Below are positions 1 to 64,000 of a DNA stretch of 64,000 nucleotides, in pieces. The stretch comes from Desulfobacteraceae bacterium. Its GTDB lineage: Bacteria; Desulfobacterota; Desulfobacteria; Desulfobacterales; UBA5616. Made by a program: the position numbers and the translations under genes. The stretch covers positions 1 to 64,000 of the forward strand of contig VMSV01000238.1 in the NCBI GenBank assembly GCA_013791935.1. The letters run 5' to 3'. A model generated the notes under the pieces. That model searched no databases, had not been told where the DNA came from, and saw nothing but the letters and a program-made list of their open reading frames with translations. How positions within the stretch are numbered: position 1 is the first letter of the stretch; every line of letters begins with the position of its first letter.

Positions 1-279
1 GGCCTTTTTACCGGTGTCATAAAACTCATGGATATCGAAACCGTGGCCAGGAAAGACGGTTATGCCGCTACGGAAAGAAGGGTAAAGCTCACCGTGGATA
101 TGGAATTGAAAGACCCGGCGGGAAGGATTTTGTGGGTGGGAAAAAATATCACGGCATCCGAGACCTATCTGGTGGTCCCTGAAAAACCGGGCACTGAATA
201 TAACAGAAAAATCGCCGTGGCAAAGGTTTCCAAAAAGATTGCGCAGAAGGTGTTTCAGCAGTTGAACTGGAACTTTTAA
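1..279 (+). CDS. LptE-like LPS-assembly lipoprotein, C-terminal part (5' truncated by window)
   Basis: Frame stays open to position 1; beta-rich C-terminus with LptE-like pattern; adjacent to rpsT/murJ. Confidence 0.55.
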   Translation, partial: GLFTGVIKLMDIETVARKDGYAATERRVKLTVDMELKDPAGRILWVGKNITASETYLVVPEKPGTEYNRKIAVAKVSKKIAQKVFQQLNWNF

Positions 280-301
280 TTCCGTTGATGGGGCAGAAAG
301 G

Positions 302-341
302 AAAAGGCATTTTTCAAAGAACCCATTGAAAAATGCCTTTT
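302..341. terminator. Bidirectional intrinsic terminator between convergent lptE-like and rpsT
   Basis: Perfect 16-bp stem AAAAGGCATTTTTCAA / TTGAAAAATGCCTTTT with 8-nt loop between convergent genes. Confidence 0.85.
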
Positions 342-382
342 CCATATTTGAAAACAGGGCCTTGACGGCATGCCTGCAAAAA

Positions 383-652
383 TTACTGGACTTTTGCCTT
401 ATTGAGCTGTTTAGTGAGCCTGGAGATTTTTCTTGAAGCCGTATTTTTTTTGATGACGCCTTTTTTGGCTGCCTTCTGAATAGCTGATTTGGCTCCATCA
501 AGCATTTTTGAAACCTCTTCGGTGACATTGTTTTCTATGGCCTGCCGAATTTCTTTGACCACACTTTTAATTCTGGTTTTGACGGTTTTGTTTCTCAATC
601 GTCGAACTTCATTCTGGGTTGCGCGTTTTATTTCCGATTTATGGTTTGCCAA
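383..652 (-). CDS. rpsT: 30S ribosomal protein S20, TTG start
   Basis: LANHKSEIKRATQNEVRRLRNK... matches S20 N-terminus (M)ANHKS; TTG at 650-652 preceded by GGAG; the longer ORF start at 700 is unlikely. Confidence 0.93.
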   Translation of the reverse strand: MANHKSEIKRATQNEVRRLRNKTVKTRIKSVVKEIRQAIENNVTEEVSKMLDGAKSAIQKAAKKGVIKKNTASRKISRLTKQLNKAKVQ

Positions 653-806
653 ATGCCGATCTCCTTTCAAACTGTTTAAATCTATCAGAGAATCGTTCAT
701 ATATATATTTGCCCCGGTCTTGTCAAGGGATTTTAAACGATCTTTCTATAAAAGATTTTAGAGGATTGGGTTGAATTCATTTTAAAAGACGGCTAATAAC
801 CGGAAC

Positions 807-2363
807 ATGGGGAACATGACAAGAACAGCCGGAGTTGTGGGGGCGCTGACGTTCGTCAGCCGGGTGCTCGGGTTCGCAAGGGATGCTTGTATTGCCTGGT
901 TTTTCGGAGCAGGCGTTTCTTCCGACGCCTTTTTCGTGGCATTCCGGATTCCGAATCTGCTTCGAAGGCTCTTTGCCGAAGGGTCCCTGAGCATGGCTTT
1001 TGTTGCGGTTTTCACCGAAACCCTGGTGAAAAACGGCAAAGAGGATGCGTATGGATTTGCAGGGTCCGCGTTGAAATGGCTGTCCCTGGTTCTGACCGGG
1101 GTAACCCTCGGAGGCATTCTTTTGGCTCCCTGGATCATCGGAATTCTGGCGCCGGGTTTTACCCAGGATCCGACCAAATTCGCCCTGACGGTACTCATGA
1201 CCCGAATCATGTTTCCCTATGTGTTTTTCATCGGACTCGTGGCGGTATGCATGGGGATTTTGAATGTGCTCGGGCATTTTGCCGCCCCGGCCCTGGCCCC
1301 GGTATTGTTGAATCTTGCCATGATCGGATCCATGCTCTGGGTGTCCCCGCGAATGGACGAGCCTGTTTTGGGGCTTTGTTTCGGGGTGGTTTTCGGGGGA
1401 GCGCTTCAGCTCGCGCTTCAGGTTCCCTTCCTGGTAAAAAAAGGGTTGAGGGTTTTCAGGAAAGTCAGCCTGTATCATCCGGGTATTAAAAAAGCCGCCT
1501 TCCTTTTGATTCCAACCATATTCGGGGCCGCGGCCTACCATGTGAATATGCTCACGGGAACCTTCCTCGCATCTTTTCTGGATGAAGGAAGCATATCCTA
1601 TCTTTATTATGCGGAGAAGTTGATCGAATTTCCCCTGGGAATTTTTGCCGCCACAGCCACCGCCACCATCCTGCCGGTCATGTCGCGCCAGGCCGCAAGC
1701 GGGGATCTCTCGGCCATTAAAGATACATTTTGTGCTTCCCTTCAACTCCTTCTTTATGTTACCATACCGGCCATGGTTGGGCTTCTGGTGTTAAGGGAAC
1801 CCATTGTTTCGATACTGCTTGAAAGAGGTGAATTCAACCAGGCCGCAGTTAAATTTACAGCGGATGCCTTGAAATACTACGGAATCGGCATTTGGGCTTT
1901 TGCTTCCGAGAGGATTCTGGTTTCCACCTTTTACGCACTGCAGGATGCCCGAACCCCGGTCCGTGTGGCGCTCATCTCCGTGGTGGTGAACATCGGAGCC
2001 GCCTGCCTGCTCATGATTCCCATGGGATTTTGCGGCATCGCCCTGGCCGCATCCCTGGCCTCGACCCTGAATTTTATTCTGCTTTTCAACCGGCTAAACA
2101 TCAAGCTTGGGGGCATTGAATTGAAGGGCATGGTGACGTCCGCGGGGAAAACCATTCTCGGATCTCTGGTCATGGGTCTTACGGTCCATGGGTTTTTCCG
2201 TTTTCTTGTTTCTTCCGGGGAAGAATCCAATCTTTCCAAAACCATGGATTTGGCCGCTGGTATTTTTACAGGCGTGATTTCCTATGGCTTATTCTCTTTG
2301 TTTGTGAGGCAGCCGGAATTCATGGCGGTTTGCGCTTCCATTCGGAAAAGGATATCAAGATGA
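807..2363 (+). CDS. murJ: Lipid II flippase MurJ/MviN
   Basis: Polytopic protein with MviN-type N-terminus (VSRVLGFARDACIAWFFGAG...SDAFFVAFRIPNLLRRLFAEGSLSMAF). Confidence 0.95.
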   Translation: MGNMTRTAGVVGALTFVSRVLGFARDACIAWFFGAGVSSDAFFVAFRIPNLLRRLFAEGSLSMAFVAVFTETLVKNGKEDAYGFAGSALKWLSLVLTGVTLGGILLAPWIIGILAPGFTQDPTKFALTVLMTRIMFPYVFFIGLVAVCMGILNVLGHFAAPALAPVLLNLAMIGSMLWVSPRMDEPVLGLCFGVVFGGALQLALQVPFLVKKGLRVFRKVSLYHPGIKKAAFLLIPTIFGAAAYHVNMLTGTFLASFLDEGSISYLYYAEKLIEFPLGIFAATATATILPVMSRQAASGDLSAIKDTFCASLQLLLYVTIPAMVGLLVLREPIVSILLERGEFNQAAVKFTADALKYYGIGIWAFASERILVSTFYALQDARTPVRVALISVVVNIGAACLLMIPMGFCGIALAASLASTLNFILLFNRLNIKLGGIELKGMVTSAGKTILGSLVMGLTVHGFFRFLVSSGEESNLSKTMDLAAGIFTGVISYGLFSLFVRQPEFMAVCASIRKRISR

Positions 2364-2662
2364 ATTCATATAAAGAAAAAATCATTTATTCCTCGGCTAT
2401 TTTGTTGATGTTTTTCATGCTTTTGTTTATCTTATTCGGCGATAAGGGCCTCATGGAATTTAATCACCTGAAACAGGAAAAGGGCCTGATCATTCAGAAT
2501 AATAAAGACCTGAACCAGAAAAATCTCATCATGTACCGTCATATCGAACGTCTGAAAAAAGATCCGGCCTATATTGAAAGTGTTGCCAGAAAAGATTACG
2601 GCATGGTGGGCGTGGATGAAATCGTGGTGAAGCTGAATCCCGGCGGGGAGGGGTCGCCATGA
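2360..2662 (+). CDS. Septum formation initiator family protein (FtsB/DivIC-like)
   Basis: One TM plus coiled coil plus DPAYIESVARKDYGMV motif; start overlaps murJ stop (ATGA). Confidence 0.8.
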   Translation: MNSYKEKIIYSSAILLMFFMLLFILFGDKGLMEFNHLKQEKGLIIQNNKDLNQKNLIMYRHIERLKKDPAYIESVARKDYGMVGVDEIVVKLNPGGEGSP

Positions 2663-2898
2663 GCATGGATGATGTTTTTAAAACCAGAACCATGGCCGGA
2701 ATCCTTACTTCCCAGGGACAGTTGAAAAAGGCTGAAGAAATTATCACCCATTTGCTGGAACAAAATCCCCATCAGCCTGACCTTGAGGTTGAGCTTGATC
2801 TTCTGGGCATGAGGATGAACCCGAAAAATTCCAATCCCCGGGAGAGGTTGAACGAGCTTTACAGGATATGGATCAACGCGGCCAGGAAGGTTCTTTGA
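2659..2898 (+). CDS. Small TPR-like hypothetical protein
   Basis: ILTSQGQLKKAEEIITHLLEQNPHQPD resembles one TPR unit; start overlaps previous stop. Confidence 0.6.
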   Translation: MSMDDVFKTRTMAGILTSQGQLKKAEEIITHLLEQNPHQPDLEVELDLLGMRMNPKNSNPRERLNELYRIWINAARKVL

Positions 2899-2946
2899 AT
2901 CGATAAAACTGAACCCTGCACTTCAAAAACAGAAACGGCGGTTTCC

Positions 2947-4143
2947 ATGACATTGAAAAATAAACGAATCGTACTGGGGGTCTGCGGTGGAATTGCGGCC
3001 TATAAAAGCATTCTGCTGCTGAGGCTTTTGAAAAAGGAAGGGGCCCATGTCCGGGTGATCATGACAAAAAACGCCGGGTATTTTGTGGGTCCCACAACCT
3101 TTGAAGCCCTGTCTGAAAAACCCGTGTGCATGGATCTGTTTGAAAAAACCGATGATGCCGCCATCAGCCATATTAAATGGGCAGATGAGGCGGATGCCGT
3201 GGTGGTGGCTCCTGCCACGGCCAACATGATTGCCAAGATGGCAAACGGCCTGGCGGACGACGCATTAAGCACTTTCCTGTTGGCGGTCACCACCCCGGTT
3301 CTGGTGTGCCCTGCCATGAACACCAATATGCTTCTGCATCCCGCCACCCAGCGCAATCTTGAGACCCTCCGCTCGGATGGATTCGAGGTTCTGGAAACCG
3401 ATTTCGGGAAAATGGCCTGCGGAACCACCGGACCCGGAAGGCTGCCGGATGCGGAATATATCCTGGATCGGTTGAAAGCTTGTTTGTTCTCTAAGGATTA
3501 TGAAGGAAAAACCGTTCTGGTGTCCGCAGGGCCCACCCGGGAATTCATAGACCCGGTTCGGTTCATCAGCAACCCTTCCTCCGGGAAAATGGGCTATGCC
3601 ATCGCAAGGGCTGCGGAACAACGGGGCGCCTGTGTGATTCTGGTGACCGGTCCAACCGCGTTGGAGGCCCCTTATCATGTGGAAGCCCTTCCGGTGGATA
3701 GCGCCCGGGACATGGCCAAAGCCGTGTTTGAAAACATGGACCGTGCGGATGTAATTATCAAAACTGCGGCCGTGGGAGATTACCGGGCCAAAACCCAAGC
3801 CGATCAAAAAATAAAAAAGCAAAATGAAGAACTGGTCCTTGAACTGGTCCAAAATCAGGATATTCTTAAGGAATTGGGAGCCAGGAAAACAAGGCAGTTC
3901 CTGGTGGGATTCGCCGCGGAAACTCGGGATCTTGCAGCCAATGCCGGTGAGAAACTGAAAAAAAAGAACCTGGATATCATTGTGGGCAATCTTGTGGGCA
4001 GCCCGGATTCGGGTTTTCAGGCAGATACCAACAAGGTGACCCTGTTTTTCAAGGACGGGTCCAGCGAGGCATTGCCCCTTCTGGGCAAGGATGAAGTAGC
4101 CCATATCCTTTTAGACAGGATACTAGAGAAAAATGGCAACTGA
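2947..4143 (+). CDS. coaBC: Bifunctional phosphopantothenoylcysteine decarboxylase / PPC synthase
   Basis: [41 protein letters not shown]. Confidence 0.96.
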
Positions 4144-4882
4144 CCGGAACATCATAACCGACATTTCCGATTACCTTCAGTTTCTCAAGGAAGCGGGGGT
4201 TTCCGGGTTTGATTGTTCGGAACAAACCCTGAAGACGATTAGCACCTGGGGAACCTCGCAACAGAAAAACCCGACCCCACCGGTTGAACCGGGGGATTCC
4301 GAAAGCCTGGCCCAAATCCTTGCCGACCTTTCGGATTGCCGGGGCTGCAAGCTTTGCGGGACCAGGCGAAATATCGTTTTCGGATCGGGAAACCCCGATG
4401 CAAAGCTGGTTTTTGTGGGGGAGGGGCCCGGAAATGACGAGGACATGGCAGGCGAGCCTTTTGTGGGCAAAGCCGGCCAGCTTCTCACCAAAATCATTGA
4501 GGCCATTCAACTGAGCCGGGATCAGGTGTACATCTGCAACATCGTCAAATGCCGGCCCCCTGAAAACAGGAACCCTGAGCCGGACGAGATCAACGCGTGT
4601 CTGCCCTGGTTAAAAAGACAGATCCGGGCCATCCAACCGGAGTATATCTGTGCCTTGGGAACCGTAGCGGCCCGGGCCCTTCTTCACAGCCAAGCGCCCA
4701 TTTCCGGTTTAAGAGGCCGCTTTTTCGATTTTGAAGGAATTCGGGTTCTGCCCACCTTCCATCCGGCCTACCTTCTCCGGAATCCCGATAAGAAAAGGGA
4801 GGTCTGGAAGGATATGCAGCTGCTGATGAAAACCATGGGGGCCGAAGGTTCCCAAGAACCGGTTTTTCCACCGAAAGGGTAA
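4133..4882 (+). CDS. Uracil-DNA glycosylase family protein (type 4/5-like)
   Basis: C-x2-C cluster CRGCKLCGTRRNIVFGSGNP, GEGPGNDEDMAGEPFVGKAGQLL, FHPAYLLRNP. Confidence 0.92.
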   Translation: MATDRNIITDISDYLQFLKEAGVSGFDCSEQTLKTISTWGTSQQKNPTPPVEPGDSESLAQILADLSDCRGCKLCGTRRNIVFGSGNPDAKLVFVGEGPGNDEDMAGEPFVGKAGQLLTKIIEAIQLSRDQVYICNIVKCRPPENRNPEPDEINACLPWLKRQIRAIQPEYICALGTVAARALLHSQAPISGLRGRFFDFEGIRVLPTFHPAYLLRNPDKKREVWKDMQLLMKTMGAEGSQEPVFPPKG

Positions 4883-4887
4883 ACAAA

Positions 4888-6165
4888 ATGAAGCATAAAA
4901 TCTTAATGATATTATTGTTTATTTTGTGCATAGGCTTTCCTTTGAAAGGGGATGCCGATGAAAAAGCAATTTATATCATCAAAGTTTCCAGTGCCATCAG
5001 CCCGGCCACGGCGGATTTTATTCAAACCGGAATTGTAAAGGCCCAAAAGGCCCACGCGGCCTGTTTTGTGATTCTGCTGGATACCCCCGGCGGACTTTCC
5101 GAATCCATGCGGGATATCGTCATTAATCTTCTCGCCAGTGACGTCCCGGTGGTGGTCTATGTATCTCCATCCGGGGCCAGAGCCGCTTCCGCCGGGGTAA
5201 TGATCACCATGGCGGCGGACATTGCGGCCATGGCGCCGGGAACCAATATCGGTGCCGCCCATCCGGTGGGGATCGGTGGGAAAAGCATTGAGGGGCACAT
5301 TTCGGACAAGGTGGTGAACGACATGGTGGCCCAGGCCAGAAGCGTTGCGGAAAAACGGGGAAGAAACGCGGACTGGGTGGAAAAGGCCATTCGGGAGAGC
5401 GTTTCCGTAACGGAGAAGGAAGCCCTTGAAAAAAAGGTCATTGAAGTCATTGCCGACAACCTTGACGATCTTATCGTGAAAATCCATGGCAGAGAGGTGC
5501 AAGGCAAGGGAACCCTGAATGTGAAAGATGCTGAAAGAATCGTGATTGAGGAAGGGATTAGAACCCGGATACTCAAAGCCATCAGCGACCCCAATATCGC
5601 CTATATTCTCATGATGATCGGCTTTGCCGGACTTTATTTCGAGCTCTCCCATCCCGGTGCTATATTCCCCGGGGTCGTCGGCGGAATCGCCATCATTCTT
5701 GCGTTTTATTCCTTCCAGAACCTTGAGGTGAACTATGCGGGAATCCTGCTTATCGTGCTCGCCATCATCTTTTTCATTATGGAGATGAAGGTCGCCAGTT
5801 TCGGTCTATTGAGCATGGCCGGCGTGGTTTCCTTGTTGCTGGGGTCCCTGATGCTATTTGACCGGGATAATACTGAAATGCGGATTTCCTGGCAGGTGCT
5901 GATTCCAACCCTTGTTCTTGTGTCGGGCTTTTTTGCGACGGTGGCGGCGCTTGTGTTCAAGGCCCAGGTATCCAAACCCATGACCGGAGAAAAGGGCCTG
6001 GTGGGGGAAATCGGCGTGGTGAAACGAAGGATCGCCCCAAACGGTAAAGTTGCGGTCCATGGCGAGATCTGGCAGGCCACAGCGGACCGGGAAATTGAAG
6101 AAGGAAAGCGAGTGAGAGTCGTCCGGGTGGAAAACCTGGTGATTGTGGTTGAGGAAATGAATTGA
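4888..6165 (+). CDS. NfeD family membrane serine protease (ClpP-class)
   Basis: N-terminal signal, LDTPGGLSESM, SGARAASAGVMI, C-terminal TMs and NfeD OB-like tail. Confidence 0.93.
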   Translation: MKHKILMILLFILCIGFPLKGDADEKAIYIIKVSSAISPATADFIQTGIVKAQKAHAACFVILLDTPGGLSESMRDIVINLLASDVPVVVYVSPSGARAASAGVMITMAADIAAMAPGTNIGAAHPVGIGGKSIEGHISDKVVNDMVAQARSVAEKRGRNADWVEKAIRESVSVTEKEALEKKVIEVIADNLDDLIVKIHGREVQGKGTLNVKDAERIVIEEGIRTRILKAISDPNIAYILMMIGFAGLYFELSHPGAIFPGVVGGIAIILAFYSFQNLEVNYAGILLIVLAIIFFIMEMKVASFGLLSMAGVVSLLLGSLMLFDRDNTEMRISWQVLIPTLVLVSGFFATVAALVFKAQVSKPMTGEKGLVGEIGVVKRRIAPNGKVAVHGEIWQATADREIEEGKRVRVVRVENLVIVVEEMN

Positions 6166-6254
6166 GAAGGGATTTTCACCTAATTTAGGTTTCAATCGGC
6201 GTCCTATAAAAGCGTTTGGCTCATCGCAGGTTAACCCAAAAAAAGGAGTCTCGA

Positions 6255-7004
6255 ATGTTACCTCAGCTCATCGCAATAATTGTTATTGTCATTTTCTTTC
6301 TCATCGCAGCCATCAAGATTCTGAATGAATACGAACGGGGGGTTATTTTCAGGTTGGGCCGTGTGATGAAAGCCAAAGGCCCGGGAATCATCATCCTCAT
6401 CCCCGTAATCGACCGCATGGTGCGGGTGAGCCTTCGGCTGGTGGTCATGGATGTGGACCCCCAGGATGTGATCACAAGGGACAATGTTTCGGTGAAAGTC
6501 AATGCGGTGATTTATTTCCGGGTGATCGACCCTACCAAAGCCATTGTGGAGGTTGAAAATTACACCTATGCCATGTCCCAGCTCGCCCAAACCACGATTC
6601 GGAGCGTCTGCGGCCAGGCTGAACTCGACGATCTGCTGTCGGAAAGGGATAAAATCAACATGGAACTTCAAGAAATCCTGGATACCCATACGGATTCATG
6701 GGGTGTGAAGGTGTCCAATGTTGAGCTCAAACACATTGATCTTCCCCAAGAAATGCAAAGGGCCATGGCAAAACAGGCGGAAGCCGAAAGGGAGCGGCGG
6801 GCGAAGATCATCAATGCCGAAGGCGAATTTCAGGCTGCGGCCAAGCTTGCGGAAGCGGCCTCCATCATCGGCGACCATCCCATGGCCCTTCAACTCCGGT
6901 ACCTCCAGACCATGCGGGAAATGTCCGCAGAGAACAATACCACCACAATTTTTCCGGTTCCCCTTGACCTGTTTGCACCGTTTTTAAAAACCAAGGAAGG
7001 CTGA
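6255..7004 (+). CDS. Slipin / SPFH (Band 7) family protein
   Basis: [34 protein letters not shown]...; ATG 6255 preceded by AAAAGGAG. Confidence 0.93.
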
Positions 7005-7144
7005 TCCTGAAAAAAGGTTGTGCAAATTCCGGCAAACTATTGACATAATAGTTGGAAATATATTAATTTCATTTCCCTTGATTCCAAGGGGCTCGATTGT
7101 TTTTATAAACGCTGAATCCAACCACGGGTTTAAGCAAAAATAAA

Positions 7145-7166
7145 GCGGAGGCTCAAAGGCCTCCGC
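7145..7166. terminator. Stable hairpin upstream of 7203 ORF (possible terminator/mRNA structure)
   Basis: GCGGAGGC-TCAAAG-GCCTCCGC perfect 8-bp stem; flanking A-rich and T-rich but no long U tract. Confidence 0.45.
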
Positions 7167-7202
7167 TTATCGTTTTCGACATTTGAAAGGAGAGGATTTA
7201 CC

Positions 7203-7529
7203 ATGGGAAAGAAAAAGCAGGACACCAAAGAAAAACCGCTGGAGAAGATGACTTCCAAGGAACTCAGGGTTGTGGCCCTGACCCTTCCTGAAATTACAGG
7301 CGTTCACGGAATGAACAAGGTTGAGTTGATTTCCGGGGTTAAAAAAGCCAGGGGTATTGTGGAGGCACCAAGCAATGACAAGGCCACCGGACGTGAAATT
7401 AAACAGAAGATGCGCCAGGTTAAAGTGGCCCTTACCAAAGCGGTGGAAGCCAGCGATGAAAAAATGGCCGCCATCTATAAAAAAAGGGTGGTTCGATTAA
7501 AGAAGAGAACCAGAAGGCTTGCTACCTGA
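7203..7529 (+). CDS. Small basic protein with Rho N-terminal-like motif
   Basis: EKMTSKELRVVALTLPEITGVHGMNKVELISGVKKARG resembles Rho_N; GGAGAGG RBS. Confidence 0.65.
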   Translation: MGKKKQDTKEKPLEKMTSKELRVVALTLPEITGVHGMNKVELISGVKKARGIVEAPSNDKATGREIKQKMRQVKVALTKAVEASDEKMAAIYKKRVVRLKKRTRRLAT

Positions 7530-7590
7530 AAATAGGCGGGGAATTGAAGGACCTGCTTCCTGATGCAGAAAAAAAAGAGGGGGCTTACCC

Positions 7591-8505
7591 ATGCTTGTCC
7601 TGGGAGAGCATATCGCGCGTTTTGTGGAATCCCTGGCCTCGGAAAAAGGGTATTCTCCTAATACCTGCAGGGCCTATGACCATGATCTCAGAGAATTCTT
7701 TGCCTATATCAGAGGTGTTGAAAGCCCGGAAAGATCTGACAAGGAAGAAGAGGTCCTGCCGGATACTCTTGTGATCCGGGGTTTTCTGGGGGTTCTGCAC
7801 AAGAGGAACGACAAGGCCAGCATCGCCAGGAAATTATCCGCCCTGAGAACGTTTTTCAGGCACCTGGTGAAGCGGGGTGTGATCGGCGAAAATCCGGCTG
7901 ATTTTATCCACACCCCCAAGCAGGGTCATAAGATCCCCACGGTTTTTTCCGTGGATGATATGTTCAGGCTTCTGGATTCCATTGAAAAGGATTCGCTGCT
8001 TGGTCTTCGGAACCGGGCCATGTTCGAGACCCTGTATTCTGCAGGATTGAGGGTTTCCGAACTTTCGGGGATGAACGTGGCCGATGTGGACAGGAGCGGA
8101 AAAACCATCAGGGTTCGGGGAAAGGGGAACAAGGAAAGGGTGGTTCCCGTGGGTGAAAAAGCTTTGCGTGCCATGGGGGACTATCGTTTGGCGCTTGCCA
8201 AAGCCAAAAAAGATGGAGCGGAACGGCTTGAGCCCATGTTTTTAAACCGGAACGGGGGTCGGATCACGTCAAGATCCATCGCCAGAATTCTGGATCGACT
8301 GGCTGTGGCCTGCGGCATTCCCATTCCCATGTTTCCCCACGCGGTCCGGCATTCCTTTGCGACCCATCTGCTGGATGCCGGAGCGGATTTAAGGGCGGTT
8401 CAGGAACTTCTGGGACATAAAAGCCTTTCCACCACCCAGAAATATACCCATGTGAGCATGGATAAGCTTATGGAAATCTATGATAAAACACACCCCAGGC
8501 GGTGA
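7591..8505 (+). CDS. xerC: Tyrosine recombinase XerC
   Basis: YSAGLRVSEL, PHAVRHSFATHLL, LLGHKSLSTTQKYTHV; upstream of hslVU. Confidence 0.92.
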   Translation: MLVLGEHIARFVESLASEKGYSPNTCRAYDHDLREFFAYIRGVESPERSDKEEEVLPDTLVIRGFLGVLHKRNDKASIARKLSALRTFFRHLVKRGVIGENPADFIHTPKQGHKIPTVFSVDDMFRLLDSIEKDSLLGLRNRAMFETLYSAGLRVSELSGMNVADVDRSGKTIRVRGKGNKERVVPVGEKALRAMGDYRLALAKAKKDGAERLEPMFLNRNGGRITSRSIARILDRLAVACGIPIPMFPHAVRHSFATHLLDAGADLRAVQELLGHKSLSTTQKYTHVSMDKLMEIYDKTHPRR

Positions 8506-8509
8506 ATGA

Positions 8510-9058
8510 ATGAATAAAGACGATTCAATGAAGTTCCATGGAACCACCATTCTGGCGGTCCGGCACAAGGATCGATTGGCTGTGGCCGGAGACGGCCAGG
8601 TCACTCTGAATAACACGGTGGTGAAGCACAAGGCCAGAAAAGTCAGAAAAATCTACAATGAAAAAATCATCGTGGGTTTTGCCGGGGCCACGGCGGATGC
8701 CATGCACCTTTCGGAACGCCTGGAGGCCAAGCTCGAGCGCCATAACGGCAATCTCACCCGGGCTGCGGTTGAACTGGCCAGGGACTGGCGCACGGATAAA
8801 TTTTTAAGGCGCCTGGAAGCCATCATGATCGCAGCGGATAAAACCAGCATGTATTTGATTTCAGGCAGCGGGGATGTGATCGAGCCCGACGAGGGCGTGA
8901 TGGGCATCGGGTCCGGGGGAACCATGGCCCAGGCTGCGGCCATGGCTTTGGTCCGGCATACGGATCTCTCGGCCTCAGACATTGTGAAAGCAGCCATGGA
9001 AATTACCTCCTCCCTATGTATATACACCAATCCTTCAGTGACCCTGGAGGAACTTTAA
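8510..9058 (+). CDS. hslV: ATP-dependent protease subunit HslV (start probably at internal ATG 8528)
   Basis: [40 protein letters not shown]. Confidence 0.97.
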
Positions 9059-9089
9059 AAAGGGTTCAACGGAATCTGGAAGCAGTGAT

Positions 9090-10463
9090 ATGAGTGATTT
9101 AAAACCTTTTGAAATCGTCCGGGAATTGGATAAATACATCATCGGCCAGGAAAAGGCCAAGCGATTTGTGGCCATTGCCTTGAGAAATCGCTGGCGCAGG
9201 CGTCATGTGGAGGAATCCCTCCGGGATGAAATCGCACCCAAAAACATTATTCTCATCGGCTCCACCGGGGTGGGGAAAACGGAAATTGCAAGGCGGCTTT
9301 CAAAACTCACCGATTCCCCGTTCAACAAGGTAGAAGCCTCGAAATTCACCGAGGTGGGGTATGTGGGCCGGGATGTGGAATCCATGGTGAGGGATCTGGT
9401 GGAACTGACGGTGGCGGCGGTGAAATCCGAAGAACAGGAAGCCGTGAAGGAAAAGGCCCACGCCCTGGCCGAAGAAAAACTCCTGGATCTTTTGCTCCCC
9501 AAGCAGAACTTGCCGGCAAAGCCCATGGAAACAGAGGAGTCCGATTCGGATGTTTATTTGCTTGAGGAAGAGAAAGAACCCATCTCCTCCACCCGGGAGA
9601 AGCTAAGATTGTTGCTTCTGGACGGAAAGCTGGATCACCGCTTCGTGGAGATGGAGGTTCAGGAAAGGTCCATGCCGGTGGTGGAGATATTCTCCAATGT
9701 GGGCATGGAAGAGATGGGGGTCAATTTCAAAGACATGCTGGGCGGACTGATGCCCAAAAACACCCGGAAAAAGAAACTCACCGTGGCCGAAGCCAGAGAA
9801 ATCATCACCCAGGAAGAAGCCAGCAGTCTGGTGGATATGGACAAGGTGGTGAAAACCGCACTGGAAAAGGTGGAACAGTCCGGAATTATCTTCCTGGATG
9901 AAATCGACAAGATCGTGGGCAAGGATGGAGGCCACGGGCCGGATGTATCCAGGGAAGGGGTCCAAAGGGATCTTCTGCCCCTGGTGGAAGGATGTGTGGT
10001 GTCCACCAAATACGGATCACTGAAGACGGACCATATACTCTTTATCGCATCGGGAGCCTTTCACGCGGTGAAACCGTCGGATTTGATCCCCGAGCTTCAG
10101 GGTCGTTTCCCCATTCGGGTGGAGTTGGACTCCCTGGGGGAAAAGGAGTTTAAACGGATACTGGTGGAACCCCGAAACGCCCTGCTCCTTCAGTATCAGG
10201 CCCTTTTGAGAACCGAAGGGGTTGAGATCGTGTTCAGGGAAGATGCCATTGACGAGATTGCAAAAACCGCCCAGGAAGTGAACACGTTAACCGAAAATAT
10301 CGGTGCCAGAAGACTGCACACCCTGCTGGAATATCTTCTGGAGGATATCCTTTTCAGCGCGCCGGACGTGGAAAATAAAACCGTTGTCATTGATGGCGAA
10401 CATGTGCGGGAAAAATTCAAGGACATCAAGAGCAATGAAGACTTGAGCCGGTATATTTTGTAA
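9090..10463 (+). CDS. hslU: HslUV protease ATPase subunit
   Basis: [51 protein letters not shown]. Confidence 0.98.
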
Positions 10464-10475
10464 GGACGAAAAGGC

Positions 10476-10532
10476 GTGAACGGTGAACGGTGAACCGTGA
10501 ACGGGGGGTAGGGGCGAATCTTGTATTCGCCC
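10476..10532. repeat. Heptamer tandem repeat (GTGAACG)x4 followed by REP-like palindrome
   Basis: GTGAACG,GTGAACG,GTGAACC,GTGAACG at 10476-10503, then GGGCGAAT-CTTGT-ATTCGCCC at 10512-10532. Confidence 0.85.
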
Positions 10533-10555
10533 GATAAACAAGACAGGATGAAATC

Positions 10556-11434
10556 ATGAACAATCCGAGTGTTGCAGACATTCTCATTGAATCTCTGCCG
10601 TATATTCGAAAATTCTACGGCATGACCATCGTGATCAAATACGGCGGACACGCCATGGTGGATGAAGATCTTAAAAGGGATTTTGCCCGGGACATCACCC
10701 TGATGAAATTCGTGGGACTCAACCCGGTGGTGGTTCACGGGGGAGGGCCCCAAATCAACGCCACCTTGGACCGCATGGGTATTCGTCCCCAGTTCGTCCG
10801 GGGCATGCGCCTCACGGACGAGGAAACCATGGATGTGGTGGAAATGGTCCTGGGGGGCAAGGTCAACAAGGACATTGTGGCGCGAATCAACCGCCAGGGG
10901 GGAAAGGCCGTGGGCCTCTCGGGAAAAGACGCCGGGCTGATTCTGGCCAAAAAAATGCAAATCGTTTACCAGGAAACCAAAAATACACCCCCGGAGATCA
11001 TTGATCCGGGCCTGGTGGGGGAAGTGGTGAGCATCAATGCAGACATCATTCATACCCTCACGGAAAAAGGGTTCATCCCGGTGATCGCCCCGGTGGGCAT
11101 GGGGGAAAACGGGGAGACCTTCAACATCAATGCGGATCTTGTGGCCGGGAAAATGGCCATCGCCCTTTCGGCCCGCCGGCTGATTTTCATGACCGACGTG
11201 GACGGGGTGCTGGATGATCAAAAGAATCTGGTGAGTTCCATTCAAACGGATCATATTCAGCAGATGATTGAAGACAAGGTGATCACCGGCGGCATGATCC
11301 CGAAAATCGAATATGCCCTGGATGCCTTGAACCACCGGGTGGAAAAAGTCCAGTTGATCAACGGCACCAAACGACATGCTCTGCTGTTGGAGCTTTTCAC
11401 CGACAGCGGAATCGGAACGGAAGTGACAAAATGA
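10556..11434 (+). CDS. argB: Acetylglutamate kinase
   Basis: [37 protein letters not shown]. Confidence 0.97.
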
Positions 11435-12618
11435 AAACATCCATCATTGAAAAAGCCGACCGGGTGATTGCGAAAACCTACAGCCGGTTTCCCGTGGTCA
11501 TGGAAAAAGGCCTGGGGTGCAAACTTTGGGACATTAACGGAAAAGAATACACGGATTTCGTGGCAGGCATCGCCGTCTGCAATCTCGGGCATTGCCATCC
11601 CGCAGTGACCGAGGCCATTTGCGACCAGGCGGCCAGGCTTCTCCATGTGTCCAACCTGTACTACACCCTTCCCCAGGTGGAGCTGGCGGAACTGCTGGTG
11701 GAGAACAGTTTTGCCGACCGGGTGTTCTTTGGAAACAGCGGCGCGGAAGCCAATGAAGCCGCTATTAAACTGGCCAGGAAGGTTTTCCAGGACAAGGGAG
11801 AAAGCCGCCGCTATCGCATCATCTCCATGGAGAAGTCCTTCCATGGGAGGACCATGGCCACGCTTTCCGCCACCGGCCAGGAGAAAATCCGGAAAGGATT
11901 CGACCCGGTGCTTCAGGGGTTTGATTTTGTGCCCTTCAACGATATTCAGGCTTTGGAAAATGCCCTCAATGACAGCATCTGCGCGGTGATGATGGAACCC
12001 ATTCAGGGGGAGGGGGGCATTCGGTGCCCTGATCCGGAGTACCTGGCCGCAGTGAGAAAACTCTGCGATGACAAGGGGATTCTTCTCATTTTTGACGAGA
12101 TCCAGACGGGCATGGGAAGAACCGGCAAACTCTTCGCCTATGAGCATTATAACATGACCCCGGATATCATGACCCTGGCCAAGGCCCTGGCCAATGGACT
12201 ACCCATGGGTGCCATGCTGGCCAAAGAATCCGTGGCAGAGGCCTTCGGACCCGGAGCCCATGCCTCCACCTTCGGCGGAACCCCCATTGTGGCCTCGGCG
12301 GCCGTGGCCGTGATGAAAGCCATACAATCGGATAAGATTCTGGAAAATTGCCGGGCCATGAGCGCTTACTTGACGGAAAAACTTCTGGCCCTGAAAGAAA
12401 AGCACCCGGTGGTGGTGGATGTTCGGGGAAAGGGTTTACTCCTGGGCATGAAACTCAACCGGGAAGGCGGAGACATGGTCAAGGCCTGCATGGAGAGAGG
12501 ATTTCTGATCAACTGTGTGCAGGGGGACATCCTTCGGTTCATTCCGCCCCTCACTGTGACGGAAAAGGACATTGACGGTCTTGTGGCCTGCCTGGACCAG
12601 GTGCTGGCCTTGGGATGA
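11431..12618 (+). CDS. argD: Acetylornithine aminotransferase
   Basis: [47 protein letters not shown]. Confidence 0.96.
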
Positions 12619-12661
12619 ACGGGAAAAGGGGAGTTCTTGCCCCTTGAAAAGGTGAAACAAC

Positions 12662-13579
12662 GTGAAAAAAGACCTATTGACCCTGCTGGATCTATCCAAG
12701 CAGGATTTTGATTTGATATTACACCGGGCCCTGGACCTGAAAAAAGCCCTGAAGACCAACGGGGAAAGCGCGCCGTCGTTAAAAGGCAAGATTCTCGGCC
12801 TTATTTTTGACAAGCCCTCCACGAGAACCCGCGTGTCCTTTGAAGCTGCCATGATTCAACTGGGTGGAACTTCGGTTTTCATCAGCGCAAAAGACACCCA
12901 GATTGCAAGGGATGAACCGGTCCGGGATACGGCAAGGGTTCTCACCCGGTATCTGGACGGTTTGGTGATTCGAACCTTCTCCCAGGAGTTTCTCAACGAA
13001 TTCGCAAGGTATGCGGATATCCCCATTATCAATGCCTTAACGGATCTCTATCACCCCACCCAGGTTCTCTGCGATATCATGACGGTCATGGAGTATAAGG
13101 GTAGATATGATAAGCTGAAAATCGCCTGGGTGGGAGACGGTAACAATGTGGCCAATTCCTGGATCAATGCCTCGGCGGTTTTGGGGTTGAACCTTTCTTT
13201 TGCTTGTCCCGACGGCTATGAGCCGGACCCGGAAATCATCAAAAACGCCAAGAAGAACAAGAAGAGCCGCATCATGGTCACAAACAATCCTTTGGAGGCT
13301 GTTGTGGATGTCGATGTCATCTATACCGATGTTTGGGCCAGCATGGGGCGAGAGGACGAGCATGCCCATCGCAAGCTGATTTTCAAGGCCTTTCAAGTGA
13401 ATCAGGACCTGGTGAAAAAAGCGGCGCCCGATGCCATCGTGATGCACTGCCTGCCGGCCCATCGAGGGGAAGAGATTTCCGAAGAGGTACTGGAAGGCCC
13501 CCAATCGGTGGTATGGGATCAATCCGAGAATAAGCTGCATATGAACCGGGCGATTCTGGATGTCCTCATGGCTTCCTGA
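12662..13579 (+). CDS. argF: Ornithine carbamoyltransferase (GTG start)
   Basis: FDKPSTRTRVSFEAA, HPTQVLCDI, MHCLPAHRGEE. Confidence 0.97.
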   Translation: MKKDLLTLLDLSKQDFDLILHRALDLKKALKTNGESAPSLKGKILGLIFDKPSTRTRVSFEAAMIQLGGTSVFISAKDTQIARDEPVRDTARVLTRYLDGLVIRTFSQEFLNEFARYADIPIINALTDLYHPTQVLCDIMTVMEYKGRYDKLKIAWVGDGNNVANSWINASAVLGLNLSFACPDGYEPDPEIIKNAKKNKKSRIMVTNNPLEAVVDVDVIYTDVWASMGREDEHAHRKLIFKAFQVNQDLVKKAAPDAIVMHCLPAHRGEEISEEVLEGPQSVVWDQSENKLHMNRAILDVLMAS

Positions 13580-13591
13580 CCGGGGGGAGTA

Positions 13592-13619
13592 AAATTTGAA
13601 ATTTGAAATTTGAGAATTG
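13592..13619. repeat. Heptamer tandem repeat (AAATTTG)x3 plus degenerate fourth copy
   Basis: AAATTTG AAATTTG AAATTTG AGAATTG between argF and argG. Confidence 0.8.
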
Positions 13620-13672
13620 AAATAAAAAAGAAAGATTCAAACCCAAAGACTGCACAATATAGGTGAATCAAG

Positions 13673-14875
13673 ATGAAAAAAAATATTAAAAAAGTGGTTC
13701 TGGCCTATTCCGGCGGACTGGATACTTCCGTGATTCTGAAATGGCTGATTGAAACCTACGGGTGTGAAGTCATCACCTTTTCAGCGGACCTCGGCCAGGA
13801 GGAAGAACTGGACCATCTGGATGAAAAAGCCAAAAAGACCGGGGCGTCCAAGGTCTATATCGATGACCTGAGGGAAGAATTCGTCAGAGACTTTGTATTT
13901 CCAGCATTCCGGGCCAATGCCATTTATGAGGGCAAATACCTGCTGGGAACCTCTTTGGCCCGGCCCTTGATTGCCAAGCGGCAGATGGAAATCGCAAAGA
14001 TGGAAGGGGCCGATTCGGTAAGCCACGGGGCCACGGGAAAAGGCAATGATCAGGTGCGGTTTGAACTCACCTACCTGTCCATCGACCCCCATATCAAAAT
14101 CGTTGCGCCCTGGCGGGAATGGGATTTGACTTCCCGGACGGCCTTGATGGCTTTTGCTGAAAAGCACGGGATTCCGGTCCCCACCACCCAGGCAAAGCCA
14201 TACAGCACGGATAGAAATATATTGCATATCAGCTATGAAGGCGGGGTTTTGGAAGATCCCTGGGCCAGCCCCACGGAAGACATGTTCACCCTGTCCGTCT
14301 CCCCACAAAAAGCGCCGGACCAGGCAGAAGACATGGAAATCGTTTTTGAACAAGGGAATCCGGTCGCGGTGAACGGGGAAAAATTATCCCCTGCGGCTCT
14401 GCTCAAACGGCTCAATGTGATAGGCGGAAAACACGGCATCGGCAGAGTGGACATTGTGGAAAACCGGTTTGTGGGCATGAAATCCAGGGGCGTTTATGAG
14501 ACCCCCGGAGGGACCATCCTGCGGACGGCGCACATGGCCATGGAGTCCATCACCATGGACCGGGAAGTCATGCATTTAAGGGATTCCCTGATTCCCCAGT
14601 ACGCCAGGATCATTTATAACGGGTTCTGGTTTTCGCCGGAAATGCGGTTGCTTCAGAACATGGTGGACGAGTCCCAGAAAACCGTTTCCGGGGTTGTGCG
14701 TCTTCAACTTTACAAAGGAAACTGCCAGGTCATGGGCAGAAAATCAGACCACTCCATTTACAGTGCCGATTTTGCAACCTTTGAAGATGAAAGTGTCTAC
14801 CATCAGGCCGATGCCGAAGGGTTTATCCGGTTGAATGCCCTTCGATTACGGATATTGAAACTGCTTTCGAAGTAA
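13673..14875 (+). CDS. argG: Argininosuccinate synthase
   Basis: [34 protein letters not shown]. Confidence 0.98.
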
Positions 14876-14881
14876 GCTGGT

Positions 14882-16300
14882 ATGGCTGAAAGGAAAAACA
14901 CCATGTCCGAAAAAGCCTGGGGCGGAAGATTTGTTGAAGCCACAGCCCGGAGTGTTGAAACATTTACCGCTTCCATTGATTTTGACCGGCGGCTCTATGC
15001 CCAGGACATTGCCGGCAGTATTGCCCATGCCCGGATGCTTGCAAAAATCGGAGTGATTGGCCCGGAGGAAGCAAAAACCCTTGAAGCCGGGCTTTTAAAG
15101 GTCAAGGCGGATATCCAGCAGGGAAAAATGAAATTCTCCCATGCCGCGGAAGACATCCACATGCATGTGGAAGCGGCCCTGGAAAAAAAGGTGGGAAAGG
15201 TTGCCCTGAAACTGCACACGGCCCGAAGCCGGAACGACCAGATCGCACTGGATGTGCGCCTCTATCTCAAGGAAGAGACCGTCACCATCATTTCCATGCT
15301 GCGGCATTTCAGAAAGGTTCTGGTGGATTTTGCCAAGGCCAACATGGATGTCATTCTGCCGGGGTATACCCATTTGCAGCGGGCCCAGCCGATTTTGCTG
15401 GCCCATCACATTCTGGCCTATTATGAGATGTTTACCCGGGACTCCGAGCGGCTTTCCGAAGCCCTGAACCGCATGGATGTCATGCCTCTGGGTGCCGCTG
15501 CTCTTGCAGGAACCACCTATCCCATTGACCGGGAGTTTGTGGCCAAGGAGCTGGGATTTAAAAAAGTTTCAGCCAACAGCATGGACTCGGTTTCCGATCG
15601 GGATTTTATCATTGAATTTTTATCTGCCGCCACCCTTTGCATGCTGCATTTTACAAGGATCTCCGAGGAGCTGGTTCTCTGGTCGTCCTCGGAATTTGGG
15701 TTTATTCACATGCCCGATGCCTTTTCCACGGGCAGCAGTATTATGCCCCAGAAGAAAAACCCGGATGTTCCGGAGCTGGTGCGAGGAAAATTCGGAAGGG
15801 TTTTCGGCAATCTGGTGGCCCTGGTGAGCCTGATGAAATCCCTGCCCCTGGCCTATAACAAGGACACCCAGGAGGACAAGGAACCCATGTTTGACACGGT
15901 GGACACCTTAAAAGCCTGCATTGATATCTATTGCCAGATGATGCCGGAAATCAAACCCAACCGGAAGGTGATGTTTGCTGCGGCCACTACCGGGTATTTG
16001 AATGCCACGGATCTGGCCGATTATCTGGCCACCAAGGGCATGCCCTTTAGGGAAGCCCACCACTGTGCGGGAAAAGCCGTGGCCTATGCCATCGACCGGG
16101 AAAAAGAGCTTGAGGCATTGGGTCTTGATGAACTCAAGCAATTTTCCAATCTGATTGAAGAAGATATTTATCAGGCATTGGAACCCTTGGCCGGGGTTAA
16201 TCGAAGAATTTCCCCAGGGGGAACGGCCACGAAAAATGTTCTCAAGGCTGTAAAAACAGCGGAAAAAAGACTTGAAAAAGAGGACAGGACCAGGGGATGA
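14882..16300 (+). CDS. argH: Argininosuccinate lyase (start probably at internal ATG 14903)
   Basis: WGGRF, HTARSRNDQIALDVRLYL, GSSIMPQKKNPDVPELVRGK. Confidence 0.98.
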   Translation: MAERKNTMSEKAWGGRFVEATARSVETFTASIDFDRRLYAQDIAGSIAHARMLAKIGVIGPEEAKTLEAGLLKVKADIQQGKMKFSHAAEDIHMHVEAALEKKVGKVALKLHTARSRNDQIALDVRLYLKEETVTIISMLRHFRKVLVDFAKANMDVILPGYTHLQRAQPILLAHHILAYYEMFTRDSERLSEALNRMDVMPLGAAALAGTTYPIDREFVAKELGFKKVSANSMDSVSDRDFIIEFLSAATLCMLHFTRISEELVLWSSSEFGFIHMPDAFSTGSSIMPQKKNPDVPELVRGKFGRVFGNLVALVSLMKSLPLAYNKDTQEDKEPMFDTVDTLKACIDIYCQMMPEIKPNRKVMFAAATTGYLNATDLADYLATKGMPFREAHHCAGKAVAYAIDREKELEALGLDELKQFSNLIEEDIYQALEPLAGVNRRISPGGTATKNVLKAVKTAEKRLEKEDRTRG

Positions 16301-16446
16301 AAATGTTTTCCGGTGAATATTTTAAAATTCTGGCGGTTCTGATTCTTGGGACTTTATTGGCTCTGGGCTCCGGGGGGTGCGGGAAAAAGGGACCCCCTGC
16401 TCCTAAATATCCTTTCGGGAATTATGGCACAGCGGATACAAGATGA
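16297..16446 (+). CDS. LptM/YifL-like mini-lipoprotein (49 aa; not in ORF track)
   Basis: MKMFSGEYFKILAVLILGTLLALGSGGCGKKGPPAPKYPFGNYGTADTR: signal peptide plus Cys followed by GKKGPPAPKYP; overlaps argH stop and folK start. Confidence 0.8.
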   Translation: MKMFSGEYFKILAVLILGTLLALGSGGCGKKGPPAPKYPFGNYGTADTR

Positions 16447-16940
16447 AACAGCACACCGTCTATCTTTCCGTGGGGTCCAATCTGGGGGACAAAACCGCCA
16501 ACTGCCAAAACGGCATTGAGGCGGTGGCCGATGAAGAAAACACTCTGCTGGTGGACCAATCCCCTTATTACAAAACCGAACCGGTGGGTTTTGAAGACCA
16601 GGACTGGTTTATCAACGGCGTGTTCTGCATTCAAACCCTTCTGGCGCCTGAGGATCTACTGGCAAGGCTTAAATCCATTCAGGAAAAAGCCGGGCGAAAA
16701 AAGAGCGTGATCCGCAACGGCCCCAGAATCCTGGACTTGGATATCCTGCTTTTTGATGACCTTGTGGTGGATACAGGGGATCTTGTGATTCCCCATCCGA
16801 GAATGCATGAAAGAAGATTTGTATTGCAGCCCTTTTGTGATATAAGCCCGGACAGGGTCCACCCGGTGCTGAAAAAAGACATGCAAACCCTGTTGGCAGA
16901 GCTTTCGGGTCACGGCCAGGAGGTGGAGAAAGTGGTATGA
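16443..16940 (+). CDS. folK: HPPK, 2-amino-4-hydroxy-6-hydroxymethyldihydropteridine diphosphokinase
   Basis: VYLSVGSNLGDKTANCQNGI, GPRILDLDILLFDD, IPHPRMHERRFVLQP. Confidence 0.96.
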   Translation: MKQHTVYLSVGSNLGDKTANCQNGIEAVADEENTLLVDQSPYYKTEPVGFEDQDWFINGVFCIQTLLAPEDLLARLKSIQEKAGRKKSVIRNGPRILDLDILLFDDLVVDTGDLVIPHPRMHERRFVLQPFCDISPDRVHPVLKKDMQTLLAELSGHGQEVEKVV

Positions 16941-17200
16941 TTTTAAGGATATTGGTCTATTCCTTTATTTTTTACATGGTCTATCGTATCCTCAAGTCCC
17001 TGGTGGGTAAAAATTCTCAAAAAGGGAACGCTGGTTATGATTATGGGCGGCCTGAACCTGAAAACGTTCTGATCAAGGACCCGGTTTGCGGGGTTTACTT
17101 TCCCAAAAAGGATGGAATTTCCCTGAGGGAAAAGGGCAAAGAGATCTATTTCTGTTCCCAGGAATGCAAAGATAAACATGTGGGGCAACGCAAAGATTAA
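16937..17200 (+). CDS. Membrane-anchored YHS/TRASH-like small metal-binding protein
   Basis: N-terminal TM plus [34 protein letters not shown]. Confidence 0.7.
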
Positions 17201-17238
17201 TATTTAAAACGAAAAAATATCGAAAGGGAAGGATCGAA

Positions 17239-17883
17239 ATGAAATTTTTTATTGATACGGCGAATATCGCAGAAATTAAAGAAGCCAACGACATGGGCAT
17301 GGTGGATGGCGTGACCACCAACCCCTCCTTGATTGCCAAGGAAGGTCGTGATTTGGAGACGGTTTTAAAAGAAATCTGTGAAATCGTGGACGGGCCGGTG
17401 AGTGGCGAAGTCATCGCCCTGGATACCGAGGGCATGGTCAAGGAGGGCCGTCAGTTGGCAAGCATCCACAAAAACATGGTGATTAAGATCCCCATGACCG
17501 TGGACGGTTTAAAGGCCGTTCGAATCCTTTCAAGGGAAGGGATTCGAACCAATGTTACCCTGATCTTCTCCCCGTTGCAAGCGCTCATGGCGGCCAAGGC
17601 GGGCGCATCCTATGTGAGCCCCTTTGTGGGCAGGCTCGATGATATTTCCCAGGATGGCATGGTTTTGGTGGAGCAGATCATCGAGATGTATGACAATTAC
17701 GGGTATGAAACGGAAATCATCGTGGCCAGTATTCGAAACCCGCTGCATGTGTTGGATTCCGCCCTTATGGGTGCGGACATTGCCACCATTCCGTTCAACG
17801 TGCTTTCAAAACTGGCGGCCCATCCTTTAACAGACAAGGGGATCAAGGCCTTTTTGGATGACTGGAACAAAATGAAAAAATGA
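17239..17883 (+). CDS. fsa: Fructose-6-phosphate aldolase / transaldolase-like
   Basis: [36 protein letters not shown]; catalytic Lys region MVIKIPMT. Confidence 0.95.
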
Positions 17884-18428
17884 AAAAGATGGCCATCTCT
17901 CCCAATCATTTGACTTTATTGAGGATCGCCTCAACCCCGGCCATTGTGCTGCTGTTGCTGATTCCCAACCGGCTCACGGCGTTTCTGGCGGCCATGATTT
18001 TCAGCGCAGCCGCCATTACGGACTATCTGGACGGCTATTACGCAAGGCAGATGAACATGGTGTCCAGTTTGGGAAAGATTATGGACCCCCTGGCGGACAA
18101 GCTTCTGGTTTCCTCCTCTTTCATCATGTTGACGTCCCTGGGATGGATTCCGGCCTGGATCGTCTGCATTATCATCGGCAGGGAGCTTGCCATCACAGGG
18201 TTCAGGAATATTCTCGCGGAAAAAGGCAAGGATGTTTCGGCCTCCGAGCTGGGAAAATACAAGACAGGGTTTCAGATCGCCGCCATCATTCCCCTGATGA
18301 TCCACTATTCCTATTTAACCATTGATTTCCATGCCATCGGGTTTTTCTTCCTGTGGGGCGCTCTGGTGTTGACCGTATGGTCTGCCGTGGATTACTTTGT
18401 GAGGTTCAGGAGCCTGATCGATTTCTAA
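17880..18428 (+). CDS. pgsA: CDP-diacylglycerol-glycerol-3-phosphate 3-phosphatidyltransferase
   Basis: CDP-alcohol phosphotransferase motif [10 protein letters not shown]...[13 protein letters not shown]. Confidence 0.95.
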
Positions 18429-18436
18429 ATTTTTTG

Positions 18437-18465
18437 TTGACAAAAAGATCATAAAAAATTAGATA
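18437..18465 (+). promoter_or_regulatory. Sigma70-like promoter for tRNA-Gly
   Basis: TTGACA (18437-18442), 17-nt spacer, TAGATA (18460-18465), about 45 nt before the tRNA. Confidence 0.75.
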
Positions 18466-18509
18466 AACGTCTCCCGTGCGGGAAAAGCGAGCCCACGGGA
18501 ACCCATAGA

Positions 18510-18584
18510 GCGGGAATAACTCAGTGGTAGAGTGCGACCTTGCCAAGGTCGAAGTCGCGGGTTCAAATCCCGTTTCCCGCTCCA
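18510..18584 (+). tRNA. tRNA-Gly(GCC), CCA encoded
   Basis: Acceptor GCGGGAA/TTCCCGC, anticodon arm CGACC-TTGCCAA-GGTCG, T-arm GCGGGTTCAAATCCCGT, TCCA tail. Confidence 0.97.
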
Positions 18585-18598
18585 ACTTATCAATATAA

Positions 18599-18633
18599 AA
18601 TCGGGGATTTACGTTCATCCCCGATTCGTTTTT
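18599..18633. terminator. Intrinsic terminator downstream of tRNA-Gly, overlapping integrase 3' end
   Basis: AATCGGGGAT-TTACGTTC-ATCCCCGATT then CGTTTTT; opposite strand also has a TTTT run. Confidence 0.7.
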
Positions 18634-19886
18634 GGTGGCACCACCGTGGCACCACCCTTGAGTGGCACCACCTTCCCTTTTTTCTCAGCGGTAGCCTTCA
18701 CAATATCAAAGGAAAAATCATCCACCTGGCAATATCGGTCAAAGGCTTTGTTCGTTTCATGGCCGGATGATTCCTTAGCTTTTTCGCGGCCAAATTCCAC
18801 CGCTCTCCATGTTGTGGTACTGTGCCGGGTCCCGCCATAAAGATCCACACCTTCAATCCCGAGATTCGTGCAAGCCTGCTTCCAGTATTTCCAAAAAAAG
18901 TGGACCCCGAAAGCCTGGTCAGCTTTTACACCCCTGGTCTTTGTGGTGTGCCGGAAAAAAGGCATATCGGGATGGCCGGGGAATTCGGCTTTCATGTTTG
19001 AGATTTCGTCAATGTGGTAATCGAGCAAGCGGATACGGATTACCTTGTTTTTGTCTTTCTTCTTGGTAGGGCGCCAAAAGGTGATAATCCCGTTTTTGTG
19101 GTCAACATCTTTTTCTTTGATTTTTAGAAGATCACCCGGGCGGATGTTGGTATGCAGACTCAGGATATCAATACCAAGCCATATTTTAGGATTGTCCACA
19201 TAAGATATCGCGCGGACCTCTTCAATAATTTTAGCCTGGGTATCCATATCAACCATATTTCGATAGGCAAGCTGGTATGGGATATCCGGAATTTTCGGAG
19301 CCTGGGACAGCGTGATTATTTCAAGATCATCCACCAGGAAGTTGAAAAAGAAATCATGAAGGGCACTGGCGTGATTGTGGCGGGTCTTTTCGGAGATTCC
19401 TTTTATCATATAAAGGAACTCTTTAATATCGGCCTTCTTGATCGATTTGACGTTTCTATCCTTAAAGAATTCTAGTGCCCGGACCATGTAATTTCGGATG
19501 TTACCGATGGATTTCATGCCGGTGCGTTCTTTTTCTTCAAGGAATTGTTCAGCGAGGCCCGCGAATCCGAGTGGATTATCGGCTTGATAATCCCTCATGT
19601 CAAAAGATCCTTTGTCAGTTTCAAATCTGAGGCCCATCAGAAACCGGCTTGCGGCCTGATAATGTTGAAACTGCCTTCTGACATTGCGCCCGAATTTAAC
19701 TATGAAACGACGGGACGCTGCAATGGTTCGATGTTCCGGACAAAAAAGACCCTGCCTGCGTTCGTCATGCTCAAATGCAGAGCCACAAACAGGGCATTTA
19801 TCTTTTGAATAAATTGACCCAAGCATACAATCCCCCCATGTTTGGTTTATGGGGGCCATATTATATTTATGGGGGGATGGTGTCAA
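18615..19886 (-). CDS. int: Tyrosine-type phage integrase with N-terminal Cys-rich segment
   Basis: HTNIRPGDLL (Arg), GGTRHSTTT (HxxR), SSGHETNKAFDRYCQ (Tyr); N-terminal CPVCGSAFEHDERRQGLFCPEH. Confidence 0.9.
   Translation of the reverse strand: MTPSPHKYNMAPINQTWGDCMLGSIYSKDKCPVCGSAFEHDERRQGLFCPEHRTIAASRRFIVKFGRNVRRQFQHYQAASRFLMGLRFETDKGSFDMRDYQADNPLGFAGLAEQFLEEKERTGMKSIGNIRNYMVRALEFFKDRNVKSIKKADIKEFLYMIKGISEKTRHNHASALHDFFFNFLVDDLEIITLSQAPKIPDIPYQLAYRNMVDMDTQAKIIEEVRAISYVDNPKIWLGIDILSLHTNIRPGDLLKIKEKDVDHKNGIITFWRPTKKKDKNKVIRIRLLDYHIDEISNMKAEFPGHPDMPFFRHTTKTRGVKADQAFGVHFFWKYWKQACTNLGIEGVDLYGGTRHSTTTWRAVEFGREKAKESSGHETNKAFDRYCQVDDFSFDIVKATAEKKGKVVPLKGGATVVPPKTNRG
18635..18672. repeat. Three direct repeats GTGGCACCACC, candidate integrase arm sites
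   Basis: Exact 11-mers at 18635-18645, 18646-18656, 18662-18672, 50-90 bp from tRNA end. Confidence 0.7.
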
Positions 19887-20083
19887 ATCGGTTTAATCTC
19901 ATTAAGAGTTGTCAAAGCCAATTCCATGCATTGTTTTGCGTCAAGCCCATGGCTGGCAATAGATTCAAGGGCGTCTTTCATTTTTCTAAATTTATGCTCA
20001 AGAACCCTTGTTGAAAACGCTTCGCACTGATCAAAAACAACCGGGGGCATTTCATCCCAGGTTTTAACTATTTTGGGTCCCAT
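19883..20083 (-). CDS. Hypothetical phage protein
   Basis: ORF in compact minus-strand block. Confidence 0.5.
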   Translation of the reverse strand: MGPKIVKTWDEMPPVVFDQCEAFSTRVLEHKFRKMKDALESIASHGLDAKQCMELALTTLNEIKPI

Positions 20084-20092
20084 TTTTTTAGC

Positions 20093-20512
20093 TCAAGCCG
20101 CCAAATCAAAAGTTCTGAAAGATATCCCAGCCCCTTTAAAATCAATTAAATATTGCCTCCGTAAGGCATCAAAAACGGTCTGAAGTTGCCTTCTCAATTC
20201 TGAGAAATCCCGAAATAAAATATCGCGGTAAGCGTTATCAACTTCAAAAAGTGAAAGCTGCTTGGGCTTCTTTTTCTCATTCGGGTCATACAGTAACATC
20301 CCCTTGTCCTTCACCTTATCAGCTACGAAAGTGATTGATGTCTCAACTTTCATACAGTTTTTTTCTTCCGAAAACTTGGCACTGAGATTTACGGTTAGAA
20401 TTCCTTCTTCAATATTCAGATAGGCGTGATTTAGCGCCGTTTCATAATCCAACAAGTGGCCGGTTAATTTTTCTCCTGTTAACTTCAGCACAGTTTTATT
20501 GATCGTTGTCAT
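20093..20512 (-). CDS. Hypothetical phage protein
   Basis: 139-aa ORF, RBS-like AAGGAGG immediately upstream. Confidence 0.65.
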   Translation of the reverse strand: MTTINKTVLKLTGEKLTGHLLDYETALNHAYLNIEEGILTVNLSAKFSEEKNCMKVETSITFVADKVKDKGMLLYDPNEKKKPKQLSLFEVDNAYRDILFRDFSELRRQLQTVFDALRRQYLIDFKGAGISFRTFDLAA

Positions 20513-20548
20513 TTTCCCTCCTTTGATTAAGATTTAGGCTGTTTATAC

Positions 20549-20588
20549 GGCTTGCACAGAGCCGCGACCGTTGAGACCTGTGCAAGCC
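20549..20588. other. Long inverted repeat / hairpin between two minus-strand genes
   Basis: GGCTTGCACAG (20549-20559) / CTGTGCAAGCC (20578-20588), 18-nt loop. Confidence 0.8.
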
Positions 20589-20592
20589 AGGG

Positions 20593-20937
20593 TTAAAGGT
20601 ATTCAAATTCAATTCGTGTAACCGGCTGAAGAACACCTAATTTTGTATTCATTTCATCGATAAAAAACTTTATAAATTCACTCCTGTTTATGTCTGGAAA
20701 TCCCTCTTTCACAACATCTTCATCTGTAATCTGATTAAGCCGTTCGCTACGAACATCAGTTACGCGAATCAAGCCAAGTCGTTCTATTTTCTCACCATGC
20801 CTTAATCCCATACATTTTTTGCAACCCATGAGGACATCGCCGGGTTTAAGAAATTTCCACCCAAGACGGCGGGTGACAGTTTTTGACTTGTTAATAAACT
20901 GCTCAGTGGTGAGCGCAAAACTTATATTTCTTGGCAT
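20593..20937 (-). CDS. ASCH-like domain phage protein
   Basis: SKTVTRRLGWKFLKPGDVLMGC...RLGLIRVTDVRSERLNQIT pattern of ASCH-type phage proteins. Confidence 0.6.
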   Translation of the reverse strand: MPRNISFALTTEQFINKSKTVTRRLGWKFLKPGDVLMGCKKCMGLRHGEKIERLGLIRVTDVRSERLNQITDEDVVKEGFPDINRSEFIKFFIDEMNTKLGVLQPVTRIEFEYL

Positions 20938-21011
20938 TCTGATACCTATAAATTATTAAACACTTGCCCGTGTGGTTGCTCTGTATAGGTGGAAAATCTT
21001 TCGAGCCTCAT

Positions 21012-21461
21012 CTATTGCTTAAGCCCGAACCTGCCCCACTGAACCACAAACCCCAGGCACTTCCATATCGTATTTTTGATTCGGTTGAGGGCTATCTCCC
21101 TGCCTACAACTTCATCATAATTGGCAGGGTCCACACATGAAGCGGTTTCGTATTGCGTGAAACCGGTCAGCATTTTTGATTTAACCAGCGTGGTTTTTCC
21201 ATCTTCAAGGTTCCGAGCTTCAGCAGTTCCAAGGAAGCTATCCACCATGACCGGGTTAACCTTTGATGGATCTTCGCCCATGGGGAAAAACGCCCTTTCA
21301 AACGCTTCTTTCGGTCTCCATGAAACATGGTCGTCTTCATATTTCACTCCATAACCGGGTATGTCCCCTTGCATTTCCGGCCATGCCTCTACGATTTTCA
21401 CACCTAAAAAAAATTGAGCCATTTTTGTTTTATTCTCCTTCCAGGTTGATGTTAAGTTCAT
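21012..21461 (-). CDS. Two-part phage protein: 'GYxVKYxDxxxSWxPKExFE' segment plus Gp49-family-like C-terminus (start possibly at internal Met of MAQFFLGVKIVEA)
   Basis: N-part GYGVKYEDDHVSWRPKEAFERAFFP; C-part KMLTGFTQYETASCVDPANYDEVVGREIALNRIKNTIW resembles Gp49 family. Confidence 0.6.
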   Translation of the reverse strand: MNLTSTWKENKTKMAQFFLGVKIVEAWPEMQGDIPGYGVKYEDDHVSWRPKEAFERAFFPMGEDPSKVNPVMVDSFLGTAEARNLEDGKTTLVKSKMLTGFTQYETASCVDPANYDEVVGREIALNRIKNTIWKCLGFVVQWGRFGLKQ

Positions 21462-21612
21462 TTATAAAATCTTGCGCCAAACAGTAGCCGTCACAGGTTG
21501 TTTCATCGTAATCCACTGTGCATTCTGCGGCTATTCCATTTTCCTTAATGAAGGCGTGAAGGACCCTTGCCAAATATTCAATCCTTGGTTCGTCCTCGCG
21601 TGGTGTAATCAT
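21430..21612 (-). CDS. Small acidic phage protein (DYDETTCDGYCLAQD)
   Basis: Small phage-type ORF; ATGA-type overlap with upstream gene. Confidence 0.55.
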   Translation of the reverse strand: MITPREDEPRIEYLARVLHAFIKENGIAAECTVDYDETTCDGYCLAQDFINELNINLEGE

Positions 21613-21794
21613 GATTCACGCCTGTTCGCTCTCCGGGATGCCTTGACCATCTTCCGTTTATTTTTCCTGTCCACGGCATCCCCCTTTTTTTTAGAATGAA
21701 GGGCTTTCTTCGGTTTATTTTTTCGTGGTCTCCGCATATTCATTTCGGTAAGAGCGTCATACATCTGTTGTAAAGCCGCCAATTTTCGATACAT
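21609..21794 (-). CDS. Small highly basic phage protein
   Basis: 61-aa Lys/Arg-rich ORF with upstream GGAG. Confidence 0.45.
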   Translation of the reverse strand: MYRKLAALQQMYDALTEMNMRRPRKNKPKKALHSKKKGDAVDRKNKRKMVKASRRANRRES

Positions 21795-22172
21795 TTTATC
21801 TCCTTTCTATTTGGCCGCAAGCGTCAGAATCACAGGGACCGCCATGGATACAATAATAAGAACGGCCAAGATGATCCTTTTCATCCACTCCCGCATTTCC
21901 TTCGCCCGTCTAATTTTCTGCATCTCAACGACGGTATGACGGATAAAATACAAATCCCCGAACTTCCAATATTGCTCCACTTGGCACCTCCCTTTTTATT
22001 GACTTACCTTTTTGGCCTTCGTGCCTCCCGCGTGAGCAGTTCTCGCATGGCCGATCCCCTAACCGCACCCCAGCCATTCAAGGCGGGTTTGTTGATTAGG
22101 TTGTGTAGATGATACACAAATATAATTGAATAATCAATAAGAAAAATACAAATAAAGATGTATTATGGGAAA

Positions 22173-22201
22173 CAAAAAAAACCCGGTCAAAAGACCGGGT
22201 T
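22173..22201 (-). terminator. Intrinsic terminator of the hicBA-like operon
   Basis: Perfect 9-bp stem AACCCGGTC-AAAA-GACCGGGTT (22180-22201); minus-strand T run after stem; lies just past hicA-like stop. Confidence 0.88.
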
Positions 22202-22220
22202 CAATTATTGGGGGTGGGGC

Positions 22221-22454
22221 TTATTTACATTGGTTTAGATATTTGAAATATTTTTCACGGCTCATGTTTGCCGTGCGCATGTTGGATTTGATTATTTCTG
22301 TGTCAATTTCGCTATAAACCGGAATTATGACAGGGCGAGCAATTCCCTTTTTGGAATAAGAGCGATGGCTGCTGCTTTGGCGGACAAAAACAAAACCATC
22401 CTTAAAAAATACACATTCTAAAACCTTCCATCCTATGGGGGTTATGCGTGGCAA
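22221..22454 (-). CDS. HicA-like type II TA toxin
   Basis: GWKVLECVFFKDGFVFVRQSSSHRSYSKKGIARPVIIPVYSEIDTEIIKSNMRTANMSREKYF, HicA/YcfA-like with SHR(S)Y core. Confidence 0.82.
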   Translation of the reverse strand: MPRITPIGWKVLECVFFKDGFVFVRQSSSHRSYSKKGIARPVIIPVYSEIDTEIIKSNMRTANMSREKYFKYLNQCK

Positions 22455-22762
22455 GCCTTTGTTCCAAGTTGATTCGCAAGGAGGTGGATGGGGATATTTA
22501 TATAATCTTCTTGATTGGTGCTTGATGCAGGCGCTTCAGACGTTCTGAACCCGCACTGTTTTAAAACCTCGTTCAGGGTGCCCATCTCGATACTTGTGCT
22601 CAAAAACAAGGTCAAGGCATCTATAAGGCTATCACGGGCCTTTTTTTCTGTATCTCCCTGAGTCACTACATCAAGAATGGGGCATGATGCAATATACCAC
22701 TTTCTTTTTTTTAAAAGCTTCACAGGCAGCCTAAACTTTAATTCAATTGTTAATTTTTGCAT
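22442..22762 (-). CDS. HicB-like antitoxin
   Basis: YIASCPILDVVTQGDTEKKARDSLIDALTLFL, HicB partial RNase-H-like fold pattern; overlaps hicA-like. Confidence 0.8.
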   Translation of the reverse strand: MQKLTIELKFRLPVKLLKKRKWYIASCPILDVVTQGDTEKKARDSLIDALTLFLSTSIEMGTLNEVLKQCGFRTSEAPASSTNQEDYINIPIHLLANQLGTKACHA

Positions 22763-22765
22763 AGC

Positions 22766-22981
22766 TTATTCCTGTGTTTCATGGACATATTGGTACGCTG
22801 TAAGGGTGTTTCTCATGTCATCGCCTATCGCATTCCAGTCTTCTTGAAATGCGCGCATATCGGCTAAATTCCCAGAAGCATATAAATTATAATTATTAAG
22901 GGTTCCGCCAAGATCAAACAGTTTTGACAGTCCGCCAAGGAAGCTTGGTTTCGTAAATAAAAGGCAACTGTATCTGTTCAC
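22766..22981 (-). CDS. Conserved small protein, first gene of hicBA-like operon
   Basis: FTKPSFLGGLSKLFDLGGTLNNYN...DMRAFQEDWNAIGDDMR, tightly linked upstream of hicB-like. Confidence 0.6.
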   Translation of the reverse strand: MNRYSCLLFTKPSFLGGLSKLFDLGGTLNNYNLYASGNLADMRAFQEDWNAIGDDMRNTLTAYQYVHETQE

Positions 22982-23049
22982 TTTTTACACCCCTTTATTT
23001 ACTTGAATCCTAAAGTAATATCGGTAAGTTCAATAATTTCTTTAATTGG

Positions 23050-23065
23050 GCATAATTTATTATGC
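23050..23065. promoter_or_regulatory. Palindromic operator candidate
   Basis: GCATAAT-TT-ATTATGC perfect inverted repeat about 70 bp upstream of the minus-strand operon start. Confidence 0.55.
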
Positions 23066-23292
23066 GTAACTAATGCTCCAAACGATAGTTGTTCAGGGCA
23101 AAATTGTCAACTGGAGATTTTGCTGAGAGCCAGCCTCCGGACACTGCAAGACCTTTAACACGATAGAAAATATTATTTTTACGAAAAAAAGTGCCATTGT
23201 TGAAGAAATTTTAATAAATGCCGATCATTTTAATTTTTAACTATGGCGCATCAAAAAACGCACACCGGATAAAATCTCGAAGGTGTATGATT

Positions 23293-23727
23293 TTACACTG
23301 TGCCGGTTCGTTTTTTTATATCATACAGCCGGACCTCTTTTTCCAGCGACGCTTTTATTTCCGCCACCAGCTCCGGGAACGGTCTTTCCACCTCGGCATT
23401 CTCATTAATTTCCGCAATGCATTTCTTCAGCTCCGGGTATTCCTCCATAGCCTTTGTGGATAGGGTCCACTCGCCAGGGGCAGCGGTTGCTGTTGTGGAG
23501 GCTGGGGCTTTTTCACCAGTTAAAATCCAATCTACAGAAACGTTGCCAGCCGTAGCAATCTTTAACAACATAATCCCACCAGGAATCGATCCAGCTATAT
23601 ATTTTCTAAATAATTGATCTGATATCCCGGATTTTTTTGCAAAAGCGGCTATCGACTCATCTTTGTCGGCAAGGAGCTTTATTCTATCTGAAATTTCCAA
23701 TGCTAAATTATAGTTGTATTTTTTCAT
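23293..23727 (-). CDS. CI-like/XRE prophage repressor
   Basis: N-terminal HTH (IAAFAKKSGISDQLFRKYIAGSIPGGIMLLKIATAGNVSVDWILTGE); divergent to Cro-like ORF. Confidence 0.78.
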   Translation of the reverse strand: MKKYNYNLALEISDRIKLLADKDESIAAFAKKSGISDQLFRKYIAGSIPGGIMLLKIATAGNVSVDWILTGEKAPASTTATAAPGEWTLSTKAMEEYPELKKCIAEINENAEVERPFPELVAEIKASLEKEVRLYDIKKRTGTV

Positions 23728-23758
23728 TTGACATATTCAACTTTAATTGTGTATTATA
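23728..23758. promoter_or_regulatory. Divergent lysogeny-switch promoters with overlapping -10 boxes
   Basis: + strand TTGACA 23728-23733, 18-nt spacer, TATTAT 23752-23757; - strand TATAAT at 23753-23758. Confidence 0.65.
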
Positions 23759-23763
23759 ACCAC

Positions 23764-23952
23764 ATGAACAGCATACCAGCATATATCAAAAATATTAGGA
23801 GCCGCCTGGGTCTGACGCAAACCGAATTTGCGGCGATGATCGGAAAGCGGCGCTATGTCATTTCCGATTACGAAACTGGTAGATCAAGCCCTCCAGGCAA
23901 GGTTCTTGTTAAGATTCAAGAGATCGAGAAAAAGGAACTTAACCCGGTGTAA
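23764..23952 (+). CDS. Cro-like/XRE HTH regulator
   Basis: MNSIPAYIKNIRSRLGLTQTEFAAMIGKRRYVISDYETGRSSPPGKVLVKI. Confidence 0.82.
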   Translation: MNSIPAYIKNIRSRLGLTQTEFAAMIGKRRYVISDYETGRSSPPGKVLVKIQEIEKKELNPV

Positions 23953-24067
23953 AGCAGTTTTTAAATGGCTCGTAAATCGTAAGGCATACGAATTCTGAAT
24001 TTTCATAATATTTAAACTCTTAAAAATCAAGCGATATCCCCAAAACCATTTTTTATGAGGTTAAAAA

Positions 24068-24271
24068 ATGCCAGATTTCGACATCGACAAATGCACGGAA
24101 GTTTTCAATATCCGCATCCCGGAAATTACGAAAAAGAATCTTGATTCACTCCCACAAAATTTAAAGTCAAAACTCAAAGATTTGATTCTGAACGACATGG
24201 AATTGATCATTCACGAATCAAAGTTCAAGCCTGGGCAATATCTTAAAACGAACATTGAAGATTGTCTATGA
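24068..24271 (+). CDS. Hypothetical small phage protein
   Basis: 67-aa ORF with plausible start. Confidence 0.5.
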   Translation: MPDFDIDKCTEVFNIRIPEITKKNLDSLPQNLKSKLKDLILNDMELIIHESKFKPGQYLKTNIEDCL

Positions 24272-24379
24272 ATACAATGTCATACTTTGTATTCATCAAC
24301 ATATTGATTGAATCATTGGTTTAATCACAAGATGCGGGAAACCTTGACTTTTCATGTAGGGAGATCCTGACAAGGGAGA

Positions 24380-24565
24380 ATGTTGAAAGGAGTTGATATG
24401 AAACAGGACAAAGAACGAGCGTGCGAAGAAATAGCGAAAATAATAAAAACCTTATGTAACAAGCATGGTGTGGCCCCATTCTCGTTGAAACTTGGGAACC
24501 AGATAGACCACAGTCAAGGCGGCACCCAATGGGATGGAACTGTTAAGCTGACCATCGGTTGTTAA
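24380..24565 (+). CDS. Hypothetical small phage protein (start possibly at ATG 24398)
   Basis: GAAAGGAG RBS-like sequence precedes internal ATG. Confidence 0.5.
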   Translation: MLKGVDMKQDKERACEEIAKIIKTLCNKHGVAPFSLKLGNQIDHSQGGTQWDGTVKLTIGC

Positions 24566-24774
24566 TCCGAATTCGCTTGAATATATGTTTTCTCTGCCCA
24601 TTTAAGGCTTAGTAATATTCTTAACTGTAGGATGTCATTTAAGGACACGTCGAATTCTTTAGTTAAATTTCTACATTCTAATAATAATTCTTTAAAGGCT
24701 GAATATTCGTTTTCGTTCATTAACATGATGGATTCCTTTTCTTTACTAATAAATGGGCACATTTTACTTATCAT
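24562..24774 (-). CDS. Hypothetical small helical protein
   Basis: 70-aa ORF divergent from early operon. Confidence 0.4.
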   Translation of the reverse strand: MISKMCPFISKEKESIMLMNENEYSAFKELLLECRNLTKEFDVSLNDILQLRILLSLKWAEKTYIQANSD

Positions 24775-24790
24775 TCATATCGGTCATATT

Positions 24791-24831
24791 GTCTAAAGGT
24801 TTAGACTATTTCTAAAGCACCTTTTTTAGAC
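24791..24831. promoter_or_regulatory. Clustered TTTAGAC operator-like half sites
   Basis: GTCTAAA-GG-TTTAGAC (24791-24806), then TCTAAA-8nt-TTTAGA(C) (24811-24831), in a divergent intergenic region before 24928. Confidence 0.55.
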
Positions 24832-24885
24832 CAGGGATCTGAAGAATGCCAAAATCAAATATTTTCAGGAAACACTGTATTTTTA

Positions 24886-24904
24886 TGTAGGGAATCGCCC
24901 TACA
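24886..24904 (+). other. Hairpin in leader of early operon
   Basis: TGTAGGG-AATCG-CCCTACA, about 23 nt before ATG 24928. Confidence 0.6.
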
Positions 24905-24927
24905 CACTTTTAACCCTGGGAGGAAGC

Positions 24928-26142
24928 ATGTCGAATTTGCCAGCAATACGAAATGACTCTATTAATCAAGCTCTTTCGAGCATTAAAGAGCTATCGCCGG
25001 AGGCCTATGGTGTCTTAGCGGCAGTTGTGAGCCAAAATGTTGTTGTTCTTGGAGAGGATGAAGCATTTACCTTGCGGGATAAAGACGGTGAGATCCGGGC
25101 TTTCAGGAAAAAATTAACCTTGTCCGCAAAAAATGGCGGTTTGATTAAGCCGACCCATGATGGACCTCATGTGATATCGGCGCAGGGATATGAGATATGG
25201 GCTGAATCCTCCGGGACCTGTGTTATTTTCCCTAAAGAGGTTTTGGTGGGCAGCGCATTTCTACCCAATCCCTACGCCGAGCGTGATCCTCAAAACCGGC
25301 GTATCCTTGCCGTTCATGCCAGAGCTGTTGCTTTCCGGTTTTCTTCTGTCGGTATCCCGCAGGTAAGCGACTGGACGACAATTTTTGATACCCCTTCCTA
25401 CAGACTGATTGATTTACTGGCCAAGGCCAAAAAGTTTCCCCAGGCCTTTCAGCTTCTTCCCCAAGGGATGACACCCAAAGAAGATGGAACATGGGCAAGT
25501 TACCCTTTTGATGAAAGCACAAGCCTTTTTGTGAATACTCAGCACGAAGAAGCCCTTCAATGGTTTGCCCAGATCCTGAATCGTGAAAAAAAAGCCATGG
25601 ACTTTGCTCAGACTTTCGCCAAAAGAAACGCCCTGAAACATTTATCCGGCCTTCAGAAGGTCCCTGGCGGGGGTGCTGAGTGGACTATTAGCGTTCTTTG
25701 CTGGCGTCCGACTTCCGGTAACATCATTAAATGGGATGGGACCGAATACGCCAATCTTCAGAAGCGTATCGGAAACATGATTGATGGGGATGGAAAAGAG
25801 TTTGATCAGATCGAATATCACCACGGCAAAGAGGCTGTGAGCGACGAACCAGGGTTCGAAGTTCATGAGGCTGAAACAGACCCGGAAGATCAAACACCCA
25901 TTGATACCAAAAATGAACCTCCTGAAGCCGAGCCTGTTCTTGAAAAACAAAATGACCTGCCTGTTTTGTCCGAAGAAGACACCAAACTTATGATGCAGTT
26001 TTCACAACTGGAAAAGGACTTCCCGGATGAAACCGCCCAGGCCCTAAAAGAAATGAACATCCCTGGAAAACCAAAGCCCAATCAAATGAAGCTGGTCTTT
26101 AAAAAGGTCAATCAAATTGTTGACCAGGCAGGGGGTGAATAA
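24928..26142 (+). CDS. Phage recombination-module protein, possible ssDNA-annealing protein
   Basis: 404 aa; FAQTFAKRNALKHLSGL and context directly upstream of SMC/Rad50-like ORFs; family not certain. Confidence 0.5.
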   Translation: MSNLPAIRNDSINQALSSIKELSPEAYGVLAAVVSQNVVVLGEDEAFTLRDKDGEIRAFRKKLTLSAKNGGLIKPTHDGPHVISAQGYEIWAESSGTCVIFPKEVLVGSAFLPNPYAERDPQNRRILAVHARAVAFRFSSVGIPQVSDWTTIFDTPSYRLIDLLAKAKKFPQAFQLLPQGMTPKEDGTWASYPFDESTSLFVNTQHEEALQWFAQILNREKKAMDFAQTFAKRNALKHLSGLQKVPGGGAEWTISVLCWRPTSGNIIKWDGTEYANLQKRIGNMIDGDGKEFDQIEYHHGKEAVSDEPGFEVHEAETDPEDQTPIDTKNEPPEAEPVLEKQNDLPVLSEEDTKLMMQFSQLEKDFPDETAQALKEMNIPGKPKPNQMKLVFKKVNQIVDQAGGE

Positions 26143-27071
26143 TGCCGATCACCAGCATCATGGTCAAAAACTTCAAGGGGGCCACATTTGAACAACCCCT
26201 TGGGAAATTAAACCTTTTCATCGGTCCGAATGGTGCCGGGAAATCCGCCCGGTCCGGCGCGATCCTTTTAACCCGGCTTGGCTTTGTTCCTGGATCATCA
26301 AAGGCGAACCCTGAAATATATTCCGCATACGCAGGCAATGCCAAAGATCAAATGTCTGTGGGTTTTACGGCAAACGGTCTTTCCTTTGAGCGGATTTTTA
26401 TAAAGAAAAGAGGCGGTGCTGTCAGTCAGAAATTCACCATCGGAGGAAGCCACAACCAGACCAAAGAGGACTTTGCATCATATCTGAAGACCAAGGCCCC
26501 ATCAATTTTTGACCTTGAAAATTTCTTTTCTCTTTCTGACCAGAAAAAAATTGATCTGATTTTTGCCATGTTCCCGCCTTCGGGAGACCCGGTAAAGCTC
26601 ACGAACGAGATTGAAGATAAATCCGAAGAGGTAAAGAGAAAACAGAAGACCAGTACTGAGCTTGAAGGGATTGTCTCCCGCCTGACGAAAAGCAGAACCG
26701 AATTAAAGCTACCGGCCGGGAACCTTGCCAGTGTCAAAGAAGAGATTTCCAAAATTGAGGAAGCCTTGGCCAATGCCAGGGCCGAGCTTACCAAAGTTGT
26801 AAAAGATCGGATTGAGTCCGAGGCAAAATTAAAAGCTGAAGCCGCAATACAACCCGCTATTGATTCCCTGGAAGCCACCCGCCAGCAAGCGGAATCCTCC
26901 TTGAAAGCCAAAACCGACCGAGCCGGTCTTATTCCCATGGCATCAACCGCCATTTCAAGCATTACTCGCATATTGGAAACCCTGAAAGGAGCTGGTTGCG
27001 ATACTTGCGCGGCGGTAATGACTGCAAAGGCTGAATTTAAAAAGCATAAATCCCAGGAAATGAGGTTTTAA
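26142..27071 (+). CDS. Rad50/SMC-like ATPase, N-terminal half (Walker A, coiled coil, CxxC)
   Basis: LNLFIGPNGAGKSA Walker A; FFSLSDQKKIDLIF; coiled coil; GAGCDTCAAVM CxxC near C-terminus. Confidence 0.8.
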   Translation: MPITSIMVKNFKGATFEQPLGKLNLFIGPNGAGKSARSGAILLTRLGFVPGSSKANPEIYSAYAGNAKDQMSVGFTANGLSFERIFIKKRGGAVSQKFTIGGSHNQTKEDFASYLKTKAPSIFDLENFFSLSDQKKIDLIFAMFPPSGDPVKLTNEIEDKSEEVKRKQKTSTELEGIVSRLTKSRTELKLPAGNLASVKEEISKIEEALANARAELTKVVKDRIESEAKLKAEAAIQPAIDSLEATRQQAESSLKAKTDRAGLIPMASTAISSITRILETLKGAGCDTCAAVMTAKAEFKKHKSQEMRF

Positions 27072-27072
27072 A

Positions 27073-27642
27073 ATGGAACAGATGCTTACACAGCAAATCG
27101 AAGGACTCAGGGCCAAAAAAAAGGAACTTGAAGGCGTTGAAAAGCTTTTTATCAAAGCCCAGGGGATTGATGAAGAGATAGAAAAAAGCCGGTCCGAAAT
27201 TTCGGATCTTGGCCCGGAAATTCAAGCCATTAAAGAAACCATATCCGAATTGAAAGCCAAAAAACGGGAGTCCCTTTCAAAGACCATGGAGTCCTTGGCC
27301 GGTAAAATGAGCGAGGTCATGCCTGTGGGCAAAGCCCTGTTTGATATTGACGAAGATGGAAAGGTTTTCATTGGAATACAGACCGAGGCTGGGGCCGTCC
27401 CTTACGCCGGGTTATCCGGGGGGCAGAAGGCGGCGTTTGATTCTGCCTTATCCTATGCCCTTCTTGGTGCCGGTGAAAAATTGATCATCATCGAGGCCGC
27501 TGAAATGGATTACACCCGGCTGATTGATACCCTGAAATCCATTGAGGAAAACGTGGATGATCAAACTCAGTATATCGTCAATACTTGGACCCGGCCCCGC
27601 CCCGGAGCTGTGTCTGAGAAATGGGTGGTGGTGACCCTATGA
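27073..27642 (+). CDS. Rad50/SMC-like ATPase, C-terminal half (coiled coil, signature, Walker B-like)
   Basis: Coiled coil then AGLSGGQKAAFDSALSYALLGAGEKLIIIEAAEMD; GAGG 7 nt before ATG. Confidence 0.8.
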   Translation: MEQMLTQQIEGLRAKKKELEGVEKLFIKAQGIDEEIEKSRSEISDLGPEIQAIKETISELKAKKRESLSKTMESLAGKMSEVMPVGKALFDIDEDGKVFIGIQTEAGAVPYAGLSGGQKAAFDSALSYALLGAGEKLIIIEAAEMDYTRLIDTLKSIEENVDDQTQYIVNTWTRPRPGAVSEKWVVVTL

Positions 27643-27824
27643 AAATGCCATACGGAAAATTCAAGGGGCAAGATATTGATAAACTTCCTTCAGGATATTT
27701 GAAATGGGTTGCAGAGAATTTTGACGAAAGTAGAGGCCAGGGCAAGGCCATTTGCAAGGAAGCAGATGAGGAATATCAATTTCGAGAAAAAACAGGAACC
27801 CATTTTTATGAGGAAATGCCATGA
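27639..27824 (+). CDS. Small DUF3820-like protein
   Basis: MPYGKFKGQDIDKLPSGYLKWVAENF. Confidence 0.65.
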   Translation: MKMPYGKFKGQDIDKLPSGYLKWVAENFDESRGQGKAICKEADEEYQFREKTGTHFYEEMP

Positions 27825-29557
27825 ACCTTGAAAATCTTGATTTACAACAGCGCATAGCGGTTACCACCGACTCCAAAAAGGTCATGGTTATTGCCGGGGC
27901 AGGGAGTGGTAAAACGAGGGTCCTGACTTCCAGGGTCGAATATCTGATCCATGAAAAGAAGGTGAGCCCATTTGAAATCATGTGCTTTACCTTCACCCGG
28001 GCAGGCGCAAACGAAATGAAAACCCGGCTTGAGAAGTCCATCGGGAGCGATGTTTACAAACTCCACATCGGAACCATGCACAGCCTCGCTTTAAACTATA
28101 TCCGGCGCTTTGGTGAAGTCCTGGGGATTCGGCCGGCGACCGTGACCGTGTATAACGAATGGGAAAGTCAATTTCTCTTGAAAGAGGTTGCCAAGGATTT
28201 GGGCGTCTACAACGGCAAAGCGTGGAAAATCCCCAAAAAAGAAATCGATGAGATATTCAACGATTATTATGCTGCGGGTATTGAGCCATGGGAGTCCCAC
28301 AAGGCTTTCATTCTTTTTAAAGCCTTCCTTCAGCGGTGCCGGGAGAATAACGCCCTGACTTATGGAGGATTGATCCTTGGTTTTCGGATGCTGATTCCTG
28401 AGCTTAAAAAACGCCTGCATGTTCGGCATATCCTCATCGATGAGGTTCAAGATATCGACATGCTTCAGCATGACATTATTTCTCTGTTATCAGGGGCCTT
28501 TGATGCTTCGGTTTTCATGGTGGGTGATTTAAGCCAGTCCATTTTTGCATGGCGGGGGGCTGTCCCGGAATTCATGCTGGACCTGCAGACTCATTTTGAC
28601 GTTCACAAACTCGAAACGAATTATCGATCTGTCTCCGGGATCGTTGAAGCCGCAAACCGCGTGATCCGGCATAATGAGATCCGGATACCCTTGGATATGA
28701 GGCCTACAAGAATCGGTGTCGGGGTTCAGGAACTTTATGACACTGATTCAGAAGCGGTCATAAAATTTATTCAAACTCTTATCCCCTATGCTGCAATCCA
28801 GCCAAAAGATATTACAATCCTTGCCCGGAATCACGTTTTATTAAAGCGCATTTCGTCCCTGATGGACGAACAGGAGATAAGGCACCAGTATGTAGGCCGG
28901 AAGTCTGACCTTGCCCATTCTGAGGGTTTAAGGCGGTTCATTGCCTTCTTTAAACTGCTTTTGAACAAACAGGATAATTTCAGCTTTCTTTTGATTAAAG
29001 ATATCCTCGGTCTGGATAGGCAGCAATATGGCCAGATCAGAAAAAACGCTGTTGAAAGTGGCGTCAGTCATTTTGAAGCCTGGTTTAATTCTGATACCGG
29101 AGACTTTAAAAATTTGTTTTCGGCGGAGTATTCAGATTTCGACGAAATTATTGACGCGGTTGATTCCGCAACCTCATCCCCTGAAAATCAAGAAATCACC
29201 TCGTTTATCAGAGCCTCCGAAACCAGCGACTTAAAATCTTTCCTGGACTGGATAACCACATACGACATCAGCGACGAAGCAGCAGAAACCTTTGAAGGTA
29301 TCCGCCTTATGACCATCCATGCGGCCAAGGGCCTTGAGTGGCCCGTGGTTATTCTTGCCGGGTGCAATGAAGGGCTTTTACCCTCCAAAAAGGCTGTTGG
29401 AAGCGGCCAAATTGAAGAAGAAAGAAGGCTTTTCTATGTGGCCATGACCAGGGCCAGAGACAACCTTGTTTTGACGATCCGGCCAGAAAAAAAGGAAGCT
29501 GATTCCGGCAAGATTTATGAAAGCCCGGTGTCGAGATTTATCCATGAATTATCTTGA
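27821..29557 (+). CDS. UvrD/Rep-family SF1 helicase
   Basis: VIAGAGSGKTRVLTSRV, TFTRAGANEMKTRL, ILIDEVQDID, GDLSQSIFAWRGA, TIHAAKGLEWPVV, VAMTRARDNLVL. Confidence 0.95.
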   Translation: MNLENLDLQQRIAVTTDSKKVMVIAGAGSGKTRVLTSRVEYLIHEKKVSPFEIMCFTFTRAGANEMKTRLEKSIGSDVYKLHIGTMHSLALNYIRRFGEVLGIRPATVTVYNEWESQFLLKEVAKDLGVYNGKAWKIPKKEIDEIFNDYYAAGIEPWESHKAFILFKAFLQRCRENNALTYGGLILGFRMLIPELKKRLHVRHILIDEVQDIDMLQHDIISLLSGAFDASVFMVGDLSQSIFAWRGAVPEFMLDLQTHFDVHKLETNYRSVSGIVEAANRVIRHNEIRIPLDMRPTRIGVGVQELYDTDSEAVIKFIQTLIPYAAIQPKDITILARNHVLLKRISSLMDEQEIRHQYVGRKSDLAHSEGLRRFIAFFKLLLNKQDNFSFLLIKDILGLDRQQYGQIRKNAVESGVSHFEAWFNSDTGDFKNLFSAEYSDFDEIIDAVDSATSSPENQEITSFIRASETSDLKSFLDWITTYDISDEAAETFEGIRLMTIHAAKGLEWPVVILAGCNEGLLPSKKAVGSGQIEEERRLFYVAMTRARDNLVLTIRPEKKEADSGKIYESPVSRFIHELS

Positions 29558-29584
29558 ACGACTTTAAGTCAAAAGGATGAACAA

Positions 29585-29845
29585 GTGGCCTTTTATCGTT
29601 CACAAAAATACCATGTGTGGTTAAAAAAACAAGAATGCATTAGATGCGGAAACCCGGATACTACACCGCACCATATTAAAGGGATAGGTCATCTTTCCGG
29701 GTGCGCTTTACGGGCTCCTGATTGGGCTCAAATGCCTCTTTGCATCCCATGCCATGAAGAAGTCCAAAAAATGGTTCCGATTGAGCAATGGGAATGGGCG
29801 CTACGAACCCTTGGACAGGCTATCGAGCAGGGTGTTTTTAAATGA
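29585..29845 (+). CDS. DUF968/Ref-like HNH-type nuclease (GTG start)
   Basis: CIRCGNPDTTPHHIKGIGHLSG...DWAQMPLCIPCHEEVQ. Confidence 0.72.
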   Translation: MAFYRSQKYHVWLKKQECIRCGNPDTTPHHIKGIGHLSGCALRAPDWAQMPLCIPCHEEVQKMVPIEQWEWALRTLGQAIEQGVFK

Positions 29846-29890
29846 ACCTATATCCTGAAACCATCCAGATGAAGCCGAAGGGTCTATGAT

Positions 29891-30679
29891 ATGGCAAGAA
29901 GCAGAATGATACGCCCTGAGTTTTTCGATGATGAAAAGCTCAGTGAGTGCTCACTGAGGGCTCGATTACTATTCATTGCATTGTGGGTGAATAGTGATGA
30001 TTACGGTGTTGTGAAGGGAAATCCCGCATGGTTGAGAGCGCAAGCGTTCCCCTATGACAATGTGGGTCCGAAAGATATCCTGGAGGATTTGAAGTCCCTC
30101 CAAAAAATAAAGAGCATTGCTCCATTCACACATAGCGGTGAATCGTACTACTACATAAGGCATTGGAAAAAGTATCAAAAAGTAAACAGACCTTCCAAAG
30201 AAAATAGAAATCCCGCCCCCCCTCACGAACTACTCACTGAGCCTTCACTGAGCCCTCACGGAATACTCATTGACCAAACAGAAACAGAAACAGAAACAGA
30301 AACAGAAACAGAAACTGAAACAGAATATGATTGCTCGGAGCTGAAAAACAACTCCGAGCCGGAACCAGTTCTCCCTGTCATTGAAATTCCCCTAATTCCA
30401 AAGCATGGAACATATCAGATTTTTCGAAAAGACATCGACGAATGGGAAAAAGATTTTCCGGGTATAGATGTCCATCAGTCCCTGAGAAATTTGAAACAAT
30501 GGAATCTCTCAAGCCCCAACAGGAGAAAGACCAAAGCTGGTATCAGAAAGCACATTACCGGTTGGCTTGCCCGTGATCAGGATAACTCCAAGTGCCAAAA
30601 AAGGGGATCGTTGTTGGAAAATAACATGCAGGCGGCGGTAGAGGCGGAAAGGTTGTTATTTGGCCATGAACCAGAATGA
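29891..30679 (+). CDS. Phage replication initiator, O-like
   Basis: Winged-helix-like N-part (MARSRMIRPEFFDDEKLSECSLRARLLFIALWVNSDDYGVVKGNP), TE-rich linker, upstream of P-like gene. Confidence 0.75.
   Translation: MARSRMIRPEFFDDEKLSECSLRARLLFIALWVNSDDYGVVKGNPAWLRAQAFPYDNVGPKDILEDLKSLQKIKSIAPFTHSGESYYYIRHWKKYQKVNRPSKENRNPAPPHELLTEPSLSPHGILIDQTETETETETETETETEYDCSELKNNSEPEPVLPVIEIPLIPKHGTYQIFRKDIDEWEKDFPGIDVHQSLRNLKQWNLSSPNRRKTKAGIRKHITGWLARDQDNSKCQKRGSLLENNMQAAVEAERLLFGHEPE
29939..29958. repeat. Inverted repeat CTCAGTGAG-TG-CTCACTGAG in O-like gene
   Basis: 9-bp perfect arms, 2-nt centre; half site matches the downstream iterons. Confidence 0.85.
30222..30276 (+). repeat. Five 11-bp iteron-like repeats in O-like gene (candidate replication origin)
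   Basis: CTCACGAACTA, CTCACTGAGCC, TTCACTGAGCC, CTCACGGAATA, CTCATTGACCA at 30222/30233/30244/30255/30266. Confidence 0.75.
30279..30326 (+). repeat. (CAGAAA)6 plus CTGAAA plus CAGAAT microsatellite encoding the Thr-Glu repeat
   Basis: 8 hexamer units, directly abuts the iterons. Confidence 0.95.
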
Positions 30680-31175
30680 TTTTAAAAAGTTTTCCCATGA
30701 TATCGTTTTGCTGGCTGAAGTCCACGGGAAAACGGTTACCGCTGGTATGGTCGGGATCTATTTCAAAGTTCTGGAAGAATATAACACCGAAGCCGTCAAC
30801 ATGGCCATGACAGTCGCAGTTAAGACCCTGAAGTTTTTTCCAAAGCCTGCGGAGCTTATTGAAATCATCGAAAGCAAAAACCAGACTTTGAACATTGAGG
30901 ATCGTGCGCTCATGGTCTCAACTCGGATCATCTCTCACATGCGGGCCTATGGCGGGACAAAGCTTCCTGATTTGGAAGATGATCCCATTGCCAGGGATTT
31001 AATGACCAGAAGATGGCCGTATCTGAACTTTGCAAGCTCTGTTTTGGAGTCAGAATTGAAGTGGTGGCAGAAGGAGTTCATGGAGGCATACAGGGTTTTT
31101 TCAGAAACGAGCCTTCAGATCACAAGTGAATCTCAAAAATTAAAACAAATCGTGGACGGAATTTTCGGAGGATAA
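30664..31175 (+). CDS. Phage replication protein P-like / helicase-loader-like
   Basis: [34 protein letters not shown]...[27 protein letters not shown]. Confidence 0.65.
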
Positions 31176-31176
31176 A

Positions 31177-31596
31177 ATGTCAGGAGTAAACAAAGCAATA
31201 ATTTTGGGGCGATTGGGGAAAGATCCTGAAGTCAGATATACCCAGGATGGACGTGCCATCGCAAATTTCAGTGTAGCCACATCGGAAGAATGGAAAGATA
31301 AGTCCACCGGTGAGAAAATGGAGCGAACCGAATGGCATCGGATTGTTGCGTTCAATAAACTCGGGGAAATCTGTGGTGAATATCTGTCTAAGGGTTCGCA
31401 GGTATATCTGGAAGGCAAGATCCAAACCCGCGAATGGACCGACAAGGACGGCAACAAGAGATATACCACGGAGATTGTGGCTTCATCGATTCAATTCATC
31501 GGTTCAAGGTCTGAAGGCCAGGGATCATCGGAGAGAGGAAACCACGATCAAGGGCAATCTTATTCAGACATGCCGGATGATGATATCCCGTTTTGA
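31177..31596 (+). CDS. ssb: Single-stranded DNA-binding protein
   Basis: [39 protein letters not shown] ... MPDDDIPF C-terminal tip. Confidence 0.97.
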
Positions 31597-31611
31597 GAAG
31601 GAGGTGAAAAA

Positions 31612-32031
31612 GTGATTCGAATAGGCATTGATCCTGATTTGGAAAAAAACGGTTATGCGCTCATGGTGAATGATAAAATAGTGGCCTTGGATAATCTTCC
31701 ATTCTTCGATCTGTGTGAACGGCTCAGAGTTCACAACCAGAAGTCAAATCGGCTCATGGTTGTCATCGAGGGCGGTTGGATCATTAAAAAATCCAACTGG
31801 CACGAGGCTCAGGGGCGGGGCATGGCGGAGCGGATAGCAAAGAACGTCGGAGAGAACCACGGAGCCGGGAAATTGATCGTTGAATGGTGTAAGCGCATGA
31901 ATATCCCGCATGAGATCGTGAAGCCCAAGGGAAAATTAGATTCAGATCATTTTAAAAAAATGACCGGATGGAACGGTAGGACAAACCAGGAGCAGCGAGA
32001 CGCTGCAATGCTGATCTGGGGGAGGCAATAA
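31612..32031 (+). CDS. RuvC-like Holliday-junction resolvase (GTG start)
   Basis: IRIGIDPDLEKNGYALM, VVIEGGW, TNQEQRDAAMLIWG acidic motifs. Confidence 0.75.
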   Translation: MIRIGIDPDLEKNGYALMVNDKIVALDNLPFFDLCERLRVHNQKSNRLMVVIEGGWIIKKSNWHEAQGRGMAERIAKNVGENHGAGKLIVEWCKRMNIPHEIVKPKGKLDSDHFKKMTGWNGRTNQEQRDAAMLIWGRQ

Positions 32032-32492
32032 TGGCAAACCGAGAAGCGTGCGAACTGTATATCGAGCAAGAAATCAAAGAAGGCTTGGCAGAGGGGAAAA
32101 AGCCCCATTCCATCGGCAAAGACTTGTCTGCGTGGGTTGGGAAGATGTTTGAAGTGAATATCAGCCCAAGAACTCTTGAAACGAGGGCCAGGCGAATAAA
32201 GAAGGTCACTTCAAATGGAGTGAAAAAATCAAAGCCAACTGAAATCATTGAAAATCCAACCCCTGAAATTATTAAAAATCGGCATCCTCAAGGCGGCGGT
32301 GCAAGAGAAGGTGCCGGGAGACCCCCCGTCATTCCCCCCGTCGAAAAAGAGTATGTGAGAACAGATACCGAAGCAATGCAGATGGTAACAATCGCTATTT
32401 TACAGCTTGAGAGAATAAGGATCGAAGACCCTAAGCGGATCGAGGGCCTGAATAAAGTCAAATCATGGATAGAGGATCAATTAAAATTATAA
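32031..32492 (+). CDS. Hypothetical phage DNA-binding-like protein
   Basis: GGGAREGAGRPPV motif; tightly packed operon. Confidence 0.55.
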   Translation: MANREACELYIEQEIKEGLAEGKKPHSIGKDLSAWVGKMFEVNISPRTLETRARRIKKVTSNGVKKSKPTEIIENPTPEIIKNRHPQGGGAREGAGRPPVIPPVEKEYVRTDTEAMQMVTIAILQLERIRIEDPKRIEGLNKVKSWIEDQLKL

Positions 32493-32503
32493 CGGAGGCT
32501 AAA

Positions 32504-33277
32504 ATGACACAGAAAATTCAAGAGAGCAAAAATTATGGGATGTTTCAATTGCATGAGTTCAACCGGGATGTTTTCAATACTATAAAACTTGAGGTGTCCA
32601 TGAAAAAACATGGATGGATAGATGCTTATCCGATGCACGTTACAAGAAATTATGATGGCAAACTGAAGATAAAAGAAGGACATCACAGGTTTGAAGCCGC
32701 CAAAAAGATAGGAATAGCAGTCAAATATGTGGTTTGCTCCGATAGCTCGACTCTTGCAGAATTGGTCGATTCAACAAGGGCATGGATCATGTTGGATCAT
32801 TTGCGGTCAAAGACCAGATCAGGCAACCCCAATTATATCGCTATCAAGGATTACTGTGATGAAACAGGCATCCCCGTGGGCTTATCAATATCGTTGATTG
32901 CTGGTCAAAACGCTGGATCATCCAACCACACAAAAGCTTTTAAGTTGGGAACCTTTAAGGTAGGTGACCCATTACATGCAAACCAGGTCAAGAATATTGT
33001 ATTGCACATGAAAAAGATCGGTATCAGGTTCGCGTCAACCTCGCTTTTTATACAAGCCCTTTCAAAAGTCCTTCGAGTAGATGAATTTTCAATTATTCGG
33101 TTTAAAGAGAAAATCTCCGCCCATGCAACCCTTTTTGACAGGCAACCAAATTTGCGAGGTTATTTAAACGCGATAGAATTGATTTACAACCGGCAAAGTA
33201 AAGAGAAGATCCCCCTTGCATTTTTAGCGGATGAAAAAAACAAAGAACGGCAGATTAATTTTGGAAGACGCGAATAA
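32504..33277 (+). CDS. ParB/Srx-like N-terminal domain phage protein
   Basis: YPMHVTRNYDGKLKIKEGHHRFEAAKKIGIAVKYVV; GGAGG RBS before ATG 32504. Confidence 0.75.
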   Translation: MTQKIQESKNYGMFQLHEFNRDVFNTIKLEVSMKKHGWIDAYPMHVTRNYDGKLKIKEGHHRFEAAKKIGIAVKYVVCSDSSTLAELVDSTRAWIMLDHLRSKTRSGNPNYIAIKDYCDETGIPVGLSISLIAGQNAGSSNHTKAFKLGTFKVGDPLHANQVKNIVLHMKKIGIRFASTSLFIQALSKVLRVDEFSIIRFKEKISAHATLFDRQPNLRGYLNAIELIYNRQSKEKIPLAFLADEKNKERQINFGRRE

Positions 33278-33291
33278 AAGCGGGGGAAAGG

Positions 33292-33708
33292 ATGAAAGAA
33301 ACGTCATACCCTCAATACGTTTTTTCGTGCGGTTGCATTACCGAAACGGCCCGGAAAACTTACCTTACAAATTATCGCATGACCTGCCCAAAGCCTGAGC
33401 ACCTTGGCGCGACCCTGGAAGAAAGGATCATCAAGTGCCAATGCGGGACGATTTTTAGAGTGCTTCCGAAAGACAACCGGTCTTTATGTGACAATTGCAG
33501 AGAGGGCAAACTCCCTGTTGAGTTGGTTCCCAAGCGCGGGAATAGAAACGGGGGCTCTGTGTGGCACGATCCTGGACTCGAGGTTAAGCGATTGGAAAGA
33601 AACCCATGTTTGGACTGTCCGAACGTGGTGAAATCAAAAATAGTTGAACCTTGTAGGTCATGTGCTTATCCAGGAATCTGGGATGACCAAATCAGATTTG
33701 GCGCATAG
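33292..33708 (+). CDS. Cys-rich zinc-ribbon-like phage protein
   Basis: Multiple CxxC/CxC clusters (KCQCGTIF, LCDNC, PCLDCPN, CRSCAYPG). Confidence 0.55.
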   Translation: MKETSYPQYVFSCGCITETARKTYLTNYRMTCPKPEHLGATLEERIIKCQCGTIFRVLPKDNRSLCDNCREGKLPVELVPKRGNRNGGSVWHDPGLEVKRLERNPCLDCPNVVKSKIVEPCRSCAYPGIWDDQIRFGA

Positions 33709-33805
33709 AAAGATATTTCTAAGTCCACACTAAAAAACCACAATATGAGGACAAAACCATTTTTTTACATGCTACCATTATGCCTAATTATCCTCCTGTC
33801 CCATA

Positions 33806-33840
33806 GTATCGCCTGCCCACCGCCCAGGGGCAGGCGATAC
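33806..33840 (+). other. 13-bp perfect-stem hairpin without U tract, before late genes
   Basis: GTATCGCCTGCCC-ACCGCCCAG-GGGCAGGCGATAC. Confidence 0.85.
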
Positions 33841-33862
33841 GCCTCAAAAAAAAAGGTGGTTT

Positions 33863-34351
33863 ATGGCATACAACAAAATTCAATTCGAAGCCCTGATCCG
33901 CAGGGTTCTCGCCAAGATGGAAAAATATGTCCCTAAAGTCAATTCCCCCTCAGCTTTAAATCTTCTCCTTGGAACCGCAGCCGTTGAATCCGAATTCGGA
34001 ACCTTCCTTCAACAACTTGATAATGGCCCTGGACTTGGCCCATTTCAGATGGAACCGAATACCGAGGCCGACAACTGGTTAAATTATATTCAGTTCCGGA
34101 AACCTCTGAAAGAGTGCCTTTATGATCTATGTGAGGCCACAGGACCCCAGCCGGAAAAGCTTGAGACTGATCTTGTCTATGCCATCGCCATGGCCCGGAT
34201 CAAATACCTCAGAGCCAATGGGAATATCCCGGCTTCGGATAATGTCTCTGGATTGGCTGTCTATTGGAAGGTGCATTACAACACCGTCAAGGGCAAGGGC
34301 AGGGTGGAGGATTTTATCCGAAAATATAATGCCTTTGTGGTGGGGGTGTAG
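33863..34351 (+). CDS. Lysozyme/transglycosylase-like phage protein
   Basis: LLLGTAAVESEFGTFLQQLDNGPGLGPFQMEPNTEADNWLNY pattern. Confidence 0.7.
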   Translation: MAYNKIQFEALIRRVLAKMEKYVPKVNSPSALNLLLGTAAVESEFGTFLQQLDNGPGLGPFQMEPNTEADNWLNYIQFRKPLKECLYDLCEATGPQPEKLETDLVYAIAMARIKYLRANGNIPASDNVSGLAVYWKVHYNTVKGKGRVEDFIRKYNAFVVGV

Positions 34352-34972
34352 ATGGCCGCTCAAGTTAAGATAGATTGGGACAGAATAGAACCCGGATGGA
34401 GGGCAGGGGTATTAAGCGTTCTCCAGCTTGCCGCTGAATATGAGGCCGCAACAAAACAAAGCGTGTCCCACACCGCGATCAACAAGCATTTCAAGGCGCT
34501 CAACATCCCCAGAGACCTCAAGGCCAAAATTAGAGCCAGGGCAGATGCCAAGGTTTCAGCTTCCATGGTTTCAGCGAAGGTTTCAAAGGTGAAGGAAAGA
34601 GACATTATTGAAACCAATGCCGACATCCTGGCAGGCATTCAGATAGCCCACCGTAAGGACATTCCGCTTAAACGTGCGTTGGTTTCAAAACTGTTTGCAG
34701 AGGTCGAGGCCTTGACCGACAACAGCGACATGATCAAGGACCTTCTCAAAGCACTCAAAAAAAATGACAACACACTCCTTGCTTCCATCGCCCAGAAAAT
34801 AGCCTCCCTCCCTCAACGGATCAAAGGGGTTGCTGAATTGGTCACGGCTTATAAATCCCTCATCGGTTTGGAGCGTGAGGCGTTTGGGTTGAATGACCCG
34901 GGTGTGAGCGATCCCAATGCGCCGGATGCAATTTCAGTCACTTTCAGAAGGGCCAGCTTTGAAAAAGATTAA
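34352..34972 (+). CDS. Terminase small subunit-like
   Basis: HTH-like N-terminus (IEPGWRAGVLSVLQLAAEYEAATKQSVSHTAINKHFK), upstream of terL. Confidence 0.72.
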   Translation: MAAQVKIDWDRIEPGWRAGVLSVLQLAAEYEAATKQSVSHTAINKHFKALNIPRDLKAKIRARADAKVSASMVSAKVSKVKERDIIETNADILAGIQIAHRKDIPLKRALVSKLFAEVEALTDNSDMIKDLLKALKKNDNTLLASIAQKIASLPQRIKGVAELVTAYKSLIGLEREAFGLNDPGVSDPNAPDAISVTFRRASFEKD

Positions 34973-36479
34973 CATTGACGATATGGCAGGATTTCAACCG
35001 AGGCAATTGACCGCCTTGGAACTGCTGGATTCTGGCCTTATCAAGTTTCTGCTATATGGCGGAGCCCTTGGGGGTGGAAAGTCCTATTTCCTTCGTTGGT
35101 ATGCAGTCCGCCGTCTCGTTTTGCTTTTTCATTTGTGGGGTATCCGTGGAGCCCAGGGAATGCTTGCTTGTGAGAATTACCCCGCATTGCAGGACCGGCA
35201 GCTATCCAAGATCGGCATTGAGTTTCCCCCATGGCTTGGAAGAATGTACGATTCCCACCGGATGTATGGCAGATGCTTTATCCTTAAACCAAAGTGGGGC
35301 GGCGGCGTGATCTGTTTTCGAAACCTGGACGATCCCTCAAAATATGCTTCTTCCGAATTCGCCTTCATCCTCGTTGATGAGCTCACAAAAAACCCCCTGG
35401 ACACATTCACCCACCTTCGGACCCGGTTACGATGTCCCGGGTTGCCCGATATTGAATGCCAGTTTGTAGGAGCCACAAACCCCGGTTCAATCGGCCATGG
35501 TTGGGTTAAAGCCCTTTGGATGGATAAAGTCTTCGGGGAGGAATGGATAACCCCCGTTGATTACCGGGGATCATTTGCCTATGTGCCATCGACTGCCCAG
35601 GACAATAAGTTTTTGGGTCCTGATTATTGGGCGGTCCTGGCCACACTTCCGGAAAACCTTAGAAAAGCATTCCGTGATGGTAATTGGGATGTCTTTGTCG
35701 GTCAGGCATTTCCTCAATTCTCGAAGGAGATCCATGTTTGTAAGCCTTTCCCGGTCCCGCGAGAAGCCCCGCTCTATTTAACATTTGATTGGGGATACGG
35801 AAAACCTTTCTCTATTGGATGGTGGTTTATCGATGCAGATGGCCGCTGTTTCAGGTTTTCAGAGTGGTATGGATGGGCCAAGGTGCCGGACGAAGGACTC
35901 AGAATAACAGACCCGCAGATTGCCGAAGGAATCAAGGAGCGCGAAATCAAGCTTGATATTGCCGGTAGGCATATCACCCACATCACCCGTCTTGCCGGAC
36001 CGGATTGTTGGAACCGCAAACCGGATTACAAGGGCGGCGGTCAAGGTCCATCGACCGCGGAGGTTTTTGCAGAGTATGGCATCTATCTCACCCCGGGAGA
36101 TCCGAGCAGGGCTTTAAAAATCAGACAATTCCGGCAAAGGTTGGATGTCCCGGGTGATGGTTCCATGCCCATGATGATGATTTTTGAGAACTGCCATCAG
36201 TTTATCCGGACCATCCCGAACATCGTCATGGACAAGAACAACGTCGAGGATGTGGATACGGACACCGAGGACCATATCTATGATGAGGCTTGCCATATTT
36301 GCATGGCCAGGCCCATCGCCATGCGATTACCGAAACCGGAAGGATCGAAGTTCGACAAGAGGATTGAAGATCTGTACCGGAAACCTCCGGTCCCAGGCGC
36401 CGATACATGGGATTACGGTCCCCAGGATGATTTTAACCGGCAGGCCCGGGGAGACGTTTTTGACACGATAATGGAGTGA
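34959..36479 (+). CDS. terL: Terminase large subunit (TTG start likely)
   Basis: LLYGGALGGGKSYFLRW Walker A, FAFILVDELTKN Walker B, nuclease half; AGAAGG 7 nt before TTG 34959. Confidence 0.9.
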   Translation: MKKINIDDMAGFQPRQLTALELLDSGLIKFLLYGGALGGGKSYFLRWYAVRRLVLLFHLWGIRGAQGMLACENYPALQDRQLSKIGIEFPPWLGRMYDSHRMYGRCFILKPKWGGGVICFRNLDDPSKYASSEFAFILVDELTKNPLDTFTHLRTRLRCPGLPDIECQFVGATNPGSIGHGWVKALWMDKVFGEEWITPVDYRGSFAYVPSTAQDNKFLGPDYWAVLATLPENLRKAFRDGNWDVFVGQAFPQFSKEIHVCKPFPVPREAPLYLTFDWGYGKPFSIGWWFIDADGRCFRFSEWYGWAKVPDEGLRITDPQIAEGIKEREIKLDIAGRHITHITRLAGPDCWNRKPDYKGGGQGPSTAEVFAEYGIYLTPGDPSRALKIRQFRQRLDVPGDGSMPMMMIFENCHQFIRTIPNIVMDKNNVEDVDTDTEDHIYDEACHICMARPIAMRLPKPEGSKFDKRIEDLYRKPPVPGADTWDYGPQDDFNRQARGDVFDTIME

Positions 36480-36480
36480 G

Positions 36481-36711
36481 ATGATGATTAAAGACACGAT
36501 GCTTATTGTTTCGTTTCATATGATTTGGGCTCTTGTCTGCGTCGCTTTCGGCTTCTACATGGGCCGGAAGACACGGACAGATGAACCCCTGATCAAGATC
36601 AAGTTACCAGAACTCAAGAAGGATTCACCTTATATCGATAACGGCGGAAGCCCCTTCAATGATGCCCAATGGGATAGTAAAGGTCCAGAGAGGATTGATA
36701 CAATCAAATGA
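36481..36711 (+). CDS. Small single-TM phage protein
   Basis: TM LIVSFHMIWALVCVAFGFYMG. Confidence 0.6.
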   Translation: MMIKDTMLIVSFHMIWALVCVAFGFYMGRKTRTDEPLIKIKLPELKKDSPYIDNGGSPFNDAQWDSKGPERIDTIK

Positions 36712-37172
36712 TACCTGTTTATTGCGAAGTTTGCGAAGCCCAATTTGCACAAGCCGACCATGAAGAACTGAAGGCCCCGATGAAGGGAGCCATGTTCATT
36801 TCTCACCTGGCCAAAAATGGAGTACCGGCCCCGTTTCATCCGAACGCTGAATGGCAATACATGAGATGTCCGTATTGCAAGTTTAGGCCATTCACGTTTG
36901 AGGACCGGGTTTTGATTTTTCCCCCTGCCAGGAAATTCTATGTTTTCGGTGAACCCTTGGATAAGCCAGACAGCGAGAAGACGCTGTATGATCGGAATCA
37001 GGAGACCATTAACAAATTTATCGAGAACTTCGACTCGCAAAATGATTTTGTTAACAATTCTGACGAAGAGGGTTTGAAATTGACCTGCTTTCAATGCAGA
37101 CATTGCGGGAAGCCTTATAAAACTCTAATTCGAATGATGAAACACGAAGCGGATTGCAGCCATGGAAAATAA
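36708..37172 (+). CDS. Zinc-finger-like hypothetical phage protein
   Basis: YCEVCEAQF, RCPYCKF, TCFQCRHCGKPYKTLIRMMKHEADC. Confidence 0.6.
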   Translation: MIPVYCEVCEAQFAQADHEELKAPMKGAMFISHLAKNGVPAPFHPNAEWQYMRCPYCKFRPFTFEDRVLIFPPARKFYVFGEPLDKPDSEKTLYDRNQETINKFIENFDSQNDFVNNSDEEGLKLTCFQCRHCGKPYKTLIRMMKHEADCSHGK

Positions 37173-39351
37173 ACCAAGTACGGAATTGGTTCCGCCTAAA
37201 AATGACTTGAAAGTCGGTCTTGTCATCTTTTCTATATTGGATGAGATCCTGAAATACAGAGATTCCCAGGGCATGCCTGAAAAATGGAATCGGTATTATC
37301 AACTCCGGAGAAATAATCACTGGAAGAATAAGGCCGCCGCAACCGTCTCCCTGGTATCTGCCAACCTTTTGGGCTCACACCATGTAAAAACGGTGAACAC
37401 CCTCACCGATAACAACCCCACGTTTGATGCTACCATCGTGGGGAAAATTGATGATGAAGAGCAGCTTAGGACCGTGATCCGCCTTTGTGAACATTGGTGG
37501 AATGATCAGGAGCAGCAGCACGTCCTTGAAGAATCCGTCTCCGAGGGCGAAATCAACGGCACCACGGTTGAGAAGGTGTCTTTCAACCTGGACCTGGAAT
37601 ACCCCTATGGAGAGGTTGAGACCGAGACCCTATCCTTGTTCAATTTTGGATGGTACCCGGTCAAGGCGAAGAAGTTGCAGAAATGCGAAGCCACTCTTCA
37701 CTTCTGGCCCATGTCATTAAGGGAAGCACGAAGGCGCTGGCCTGATTGCGCTGATAAACTCGTTGCTGATGATGAGTATATCAAGGCGATCAATGACCAG
37801 CGCAACGAACTGACCGGAGCAAATAAAGGGGAGCAGGGTTTCATTACCAAGATTTCCAACGTGATAAAAAATCTTATTGCCTCCAAGGGTATAAATTCAG
37901 AATCAAACCAGGAAACCGTGGTTGTCGAGGCCTGGGTTAAAGATTATTCAAAAGATAAAGATGGCAATAATTTATACACCGGGAATATCCGCCGTATCCA
38001 ATGCGGGTGTTGCGGTAATGTTGTTTTTTCGGATGAAAACAATCCGAGTATCAACCCTCTATTGGCCAAAAAAGCCGCGAATACCTACCTGTATGACAAA
38101 TTCCCTTTTTCCGTTACCCAATCGGTCACAGATCCTACCTGCATGACCGGTATGCCAGATTTCGAGCAGTTGGAAGGGATGAATATCGAGATCAACAAGA
38201 CGATCAGCCAGATGACCCTGGTGAAGGACAAGGCATCCACCCCGAAATTCATCAACCCCAAGGATTCAGGGGTTCACAATGATGATCTGACGAACTATCC
38301 CGGCATTTTAAACCCTACCGATTCATTCAAAGCCCAGGCCCTGAAATACGTTGACCCGATGAAGATTGATCCCCACATGATGACCGTCCTTGAAATCTAT
38401 AAGGACTTCTTCTTCATGGTTGCCGGGACCTTTGACATGGAATCCGCACAGACACCCGGGCAGAATGTGATTGCATACAAGGCCATTGCTGCTGTCCTGG
38501 AAAACGCTGCCCGAATGCTCAAAGGGAAAACCCGGAACTATTCTAAAATGATCAGGGAGCGGGGCCGGATGTACCTTTCCCATGTCCAAAACTGGTACAC
38601 GGAAGAGAGGTGGATATCATTTTCCGATGAAACCGGAAGCAACCAGGCAATGCCGATCAAGGGAGAAGAATTGATCCTCCCAATCAAATTGACCGTTGTG
38701 AATGGCTCCACTATGCCCAGGTCTCAGATCCAAAGGCGGGAAGAAGCCTTGGCCGTTGCAGACAAAGGGCATATCGACTCTGAAGAACTTTTGAAAGCCC
38801 TGGATTGGCCGGATTACATGAACGTGGTGAAGAGGATGCAGGCCGGTCCCCTTGGAAGCTTCTTTGACAAGCTTATGGGTGTTGGAGTCCCCGAAGAGTT
38901 GATTCAATATTTCCAAGAACTGTCCCAAATGAAGGATACAAAGGAAGTCGATAGGGCCGTGAAGTCCGGTGACGTTTCAATTTTCCCCGAGGTCATCCAA
39001 TCCATGATGGGGGACCAGCCCGAGCCCCAAGGCGATCCCGGCATGGAGGCAGAGGCGCAATTGAAAGGCGCTCAGGCACAAAAGACCATAGCAGAAATGG
39101 AGCTAATCCGGGAGAAAGTTCTCACCGAGCGGGTTATGCAGTTGGTGAAAACCAAGGGGGTCGATTTCGATGAAGAGAAGTTGCGAATATTGAGGGCTCA
39201 GGTTGTGTCAGAAATGGAAGCAAAGGGCCGCGAGCTGGATAACAAGACCGTTGAGACCGAAGCCAAGGCCAAAGCCCTTACGACTTCAGATAAAAGCAAA
39301 GTTCCAGGCCCGTATAGAGAGAAAGGTTTGAAATCTAATAATCAGGAGTAA
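37162..39351 (+). CDS. Portal protein (podovirus-like)
   Basis: Size, position after TerL, NRYYQLRRNNHWKNKAAATVSLVSANLL...GTFDMESAQTPGQNVIAYKAIAAV. Confidence 0.8.
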   Translation: MENKPSTELVPPKNDLKVGLVIFSILDEILKYRDSQGMPEKWNRYYQLRRNNHWKNKAAATVSLVSANLLGSHHVKTVNTLTDNNPTFDATIVGKIDDEEQLRTVIRLCEHWWNDQEQQHVLEESVSEGEINGTTVEKVSFNLDLEYPYGEVETETLSLFNFGWYPVKAKKLQKCEATLHFWPMSLREARRRWPDCADKLVADDEYIKAINDQRNELTGANKGEQGFITKISNVIKNLIASKGINSESNQETVVVEAWVKDYSKDKDGNNLYTGNIRRIQCGCCGNVVFSDENNPSINPLLAKKAANTYLYDKFPFSVTQSVTDPTCMTGMPDFEQLEGMNIEINKTISQMTLVKDKASTPKFINPKDSGVHNDDLTNYPGILNPTDSFKAQALKYVDPMKIDPHMMTVLEIYKDFFFMVAGTFDMESAQTPGQNVIAYKAIAAVLENAARMLKGKTRNYSKMIRERGRMYLSHVQNWYTEERWISFSDETGSNQAMPIKGEELILPIKLTVVNGSTMPRSQIQRREEALAVADKGHIDSEELLKALDWPDYMNVVKRMQAGPLGSFFDKLMGVGVPEELIQYFQELSQMKDTKEVDRAVKSGDVSIFPEVIQSMMGDQPEPQGDPGMEAEAQLKGAQAQKTIAEMELIREKVLTERVMQLVKTKGVDFDEEKLRILRAQVVSEMEAKGRELDNKTVETEAKAKALTTSDKSKVPGPYREKGLKSNNQE

Positions 39352-39356
39352 CAGCC

Positions 39357-39656
39357 ATGGCATTGATAGACATGAAGTTCACGAAAAGCGAAAAGAAAAA
39401 ACGGTTGATGGACTATCCCTGTTCAATCGGGAGTAAGCACAAAGGCCCTGAATACCCATGGGGACTGGATATCAACCTTGAGAAAGAACAGATAGACAAG
39501 CTCGGGCTTAATTTAAAAAAGCTGAAGGTCGGGGATGAAATCCCGGTTGATGCAGTCTTGAAGATCCGGAGCCTTTCTGAATCCGAAGGCGAAAGCGGGA
39601 AGTCCCAGAATCTCAGCCTTCAGATGATCAAGATTGCCGTGAAAAAGAAAGGGTAG
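39357..39656 (+). CDS. Capsid staple-like protein
   Basis: MALIDMKFTKSEKKKRL...YPWGLDINLEKEQIDKLGLNLKKLKVGDEI pattern. Confidence 0.6.
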   Translation: MALIDMKFTKSEKKKRLMDYPCSIGSKHKGPEYPWGLDINLEKEQIDKLGLNLKKLKVGDEIPVDAVLKIRSLSESEGESGKSQNLSLQMIKIAVKKKG

Positions 39657-39659
39657 ACC

Positions 39660-40016
39660 ATGCCAGACCATTTCGATGAAGAAATAGTGTCACGGTTAGA
39701 ATATGAAAATTTTCAGGACAGATATTATAGAATGGGGATTTTGCTTGAGAAATACGTCAATCAAGACCCTGAGAAGGCGGTCATAGAACTTGCCAAGGTT
39801 AAAAAACGAAACGAGAGACTTCAATTTGCATTATCCGGACGGCCCGGAAAAATCCGTGTTTTAAGGGGGGAGATTCTAAGCCTTAAAGCGCAAGTCCAAG
39901 CACTTCAACAGGAGAATCGAAAATTTAAGATTAAGCTGAAGCAACAGCACAAAGCCACGATAAAGGTTAAAAAAGCTGCTGAAGCCCTTATGGAGATAAA
40001 CGATGCCAGTATATGA
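39660..40016 (+). CDS. Coiled-coil hypothetical phage protein
   Basis: Heptad-rich C-terminal half. Confidence 0.55.
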   Translation: MPDHFDEEIVSRLEYENFQDRYYRMGILLEKYVNQDPEKAVIELAKVKKRNERLQFALSGRPGKIRVLRGEILSLKAQVQALQQENRKFKIKLKQQHKATIKVKKAAEALMEINDASI

Positions 40017-40395
40017 CCATCTATGTAAAAGCTGTGAGACCGTCACCGAGAGCATTCAGCCCATTAATAAAAAGTCCATCAAATGCCCTCATTGTGGGAA
40101 ACGGGCCGTCCGGATTATCTCATGCAATGGCGTTTATACCGGCAATGATGATGCAACCTGGTTAAAGTCCGTTCGTGACGTTGTTGAAAAGAACTCTGGT
40201 AAGCCCCATGCAGAAGAGTTTTTGAAAAACCCAACCCGGACCAATCTGAAAAACTGGATGGAAAAAGAGAATTTGCGAAACCTGGAACCCGGTGAAGGGA
40301 ATCGAGATCCTACACCCTGGAAGCCGGATGCAAGGTTTACCGACAAGCTAAGGCAGAAGCACATGGAACGAAACGCAATTTCTATTTACCGATGA
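40003..40395 (+). CDS. FmdB-like zinc-ribbon phage protein
   Basis: MPVYDHLCKSCETVTESIQPINKKSIKCPHCGKRAVRIIS. Confidence 0.75.
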   Translation: MPVYDHLCKSCETVTESIQPINKKSIKCPHCGKRAVRIISCNGVYTGNDDATWLKSVRDVVEKNSGKPHAEEFLKNPTRTNLKNWMEKENLRNLEPGEGNRDPTPWKPDARFTDKLRQKHMERNAISIYR

Positions 40396-40411
40396 CATAT
40401 TTTACTTTAAA

Positions 40412-40609
40412 ATGCAGACGATTCTAAAAAAACAGGAACACAAAATCCACTCTGATATGGAAACTGTTTTTGCATCCATCAGAGGCATTCTTTTAAAGAA
40501 GCATCAGGAGAAATCAAATGTAAGCATCACTTTTAGCGTTGATATGGTCAATGGCGGCATTGGCCCGGTGAACGCAGATATGAAAGAAAAGATAACCATC
40601 AAGAAATAA
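40412..40609 (+). CDS. Hypothetical phage protein
   Basis: 65-aa ORF between FmdB-like and terminator. Confidence 0.45.
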   Translation: MQTILKKQEHKIHSDMETVFASIRGILLKKHQEKSNVSITFSVDMVNGGIGPVNADMKEKITIKK

Positions 40610-40648
40610 AATCGGATACGATTTAGCCCCGTAAGTTTTGGGATACTG

Positions 40649-40695
40649 AAAAGCCCGGTTGAGAGTGGGAAACCACTCTTGGCCGGGCTTTTTTT
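40649..40695 (+). terminator. Very strong intrinsic terminator inside late operon
   Basis: AAAAGCCCGGTTGAGAGTGG-GAAA-CCACTCTTGGCCGGGCTTTT (20-bp stem, 3 G-U) then continuing T run. Confidence 0.93.
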
Positions 40696-40751
40696 ATTTG
40701 GCGCTACCGAAGACTCGCCTCCTTCACAACTTTCAAGAACGGAGATCACCC

Positions 40752-41651
40752 ATGCAAGAATCAGGAACGACGATAACAGACGCCGGAGCCCCGTCAGCAT
40801 CGGCAGGATCACAGATCGAAGAAGGCAATGTTGATTTTGGTGTTGGACTTTTTGAAACCATTGGAATTCAGGAAGCCCCAAAAACTGACAAGCCTGAAGA
40901 TCAACCCGGGAAGACTCAGGAGACTCCCGAAGAAAAAGCGGCAGCAGACAAGGCAGCAGCAGACAAGACCCTTGAGGATACCGGTCGTTATGACCAGATC
41001 CCCCGCTTTCAAGAGCTTCTTCAAAGGGCTGTGGCAGCGGAAACCAAACTTCAAATGTTGGAGCAAGGGACTGGTAACCCTGATGCTGGAAAAGCTGAAA
41101 CCGGTGCAGCGCCTGCCAAGAAAACAGCCGAAGAGCTTGGATTCAAGGACATCTCCGAGATGGATGCTCAGGAGATTCAGGACTGGCAAGATGAGGACCC
41201 CAAGGGCTACGCGGCCAATCTCCTGAAACAGGCCAAGTACGAGATCAAGCAGGAAATGGCAACAGAGACGGCAGCCAAAACACAGGAGCAGGAAGTCGAG
41301 AAAACCTACCAATCCTATGCGGATTCCAACCCTGATTTTCTGAAAAAGTGGGAGGCCGGGGAGATCCAAAATTTTATGGCCAAGAACCCCGGAGTCATTG
41401 CCGCGCATATCGCCATGTCTACTGAAGACCGCATCAAAGAGGCCGTGGCAAAGGCCGAGAAAGACACGGAAACAAGGATTTACGAAACATTGAAGGCGAA
41501 AGGAACCGCCAAAACCCTCAGCGCAGGGCCAGCAGACGCGGGACACACCGTGGATTCTGAAACTGACGAACTCAAAAACCCAGACAAGTACGGGGGGGCC
41601 GATAAAGTTCTTCTTGACCGAATGTTAAGAAGGCAGCGAGGCACCACGTAA
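40752..41651 (+). CDS. Scaffolding-like protein
   Basis: Acidic, Ala/Lys/Glu-rich helical protein directly upstream of MCP; GGAG before ATG 40752. Confidence 0.65.
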   Translation: MQESGTTITDAGAPSASAGSQIEEGNVDFGVGLFETIGIQEAPKTDKPEDQPGKTQETPEEKAAADKAAADKTLEDTGRYDQIPRFQELLQRAVAAETKLQMLEQGTGNPDAGKAETGAAPAKKTAEELGFKDISEMDAQEIQDWQDEDPKGYAANLLKQAKYEIKQEMATETAAKTQEQEVEKTYQSYADSNPDFLKKWEAGEIQNFMAKNPGVIAAHIAMSTEDRIKEAVAKAEKDTETRIYETLKAKGTAKTLSAGPADAGHTVDSETDELKNPDKYGGADKVLLDRMLRRQRGTT

Positions 41652-41669
41652 AAATTAAGGAGTAAAATC

Positions 41670-42662
41670 ATGGACGTAACTATAGGACAAGTTTTAAGCC
41701 AGATGGATGCCGTTACCAACGATTATTTTATGATCGATAATGGTAAAGCGGCGGATTTGTATTTTCAAACCTCATTTCTGCTCAATTATCTGTTGAAGCA
41801 GAAAAAAGGCCTTTTCAAACGCCCTGGTGGAGGCCGTGATATCCGAGTTCCCTTCCGGTATGACGGCAACGAATCCGGGTTTTACCGGAGAGGTGGAACC
41901 CTGTCTTCCGACAAGAGAGACGCGATCACAGCGGTATTTTATCGGTGGATTCATGCCTACGGCAATGGAACCATTTACCGGGTTGATGAATTGGAGAACT
42001 CCGGCGCGGCTGCAATGATTGACCTCGTAAAAGAAGAAGCCTACGGAGCACAGGAATCAATCACAAAGACCCTGGCCGAAAGCCTTTTCGATGCTCCTTC
42101 CGGGAGCACTGACAGGTTGACCGGCATTCGTGCGATGTGCAACGAAAACGCGGACCTGGATTTCGGAAACATTTCAGAAAATGACGTGGTTGCCCAGGAC
42201 GGGACCAAACCATGGGCCGGGTATCTCAACAGCACCCCCGCTGCCATTTCCCTGGATATCATCAGAGACCTGAAAACGGCTGCTGATTACGGCAATGGGA
42301 AGAAAGAAGAGCCGGACCTGGTTGTTACCACCAAAACGATCTTCAACAAGATCCTGAGTATCCTTCAGCTTCAGCAAAGGTTTACGGAAAAAGACTCCGA
42401 GCCCGTGAAAGTCGGTTTTGTCGGCGTCCATTTTGAGGGATCTGATATTTTCCCGGATCGTTTTTGCCCGGCCACTTTTATGGCCGCATTGAATACGAAC
42501 CATTACGGGTTTGCGGTCCACCAGAAGGGTATGTTTGTCCGAACCCCATGGGAAATCATTGCCAATTCTGCACAGGATAAGACCTTTAAGATCCTGTTCG
42601 ATGGCAATACGATTTGCAACAACAGACGCGCACAGTCTGCAAGAACTGGCCTGACCGTATAA
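41670..42662 (+). CDS. Major capsid protein
   Basis: 330 aa; FKRPGGGRDIRVPFRYDGNESGFYRRGGTLSSDKRDAITAVFYRW...; position after scaffold. Confidence 0.82.
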   Translation: MDVTIGQVLSQMDAVTNDYFMIDNGKAADLYFQTSFLLNYLLKQKKGLFKRPGGGRDIRVPFRYDGNESGFYRRGGTLSSDKRDAITAVFYRWIHAYGNGTIYRVDELENSGAAAMIDLVKEEAYGAQESITKTLAESLFDAPSGSTDRLTGIRAMCNENADLDFGNISENDVVAQDGTKPWAGYLNSTPAAISLDIIRDLKTAADYGNGKKEEPDLVVTTKTIFNKILSILQLQQRFTEKDSEPVKVGFVGVHFEGSDIFPDRFCPATFMAALNTNHYGFAVHQKGMFVRTPWEIIANSAQDKTFKILFDGNTICNNRRAQSARTGLTV

Positions 42663-42711
42663 CCAGGATTTTCAACAGCAATCAACATTCTCATAAAGGA
42701 GATTATAGAAA

Positions 42712-43446
42712 ATGAGTGGAAACAGACCTTTAAAAACTCACGGTTGGACCCAAGGCCTTTATCAGGTCTCCTCAACCATCAAGGAAGTCATTGGCCAGAA
42801 ACGGGAAACCGATGATGGTCGTATTTTCCGTTATGCAAAAGCTGGCGCTGCTGCCCTCGCAGCCGGGAAGCTTGGGATTGCGGCGAATATCGCGGCTGAA
42901 CATCTAAATCAAGCAATCCTCGCGGCTGTGGCTGCTGGTGAATACTGTTTGACTCTGGTAGTCACCGCAGGCACTGCAATCGCGGAAAACGCGCTTAGAG
43001 GCGGTCAATTTCAAATCAATGATGCAGTCGGAGAAGGTAGCATCTATGGCATTGAAAGCAACTCCGCCATTTCCGCTTCCGGAACCGAGATCGTGATCAC
43101 CCTGACCGATCCCATTAAGGTTGCATTAACCACAGCATCGGAATTTACCCTGGCTCACAACCCCTGGAATGGCGTGGTTGAATCCACCACCCTGGGTAAA
43201 GCTTGCGGCGTTCCCTTGGTAGCCGTCCCGGAGAGTAATTTCTATTGGGCTCAGACCGGAGGGCTTGGGATTGGGTTGATTGATGGCACCCCGGCAGTAG
43301 GTTCTTTGCTGCAACAGTCCAATGCCACTGCGGGAGCAATGGAAATCTATGCGGCAGAAACCATTGTTTTTAAGCCGGTAGCTGAAATCTTCGGGACCGC
43401 AGGAATTTCGACGGAATACAAGCCCGTTGTGTACTGCATAGACTAA
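42712..43446 (+). CDS. Head decoration-like/structural protein
   Basis: Beta-rich, after MCP. Confidence 0.5.
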   Translation: MSGNRPLKTHGWTQGLYQVSSTIKEVIGQKRETDDGRIFRYAKAGAAALAAGKLGIAANIAAEHLNQAILAAVAAGEYCLTLVVTAGTAIAENALRGGQFQINDAVGEGSIYGIESNSAISASGTEIVITLTDPIKVALTTASEFTLAHNPWNGVVESTTLGKACGVPLVAVPESNFYWAQTGGLGIGLIDGTPAVGSLLQQSNATAGAMEIYAAETIVFKPVAEIFGTAGISTEYKPVVYCID

Positions 43447-43461
43447 AGCGGAGCATAAAAG

Positions 43462-44121
43462 ATGATCACCATAAAAGAGATTTCAGCGGAAGTTTTAGGG
43501 ATCATTCAGGATAATAGTTATAACGATACCGATGTCTTACGGCTTTGCAACAATGCCTTGACTGAGATATCCGGGATCATTCTATTGCCTGAACTGCAAG
43601 CCGAGGATACCGTCGATACCGTTGCCGGTGTCAACTTTACGGCCCTTCCATCGGACTTCCAAAGAAATCTCTTTTATTGTTACAGCGAAGCCAATCTTAG
43701 GCGGGTGACGATCTATTCTGATTTTCGGAAGATCCTTGCCATGGCCGGGGTGATTGATCAACCTGGATATGTCTATGGCGTGGCCACCAGGGGGAGCAAT
43801 CTTCATTACCAAAGAATTCCTGGGACTGCTGAAACTCTTCAGATCCATTATTACCGGAATCCCACGGTTTTAACTTCGATTGATAATTTGCCATCCTGTT
43901 TGCCTGTTCATTTGGCCAGGCCCCTGCTTGTCAACTATTGCAGCAAAGAGCTTTACGACTTGATTGAGGACGGAGCAGACGGAAAAACCCCGAATACCGA
44001 CAAGTATACTGGAAGGTTTACAGGGGACATGGCCCTTTTAGAGGCCTTCATTGGCCCCGAGCCTCGTTTGCCGGAAGAAATCCCACAAGCGATAGACTGG
44101 AATTTAATGGCCAATGACTAA
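43462..44121 (+). CDS. Head-tail adaptor-like protein
   Basis: DTDVLRLCNNALTEISGIILLPELQ...YYRNPTVLTS...LPVHLARPLLVNYCSKELYDL. Confidence 0.65.
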   Translation: MITIKEISAEVLGIIQDNSYNDTDVLRLCNNALTEISGIILLPELQAEDTVDTVAGVNFTALPSDFQRNLFYCYSEANLRRVTIYSDFRKILAMAGVIDQPGYVYGVATRGSNLHYQRIPGTAETLQIHYYRNPTVLTSIDNLPSCLPVHLARPLLVNYCSKELYDLIEDGADGKTPNTDKYTGRFTGDMALLEAFIGPEPRLPEEIPQAIDWNLMAND

Positions 44122-45427
44122 CAGCATCAAAATAAACGCATTCACCGGAATGAATAACGTCCGGACTGCAAGCGACAACCTCAAAACCCCGTCTCTTATC
44201 CTGAATGCGGACACGACCGCAGAAGGACGATTGACCCGAAGGGGAGGCCATACCAAGGTAATCGATTTGGCCGGGGCATATAGTCTCTGGGCCTGTAAAT
44301 TTGCCATGCTGGTTGCTGCTGGCGGAAGCCTTTACCGGATCAGCCAGGGGGTTGCTTCTTCCCTTGGGAGTCTTTCCGGGCCTGAAGCCCCATTGTCCTA
44401 TTCAGAAGCCAACGGCAAGGCCTACATTTCAAACCAGCACTGGAACGGTGTCTTCAACCCTGGAACTCTTTTGCTTGAGCCCTGGGGAATACCCTTGCCG
44501 GAAGCCCCGAGGCTTTCAGCTGTTGCCGGGAACCTGCCGGGAGGGATTTATCATGTTTGTTTTACGGTTTCGAACGGGGATGAGATCAGTGGGAATGGAC
44601 CGATATCCCGAATCGTACTTGAAGACAATGAAGGAATTGGGATCAGTAATTTACCTGAAAATGGACTGGTGTGGGTCACAGATCCGGACGGGGAGAAGTT
44701 TTTCTATGCCGGGAACGCAAGCTCAATCGTTTCCTTGATCAGTGTTGAGCCCTTGCCGACCTTCCTTTGCTACCCGCCCGAGCCCATGGGCAATATTTGC
44801 TTTGCCTTTGGGAGGATGTGGGGAAGCCGGGATAATGTTTTAATCTACACAGAGCCCTACCAGCTTGGATTGACCCAGAACACGAACCGGTTTGAGCTTG
44901 ATCAGAAGATTACCATGATTGCCCGGGTGACCACCGGCCTCTTTGTGGGACTTGAAAACAGAACCGTATTTTTCGCCGGTACAGAGCCCACAAAGATGAT
45001 CCAAATGGATGCAGGCTCCGGCGCCGTGAAAGGTACCCTTTGCTACTGCAATAACCTTGGAGAATTAGGGGATGTCCTGGGAACCAGCGAGAAGGTTTAT
45101 GTCGATGTTCCCGTTTGGTTATCTCAAGAGGGGATAGTGGCCGGGAACCCGAGCGGAAGGCTGTTTAATCTGACCAACAACAAGGTCAAGTTCTCCCCGC
45201 CTGAATCCGGGGCAGCTCTTTACCGGGATGTGAACGGGGTTTTTCAGTTCTTGACCAGCTTCCCGAGCGGCCAGACCGGTTCAGGGGTCCGGGCCAATGA
45301 CCCCAAAGTACTCGAAGCTTTTAAGAATGGGCACCTCCGGGGAACTCAGACCGGGGGTGATGTGGATATCGCGGCATTTTCAGACAATGCCGTTTGTGAA
45401 GTTTATCGCGCTGGACAATTAATTTAA
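44114..45427 (+). CDS. Tail nozzle/stabilisation-like protein (beta-propeller-like)
   Basis: MTNSIKINAFTGMNNVR...LTRRGGHTKVIDL...GRMWGSRDNVLIYTEP. Confidence 0.6.
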   Translation: MTNSIKINAFTGMNNVRTASDNLKTPSLILNADTTAEGRLTRRGGHTKVIDLAGAYSLWACKFAMLVAAGGSLYRISQGVASSLGSLSGPEAPLSYSEANGKAYISNQHWNGVFNPGTLLLEPWGIPLPEAPRLSAVAGNLPGGIYHVCFTVSNGDEISGNGPISRIVLEDNEGIGISNLPENGLVWVTDPDGEKFFYAGNASSIVSLISVEPLPTFLCYPPEPMGNICFAFGRMWGSRDNVLIYTEPYQLGLTQNTNRFELDQKITMIARVTTGLFVGLENRTVFFAGTEPTKMIQMDAGSGAVKGTLCYCNNLGELGDVLGTSEKVYVDVPVWLSQEGIVAGNPSGRLFNLTNNKVKFSPPESGAALYRDVNGVFQFLTSFPSGQTGSGVRANDPKVLEAFKNGHLRGTQTGGDVDIAAFSDNAVCEVYRAGQLI

Positions 45428-45438
45428 CAGGAGAAAAC

Positions 45439-45786
45439 ATGCCAGATTCAATTCAAGCCGAAACGAGTTTTTCTTACAGCCGAGCACTTTTCAGCGACAG
45501 TTTTGACCTTCATGCAGAGAAAGAAGCATCTTTTGTAATAGAGTTCAACAGCATAAAGGATGGAGAAGTCTCAACTATTCTTCATAAAGAGTCCGGTGAC
45601 GGCAAAAAAGAAACGAAGTCTCTGACTTTAATGGAGGGCGACACGCTGCACTTAAACCATGTTTTTCATGTAGAAGCCGAAACAGAAGTTAGGGATGATC
45701 ATCCATTTCCGATCAAGTTGGAGTTCAAAGGCCAGACCTATTTCTTAAAAAGAACAAAAGCCGACAAGCTGATTTTAACAAAATAA
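45439..45786 (+). CDS. Hypothetical phage protein
   Basis: 115-aa ORF with AGGAG RBS. Confidence 0.5.
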   Translation: MPDSIQAETSFSYSRALFSDSFDLHAEKEASFVIEFNSIKDGEVSTILHKESGDGKKETKSLTLMEGDTLHLNHVFHVEAETEVRDDHPFPIKLEFKGQTYFLKRTKADKLILTK

Positions 45787-45858
45787 TTTCAAATGACCTA
45801 CCAGCCAGAACGCATTTGCGATCCAGCCATAGGAATAAATCCAAAAGGAGATAAACCA

Positions 45859-46476
45859 ATGCCGGATATCAAATGCGTTAAGAACAAGATCATCAACCCC
45901 TTTGCTGAGAATAAAGAGCTTGCCTATGCGGCAAAGCATCATCGTGACGGGGTTATCTTCACCGGGAATGTCCGGTGTGAGCAGTTCAGAGGTGGTCAGA
46001 TCATCGGCCCGAATGGATGGGAGCCCAAACCCAACACCTTTACCACGGAAGGCATGGCCAGGCTTTTGAATATCATGTTCCACGATATCACAAAGCCAGC
46101 TTCGGAAATCTTCTATGTTGGTATTTTCAAGAACAATGTTACCCCGGCGCTGGCGGATACAGCAGCGGCCAAGCTGGGAGCGGCAGGGTCTTACGGTGAG
46201 TGCCAGGATGCAGACTATGACGATCCGGCTACCAATAAGCCAGGTTACACAACTGCCGACACCGCAACGGCGGTTATCACCAATGCCGTTGCCGGTAAAG
46301 CTCATTTTGTCATGGCGGACGCTTTGACAGTTTACGGAGCCTTCCTGTCCACGGAAGCGGCCAAAACTGCGACAACCGGATATCTGATGGCGGCTAAGAA
46401 GTTCGCCACCGCACGGGCGGTTATTGCTGACGATGAGCTTTATGTAACCTATCAGATCACGGCTTCCACGTCCTAA
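45859..46476 (+). CDS. Hypothetical phage structural protein
   Basis: ATG 45859 preceded by AAAAGGAG. Confidence 0.55.
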   Translation: MPDIKCVKNKIINPFAENKELAYAAKHHRDGVIFTGNVRCEQFRGGQIIGPNGWEPKPNTFTTEGMARLLNIMFHDITKPASEIFYVGIFKNNVTPALADTAAAKLGAAGSYGECQDADYDDPATNKPGYTTADTATAVITNAVAGKAHFVMADALTVYGAFLSTEAAKTATTGYLMAAKKFATARAVIADDELYVTYQITASTS

Positions 46477-47540
46477 TGCCGAAATTCAACCATCAGAATT
46501 TCGGAGATATTCAGAAGTATGTTTATCTCCTGGCGCGGGTGTTGTCTGTCAATGGGGCGGATGACACCGCGAGCCTTGCCCTTACCGATACAGCCCTGGT
46601 TGCTTCGGGCATTCCTATTTTCTTTCATTGCGCCATGGATTCGGAACAGCGGGAGAACGGGGCTCTGGTTGGAGCAGCAGGGGCTTTCCGGGAAGAAGAT
46701 TCGGTGATTGTACGATGCCGCCTTGACGATTCGGGGGCGACCATTACACCGGTTTGCGTTGTGGCCAGGGATCAGGGCCCTAGAACTTGCTGTGAGTGGT
46801 TTGAGGAAATAGGCTCTACGATCTGCCAGAATCATAACTGGCGGGTACCCTATGCCATTCCTTATTATCAATTGAATCCCCCTGGTGATGATGGCTGGTT
46901 TGCGATGTGCGGAACTCTCCCATACTATAAACTTTGGACCGCAACATTGGGAGGGCTTGGGCTTTTTCTCATTGAAGTTGATTGTAGTCTTTCAGACGGG
47001 AAGTATCACGCTAAAAACAAGGTTAACATTCTTCGGGAAAGCGACCGTTTCTTTGAAGAATATCCCTATGGACTTTACTGGAAAGCTTCCGACAACCCAG
47101 GGGATCTACCTCAGAAAGACGGTGTTCTGAAATTCAATTTCAGCAATGTTCAAACAGAGGTTTATCGAGGTGAGGGGGCTATAGATCATGTCGATTATCT
47201 TCGAGGGCAAGTTTACATAAAGATTTTTTGGGACTCGGGGCTTCCTGTTGAGATTATTGTGTCAAGGTCTATTTATTCGTACCATGATCCTTATATGCCT
47301 CCTGAAATGGTTGACAGGACCATTATTCTTTCTCATGAAAACGGCAAAGAATATTCAATCGATCTATCTGATTACTATGATGAAAGCATGGGGGAGATCA
47401 GCAGAATGCTTGTCGGTTGTGCTGCAATAGCTGAACAGCCACTTACGTCAACCTTTGGCTGGACCATCGCGGGGGACCCTGTGGACCTTTGGGCCTTGGC
47501 TGAATATACTCTCGATTATTTTAAAATTTGTTCTACATGA
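46476..47540 (+). CDS. Hypothetical phage tail-region protein
   Basis: 354-aa ORF overlapping previous stop. Confidence 0.55.
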   Translation: MPKFNHQNFGDIQKYVYLLARVLSVNGADDTASLALTDTALVASGIPIFFHCAMDSEQRENGALVGAAGAFREEDSVIVRCRLDDSGATITPVCVVARDQGPRTCCEWFEEIGSTICQNHNWRVPYAIPYYQLNPPGDDGWFAMCGTLPYYKLWTATLGGLGLFLIEVDCSLSDGKYHAKNKVNILRESDRFFEEYPYGLYWKASDNPGDLPQKDGVLKFNFSNVQTEVYRGEGAIDHVDYLRGQVYIKIFWDSGLPVEIIVSRSIYSYHDPYMPPEMVDRTIILSHENGKEYSIDLSDYYDESMGEISRMLVGCAAIAEQPLTSTFGWTIAGDPVDLWALAEYTLDYFKICST

Positions 47541-47549
47541 GGTGATTAA

Positions 47550-48242
47550 ATGGCTGAGACTATTTATTTTGCGGATAGGATAAAAGAAACCACCCTAACT
47601 GTCGGAACCGGGGTTTTGGTTTTGGAAGGCCCATCAACGGGATTCATGTCGATAGATGATGGCATGGGCTCTGGAGATGCTTGGTTTTGCTGTACTGATG
47701 GAGTTGATTGGGAAGTGTTCCAAGGACATCTTGATGTGAATGGTGATCTGACAAGGGATTACTGTTCATATTCTTCAACCTACGGGGATTTCATCGATTG
47801 GGGAGCGGGAACAAAAGAAGTATTTAATGTTTTCCCGGCTGAGTTGATCGCGGAAATGCTCAGATTATCTTCGGGCATAAAAACTGAAATTTTTGCATCT
47901 TCAACCGGCGAACTTACCGTTTCAGACTGTTTAGGCAAACTTATTTCCAACCGAGGGCAATCAGCAGAAAATACGCAAACGCTCCCGGATTGTGAAGAGG
48001 GATTGAGCGGAACAATCGTTATCGCTACGGCAGGCGCAGGGGCTTTTATATTAGAGCCAGGTACAAACGATCAAATATATTACAATAGTGTTGGACTTGG
48101 TGATGGGTTCTCTATTTCCATTGATACGCCTGGAATAGGCAATTACCTGACTTTCTTTTCCTTTCTTAATGGCTCCAATGCGTGGGATTGGATCGTTGCC
48201 CCCGGACCAGGAACAACAGTGAATACCGGAGGGGGTCCATAG
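47550..48242 (+). CDS. Hypothetical phage tail-region protein
   Basis: 230-aa ORF with GAGGTG upstream. Confidence 0.55.
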   Translation: MAETIYFADRIKETTLTVGTGVLVLEGPSTGFMSIDDGMGSGDAWFCCTDGVDWEVFQGHLDVNGDLTRDYCSYSSTYGDFIDWGAGTKEVFNVFPAELIAEMLRLSSGIKTEIFASSTGELTVSDCLGKLISNRGQSAENTQTLPDCEEGLSGTIVIATAGAGAFILEPGTNDQIYYNSVGLGDGFSISIDTPGIGNYLTFFSFLNGSNAWDWIVAPGPGTTVNTGGGP

Positions 48243-48306
48243 TAACATCGCAAGAAACTGGCAAGGGGAACTTCCATAATTGATTAATTTTAGGGGCCAT
48301 TAATAA

Positions 48307-50484
48307 ATGATATCTCAGCATCCCATATCAGGAGCGCCCATAAGCGCAGCAGAAGAGGCCCCAGGGTCTTCAGGGTCACAAACCTATGAACTTGAGATCA
48401 ATGACGGGCTCGGTCTTTCTGAATATATTGCTGACCGCAATCCTGATACGTTTGAAGATATCATTGAGGAATCTTTAGGGGTTGAAGACCTTCCATCGGT
48501 GCCTTCTGCCTATAATGAGATCATTGATGAATCTTTAGCGGTTGAAGACACTCATGCAAATGGGAACCTTCCCGTAGAATTCACAAAACTCCCTTATGGA
48601 GACCATCTTGTTACTATAACCTTGGAACTCCTGGAAGGGTACTCGGTTATTATCAATTGGGGGGATTTATCAAGTGTTGAGATTGAGGGGCCTTCAAGTG
48701 AATCTTTTACACATGAGTATGTAAACCAAAGCCAGACTTATAATATAAGCATAGTCGGAGATGTTGACCAGCTTACGGGCTTTTTCATTTCCGGCAATGG
48801 GACGCTTGTCAGTTTCGAGGCATTATCCCAGATGGTGAGCCTGTTAAACCTTGGCTTTTCGGGAAGTTATATTACCGGGAATTTGACGGCGATAGAAAAT
48901 ATGATTGGATTACAGGGCTTTCAGTTATGGGGCGTGACTTGCTCGTTAATTGGTTTTTCTGCTAATATATCGTCTCTTGCAAATTTCCCGGATCTTAGGA
49001 AAGTCGTTTTTGGGGGTAATGGAGCAAAGTTATCTGGGGACGTATCTGATCTGGCAGGATTAACTCAGCTTTCTCAGCTAATTTTTGCGGATAGCTTTGT
49101 AGAAGACCTAAGATTTACACCATCATTGTTATCGTGGGACGTAAATACAGATAACCCTGAAGGGTCGGAAGCTGATTGTACGCTGTCTTTTGATACCACA
49201 CGCTTTCTTGAATCAGAAGTTGACGCTATTTTAAATAATCTCGATAGCATTTCTGAATCCCTGCCACTGTTAAGCAGGAACATATATTTTTCTGGCACAA
49301 ACGGCACTCGATCATCAGCAAGCTCTGACGCTGTAATCTCTTTGAGGGAAAAGGGATGGGTCATCACTTTTGATTTAGAGGAAATGGTAGTTGATTCCGC
49401 CGTTTTTTCTGATTATTCACTTTGGGTAACTGGATATTCCAAGGTTATCATCGAAACCCTCCGCATGCTGGACACTGGCAAGATCGGGTTTCACCTTCAA
49501 GTGGCGGAGAGCCTTGGGGTTGCGGAGCAGCTTAAAGAGGCTTTGGGTATCCTTGCCCATGACTTTCTGAACCTTAACCCTGGTCTATTCTCAAACTGGA
49601 AAGGATCTGAAGGAGTAGGCTCCGGGCTTTCCATTTCCGATGTGTCTTCTTTTGGGAAACAGTTCCTTGATTCCCTGGACGAAAACATAGGCCTTTCTGA
49701 TTTCTCAATGTTCTCGTTTCATCTTTTGATTCTGGATTCCATTACATGCTCATCCTCAGTCGAAGCCGCTGGTCTTTTCCAAAGACAGATCATGGAAGCC
49801 ATGGCCTTGACGGATTCAGCTTTGAAAGCCTGGGAAAGCCTGATTGAAGATGTCTTCAGCGTGGTTGAATCTGCATCGCTTATCTACGGTGTCATGGCCA
49901 CGGTGGAAGAGTCGGTTTCCCTTTCTGGAAATTCCGCCTACTTGCTTTTTGCAAATGAAGCCATCAACGACAGCTTTCAACTTCAGCCATCCATTGCCCT
50001 CCGCTCTGTCCTGGGCGCTATTGTTCAAGAGTCCTTGGGTCTTTTTGGTCAGGTATTGATTGACGGAGAAGTCTGGGAATGTTGGGTCTTGAACACGAAT
50101 AAGTTTCACCCTTCCATTTATTCCGGATTCGATTTCAACTCCTACGCCATCTTTGAGGGCAGGGCCTACGGGGCAAAGGCTGATGGCATTTACGAGTTGT
50201 CCGGAGACACGGATAACGGTTCCGGGGTTCGCTCGGGGGTTGCTTTTCCTGAAACAGATTTCGGGACAACCGCAGGGAAGCGATTCAGAAAAGCCTTTTT
50301 AGGGGTTTCGGGCGATTCAACAGTTTTAAAAGTTGAGAATGAAAATGATTATGGGTTCTATTCTATTGAAAAAGACAAAACGACCATAAACAGAAGCCTG
50401 TACGGCAAAAAATGGAAACTTTCCGTTCTTGATTTTGAGAACCTGCATTTCATTGAACTCTTTCCGGTAATTTTAACGAGGTAA
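48307..50484 (+). CDS. Tail fibre/receptor-like protein with PKD-like and LRR-like regions and ESLxVxD repeats
   Basis: VIINWGDLSSVEIEGPSSESFTHEYVNQSQTYNISIVGD, then SFEALSQMVSLLNLGFSGS... leucine-rich; repeated ESLxVxD. Confidence 0.6.
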   Translation: MISQHPISGAPISAAEEAPGSSGSQTYELEINDGLGLSEYIADRNPDTFEDIIEESLGVEDLPSVPSAYNEIIDESLAVEDTHANGNLPVEFTKLPYGDHLVTITLELLEGYSVIINWGDLSSVEIEGPSSESFTHEYVNQSQTYNISIVGDVDQLTGFFISGNGTLVSFEALSQMVSLLNLGFSGSYITGNLTAIENMIGLQGFQLWGVTCSLIGFSANISSLANFPDLRKVVFGGNGAKLSGDVSDLAGLTQLSQLIFADSFVEDLRFTPSLLSWDVNTDNPEGSEADCTLSFDTTRFLESEVDAILNNLDSISESLPLLSRNIYFSGTNGTRSSASSDAVISLREKGWVITFDLEEMVVDSAVFSDYSLWVTGYSKVIIETLRMLDTGKIGFHLQVAESLGVAEQLKEALGILAHDFLNLNPGLFSNWKGSEGVGSGLSISDVSSFGKQFLDSLDENIGLSDFSMFSFHLLILDSITCSSSVEAAGLFQRQIMEAMALTDSALKAWESLIEDVFSVVESASLIYGVMATVEESVSLSGNSAYLLFANEAINDSFQLQPSIALRSVLGAIVQESLGLFGQVLIDGEVWECWVLNTNKFHPSIYSGFDFNSYAIFEGRAYGAKADGIYELSGDTDNGSGVRSGVAFPETDFGTTAGKRFRKAFLGVSGDSTVLKVENENDYGFYSIEKDKTTINRSLYGKKWKLSVLDFENLHFIELFPVILTR

Positions 50485-50486
50485 AC

Positions 50487-51695
50487 ATGGGAACCCTTGA
50501 TGAAAATGCCCTTTGGTTTAAAGGGAAAAGGCCGATTATCGCGGAATATGAGAAAGGCCGGGAAGCTGTCCTGTCCACCATTGCCGGCCAATCTTTTTGC
50601 CGGATGCCGGGTTTCGTGAAGAAGGTTTTGACCAGCCTTGAAATCGGGACCAAGGAAAAACTTACCGCCCTGAACTATGACATCCTGCAATCGGCCATTG
50701 AGCGTGAGCTCCGGCAAGCCGGAATCGCCTATGATCTTTCATACCGTCAGGCCGCGCTAAGTTGGGAGATTGAACGCCAAGGCCTTCTTGATGCACTTGA
50801 TAGAGAATTTGCAGGGATGAAAAGAGCACAGGCATTCACCGAGGAAGCCTTGAGCCGGATGGATATCGAAATCGGGCTCCGGGCCCTAGTGGTTGAAGCG
50901 GCCAAGCTGGCCTTTTCTCAGACCGAGGAAGAATATAAGCGCAGGGTCCTTGTTTCTGATTCAACCGTGAACACGGCAGAAACCAGCTTGATCAATGAAA
51001 AATTGTTCACGGCCCAGAAACGCCTTGCCTTGATCACCTACCTGGAAGAGATCCTTGAAGCCGAGCAACGGGTTTTGATTGCAGAAACGGCCAATATCGT
51101 CCTGGAAACCGATCTGGTGGAGGCCAAGGGCGAACTTATTGCCAAAGAGGCCACAAAGATACCCGCCATGATCGAACTTGCCGCACAAAAGACCCTACTG
51201 GCTCGGTCGATCATTGACCGGATAGAACACGAAAGGCAAATCCTCCTTCTTGCCCTGGCGCGGGTTTTTCTGGAACGGGATAAAACCGATGCAGGTCTTT
51301 CCATCATGGCAGCAGATACGGCCCTCAATACCCTCCGGAGAACTCTGAACGATGAAAAAGTAAGCCTGTCCATCCTGAAATCAAACAACATGATTGCCAT
51401 CGAGCGCCAGGAGAACCGGAACAAGACCCAAATCATGATGGATACGGAAGCATCCCAGGTCATCACCATGAACGCCGATGGTGCTGCCGTTGATCAGGTT
51501 CTTTCCATCAATGTCCAGGAAAACAATATTGCCCATCAATCCGAGCGGGAAAGTTCAGCCCGGATGATGGCAGAAAATAAAAAATCGATTACCTACCAAA
51601 TGGCTGATACGATCAGGGAGATAGAAGACTCCGCAGAGATATCGGCCAATCAAAAGATTACGGCACAATTAACCCACCTCTTCCTTGCGGAGTAG
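50487..51695 (+). CDS. Long coiled-coil virion-region protein A
   Basis: 402 aa, nearly continuous helical/heptad sequence. Confidence 0.6.
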   Translation: MGTLDENALWFKGKRPIIAEYEKGREAVLSTIAGQSFCRMPGFVKKVLTSLEIGTKEKLTALNYDILQSAIERELRQAGIAYDLSYRQAALSWEIERQGLLDALDREFAGMKRAQAFTEEALSRMDIEIGLRALVVEAAKLAFSQTEEEYKRRVLVSDSTVNTAETSLINEKLFTAQKRLALITYLEEILEAEQRVLIAETANIVLETDLVEAKGELIAKEATKIPAMIELAAQKTLLARSIIDRIEHERQILLLALARVFLERDKTDAGLSIMAADTALNTLRRTLNDEKVSLSILKSNNMIAIERQENRNKTQIMMDTEASQVITMNADGAAVDQVLSINVQENNIAHQSERESSARMMAENKKSITYQMADTIREIEDSAEISANQKITAQLTHLFLAE

Positions 51696-51698
51696 AAT

Positions 51699-52856
51699 AT
51701 GAGCATAGACGCTTTTAACAGGGCCATGGTTCGGGAACTTGCAGCCTGGAAGCCCTTCACGTCGAATAACCTATTTCTGAATGCTGATGACAAGACGGAA
51801 CGGGCCATCATCCTTGGCCTGTATGCCGGGGTTTATAAGTTTGGCCATAATTACCTTGAAGTGATCGAAGCGGAGCAGCTTCAGGCCGTGATCGACGAAT
51901 TCACCCAGAACATGGCACAGCTTTCCAATGAAAGCGCAAAGCTTGTGCTTGAAATCGCAGCAAAAAGGTATCTGGCCTCAATTGATCAGCAGATTTTTGA
52001 CGAAAAGGTTTTAACAAAGCAAGGTGCCCTCGATGCTGAAAACCAGAAATGGGATTCCAGAATCGCAGCACTGTCAGCAGACAGGGAAGCCCTGGAAACC
52101 CTTCGGCAGAGGACAGTCTTGTCTGAAGCCCAAGCCGTGAACCGGGTCAATGAGATATCCGCCCAGGTTAGAAACGAGCAATACACCCAATCGGAATTGG
52201 ACAATGAAGAACTGAAGCAGCGCCTTGAAGTCTCAAAAGCTGAATTGCGAATTTTGCAATCTGCAAATCGTGGTCTTGAGATCCAGGCCCAAATCAATGA
52301 TGCAGCTTTCCAACTATTCGCCGTGGATGCTGATATCGCCGGGTTGAATGCCCAGGTTGCCGGGACCCTGGCGGATATTGCCCGGAACCAGAGGGTTGAA
52401 GAAGAACTCACGATAGAGCGGCAAAAGAATTCAAACCTGGAATATGAGATTGCAGAAGAGACCGCGGCAAAACTTGCAGGTATTTTATCCCATGAAAGGT
52501 TGATCCAGGATGAAATTGATTCAATGGATGATTTCGAGCGACAAGAAGCAAAAGAACACGCCGAAAAACTGAATGGATTGAATGTCGATAATACGTCAAA
52601 GCAGAAAAACATAGAGCTTTCCATGGAAGAAAGTTTGTTCCGTTCAGGAATGAGAGTTCGCGCCCATGCCAATGATATCGCTTTTGTGACTCAGAATAAG
52701 CAAACCACTGTGCTAAAAGACGCGGATGAAACCATTCTCATCCAGCAAAGGGTATGGGCCAAGGATCAAATTGTTGACGCCTCCATTAAAGCCGCCCAAT
52801 TCATCGCGGATGCAAACATAGCGACAAGTCTCCTGCACAAGATTGGTTCTGAATGA
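51699..52856 (+). CDS. Long coiled-coil virion-region protein B
   Basis: 385 aa, similar architecture, 3 nt after protein A. Confidence 0.6.
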   Translation: MSIDAFNRAMVRELAAWKPFTSNNLFLNADDKTERAIILGLYAGVYKFGHNYLEVIEAEQLQAVIDEFTQNMAQLSNESAKLVLEIAAKRYLASIDQQIFDEKVLTKQGALDAENQKWDSRIAALSADREALETLRQRTVLSEAQAVNRVNEISAQVRNEQYTQSELDNEELKQRLEVSKAELRILQSANRGLEIQAQINDAAFQLFAVDADIAGLNAQVAGTLADIARNQRVEEELTIERQKNSNLEYEIAEETAAKLAGILSHERLIQDEIDSMDDFERQEAKEHAEKLNGLNVDNTSKQKNIELSMEESLFRSGMRVRAHANDIAFVTQNKQTTVLKDADETILIQQRVWAKDQIVDASIKAAQFIADANIATSLLHKIGSE

Positions 52857-54052
52857 ACTTTGACTTAGAAAAAATCCTCAGCAAGGCCTCTATCACAATC
52901 CCCAAGGGGGTGATGCCAACTTCTGGCTTGACGCAAAGAATCAACCAGCTACGGAACCTTTCAAGGGAGGGATTGAGACCCAATTCCGTAACGATGATCG
53001 ATCCCGGAGACTTTGCCAGGCTTGGCGGAAAAAATACACCCGATATCCAAATATCAGCACCTATTGCTTCTGACATTTGGTATCTTTGGAAAACAAAAAG
53101 CATTCTTCCTGAAGATCCGGAGGACTCTGAAGAATTTGTCACTGAAAGAATGACCTTTTTAGAAGAACTTTTTGGCGGGATCAAGCCTTTACGGACGGTT
53201 AACCAGCGCAAGGATTTATTGCTTTACCCGGAAAGCTGGTCTTCCAAGGGCTTTTTTGAGAACAACGGGCCGTACTGTATCAAAGAGATGAGATATGAAA
53301 TGGCTTTTGAGGGAAAATCAATCTTGAACGTATCCCATGGGCAACCAGAAGGCTTTTTCCCTGCCTTCCTGGCTTTTCCTGTTGGTCAGTTGGGGGTTAT
53401 GCGCGTCCTTTCCATCATGTCTGAATCCATGGCTGAAGCTGAAGGCTTTGAGATAGAAGACGATTTTAAGCCGGTTACCGGTGGAGAGTTCTTCCCCCCG
53501 GTTCATACCAACGGCAATAGATGCCTTGGCCTTCATCTTTACGAGAACTGTTACCAGAAAAAAGATCCGGGCCGGGTTGAATACCCTGCCGGGAAATGCG
53601 GGGATGATGTTCTTCCTCATCTTTGGATGAGATATTACATCAAACCAGAAGATACCTGGCCGGTTCCGGGTGAGTTCATAGGCCTGCTTTGCAAGCCCTT
53701 GAGCGTACCGCCTCATGTTTGGTGGTTCCAAGAGACTTCCCCTCTTCTAACGGTCGGCAATTGGTTCGAGACTTCATGCTATACGTCCGGAATCATCACG
53801 GAAATCATGGAACCGCAGGGAGAGGAAGCATTCAGCCGTTATAAAATCAAAGTTCAAGGTGCTGAAATCGTTTTGGCGCCATCTGATTTCTATGAGTATG
53901 CCGTGGGGGAGAGGGTTACTGTCATTCGCTCCATGGATGCAGACATTCAAGGTTTCTCATGGCTCGATCTTGTTGCCCTGGAAGCATCCGGGGATTTAAA
54001 TTTAACCATGTTCATTGCGCCGGTATCTTTTTACTCGGAAGGAGGGGTTTAA
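52853..54052 (+). CDS. Hypothetical virion-region protein
   Basis: 399-aa ORF with ATGA overlap. Confidence 0.55.
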   Translation: MNFDLEKILSKASITIPKGVMPTSGLTQRINQLRNLSREGLRPNSVTMIDPGDFARLGGKNTPDIQISAPIASDIWYLWKTKSILPEDPEDSEEFVTERMTFLEELFGGIKPLRTVNQRKDLLLYPESWSSKGFFENNGPYCIKEMRYEMAFEGKSILNVSHGQPEGFFPAFLAFPVGQLGVMRVLSIMSESMAEAEGFEIEDDFKPVTGGEFFPPVHTNGNRCLGLHLYENCYQKKDPGRVEYPAGKCGDDVLPHLWMRYYIKPEDTWPVPGEFIGLLCKPLSVPPHVWWFQETSPLLTVGNWFETSCYTSGIITEIMEPQGEEAFSRYKIKVQGAEIVLAPSDFYEYAVGERVTVIRSMDADIQGFSWLDLVALEASGDLNLTMFIAPVSFYSEGGV

Positions 54053-54053
54053 A

Positions 54054-55142
54054 ATGGCTCTGAATAATAATTTCATGCAAGAGGCTTTACGTATGGCTCA
54101 AAGGGAAGCCGAGGCAAGGCGAAGGGATAAGGCGGCTTTGGATAAAGTTTCAGCGAATTCAGCCAAACTTGATCGCTCCAACGCCATTTGGGATCAACAG
54201 CAGGGGCAACAATTCGCCCAGAAACTTGAAGGGACTCAGCAGGCCGGTCGTGAAAACCTTGAAAGGATTCAGCAGGCCGGGGCCTTGGATGTTGCGAAGG
54301 TCAATGCTGATGCTTCTACCAAGGCCAAAGCAAGTGCCGGGGCTTTCACCCCGAATCAGGTTGCAGACTTGCGCCGAAACTCTTTAAACGATGCCAGGGA
54401 GGAAGTTCTTGGAATGGCCGATGCCAGTGGAAATATTCCGAATCCCATGTATTTGGACAAAGACGGCAAGCCCAGTGCCGGTCAACCTCAGTTTCTTGAC
54501 CAGGCAGGGGTTCAGGAAATGATAGACCGAAGATCAATGGACCTTTACCAGAGCTATACCAATGGCCTGATGGACACGGGGCAGGCGGCGGCACCGCAGG
54601 CAGCAGCAGCCCCAGGAGTTGCCCCGATAACACCAGAGGCAGAACAATTGAAAGGCTTCACCGGTCTTAACGCAGGAAATGATGATTATCAAAAAAACAT
54701 TATCCGTTCCATGGTGAATGCAGATGGCCAGCCGGGGGGAGATTTCAAGAAATTTTCAATGAATGGAGCTCCACAAGCCCCTGTTGTTCCGGTAGCGGCA
54801 CCGATTTTAAATCCTGGTAATGCCCAGGCGGCACCAGCGGGAGGAACAGCGGGAGCAATCAAAGCTATGGCCAATACTCAAGCGGTACAGACCGCAGAAC
54901 CAGCAATCCCGCAATCGCTGTATTCAAGATTCATGAAGCCTGTGGTTGCAGGGGTTAAAACCCAGGCCAGCAATATCCGGGATGTCATGTCCTGGCATGG
55001 CGGAGACACCCCTCCACCGGAATCCGTGGTCAAGAAGAAAAAGCCCTTCACCATTCCCACAACGACAATGACGAATCAAGAAATCATGGCCAAAAGGGGA
55101 AATAAGCCCATTGATAGAGCATTTAACCTGTTTGCACGATAA
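54054..55142 (+). CDS. Gln/Ala-rich internal-virion-like protein
   Basis: MALNNNFMQEALRMAQREAEARRRDKAALDKV...; GGAAGGAGGGG before ATG 54054. Confidence 0.55.
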   Translation: MALNNNFMQEALRMAQREAEARRRDKAALDKVSANSAKLDRSNAIWDQQQGQQFAQKLEGTQQAGRENLERIQQAGALDVAKVNADASTKAKASAGAFTPNQVADLRRNSLNDAREEVLGMADASGNIPNPMYLDKDGKPSAGQPQFLDQAGVQEMIDRRSMDLYQSYTNGLMDTGQAAAPQAAAAPGVAPITPEAEQLKGFTGLNAGNDDYQKNIIRSMVNADGQPGGDFKKFSMNGAPQAPVVPVAAPILNPGNAQAAPAGGTAGAIKAMANTQAVQTAEPAIPQSLYSRFMKPVVAGVKTQASNIRDVMSWHGGDTPPPESVVKKKKPFTIPTTTMTNQEIMAKRGNKPIDRAFNLFAR

Positions 55143-55156
55143 AGGGGATTCCGGCC

Positions 55157-58100
55157 ATGGGTCTTTTAGATTTCCAAAGTACTTACACCCCGAAGAAAAA
55201 AACCTTTTATGATGAAGATGAAACAAAGGTTGCGCCCGACATAAAAAAAGCTTTCCAGGAAGGTAAAAAGGTTTTGAAGTCCCAGGTTGAACGGGTCGGA
55301 GATCCGCTTATGCCTATTTCTCAAGACCAGATTGTTGAAATGGGCAAGGCCAGCATCCAGGACCAAAGGGGATATGACTTTCTTGGAGGCGCAAAAGTTC
55401 TTGCAGCCGGGTTGCCACGGGTCCCGGTTCACATGGTAGGCAAAGCAATTGAAACGGTCCAGGGCCAGGCCGGGGCCGATGTGGTGAATCCGGATTTCTT
55501 TGAGCGGATATCCCAAGGGGTCCGGAAGTGGGAATCTGATAAGCAGGCTGAGATAGGGGAAAAGTACAAGGACCGGAAGTTTCTGCCGGGAATTAAAGTT
55601 TCTGATGTTGGTTCTTTGCCGGAAAACCTTGCCTATTCCGTGAACTCAGCCGGGGCCGGTATCGGTGCGGGTATGGCTTCTTCAGCGGCCACCGGTGGAA
55701 ACCCGGTCGCTGGTTATACGGCTGGTATGGCCGCAGCCGGTGAGGTTGCCTATCGTGGTACGACTTATGATTTCATGAGAGAGGTCTTGACCGAGTTTGA
55801 TAATAACCTAAAGACTGAAAGAGGAAGCGGCCTTACTGAGGAAGAACAGACGGTTGTTAAAAATCAGTTTGAAAAAGAAGCCACGGAAACGGGCCTTTGG
55901 GAAGCTTTGCCGGAAGCCATCGGCGGCGGGATAGGGTTTAAAATACTGACCTCTCCACTCAAGGGTATCATGACCAAGATCCTGGGGGAAAAACTCGGGG
56001 AGAAGGCAACCACCAATATCCTTGCCAAAATAGCCGGTAGTCAGATTGAAGAGCTTTCCACGGAAACCATTACGCAGATGGGTCAAACCGATGTCCGGGG
56101 GAGGGCAGGGCTCGAAGGCGGGAAGAAGGTTGACTGGACAAAAGCCGGGGATTGGATTGAAGCTTTAAAAGAAGTCGCTCCCCAAACTGTTCTATTATCC
56201 GCCGTCATGGGCGGAGCAATTGCCGGAGGAAACCGGGTCCACGATAACCGGAAAATCAGGGCCTTGGATAAGTCCATCAAAGACGATGAATACAAGAAGA
56301 TCCCCAATGATGAATTCGGGAATGAGGTTTTAGCCAGGACCCTTGATTATGCCACTGAGCTCCAAAAGACCAGGCCCAAAGAACAGCGGGTTCAAAATGC
56401 CGTCCAAAAACTTACCGATGAGATTGCTTTCCGGAAACAGAGCCCGGATGCAGCCATTGCACCTGAAGAACCGAAAGCGGTTTTTGTTGCAGAGGTTGGC
56501 CGGAAGCTGGCCACGGATGAAATTTCCATAAGTGACATTCAGGAATTAAAGAAAGATCCCAATGTCCAAGGCCTTGGGGTCGATGATGATTTAAACAAGA
56601 TCATCATTTCCAAGAAGGGAGAGGCCCTGGCACCGAAGCCAGAGGAAGAACCTGCCCAGGCTGTTGAAACCCAAGCCCAAGCCGTGGAGCCGGAACAATC
56701 CGCCCTACCTGTGACCCCTGAAGAGGTTCAGGCTCAGGAACCGGAAGCCAATGGCATGCTCCAGATGGAGAGTGAAGACATTGGAGGCCTGGTTCAATGG
56801 GCTGATAGGTTTAATTCCGGACTGGATCAAAAAAGCCAGCGTCAGCTATCCAGTGTGATCGATGGCGCGAAGAAGGGCAACCCGGAAGACATCGAAACCC
56901 TTTGGAAGAATTTTGAGTTTACAACCAACTCTGAAACCGGGGTTTCTCCGCCTGTACCCGAAGATATTAAATCGCTTACGATTTCCACAAATGGAACCAA
57001 CATAGAAAGCTCCGGGGATGAAACCTTTGTTCGGTCTCCCTCAAAGGCTGAGAATGTTGGAGGGAAAGCAAGGCAAACCGGTTTCAACAAGATCCCGGAT
57101 GCCCCTGAAGGATTTGAGAAGGTTTACAAGCCGTATGGGGCTCAAGGGGCTGGTTATTATTATGCGAGAATAGCGGAATCCTCCGTTAACGATATTTCCA
57201 CAAATACCCCTGAAATCGTGAACGCAGAAAGTGTCGGTCAAGGGGAAGTCCCAACTGACAAGGAAACCTTAACAGTTGAAAAACCTCAAGACGAACTTGT
57301 TCAAAAAATTGATTCAGCTATTTCTCTTCCAACCGGACTATCAGGAGCAAAGCCACGTTATTCCTATGGCAATAAGCAATTTGACTTAACTTTCAAAAAC
57401 GATATTGACAAGGCGGCATATATCGCCGCTCAAGAAAAACCATCCAAAAAAGATGCCGAATACCTGAAATTTGTCGCAGAGAAAACCGGATTATCAGAAG
57501 ATGAGATCCGCGACCATGGGCGATCTGTGAAGCAGACAATCAAGGATATTGCGGCGAAGTCGAATGACATCGAGATTATTGTGCCTGGGCACCCAATCGT
57601 TAAAAAGACCGAGGCTGCCCCCTCAACTCCCAAATTAACCACGAAAGAACTAACACCCGTTGATAAAAGCGAAAAAGAACCTCATGGCAAGCGTGAAAAG
57701 GCCATGGCTGAATATAATGCTTTTATTGCCAGCATCCCGCAACACCTGAAAGATAAAGTAGGGGATGTCATAAAAGAAAACCCGATTTCTCCTTCTTCTC
57801 AAAAATTGAGGGTTGCCAGGGCTTTGGCCAAGGCCACAACGGGAGCACAGGCCGAAACCTCAGTTTCAGCAGCCGAAGCACCGGCAGTGCCAAAACCGGT
57901 TGAAAAAAAGGCCGAGACCTCGGAGCCGGTAACCCGAGAAAGCTTCCAGAAAAGCCTTGAAAGAAAAGGGACCGCCATCGGCCCGAACGGTCAAACCTAC
58001 TCTATTCAGGAGCAGGGAGAGGGAAATTATTATGTCCGTACCGTAAAAGACGGTATCAGGTTTGAAAATGGTGGAGGGTATCCGGCCAAGTGGAGCATGG

Positions 58101-61100
58101 AATATGCTAGGCAGAAAGCCGTTGATGAGGCCTTTGGTATAGAATATGAATTCACTTCTCTTGAAACAGGTAAAAAAACCACGGAGACCATTCCGGATAT
58201 ACCGAGTGGAAAGGCTCCTATTGAGAAGGCCGTGGAACCAGCAGTAGAACCGGAGCCCACAGCAGCAGCAGAACCAAAAGCCAAGCCTACCTATGGTGAA
58301 GGAAACAAAGTCTTTACCAAAGAAGCAGCAGACGCAGCCAGGGAACTTTTAAGGAAGAAATTGAGCCGGGTGAGCACCGGGCTTGATCCTGAACTCGTTC
58401 AGGCAGGCATTCAGCTTGCCGGTTACCACATCGAGGCCGGGGCCAGATCCTTTGTGAATTATGCAAAGGCAATGCTTGAAGACCTGGGGGCAGCAGCAAA
58501 ACCTTATCTTCGATCATGGTATGAGGCGGTTAGGTATTATCCTGGATTTGAGAACAAGGACATGACGGAGGCCGCCGATATAGAAAAAGTTGACATTGAC
58601 GATATAACAGACTATAATAATAAGGAAACAGCAGTTAACAAAGGAGGGCAAGATGAACAGATACGCCCAATTAACGAAAGACTTCCTGAAAGAGAAGGCT
58701 CCCAAGAAGGTCAAGGAGATGTCCAGCGACCAATTGAATCAGCTTTGCCAAGCCAAGGCAGAACAGGCGATAAAACAGAAAGAAAGCCTGATAAACGCCG
58801 GGTGGATGGATCACGAAGCCGAGGAAATGGTGAGAGCGGACCTTCTGACTATTCCATAACCAATGCTGATAGCCTTGGTAAAGGTGGACCGAAGCAGAAG
58901 TTCAAAGACAACCTTGCCGCGATACGTCTATTAAAGCAGATCGGAGACCATGGGGATTCACTTGGTTATGATCAGGCCAGACCTGAAGAGCAATCAATCC
59001 TTGTAAAATATGTTGGGTGGGGAGGTCTTCAGCAGGCCTTCAGAAGACCCGATGGCTCCATAGCCAAAGGATGGGAATCTGAGGTTGCAGAACTTGAGGA
59101 TCTTCTTTCCGAAAAAGAATATGCCGCCGCAATCAAATCCACACGAAACGCCCATTACACCAATCAACCTATTATCAAAGCTGTTTATTCTGCCCTTGGG
59201 AGACTCGGGTTCACCCATGGGAAGATTCTTGAGCCTGCCGTAGGGACTGGAAATTTTATAGGGTTAATGCCCAAAAAAACAAGGTCCAAGTCAAGGATAA
59301 CCGGCATTGAGCTCGAACCATTGACCGCTTCAATCTCTAAACAGCTTTACCCGAATCAAAATATCGTCCAGTCCGGATTCCAAAACGTCACCCTCGCACC
59401 GAATTCCTATGATCTTGCAATAGGCAACCCGCCTTTCGGGGATGAGAAGCTTTTCGACCCGGAAAACAAGGATCTCAAAAACTTCTCCATTCATAATTAT
59501 TTCTTTGCCAAATCCCTCAAAGCCATTCGCCCGAATGGTCTCCTTGCCATGGTTGTTTCTTCATCCATGATGGATAAGATCAGCGATTCCCAAAGGTCCT
59601 GGATCAATGACCGGGCTGAATTCCTTGGAGCCATAAGGCTTCCCAATAATGCTTTCAGAGGGAGCGCCGGAACTGACGTTACCACCGATATCGTTTTTTT
59701 GAGAAAACTTGAGGAAGGCGAAACCTCCAAGGGCGAAGCATGGTTGAATTTAAAACGGGTTAAAGGCAATGGGAATGATTGGCGGATAAATGAGTACTTC
59801 GCCAATCATCCGGACATGATGCTTGGAGCATTGGCTCCGAATAAATTGTTTCCTGCCGAGATCGTTGATGGGGTTTACGATGCCGTTCCTGGAATGACGG
59901 CCATTGAGGGAATCGATTTTGAAAAAGCTCTGGCTGAAGCAGTCCAAAGGCTCCCGGAAAAAGTATATAAAGCAGGAAAAACCTTTGAAGAGGTTCAAAA
60001 GGCTAAAATCCTTGTTTCTGATCCTGGATTTGCCATGCCGTTTGGATACACGCTCGACAATAAAGGGCAGGCTACACGGCGGTTACCCGATGTGAATGGG
60101 GAACGGCAATATGAGATGGTCGAGTATGCAGGTGCGCCCATTTCCGGGACTCGCCTTGAACGTTTTAAAGGGTTGCTCGGGTTAAGAGACGATGTCCGTA
60201 GGCTTATCAGGGCTGAAATAGCCGATGATTCTTCCATGGATTCTTTGAGGGCCAAATTAAACAAGGATTATGATGCCTTCATAAAGGAGTTCGGATTCAT
60301 TTCCCAAACCGTCAACGCCAGCGTATTGCAGGATGATCCTTCCGATCTTCCCCTGCTTCGGTCTCTTGAATCGAATTTTGATAAAGGTATTTCAAGGGCG
60401 GTAGCAAGAAGCACGGGCCAAGCGCATAGAGAGCCATCAGCCAAAAAATCAGCCATATTTACAGTAAGAACCAGGGAGCCCTATCGGGAAGTGACAAAGG
60501 CGGATAATGCAAAAGATGGCCTCTTTATCGTTCTCCGGGAAAATGGGTTTGTTGATATCGACCGTATTGCTTCTTTGACCGGGAAAACGGTTGAAGAGGT
60601 TTCTCGGGAGCTGGAAGGAGACATTTTTCAAAATCCGGAAACAGAATCGTGGGAAACGGCTGAATATTATCTTGCCGGGAATGTAAAACAAAAGCTGAAA
60701 GATGCCCAGGCCGCAGCACAAAAAGAACCGTCTTTCCAGGTGAATGTTAAAGAGCTGGAGAAAGTCCAGCCTGAAGATGTCCCACCGGATTTGATTACGT
60801 TTAAAATTGGTGCTTCATGGATGCCGAGCGAAGTGTATGAGGCCTTTTCCAGAGATGTTTTAAAAAGTGATATTCAGGTTCGGCACATTGAAAGCACTGG
60901 AACATGGTCAATAGGGGTTAATTCTTCGTCTCCCACAGAACACGGAACGCCGCAGATATCAGGCATAGAGCTTTATTCAAGGTTGCTTCAGGGCAAAGAA
61001 ATAGCCATCTATGAAAGAGACAAGGACGGGAACCGGTTCTTAAACCGTGACTATACCCAGGCAGCTAAGGATAAGGCTTCGGATCTCCACCAGGCGTTTC

Positions 61101-64000
61101 TGGATTGGGCTTTGTCGAACCAGAGATACAGGGATGTGATCGCCAAAGAATTTAACGACAAAGTCAACACGACAATTGAAACCAAGGCCAACGGTAGCCA
61201 CATGATTTTTCCCGGCATGGGGATCATAAATACAGGGGCAAAAAGAGATGAACAGTTAAGGCCACACCAGAAAAACGCAATATGGAGATTCATCCAGAAA
61301 GGCAAGGGCATTGCAGATCATGTTGTGGGATCAGGTAAGACCTTCATATCGATAGCGACAGGGCTTGAAATGAAGCGCATGGGCCTTGTTAAAAAGCCTA
61401 TGTACGCTGTTCCCAATCATTTGGTGGGGCAATGGGCTTCAGACTTCCAAAAGCTTTATCCCGGGTCAAATGTGCTTGCCGTTACAAAAAAAGATTTTAC
61501 GAAAAAGCGTAGGCAGGAATTTCTTGCCAGGATTGCAACCGGAGATTGGGACGCTGTTTTGATTGCTCATTCTTCTTTCGGCTTTATCAAGATGCCATAT
61601 GAGCATGAATATAAATTTTATCAGGAACAAATCAAACAATACAAGGAGGCTATTGTTGAAATCCGTGCTGCTGAAGGTGCAAAAAGCTTGACCGTAAAAC
61701 AAATGCAGGATGCTCAGGGCAAGCTTGAAGAAAAGCTGAAGAAGCTTTCAGAAAAAGAGAAAGAAAATGTGGTCGATTTTTCAGAATTGGGAGTAGATGC
61801 CCTTTTCGTCGATGAGGCCCATGAATTCAAGAACCTGTTCTATGTGACCAAAAAGACGAGAATCGCAGGTTTGGGGAACCCTGAAGGCTCTAAGAAGGCC
61901 TTTGATATGTTTGTGAAAACTCAATACCTGTTAGATGCGAACAATGACAAAGGAGTCTTCTTTTTAACCGGAACCCCCGTGTCAAATTCAATCTCAGAAA
62001 TGTACACCATGATGCGATACCTGGATTACTCGAAAATGAAGAAGATGGGTATCACGCATTTTGACCAATGGGCCAGCATGTTTGCTGATGATATCACCGA
62101 TTGGGAGGTGGACCCGACCGGAACCAGATACAGGCTTCAAACCAAGCTTGATTTTATGAATGTCCCTGGAATGATGGCTTTCTACAATGACTTTGCGGAT
62201 ACCGTTTCAACCAACGATTTGAAACAAATTTCCAAAGACAATGGCGCGATCTGGCCGATTCCGGAGATTGAAGGCGGTAAACCTGAACTTGCGGTTGCTG
62301 AGAGTTCAGATTTGCAAAAATCTTTTGCCGATTATGTGGTTCATCGATTTGACAACATGCCTAAAGATCCCAAGATCGATAACCCCCTGAAAGCCACAGG
62401 TGAAGCCATGAAGGCCGCTTTGGATATTCGGCTTATAAATCCTTCATTGCCTGATCATCCTGGTTCTAAGGTCAATAAGTGCGTAGAGAATGTTTTCAAG
62501 ACGTATCAGGATTGGGCAAAGAAAAAAGGTACTCAGTTGGTTTTCTGTGATCTTTCGGTGCCGAAAAAAGGCCGGGGAAAACACGCCGCCGAAATCATGG
62601 CGGTTAAAGATGAAATGCGAGAGCTTGAAAAAAGAATGGCCGATGAGACGGACGCAGAAGCTTCCGCAGAACTGGAAGAACGCTATTCAAGCCTGGCTGA
62701 TCAATTTGAAAAATATTCGCCTGCTGAATTGATGGCAGCGGATTCCGAATTTTCAGTTTATGACGATATCAAGGCCAAGCTGATCAAAAAAGGTATTCCT
62801 TCAGATGAAATCGCCTTTATTCATGATGCCAATACCGATATCCAGAAAGAAACCCTGTTCGGAAGCGTGAGGTCCGGCAGTATAAGGGTCCTTATCGGAT
62901 CGACCTCCAAGATGGGCGCGGGTATGAATGTACAAAACAAGTTGGTTGCCCTGCACCATTTGGATGCCCCATGGAGACCTTCAGACCTTGAGCAGAGGGA
63001 GGGCCGAATTGTAAGGCAGGGGAATGAATTTTTCAATGATAGCATGAAAACAGGGGAGCCTTTTAAGGTTAAGGTTTTAAGGTATTCAACCAAGGAATCC
63101 CTTGATACCCGGCGCTGGCAAATCATTGAGAGAAAGGCTTCGACAATTCAACAGCTCCGAAGTGGTGAAACGAAGTGGGGTGAAAAAATAGAGGACGTTT
63201 TAGGGGAGGCTGCAAACGCGGCGGAGATGAAAGCGGCCTCTTCCGGGAACCCTCTTATCCTTGAAGAAATTCAGACCAGAAAAGCTATCGAGAAGCTGGA
63301 AATCAAAAAGCGCAATGACCGCGGAATTCGTTTCAAATATGAAAGAGATATCAGCGCAGCCAACAATATGGAAGGCAGGCTTGAAGACATACTCAAGGAC
63401 ATTGAACGGGATGCCGAGCTTGTGGCAGCCAATCCGAAAGACAAGACCCCTCAAGGATGGGCGGTTCAGATTGATGGTCAGGTCTATAAGGCCAAAGTCG
63501 TTGATGTCCCGACAAATGACAAGCAAGCCGCCAAGGAAGCTGAGGAAAAGAACGCAGAGGCGTTAAAAACTGCCAAGGGAAAATTCGCTAAGGATCTTGG
63601 CAAAGCTTTAAAAAGGTTCGATCAACCGGGTGCCGTTGAAAGCTTTGATGTGGAATACCGTGGCTTAATCTGGAATGTGGACCGAACTGTTTGGGGTGAC
63701 ATAAAATTTATTCCGGACCTGAACGGTTTAGGGCTCCATAATAGAACCCCCAATATCCATTATAACCTGAAAGACGTAGTTTCTCCTGAAGGGCTGCTTG
63801 TCAGGATGGATAATGCCCTGGACGCGATTGTTGAAGGCAAAGATAGGTCTCTTGGAATTCATAAGCGTGAAGCCGATTTTGCTTTTAAGAAAAGAGCAAT
63901 TGCCCAGGCTGAGCTGGCAAAGAAGTCAAATAATTTCGACCAACAGATTGCTGAATTAAAACTTCGTCATTCTCAGATCATTGCAGAGCTGCAAGCCGAT
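55157..64000 (+). CDS. Giant DarB-like protein: N6-adenine DNA methyltransferase plus SNF2-family helicase; runs off window (>=2,948 codons); missing from ORF track
   Basis: Manual translation in frame 2: MGLLDFQSTYTPKKKTFYDEDETK...; MTase motif I ILEPAVGTGNF (~59225) and catalytic NPPF (59426-59437); helicase Walker A VVGSGKT (~61320), VDEAHEFKN (~61808), LTGTPVSNS, STSKMGAGMNVQ, QREGRIVRQGN (~62990). Confidence 0.9.
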   Translation, partial: MGLLDFQSTYTPKKKTFYDEDETKVAPDIKKAFQEGKKVLKSQVERVGDPLMPISQDQIVEMGKASIQDQRGYDFLGGAKVLAAGLPRVPVHMVGKAIETVQGQAGADVVNPDFFERISQGVRKWESDKQAEIGEKYKDRKFLPGIKVSDVGSLPENLAYSVNSAGAGIGAGMASSAATGGNPVAGYTAGMAAAGEVAYRGTTYDFMREVLTEFDNNLKTERGSGLTEEEQTVVKNQFEKEATETGLWEALPEAIGGGIGFKILTSPLKGIMTKILGEKLGEKATTNILAKIAGSQIEELSTETITQMGQTDVRGRAGLEGGKKVDWTKAGDWIEALKEVAPQTVLLSAVMGGAIAGGNRVHDNRKIRALDKSIKDDEYKKIPNDEFGNEVLARTLDYATELQKTRPKEQRVQNAVQKLTDEIAFRKQSPDAAIAPEEPKAVFVAEVGRKLATDEISISDIQELKKDPNVQGLGVDDDLNKIIISKKGEALAPKPEEEPAQAVETQAQAVEPEQSALPVTPEEVQAQEPEANGMLQMESEDIGGLVQWADRFNSGLDQKSQRQLSSVIDGAKKGNPEDIETLWKNFEFTTNSETGVSPPVPEDIKSLTISTNGTNIESSGDETFVRSPSKAENVGGKARQTGFNKIPDAPEGFEKVYKPYGAQGAGYYYARIAESSVNDISTNTPEIVNAESVGQGEVPTDKETLTVEKPQDELVQKIDSAISLPTGLSGAKPRYSYGNKQFDLTFKNDIDKAAYIAAQEKPSKKDAEYLKFVAEKTGLSEDEIRDHGRSVKQTIKDIAAKSNDIEIIVPGHPIVKKTEAAPSTPKLTTKELTPVDKSEKEPHGKREKAMAEYNAFIASIPQHLKDKVGDVIKENPISPSSQKLRVARALAKATTGAQAETSVSAAEAPAVPKPVEKKAETSEPVTRESFQKSLERKGTAIGPNGQTYSIQEQGEGNYYVRTVKDGIRFENGGGYPAKWSMEYARQKAVDEAFGIEYEFTSLETGKKTTETIPDIPSGKAPIEKAVEPAVEPEPTAAAEPKAKPTYGEGNKVFTKEAADAARELLRKKLSRVSTGLDPELVQAGIQLAGYHIEAGARSFVNYAKAMLEDLGAAAKPYLRSWYEAVRYYPGFENKDMTEAADIEKVDIDDITDYNNKETAVNKGGQDEQIRPINERLPEREGSQEGQGDVQRPIESALPSQGRTGDKTERKPDKRRVDGSRSRGNGESGPSDYSITNADSLGKGGPKQKFKDNLAAIRLLKQIGDHGDSLGYDQARPEEQSILVKYVGWGGLQQAFRRPDGSIAKGWESEVAELEDLLSEKEYAAAIKSTRNAHYTNQPIIKAVYSALGRLGFTHGKILEPAVGTGNFIGLMPKKTRSKSRITGIELEPLTASISKQLYPNQNIVQSGFQNVTLAPNSYDLAIGNPPFGDEKLFDPENKDLKNFSIHNYFFAKSLKAIRPNGLLAMVVSSSMMDKISDSQRSWINDRAEFLGAIRLPNNAFRGSAGTDVTTDIVFLRKLEEGETSKGEAWLNLKRVKGNGNDWRINEYFANHPDMMLGALAPNKLFPAEIVDGVYDAVPGMTAIEGIDFEKALAEAVQRLPEKVYKAGKTFEEVQKAKILVSDPGFAMPFGYTLDNKGQATRRLPDVNGERQYEMVEYAGAPISGTRLERFKGLLGLRDDVRRLIRAEIADDSSMDSLRAKLNKDYDAFIKEFGFISQTVNASVLQDDPSDLPLLRSLESNFDKGISRAVARSTGQAHREPSAKKSAIFTVRTREPYREVTKADNAKDGLFIVLRENGFVDIDRIASLTGKTVEEVSRELEGDIFQNPETESWETAEYYLAGNVKQKLKDAQAAAQKEPSFQVNVKELEKVQPEDVPPDLITFKIGASWMPSEVYEAFSRDVLKSDIQVRHIESTGTWSIGVNSSSPTEHGTPQISGIELYSRLLQGKEIAIYERDKDGNRFLNRDYTQAAKDKASDLHQAFLDWALSNQRYRDVIAKEFNDKVNTTIETKANGSHMIFPGMGIINTGAKRDEQLRPHQKNAIWRFIQKGKGIADHVVGSGKTFISIATGLEMKRMGLVKKPMYAVPNHLVGQWASDFQKLYPGSNVLAVTKKDFTKKRRQEFLARIATGDWDAVLIAHSSFGFIKMPYEHEYKFYQEQIKQYKEAIVEIRAAEGAKSLTVKQMQDAQGKLEEKLKKLSEKEKENVVDFSELGVDALFVDEAHEFKNLFYVTKKTRIAGLGNPEGSKKAFDMFVKTQYLLDANNDKGVFFLTGTPVSNSISEMYTMMRYLDYSKMKKMGITHFDQWASMFADDITDWEVDPTGTRYRLQTKLDFMNVPGMMAFYNDFADTVSTNDLKQISKDNGAIWPIPEIEGGKPELAVAESSDLQKSFADYVVHRFDNMPKDPKIDNPLKATGEAMKAALDIRLINPSLPDHPGSKVNKCVENVFKTYQDWAKKKGTQLVFCDLSVPKKGRGKHAAEIMAVKDEMRELEKRMADETDAEASAELEERYSSLADQFEKYSPAELMAADSEFSVYDDIKAKLIKKGIPSDEIAFIHDANTDIQKETLFGSVRSGSIRVLIGSTSKMGAGMNVQNKLVALHHLDAPWRPSDLEQREGRIVRQGNEFFNDSMKTGEPFKVKVLRYSTKESLDTRRWQIIERKASTIQQLRSGETKWGEKIEDVLGEAANAAEMKAASSGNPLILEEIQTRKAIEKLEIKKRNDRGIRFKYERDISAANNMEGRLEDILKDIERDAELVAANPKDKTPQGWAVQIDGQVYKAKVVDVPTNDKQAAKEAEEKNAEALKTAKGKFAKDLGKALKRFDQPGAVESFDVEYRGLIWNVDRTVWGDIKFIPDLNGLGLHNRTPNIHYNLKDVVSPEGLLVRMDNALDAIVEGKDRSLGIHKREADFAFKKRAIAQAELAKKSNNFDQQIAELKLRHSQIIAELQAD

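Follow-up and report, generated by a model that had tools for sequence, protein, structure and literature searches.

The question raised by this locus is whether two adjacent prophage genes, A and B, each carrying part of a Rad50-like ATPase, are separately translated halves of one enzyme, or a single gene that is either rejoined by frameshifting or simply broken. The preliminary description, made from the 64,000-nucleotide stretch of DNA analysed here (the window), had proposed that two subunits rebuild one Rad50-like head and arm, with a programmed frameshift and a disruption as alternatives. The comparative data favour the two-subunit proposal, and from them we infer that the chains physically assemble.

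The features described for A (Walker A motif, ascending coil, terminal GAGCDTC) and for the junction (B starting just past the stop of A, in the +1 frame, behind a GAGG) are all present in the sequence (Table 1). The same holds for the descending coil and the LSGGQ signature of B; its Walker B region is also present but atypical, Glu standing in place of Asp and Ala in place of the catalytic Glu.

Table 1. Positions of the genes, motifs and junction elements of the A–B locus (window coordinates).
Feature	Position (strand)	Remarks and evidence
Gene U, 404 aa	24928..26142 (+)	Stop shares 1 nt with the ATG of gene A
Gene A, 309 aa: N-terminal lobe of Rad50/SMC type followed by the ascending coil, a tether and the CxxC hairpin	26142..27071 (+)	AAA_23 E 5.5e-8; PDB profile matches; 30-row alignment
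Walker A GPNGAGKS of gene A, aa 28-35	26223..26246 (+)	G28, G33 and K34 invariant, 30/30
CDTC, zinc-hook-like Cys pair (Cys 286/289) in GAGCDTC, 20 codons before the stop of gene A	26997..27008 (+)	
GAGG, putative ribosome-binding site of gene B, 7 nt 5' of the ATG	27062..27065 (+)	Sequence
A/B junction: TAA of gene A (27069-27071), 1 nt, ATG of gene B (27073)	27069..27075 (+)	
Gene B, 189 aa: C-terminal lobe with the descending coil (about aa 1-83), the signature and a Walker B-like strand	27073..27642 (+)	+1 frame relative to A
ABC signature LSGGQK, aa 114-119 of gene B	27412..27429 (+)	L114 and G116 30/30
Walker B-like strand LIIIEAAEMD of gene B	27481..27510 (+)	30-row alignment; register from SMC Walker B/D-loop
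Small gene, 67 aa, PF12843-type	27621..27824 (+)	PF12843 E 3e-7; not among the recurrent neighbour families
UvrD/Rep-type helicase, 578 aa, fourth gene of the cassette	27821..29557 (+)	PF00580 3.6e-53; phrog_1967 DNA helicase 2e-99

The window spans the boundary between the host chromosome, assigned through relatives to the Thermodesulfobacteriota and recognized up to about 18 kb by MurJ, NfeD, class-III aminotransferase, argininosuccinate lyase and transaldolase genes, and a prophage marked by terminase and portal genes. At this boundary lies a tRNA-Gly(GCC) gene (window 18510-18584) that may have served as attachment site. The neighbouring ORF of 423 aa on the minus strand (18615-19886) is without a Pfam match, and no integrase was recognized. 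The phage early region that contains A and B also encodes a resolvase-like protein, an HNH protein and the helicase. At the right end, an ORF of more than 2,948 aa (window 55157-64000) continues past the window and accounts for the seeming scarcity of other long ORFs there; read by eye, it looks like a polyvalent phage protein in which some stretches are methyltransferase-like and others SNF2-helicase-like.

The split across diverged phage loci

Alignments of U, A and B were scanned over IMG/VR and GTDB genomes, and the genes found were then assigned with HMMs. Viral contigs scanned at first with single sequences or with alignments of two rows gave no matches, and deeper alignments were required; weaker genome matches that were inspected were ordinary ABC/AAA ATPases. 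This search yielded 42 distinct, diverged loci in which both genes were readable, located in Thermodesulfobacteriota prophages and IMG/VR phages. Had the window copy been an exception caused by a 1-nt indel, its relatives would have been uniformly fused; instead, A and B were separate genes in 42/42 loci, and A preceded B in every readable locus.

The junction itself was highly variable: in the first 30 loci, the offset between A and B ranged from an overlap of 14 nt to a gap of 1153 nt, and all three relative frames were represented (15, 11 and 4 loci). In the first relative found (G011), whose gene pair is 33% and 28% identical to that of the window, B follows A after a gap of 9 nt, without change of frame and with an AAGGAGG; in two genomes of the Desulfovibrio type (G596 and G425), the genes overlap by 8 nt (ATGGATAA or ATGGATAG). 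Wide gaps were found at L060 (+187 nt), L128 (+192), L124 (+495) and L065 (+1153); L124 accommodates a 178-aa gene between A and B, and L065 a 235-aa PAPS-reductase-like gene plus a 73-aa ORF (L065:8985-10137). The 187-nt spacer of L060 (L060:10288-10474) contains short GC-rich near-repeats of the GGCATGGC/GGCGAGGC type. The start of gene B was nearly fixed, 112-119 aa ahead of the signature in 30/30 loci, and an SD-like motif preceded it in 29/30.

These observations bear on the two explanations in which A and B are not independent genes. A programmed ribosomal frameshift (or stop read-through) joining them into one Rad50-like protein could exploit the T-run at the stop of A in the window (AGG TTT TAA A) and the frame of B, which is open over the 5 nt preceding that stop. 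The occurrence of all three relative frames, the gaps or inserted genes at the L060, L128, L124 and L065 junctions, the absence of a slippery site common to the loci and the ribosome-binding motif proper to B argue against it, L065 and L124 contradicting it for the family, and we consider it very improbable. A recent frameshift mutation or an assembly error within a fused gene, the simple disruption envisaged initially, would generate just what is seen in the window, a B gene in the +1 frame after a 1-nt gap. Yet the split recurs in 42/42 diverged, independently assembled relatives, and both the start of B and the tail of A behind the CxxC motif are conserved, which leaves this explanation exceedingly improbable. 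Because all frames occur, the offsets vary and genes are inserted in L065 and L124, we excluded both a frameshift shared by the family and a local error, and we hold with high confidence, on sequence comparison, that the conserved split is real.

Fused relatives do exist. Seven loci (L068-L072, L144 and L154) carry a single phrog_32642-like gene of about 556-750 aa whose N-terminal lobe belongs to the same family as A and which, in most of them, follows a U-like gene. In a maximum-likelihood tree of the N-lobe, which is unrooted, one branch (support 97/97) parted the 7 fused from the 41 split rows, and a single change of state sufficed in 99% of the bootstrap trees. Since Rad50 and SMC proteins are generally single chains, we prefer fission to fusion as the direction of this change, a single fission, apparently occurring once, being the simpler reading. 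The fused proteins are not alike: L068 and L144 have the Glu-Ala-Ala-Glu Walker B of the split clade, L068 being devoid of the Cys pair, while L069-L072 and L154 have an Asp in Walker B and a mid-chain Cys pair with wider spacing. The 750-aa protein of L144 (L144:3201-5450) combines an EAAELD Walker B with long arms and no obvious apex Cys pair, and could represent an ancestral or a side state.

Homology, motifs and the Cys-pair hairpin

Gene A matched AAA_23 in Pfam (Table 1); gene B alone matched no Pfam family above the cut-off. Compared with PDB sequences, the A profile matched SMC1A (7.1e-6) and Rad50 N-terminal chains such as 1f2t_A, and the B profile matched SMC3 best (6zz6_B, 4.8e-10), then bacterial Smc and the Rad50 C-terminal chains 3qkr_B, 1ii8_B and 1f2t_B, which were deposited as separate polypeptides. 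The Rad50 catalytic-domain crystals 1f2t, 1ii8 and 3qkr thus consist of an N-lobe chain and a C-lobe chain, the same division as between A and B. That division was made in the laboratory; the A–B split, by contrast, is natural and retains the coil and the hook.

The fold was modelled with AlphaFold on L039, whose A and B genes share a frame, as the natural read-through of both genes across the stops and with a 40-row alignment. The model (mean pLDDT 87.5, mostly above 90 in the lobes, pTM 0.66) has a single 84-residue helix at the beginning of B and a low-confidence stretch before the terminal Cys-pair hairpin. Foldseek aligned it end to end with Smc (5xei, E 1.6e-15, probability 1.00) and with Rad50 heads; the TM-scores were low (0.35/0.37 for the best match), and these, like the pTM, probably reflect, at least partly, differences in the coils and the disordered part of the chain. 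Although the read-through joins A to B artificially, the predicted structure supports a composite head.

Thirty diverged copies of A and of B were aligned for motif counts. Beside the invariant residues of Table 1, each position of LSGG was conserved in at least 28 of the 30 copies, and the Cys pair of A was a CxxC in 28/30, a CxxxC in L012 and lost in L038. That these three motifs are conserved across 30 diverged copies, and that the A and B profiles match the N- and C-lobes of SMC/Rad50 proteins in the PDB, argues that none is a chance occurrence. The A gene of L038 (L038:1493-2521), the only one of the first 30 split copies devoid of the Cys pair (KVDAMAVVLQCKKE), constitutes a natural hook-less member of the family.

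The break between the two genes had been placed at the apex of the Rad50 hairpin. The CxxC does lie in a predicted helical hairpin, but it is probably not at the apex of a rigid arm: between hairpin and arm runs a variable segment, proline-rich in part and predicted with low confidence. The CxxC occurs 96-148 aa past a conserved Pro-Gly kink and is followed by a tail of 13-31 aa. Since the distance from kink to Cys is variable while the start of B is nearly fixed, the hook of A is probably tethered, and probably flexible, as judged from the alignment and the model.

The C-terminal lobe deviates from the canonical one at the ATPase site. HMMER aligned the relevant strand of B to the Walker B and D-loop of SMC proteins by introducing a two-residue deletion. 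In this register, the Walker B Asp is a Glu in 30/30 copies (E141), the residue after it, at the usual place of the catalytic Glu, is Ala in 19, Gly in 8, Ser in 2 and Val in 1 (never Glu), and a Glu three residues after E141 (E144) is invariant (30/30). A His-loop-like TCH motif has its His in 27/30 copies and lacks it in the window. Given the absence of the Walker B Asp and the catalytic Glu, these sequences suggest that ATP hydrolysis may be slow or may depend on another residue.

Taken together, A and B resemble Rad50/SbcC in having ABC lobes at both ends of an antiparallel coiled coil, a Walker A motif and an ABC signature, and a CxxC in a helical hairpin, here a predicted one. Rad50/SbcC, however, is one polypeptide spanning both lobes, whereas here the two motifs are distributed over two polypeptides, encoded by two genes in all 42 loci; moreover, the arm is short, the hook is at the end of A on its probably flexible tether, and Walker B has Glu-(Ala/Gly/Ser/Val) in place of Asp-Glu. 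SMC proteins (Smc, cohesin SMC1/SMC3), to which the strongest profile and fold matches were obtained (6zz6_B and 5xei), possess a hinge domain, and their arms run to several hundred residues; the A–B family has no hinge but a CxxC, two genes, about 500 aa in total and a coil of about 80 residues. A hinge-less SMC group reported recently is devoid of CxxC and consists of one chain (PMC12153180). No naturally split Rad50, SbcC or SMC was found in our literature search, which covered open-licence papers and little of the subscription journals; a stable natural two-gene split of a Rad50/SMC-like protein appears to be previously undescribed.

The cassette and the proposed working of the two halves

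The neighbourhood was surveyed at 36 loci, 31 of the split clade and 5 fused. A homologue of U was directly 5' of A in 35/36 and a UvrD-type helicase homologue lay 3' in 35/36, the order U-A-B-UvrD helicase being conserved. No nuclease family recurred among the neighbours at these 36 loci. Mre11/SbcD is the usual operon partner of Rad50/SbcC; unlike Rad50/SbcC, A–B has no recurrent Mre11/SbcD gene nearby, although a partner encoded elsewhere is possible (the only SbcD-like gene of the host scores below threshold and lies on a different contig). On the basis of this gene neighbourhood, we have moderate confidence that the cassette serves recombination or repair.

Gene U belongs to a deeply conserved phage family found upstream of both split and fused Rad50-like ATPases (window, L037-L072). 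The window protein is 35-62% identical to its split-clade relatives and matches phrog_32428, annotated as of unknown function. It gave no Pfam, NCBIfam or significant PDB sequence match, hhalign probabilities against single ul36 Erf-like and lambda Bet sequences were below 1%, and Foldseek returned nothing significant for its model (pLDDT 78.8), the matches including RAD52 (8rjw_F, probability 0.35) and several Erf proteins in BFVD. Our guess is that U is possibly a DNA-binding or annealing protein.

The named hosts are Desulfovibrionaceae, and the remaining loci are mostly metagenomic. Solidesulfovibrio alcoholivorans DSM 5433 is one lysogen with the cassette (L073). When 50,697 annotated phage records were searched by tblastn, no match was obtained to A, B or U of the window, to U of L050 or to two fused relatives; nor did U of L050 match any of 72,556 plasmids. 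The A gene of G011, used as a query against the phage records, gave weak generic matches only, the best being an exonuclease-subunit gene.

We conclude that A and B are, most probably, separately translated genes for the two halves of one Rad50/SMC-like ATPase, in what would be a phage recombination or repair cassette; that the halves form one ATPase unit is supported with good confidence by the sequence and the model. According to the mechanism that we propose, A and B would be translated side by side from coupled cistrons and the chains would pair via their roughly 80-residue coils into one ABC half-site, A supplying the N-lobe, Walker A, the ascending coil and the tethered CxxC hairpin, and B the descending coil, the signature, the Walker B-like strand and the His-loop region. 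Two such units would close on ATP at their heads, and the Cys pairs in their A tails could be joined through Zn2+. The assembly would act with protein U and the UvrD-type helicase, with no recognizable Mre11 partner encoded nearby.

Two other explanations accept that the genes are separate. A or B might also act alone or with another partner, and not as one composite head, for instance A as homodimers formed through its hook and B as a regulator, as could be suggested by the 96-148 aa by which A extends past the coil kink, with a hook of its own, and by the fact that inserted genes can separate the pair. This is quite unlikely, however: neither protein has a complete ATP site, the two are co-present in the same order in every readable locus, and fused relatives exist. 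The cassette might otherwise serve defence or anti-defence, its ATPase sensing DNA ends as those of Lamassu or PARIS do; PADLOC reported weak similarities to AriA, LmuB and Mad3, and Lamassu LmuACB chains are also among the Foldseek matches of the L039 model. These matches look like generic ABC-lobe similarity, no effector gene is conserved beside A–B, and the resolvase-like, HNH and helicase neighbours in the window are phage early genes, so that we regard such a role as unlikely.

If A and B are indeed halves of one ATPase, the split may itself be functional. As they are not joined at the tip of the arm, where A would hook to A and the start of B is free, they could form an ATPase ring or clamp whose distal end opens while every chain stays intact. 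The resulting picture, of a Rad50/SMC-like DNA clamp that is naturally split and independent of Mre11, works with U and the UvrD-type helicase and perhaps hydrolyses ATP via a relocated glutamate, is tentative and, as a whole, rather doubtful.

Such a system is easily missed, because annotation pipelines see two unrelated fragments. It offers a Rad50-like ATPase that has neither a recognizable Mre11 gene beside it nor the customary catalytic Glu, and that is coupled to a helicase and to U, an uncharacterized protein. SMC and Rad50 proteins have largely been studied through the consequences of opening the ring or the hook; a chain that is cut near the hook, and has been kept cut over 42 diverged phage loci, amounts to a natural experiment that asks whether the arm must be covalently continuous.
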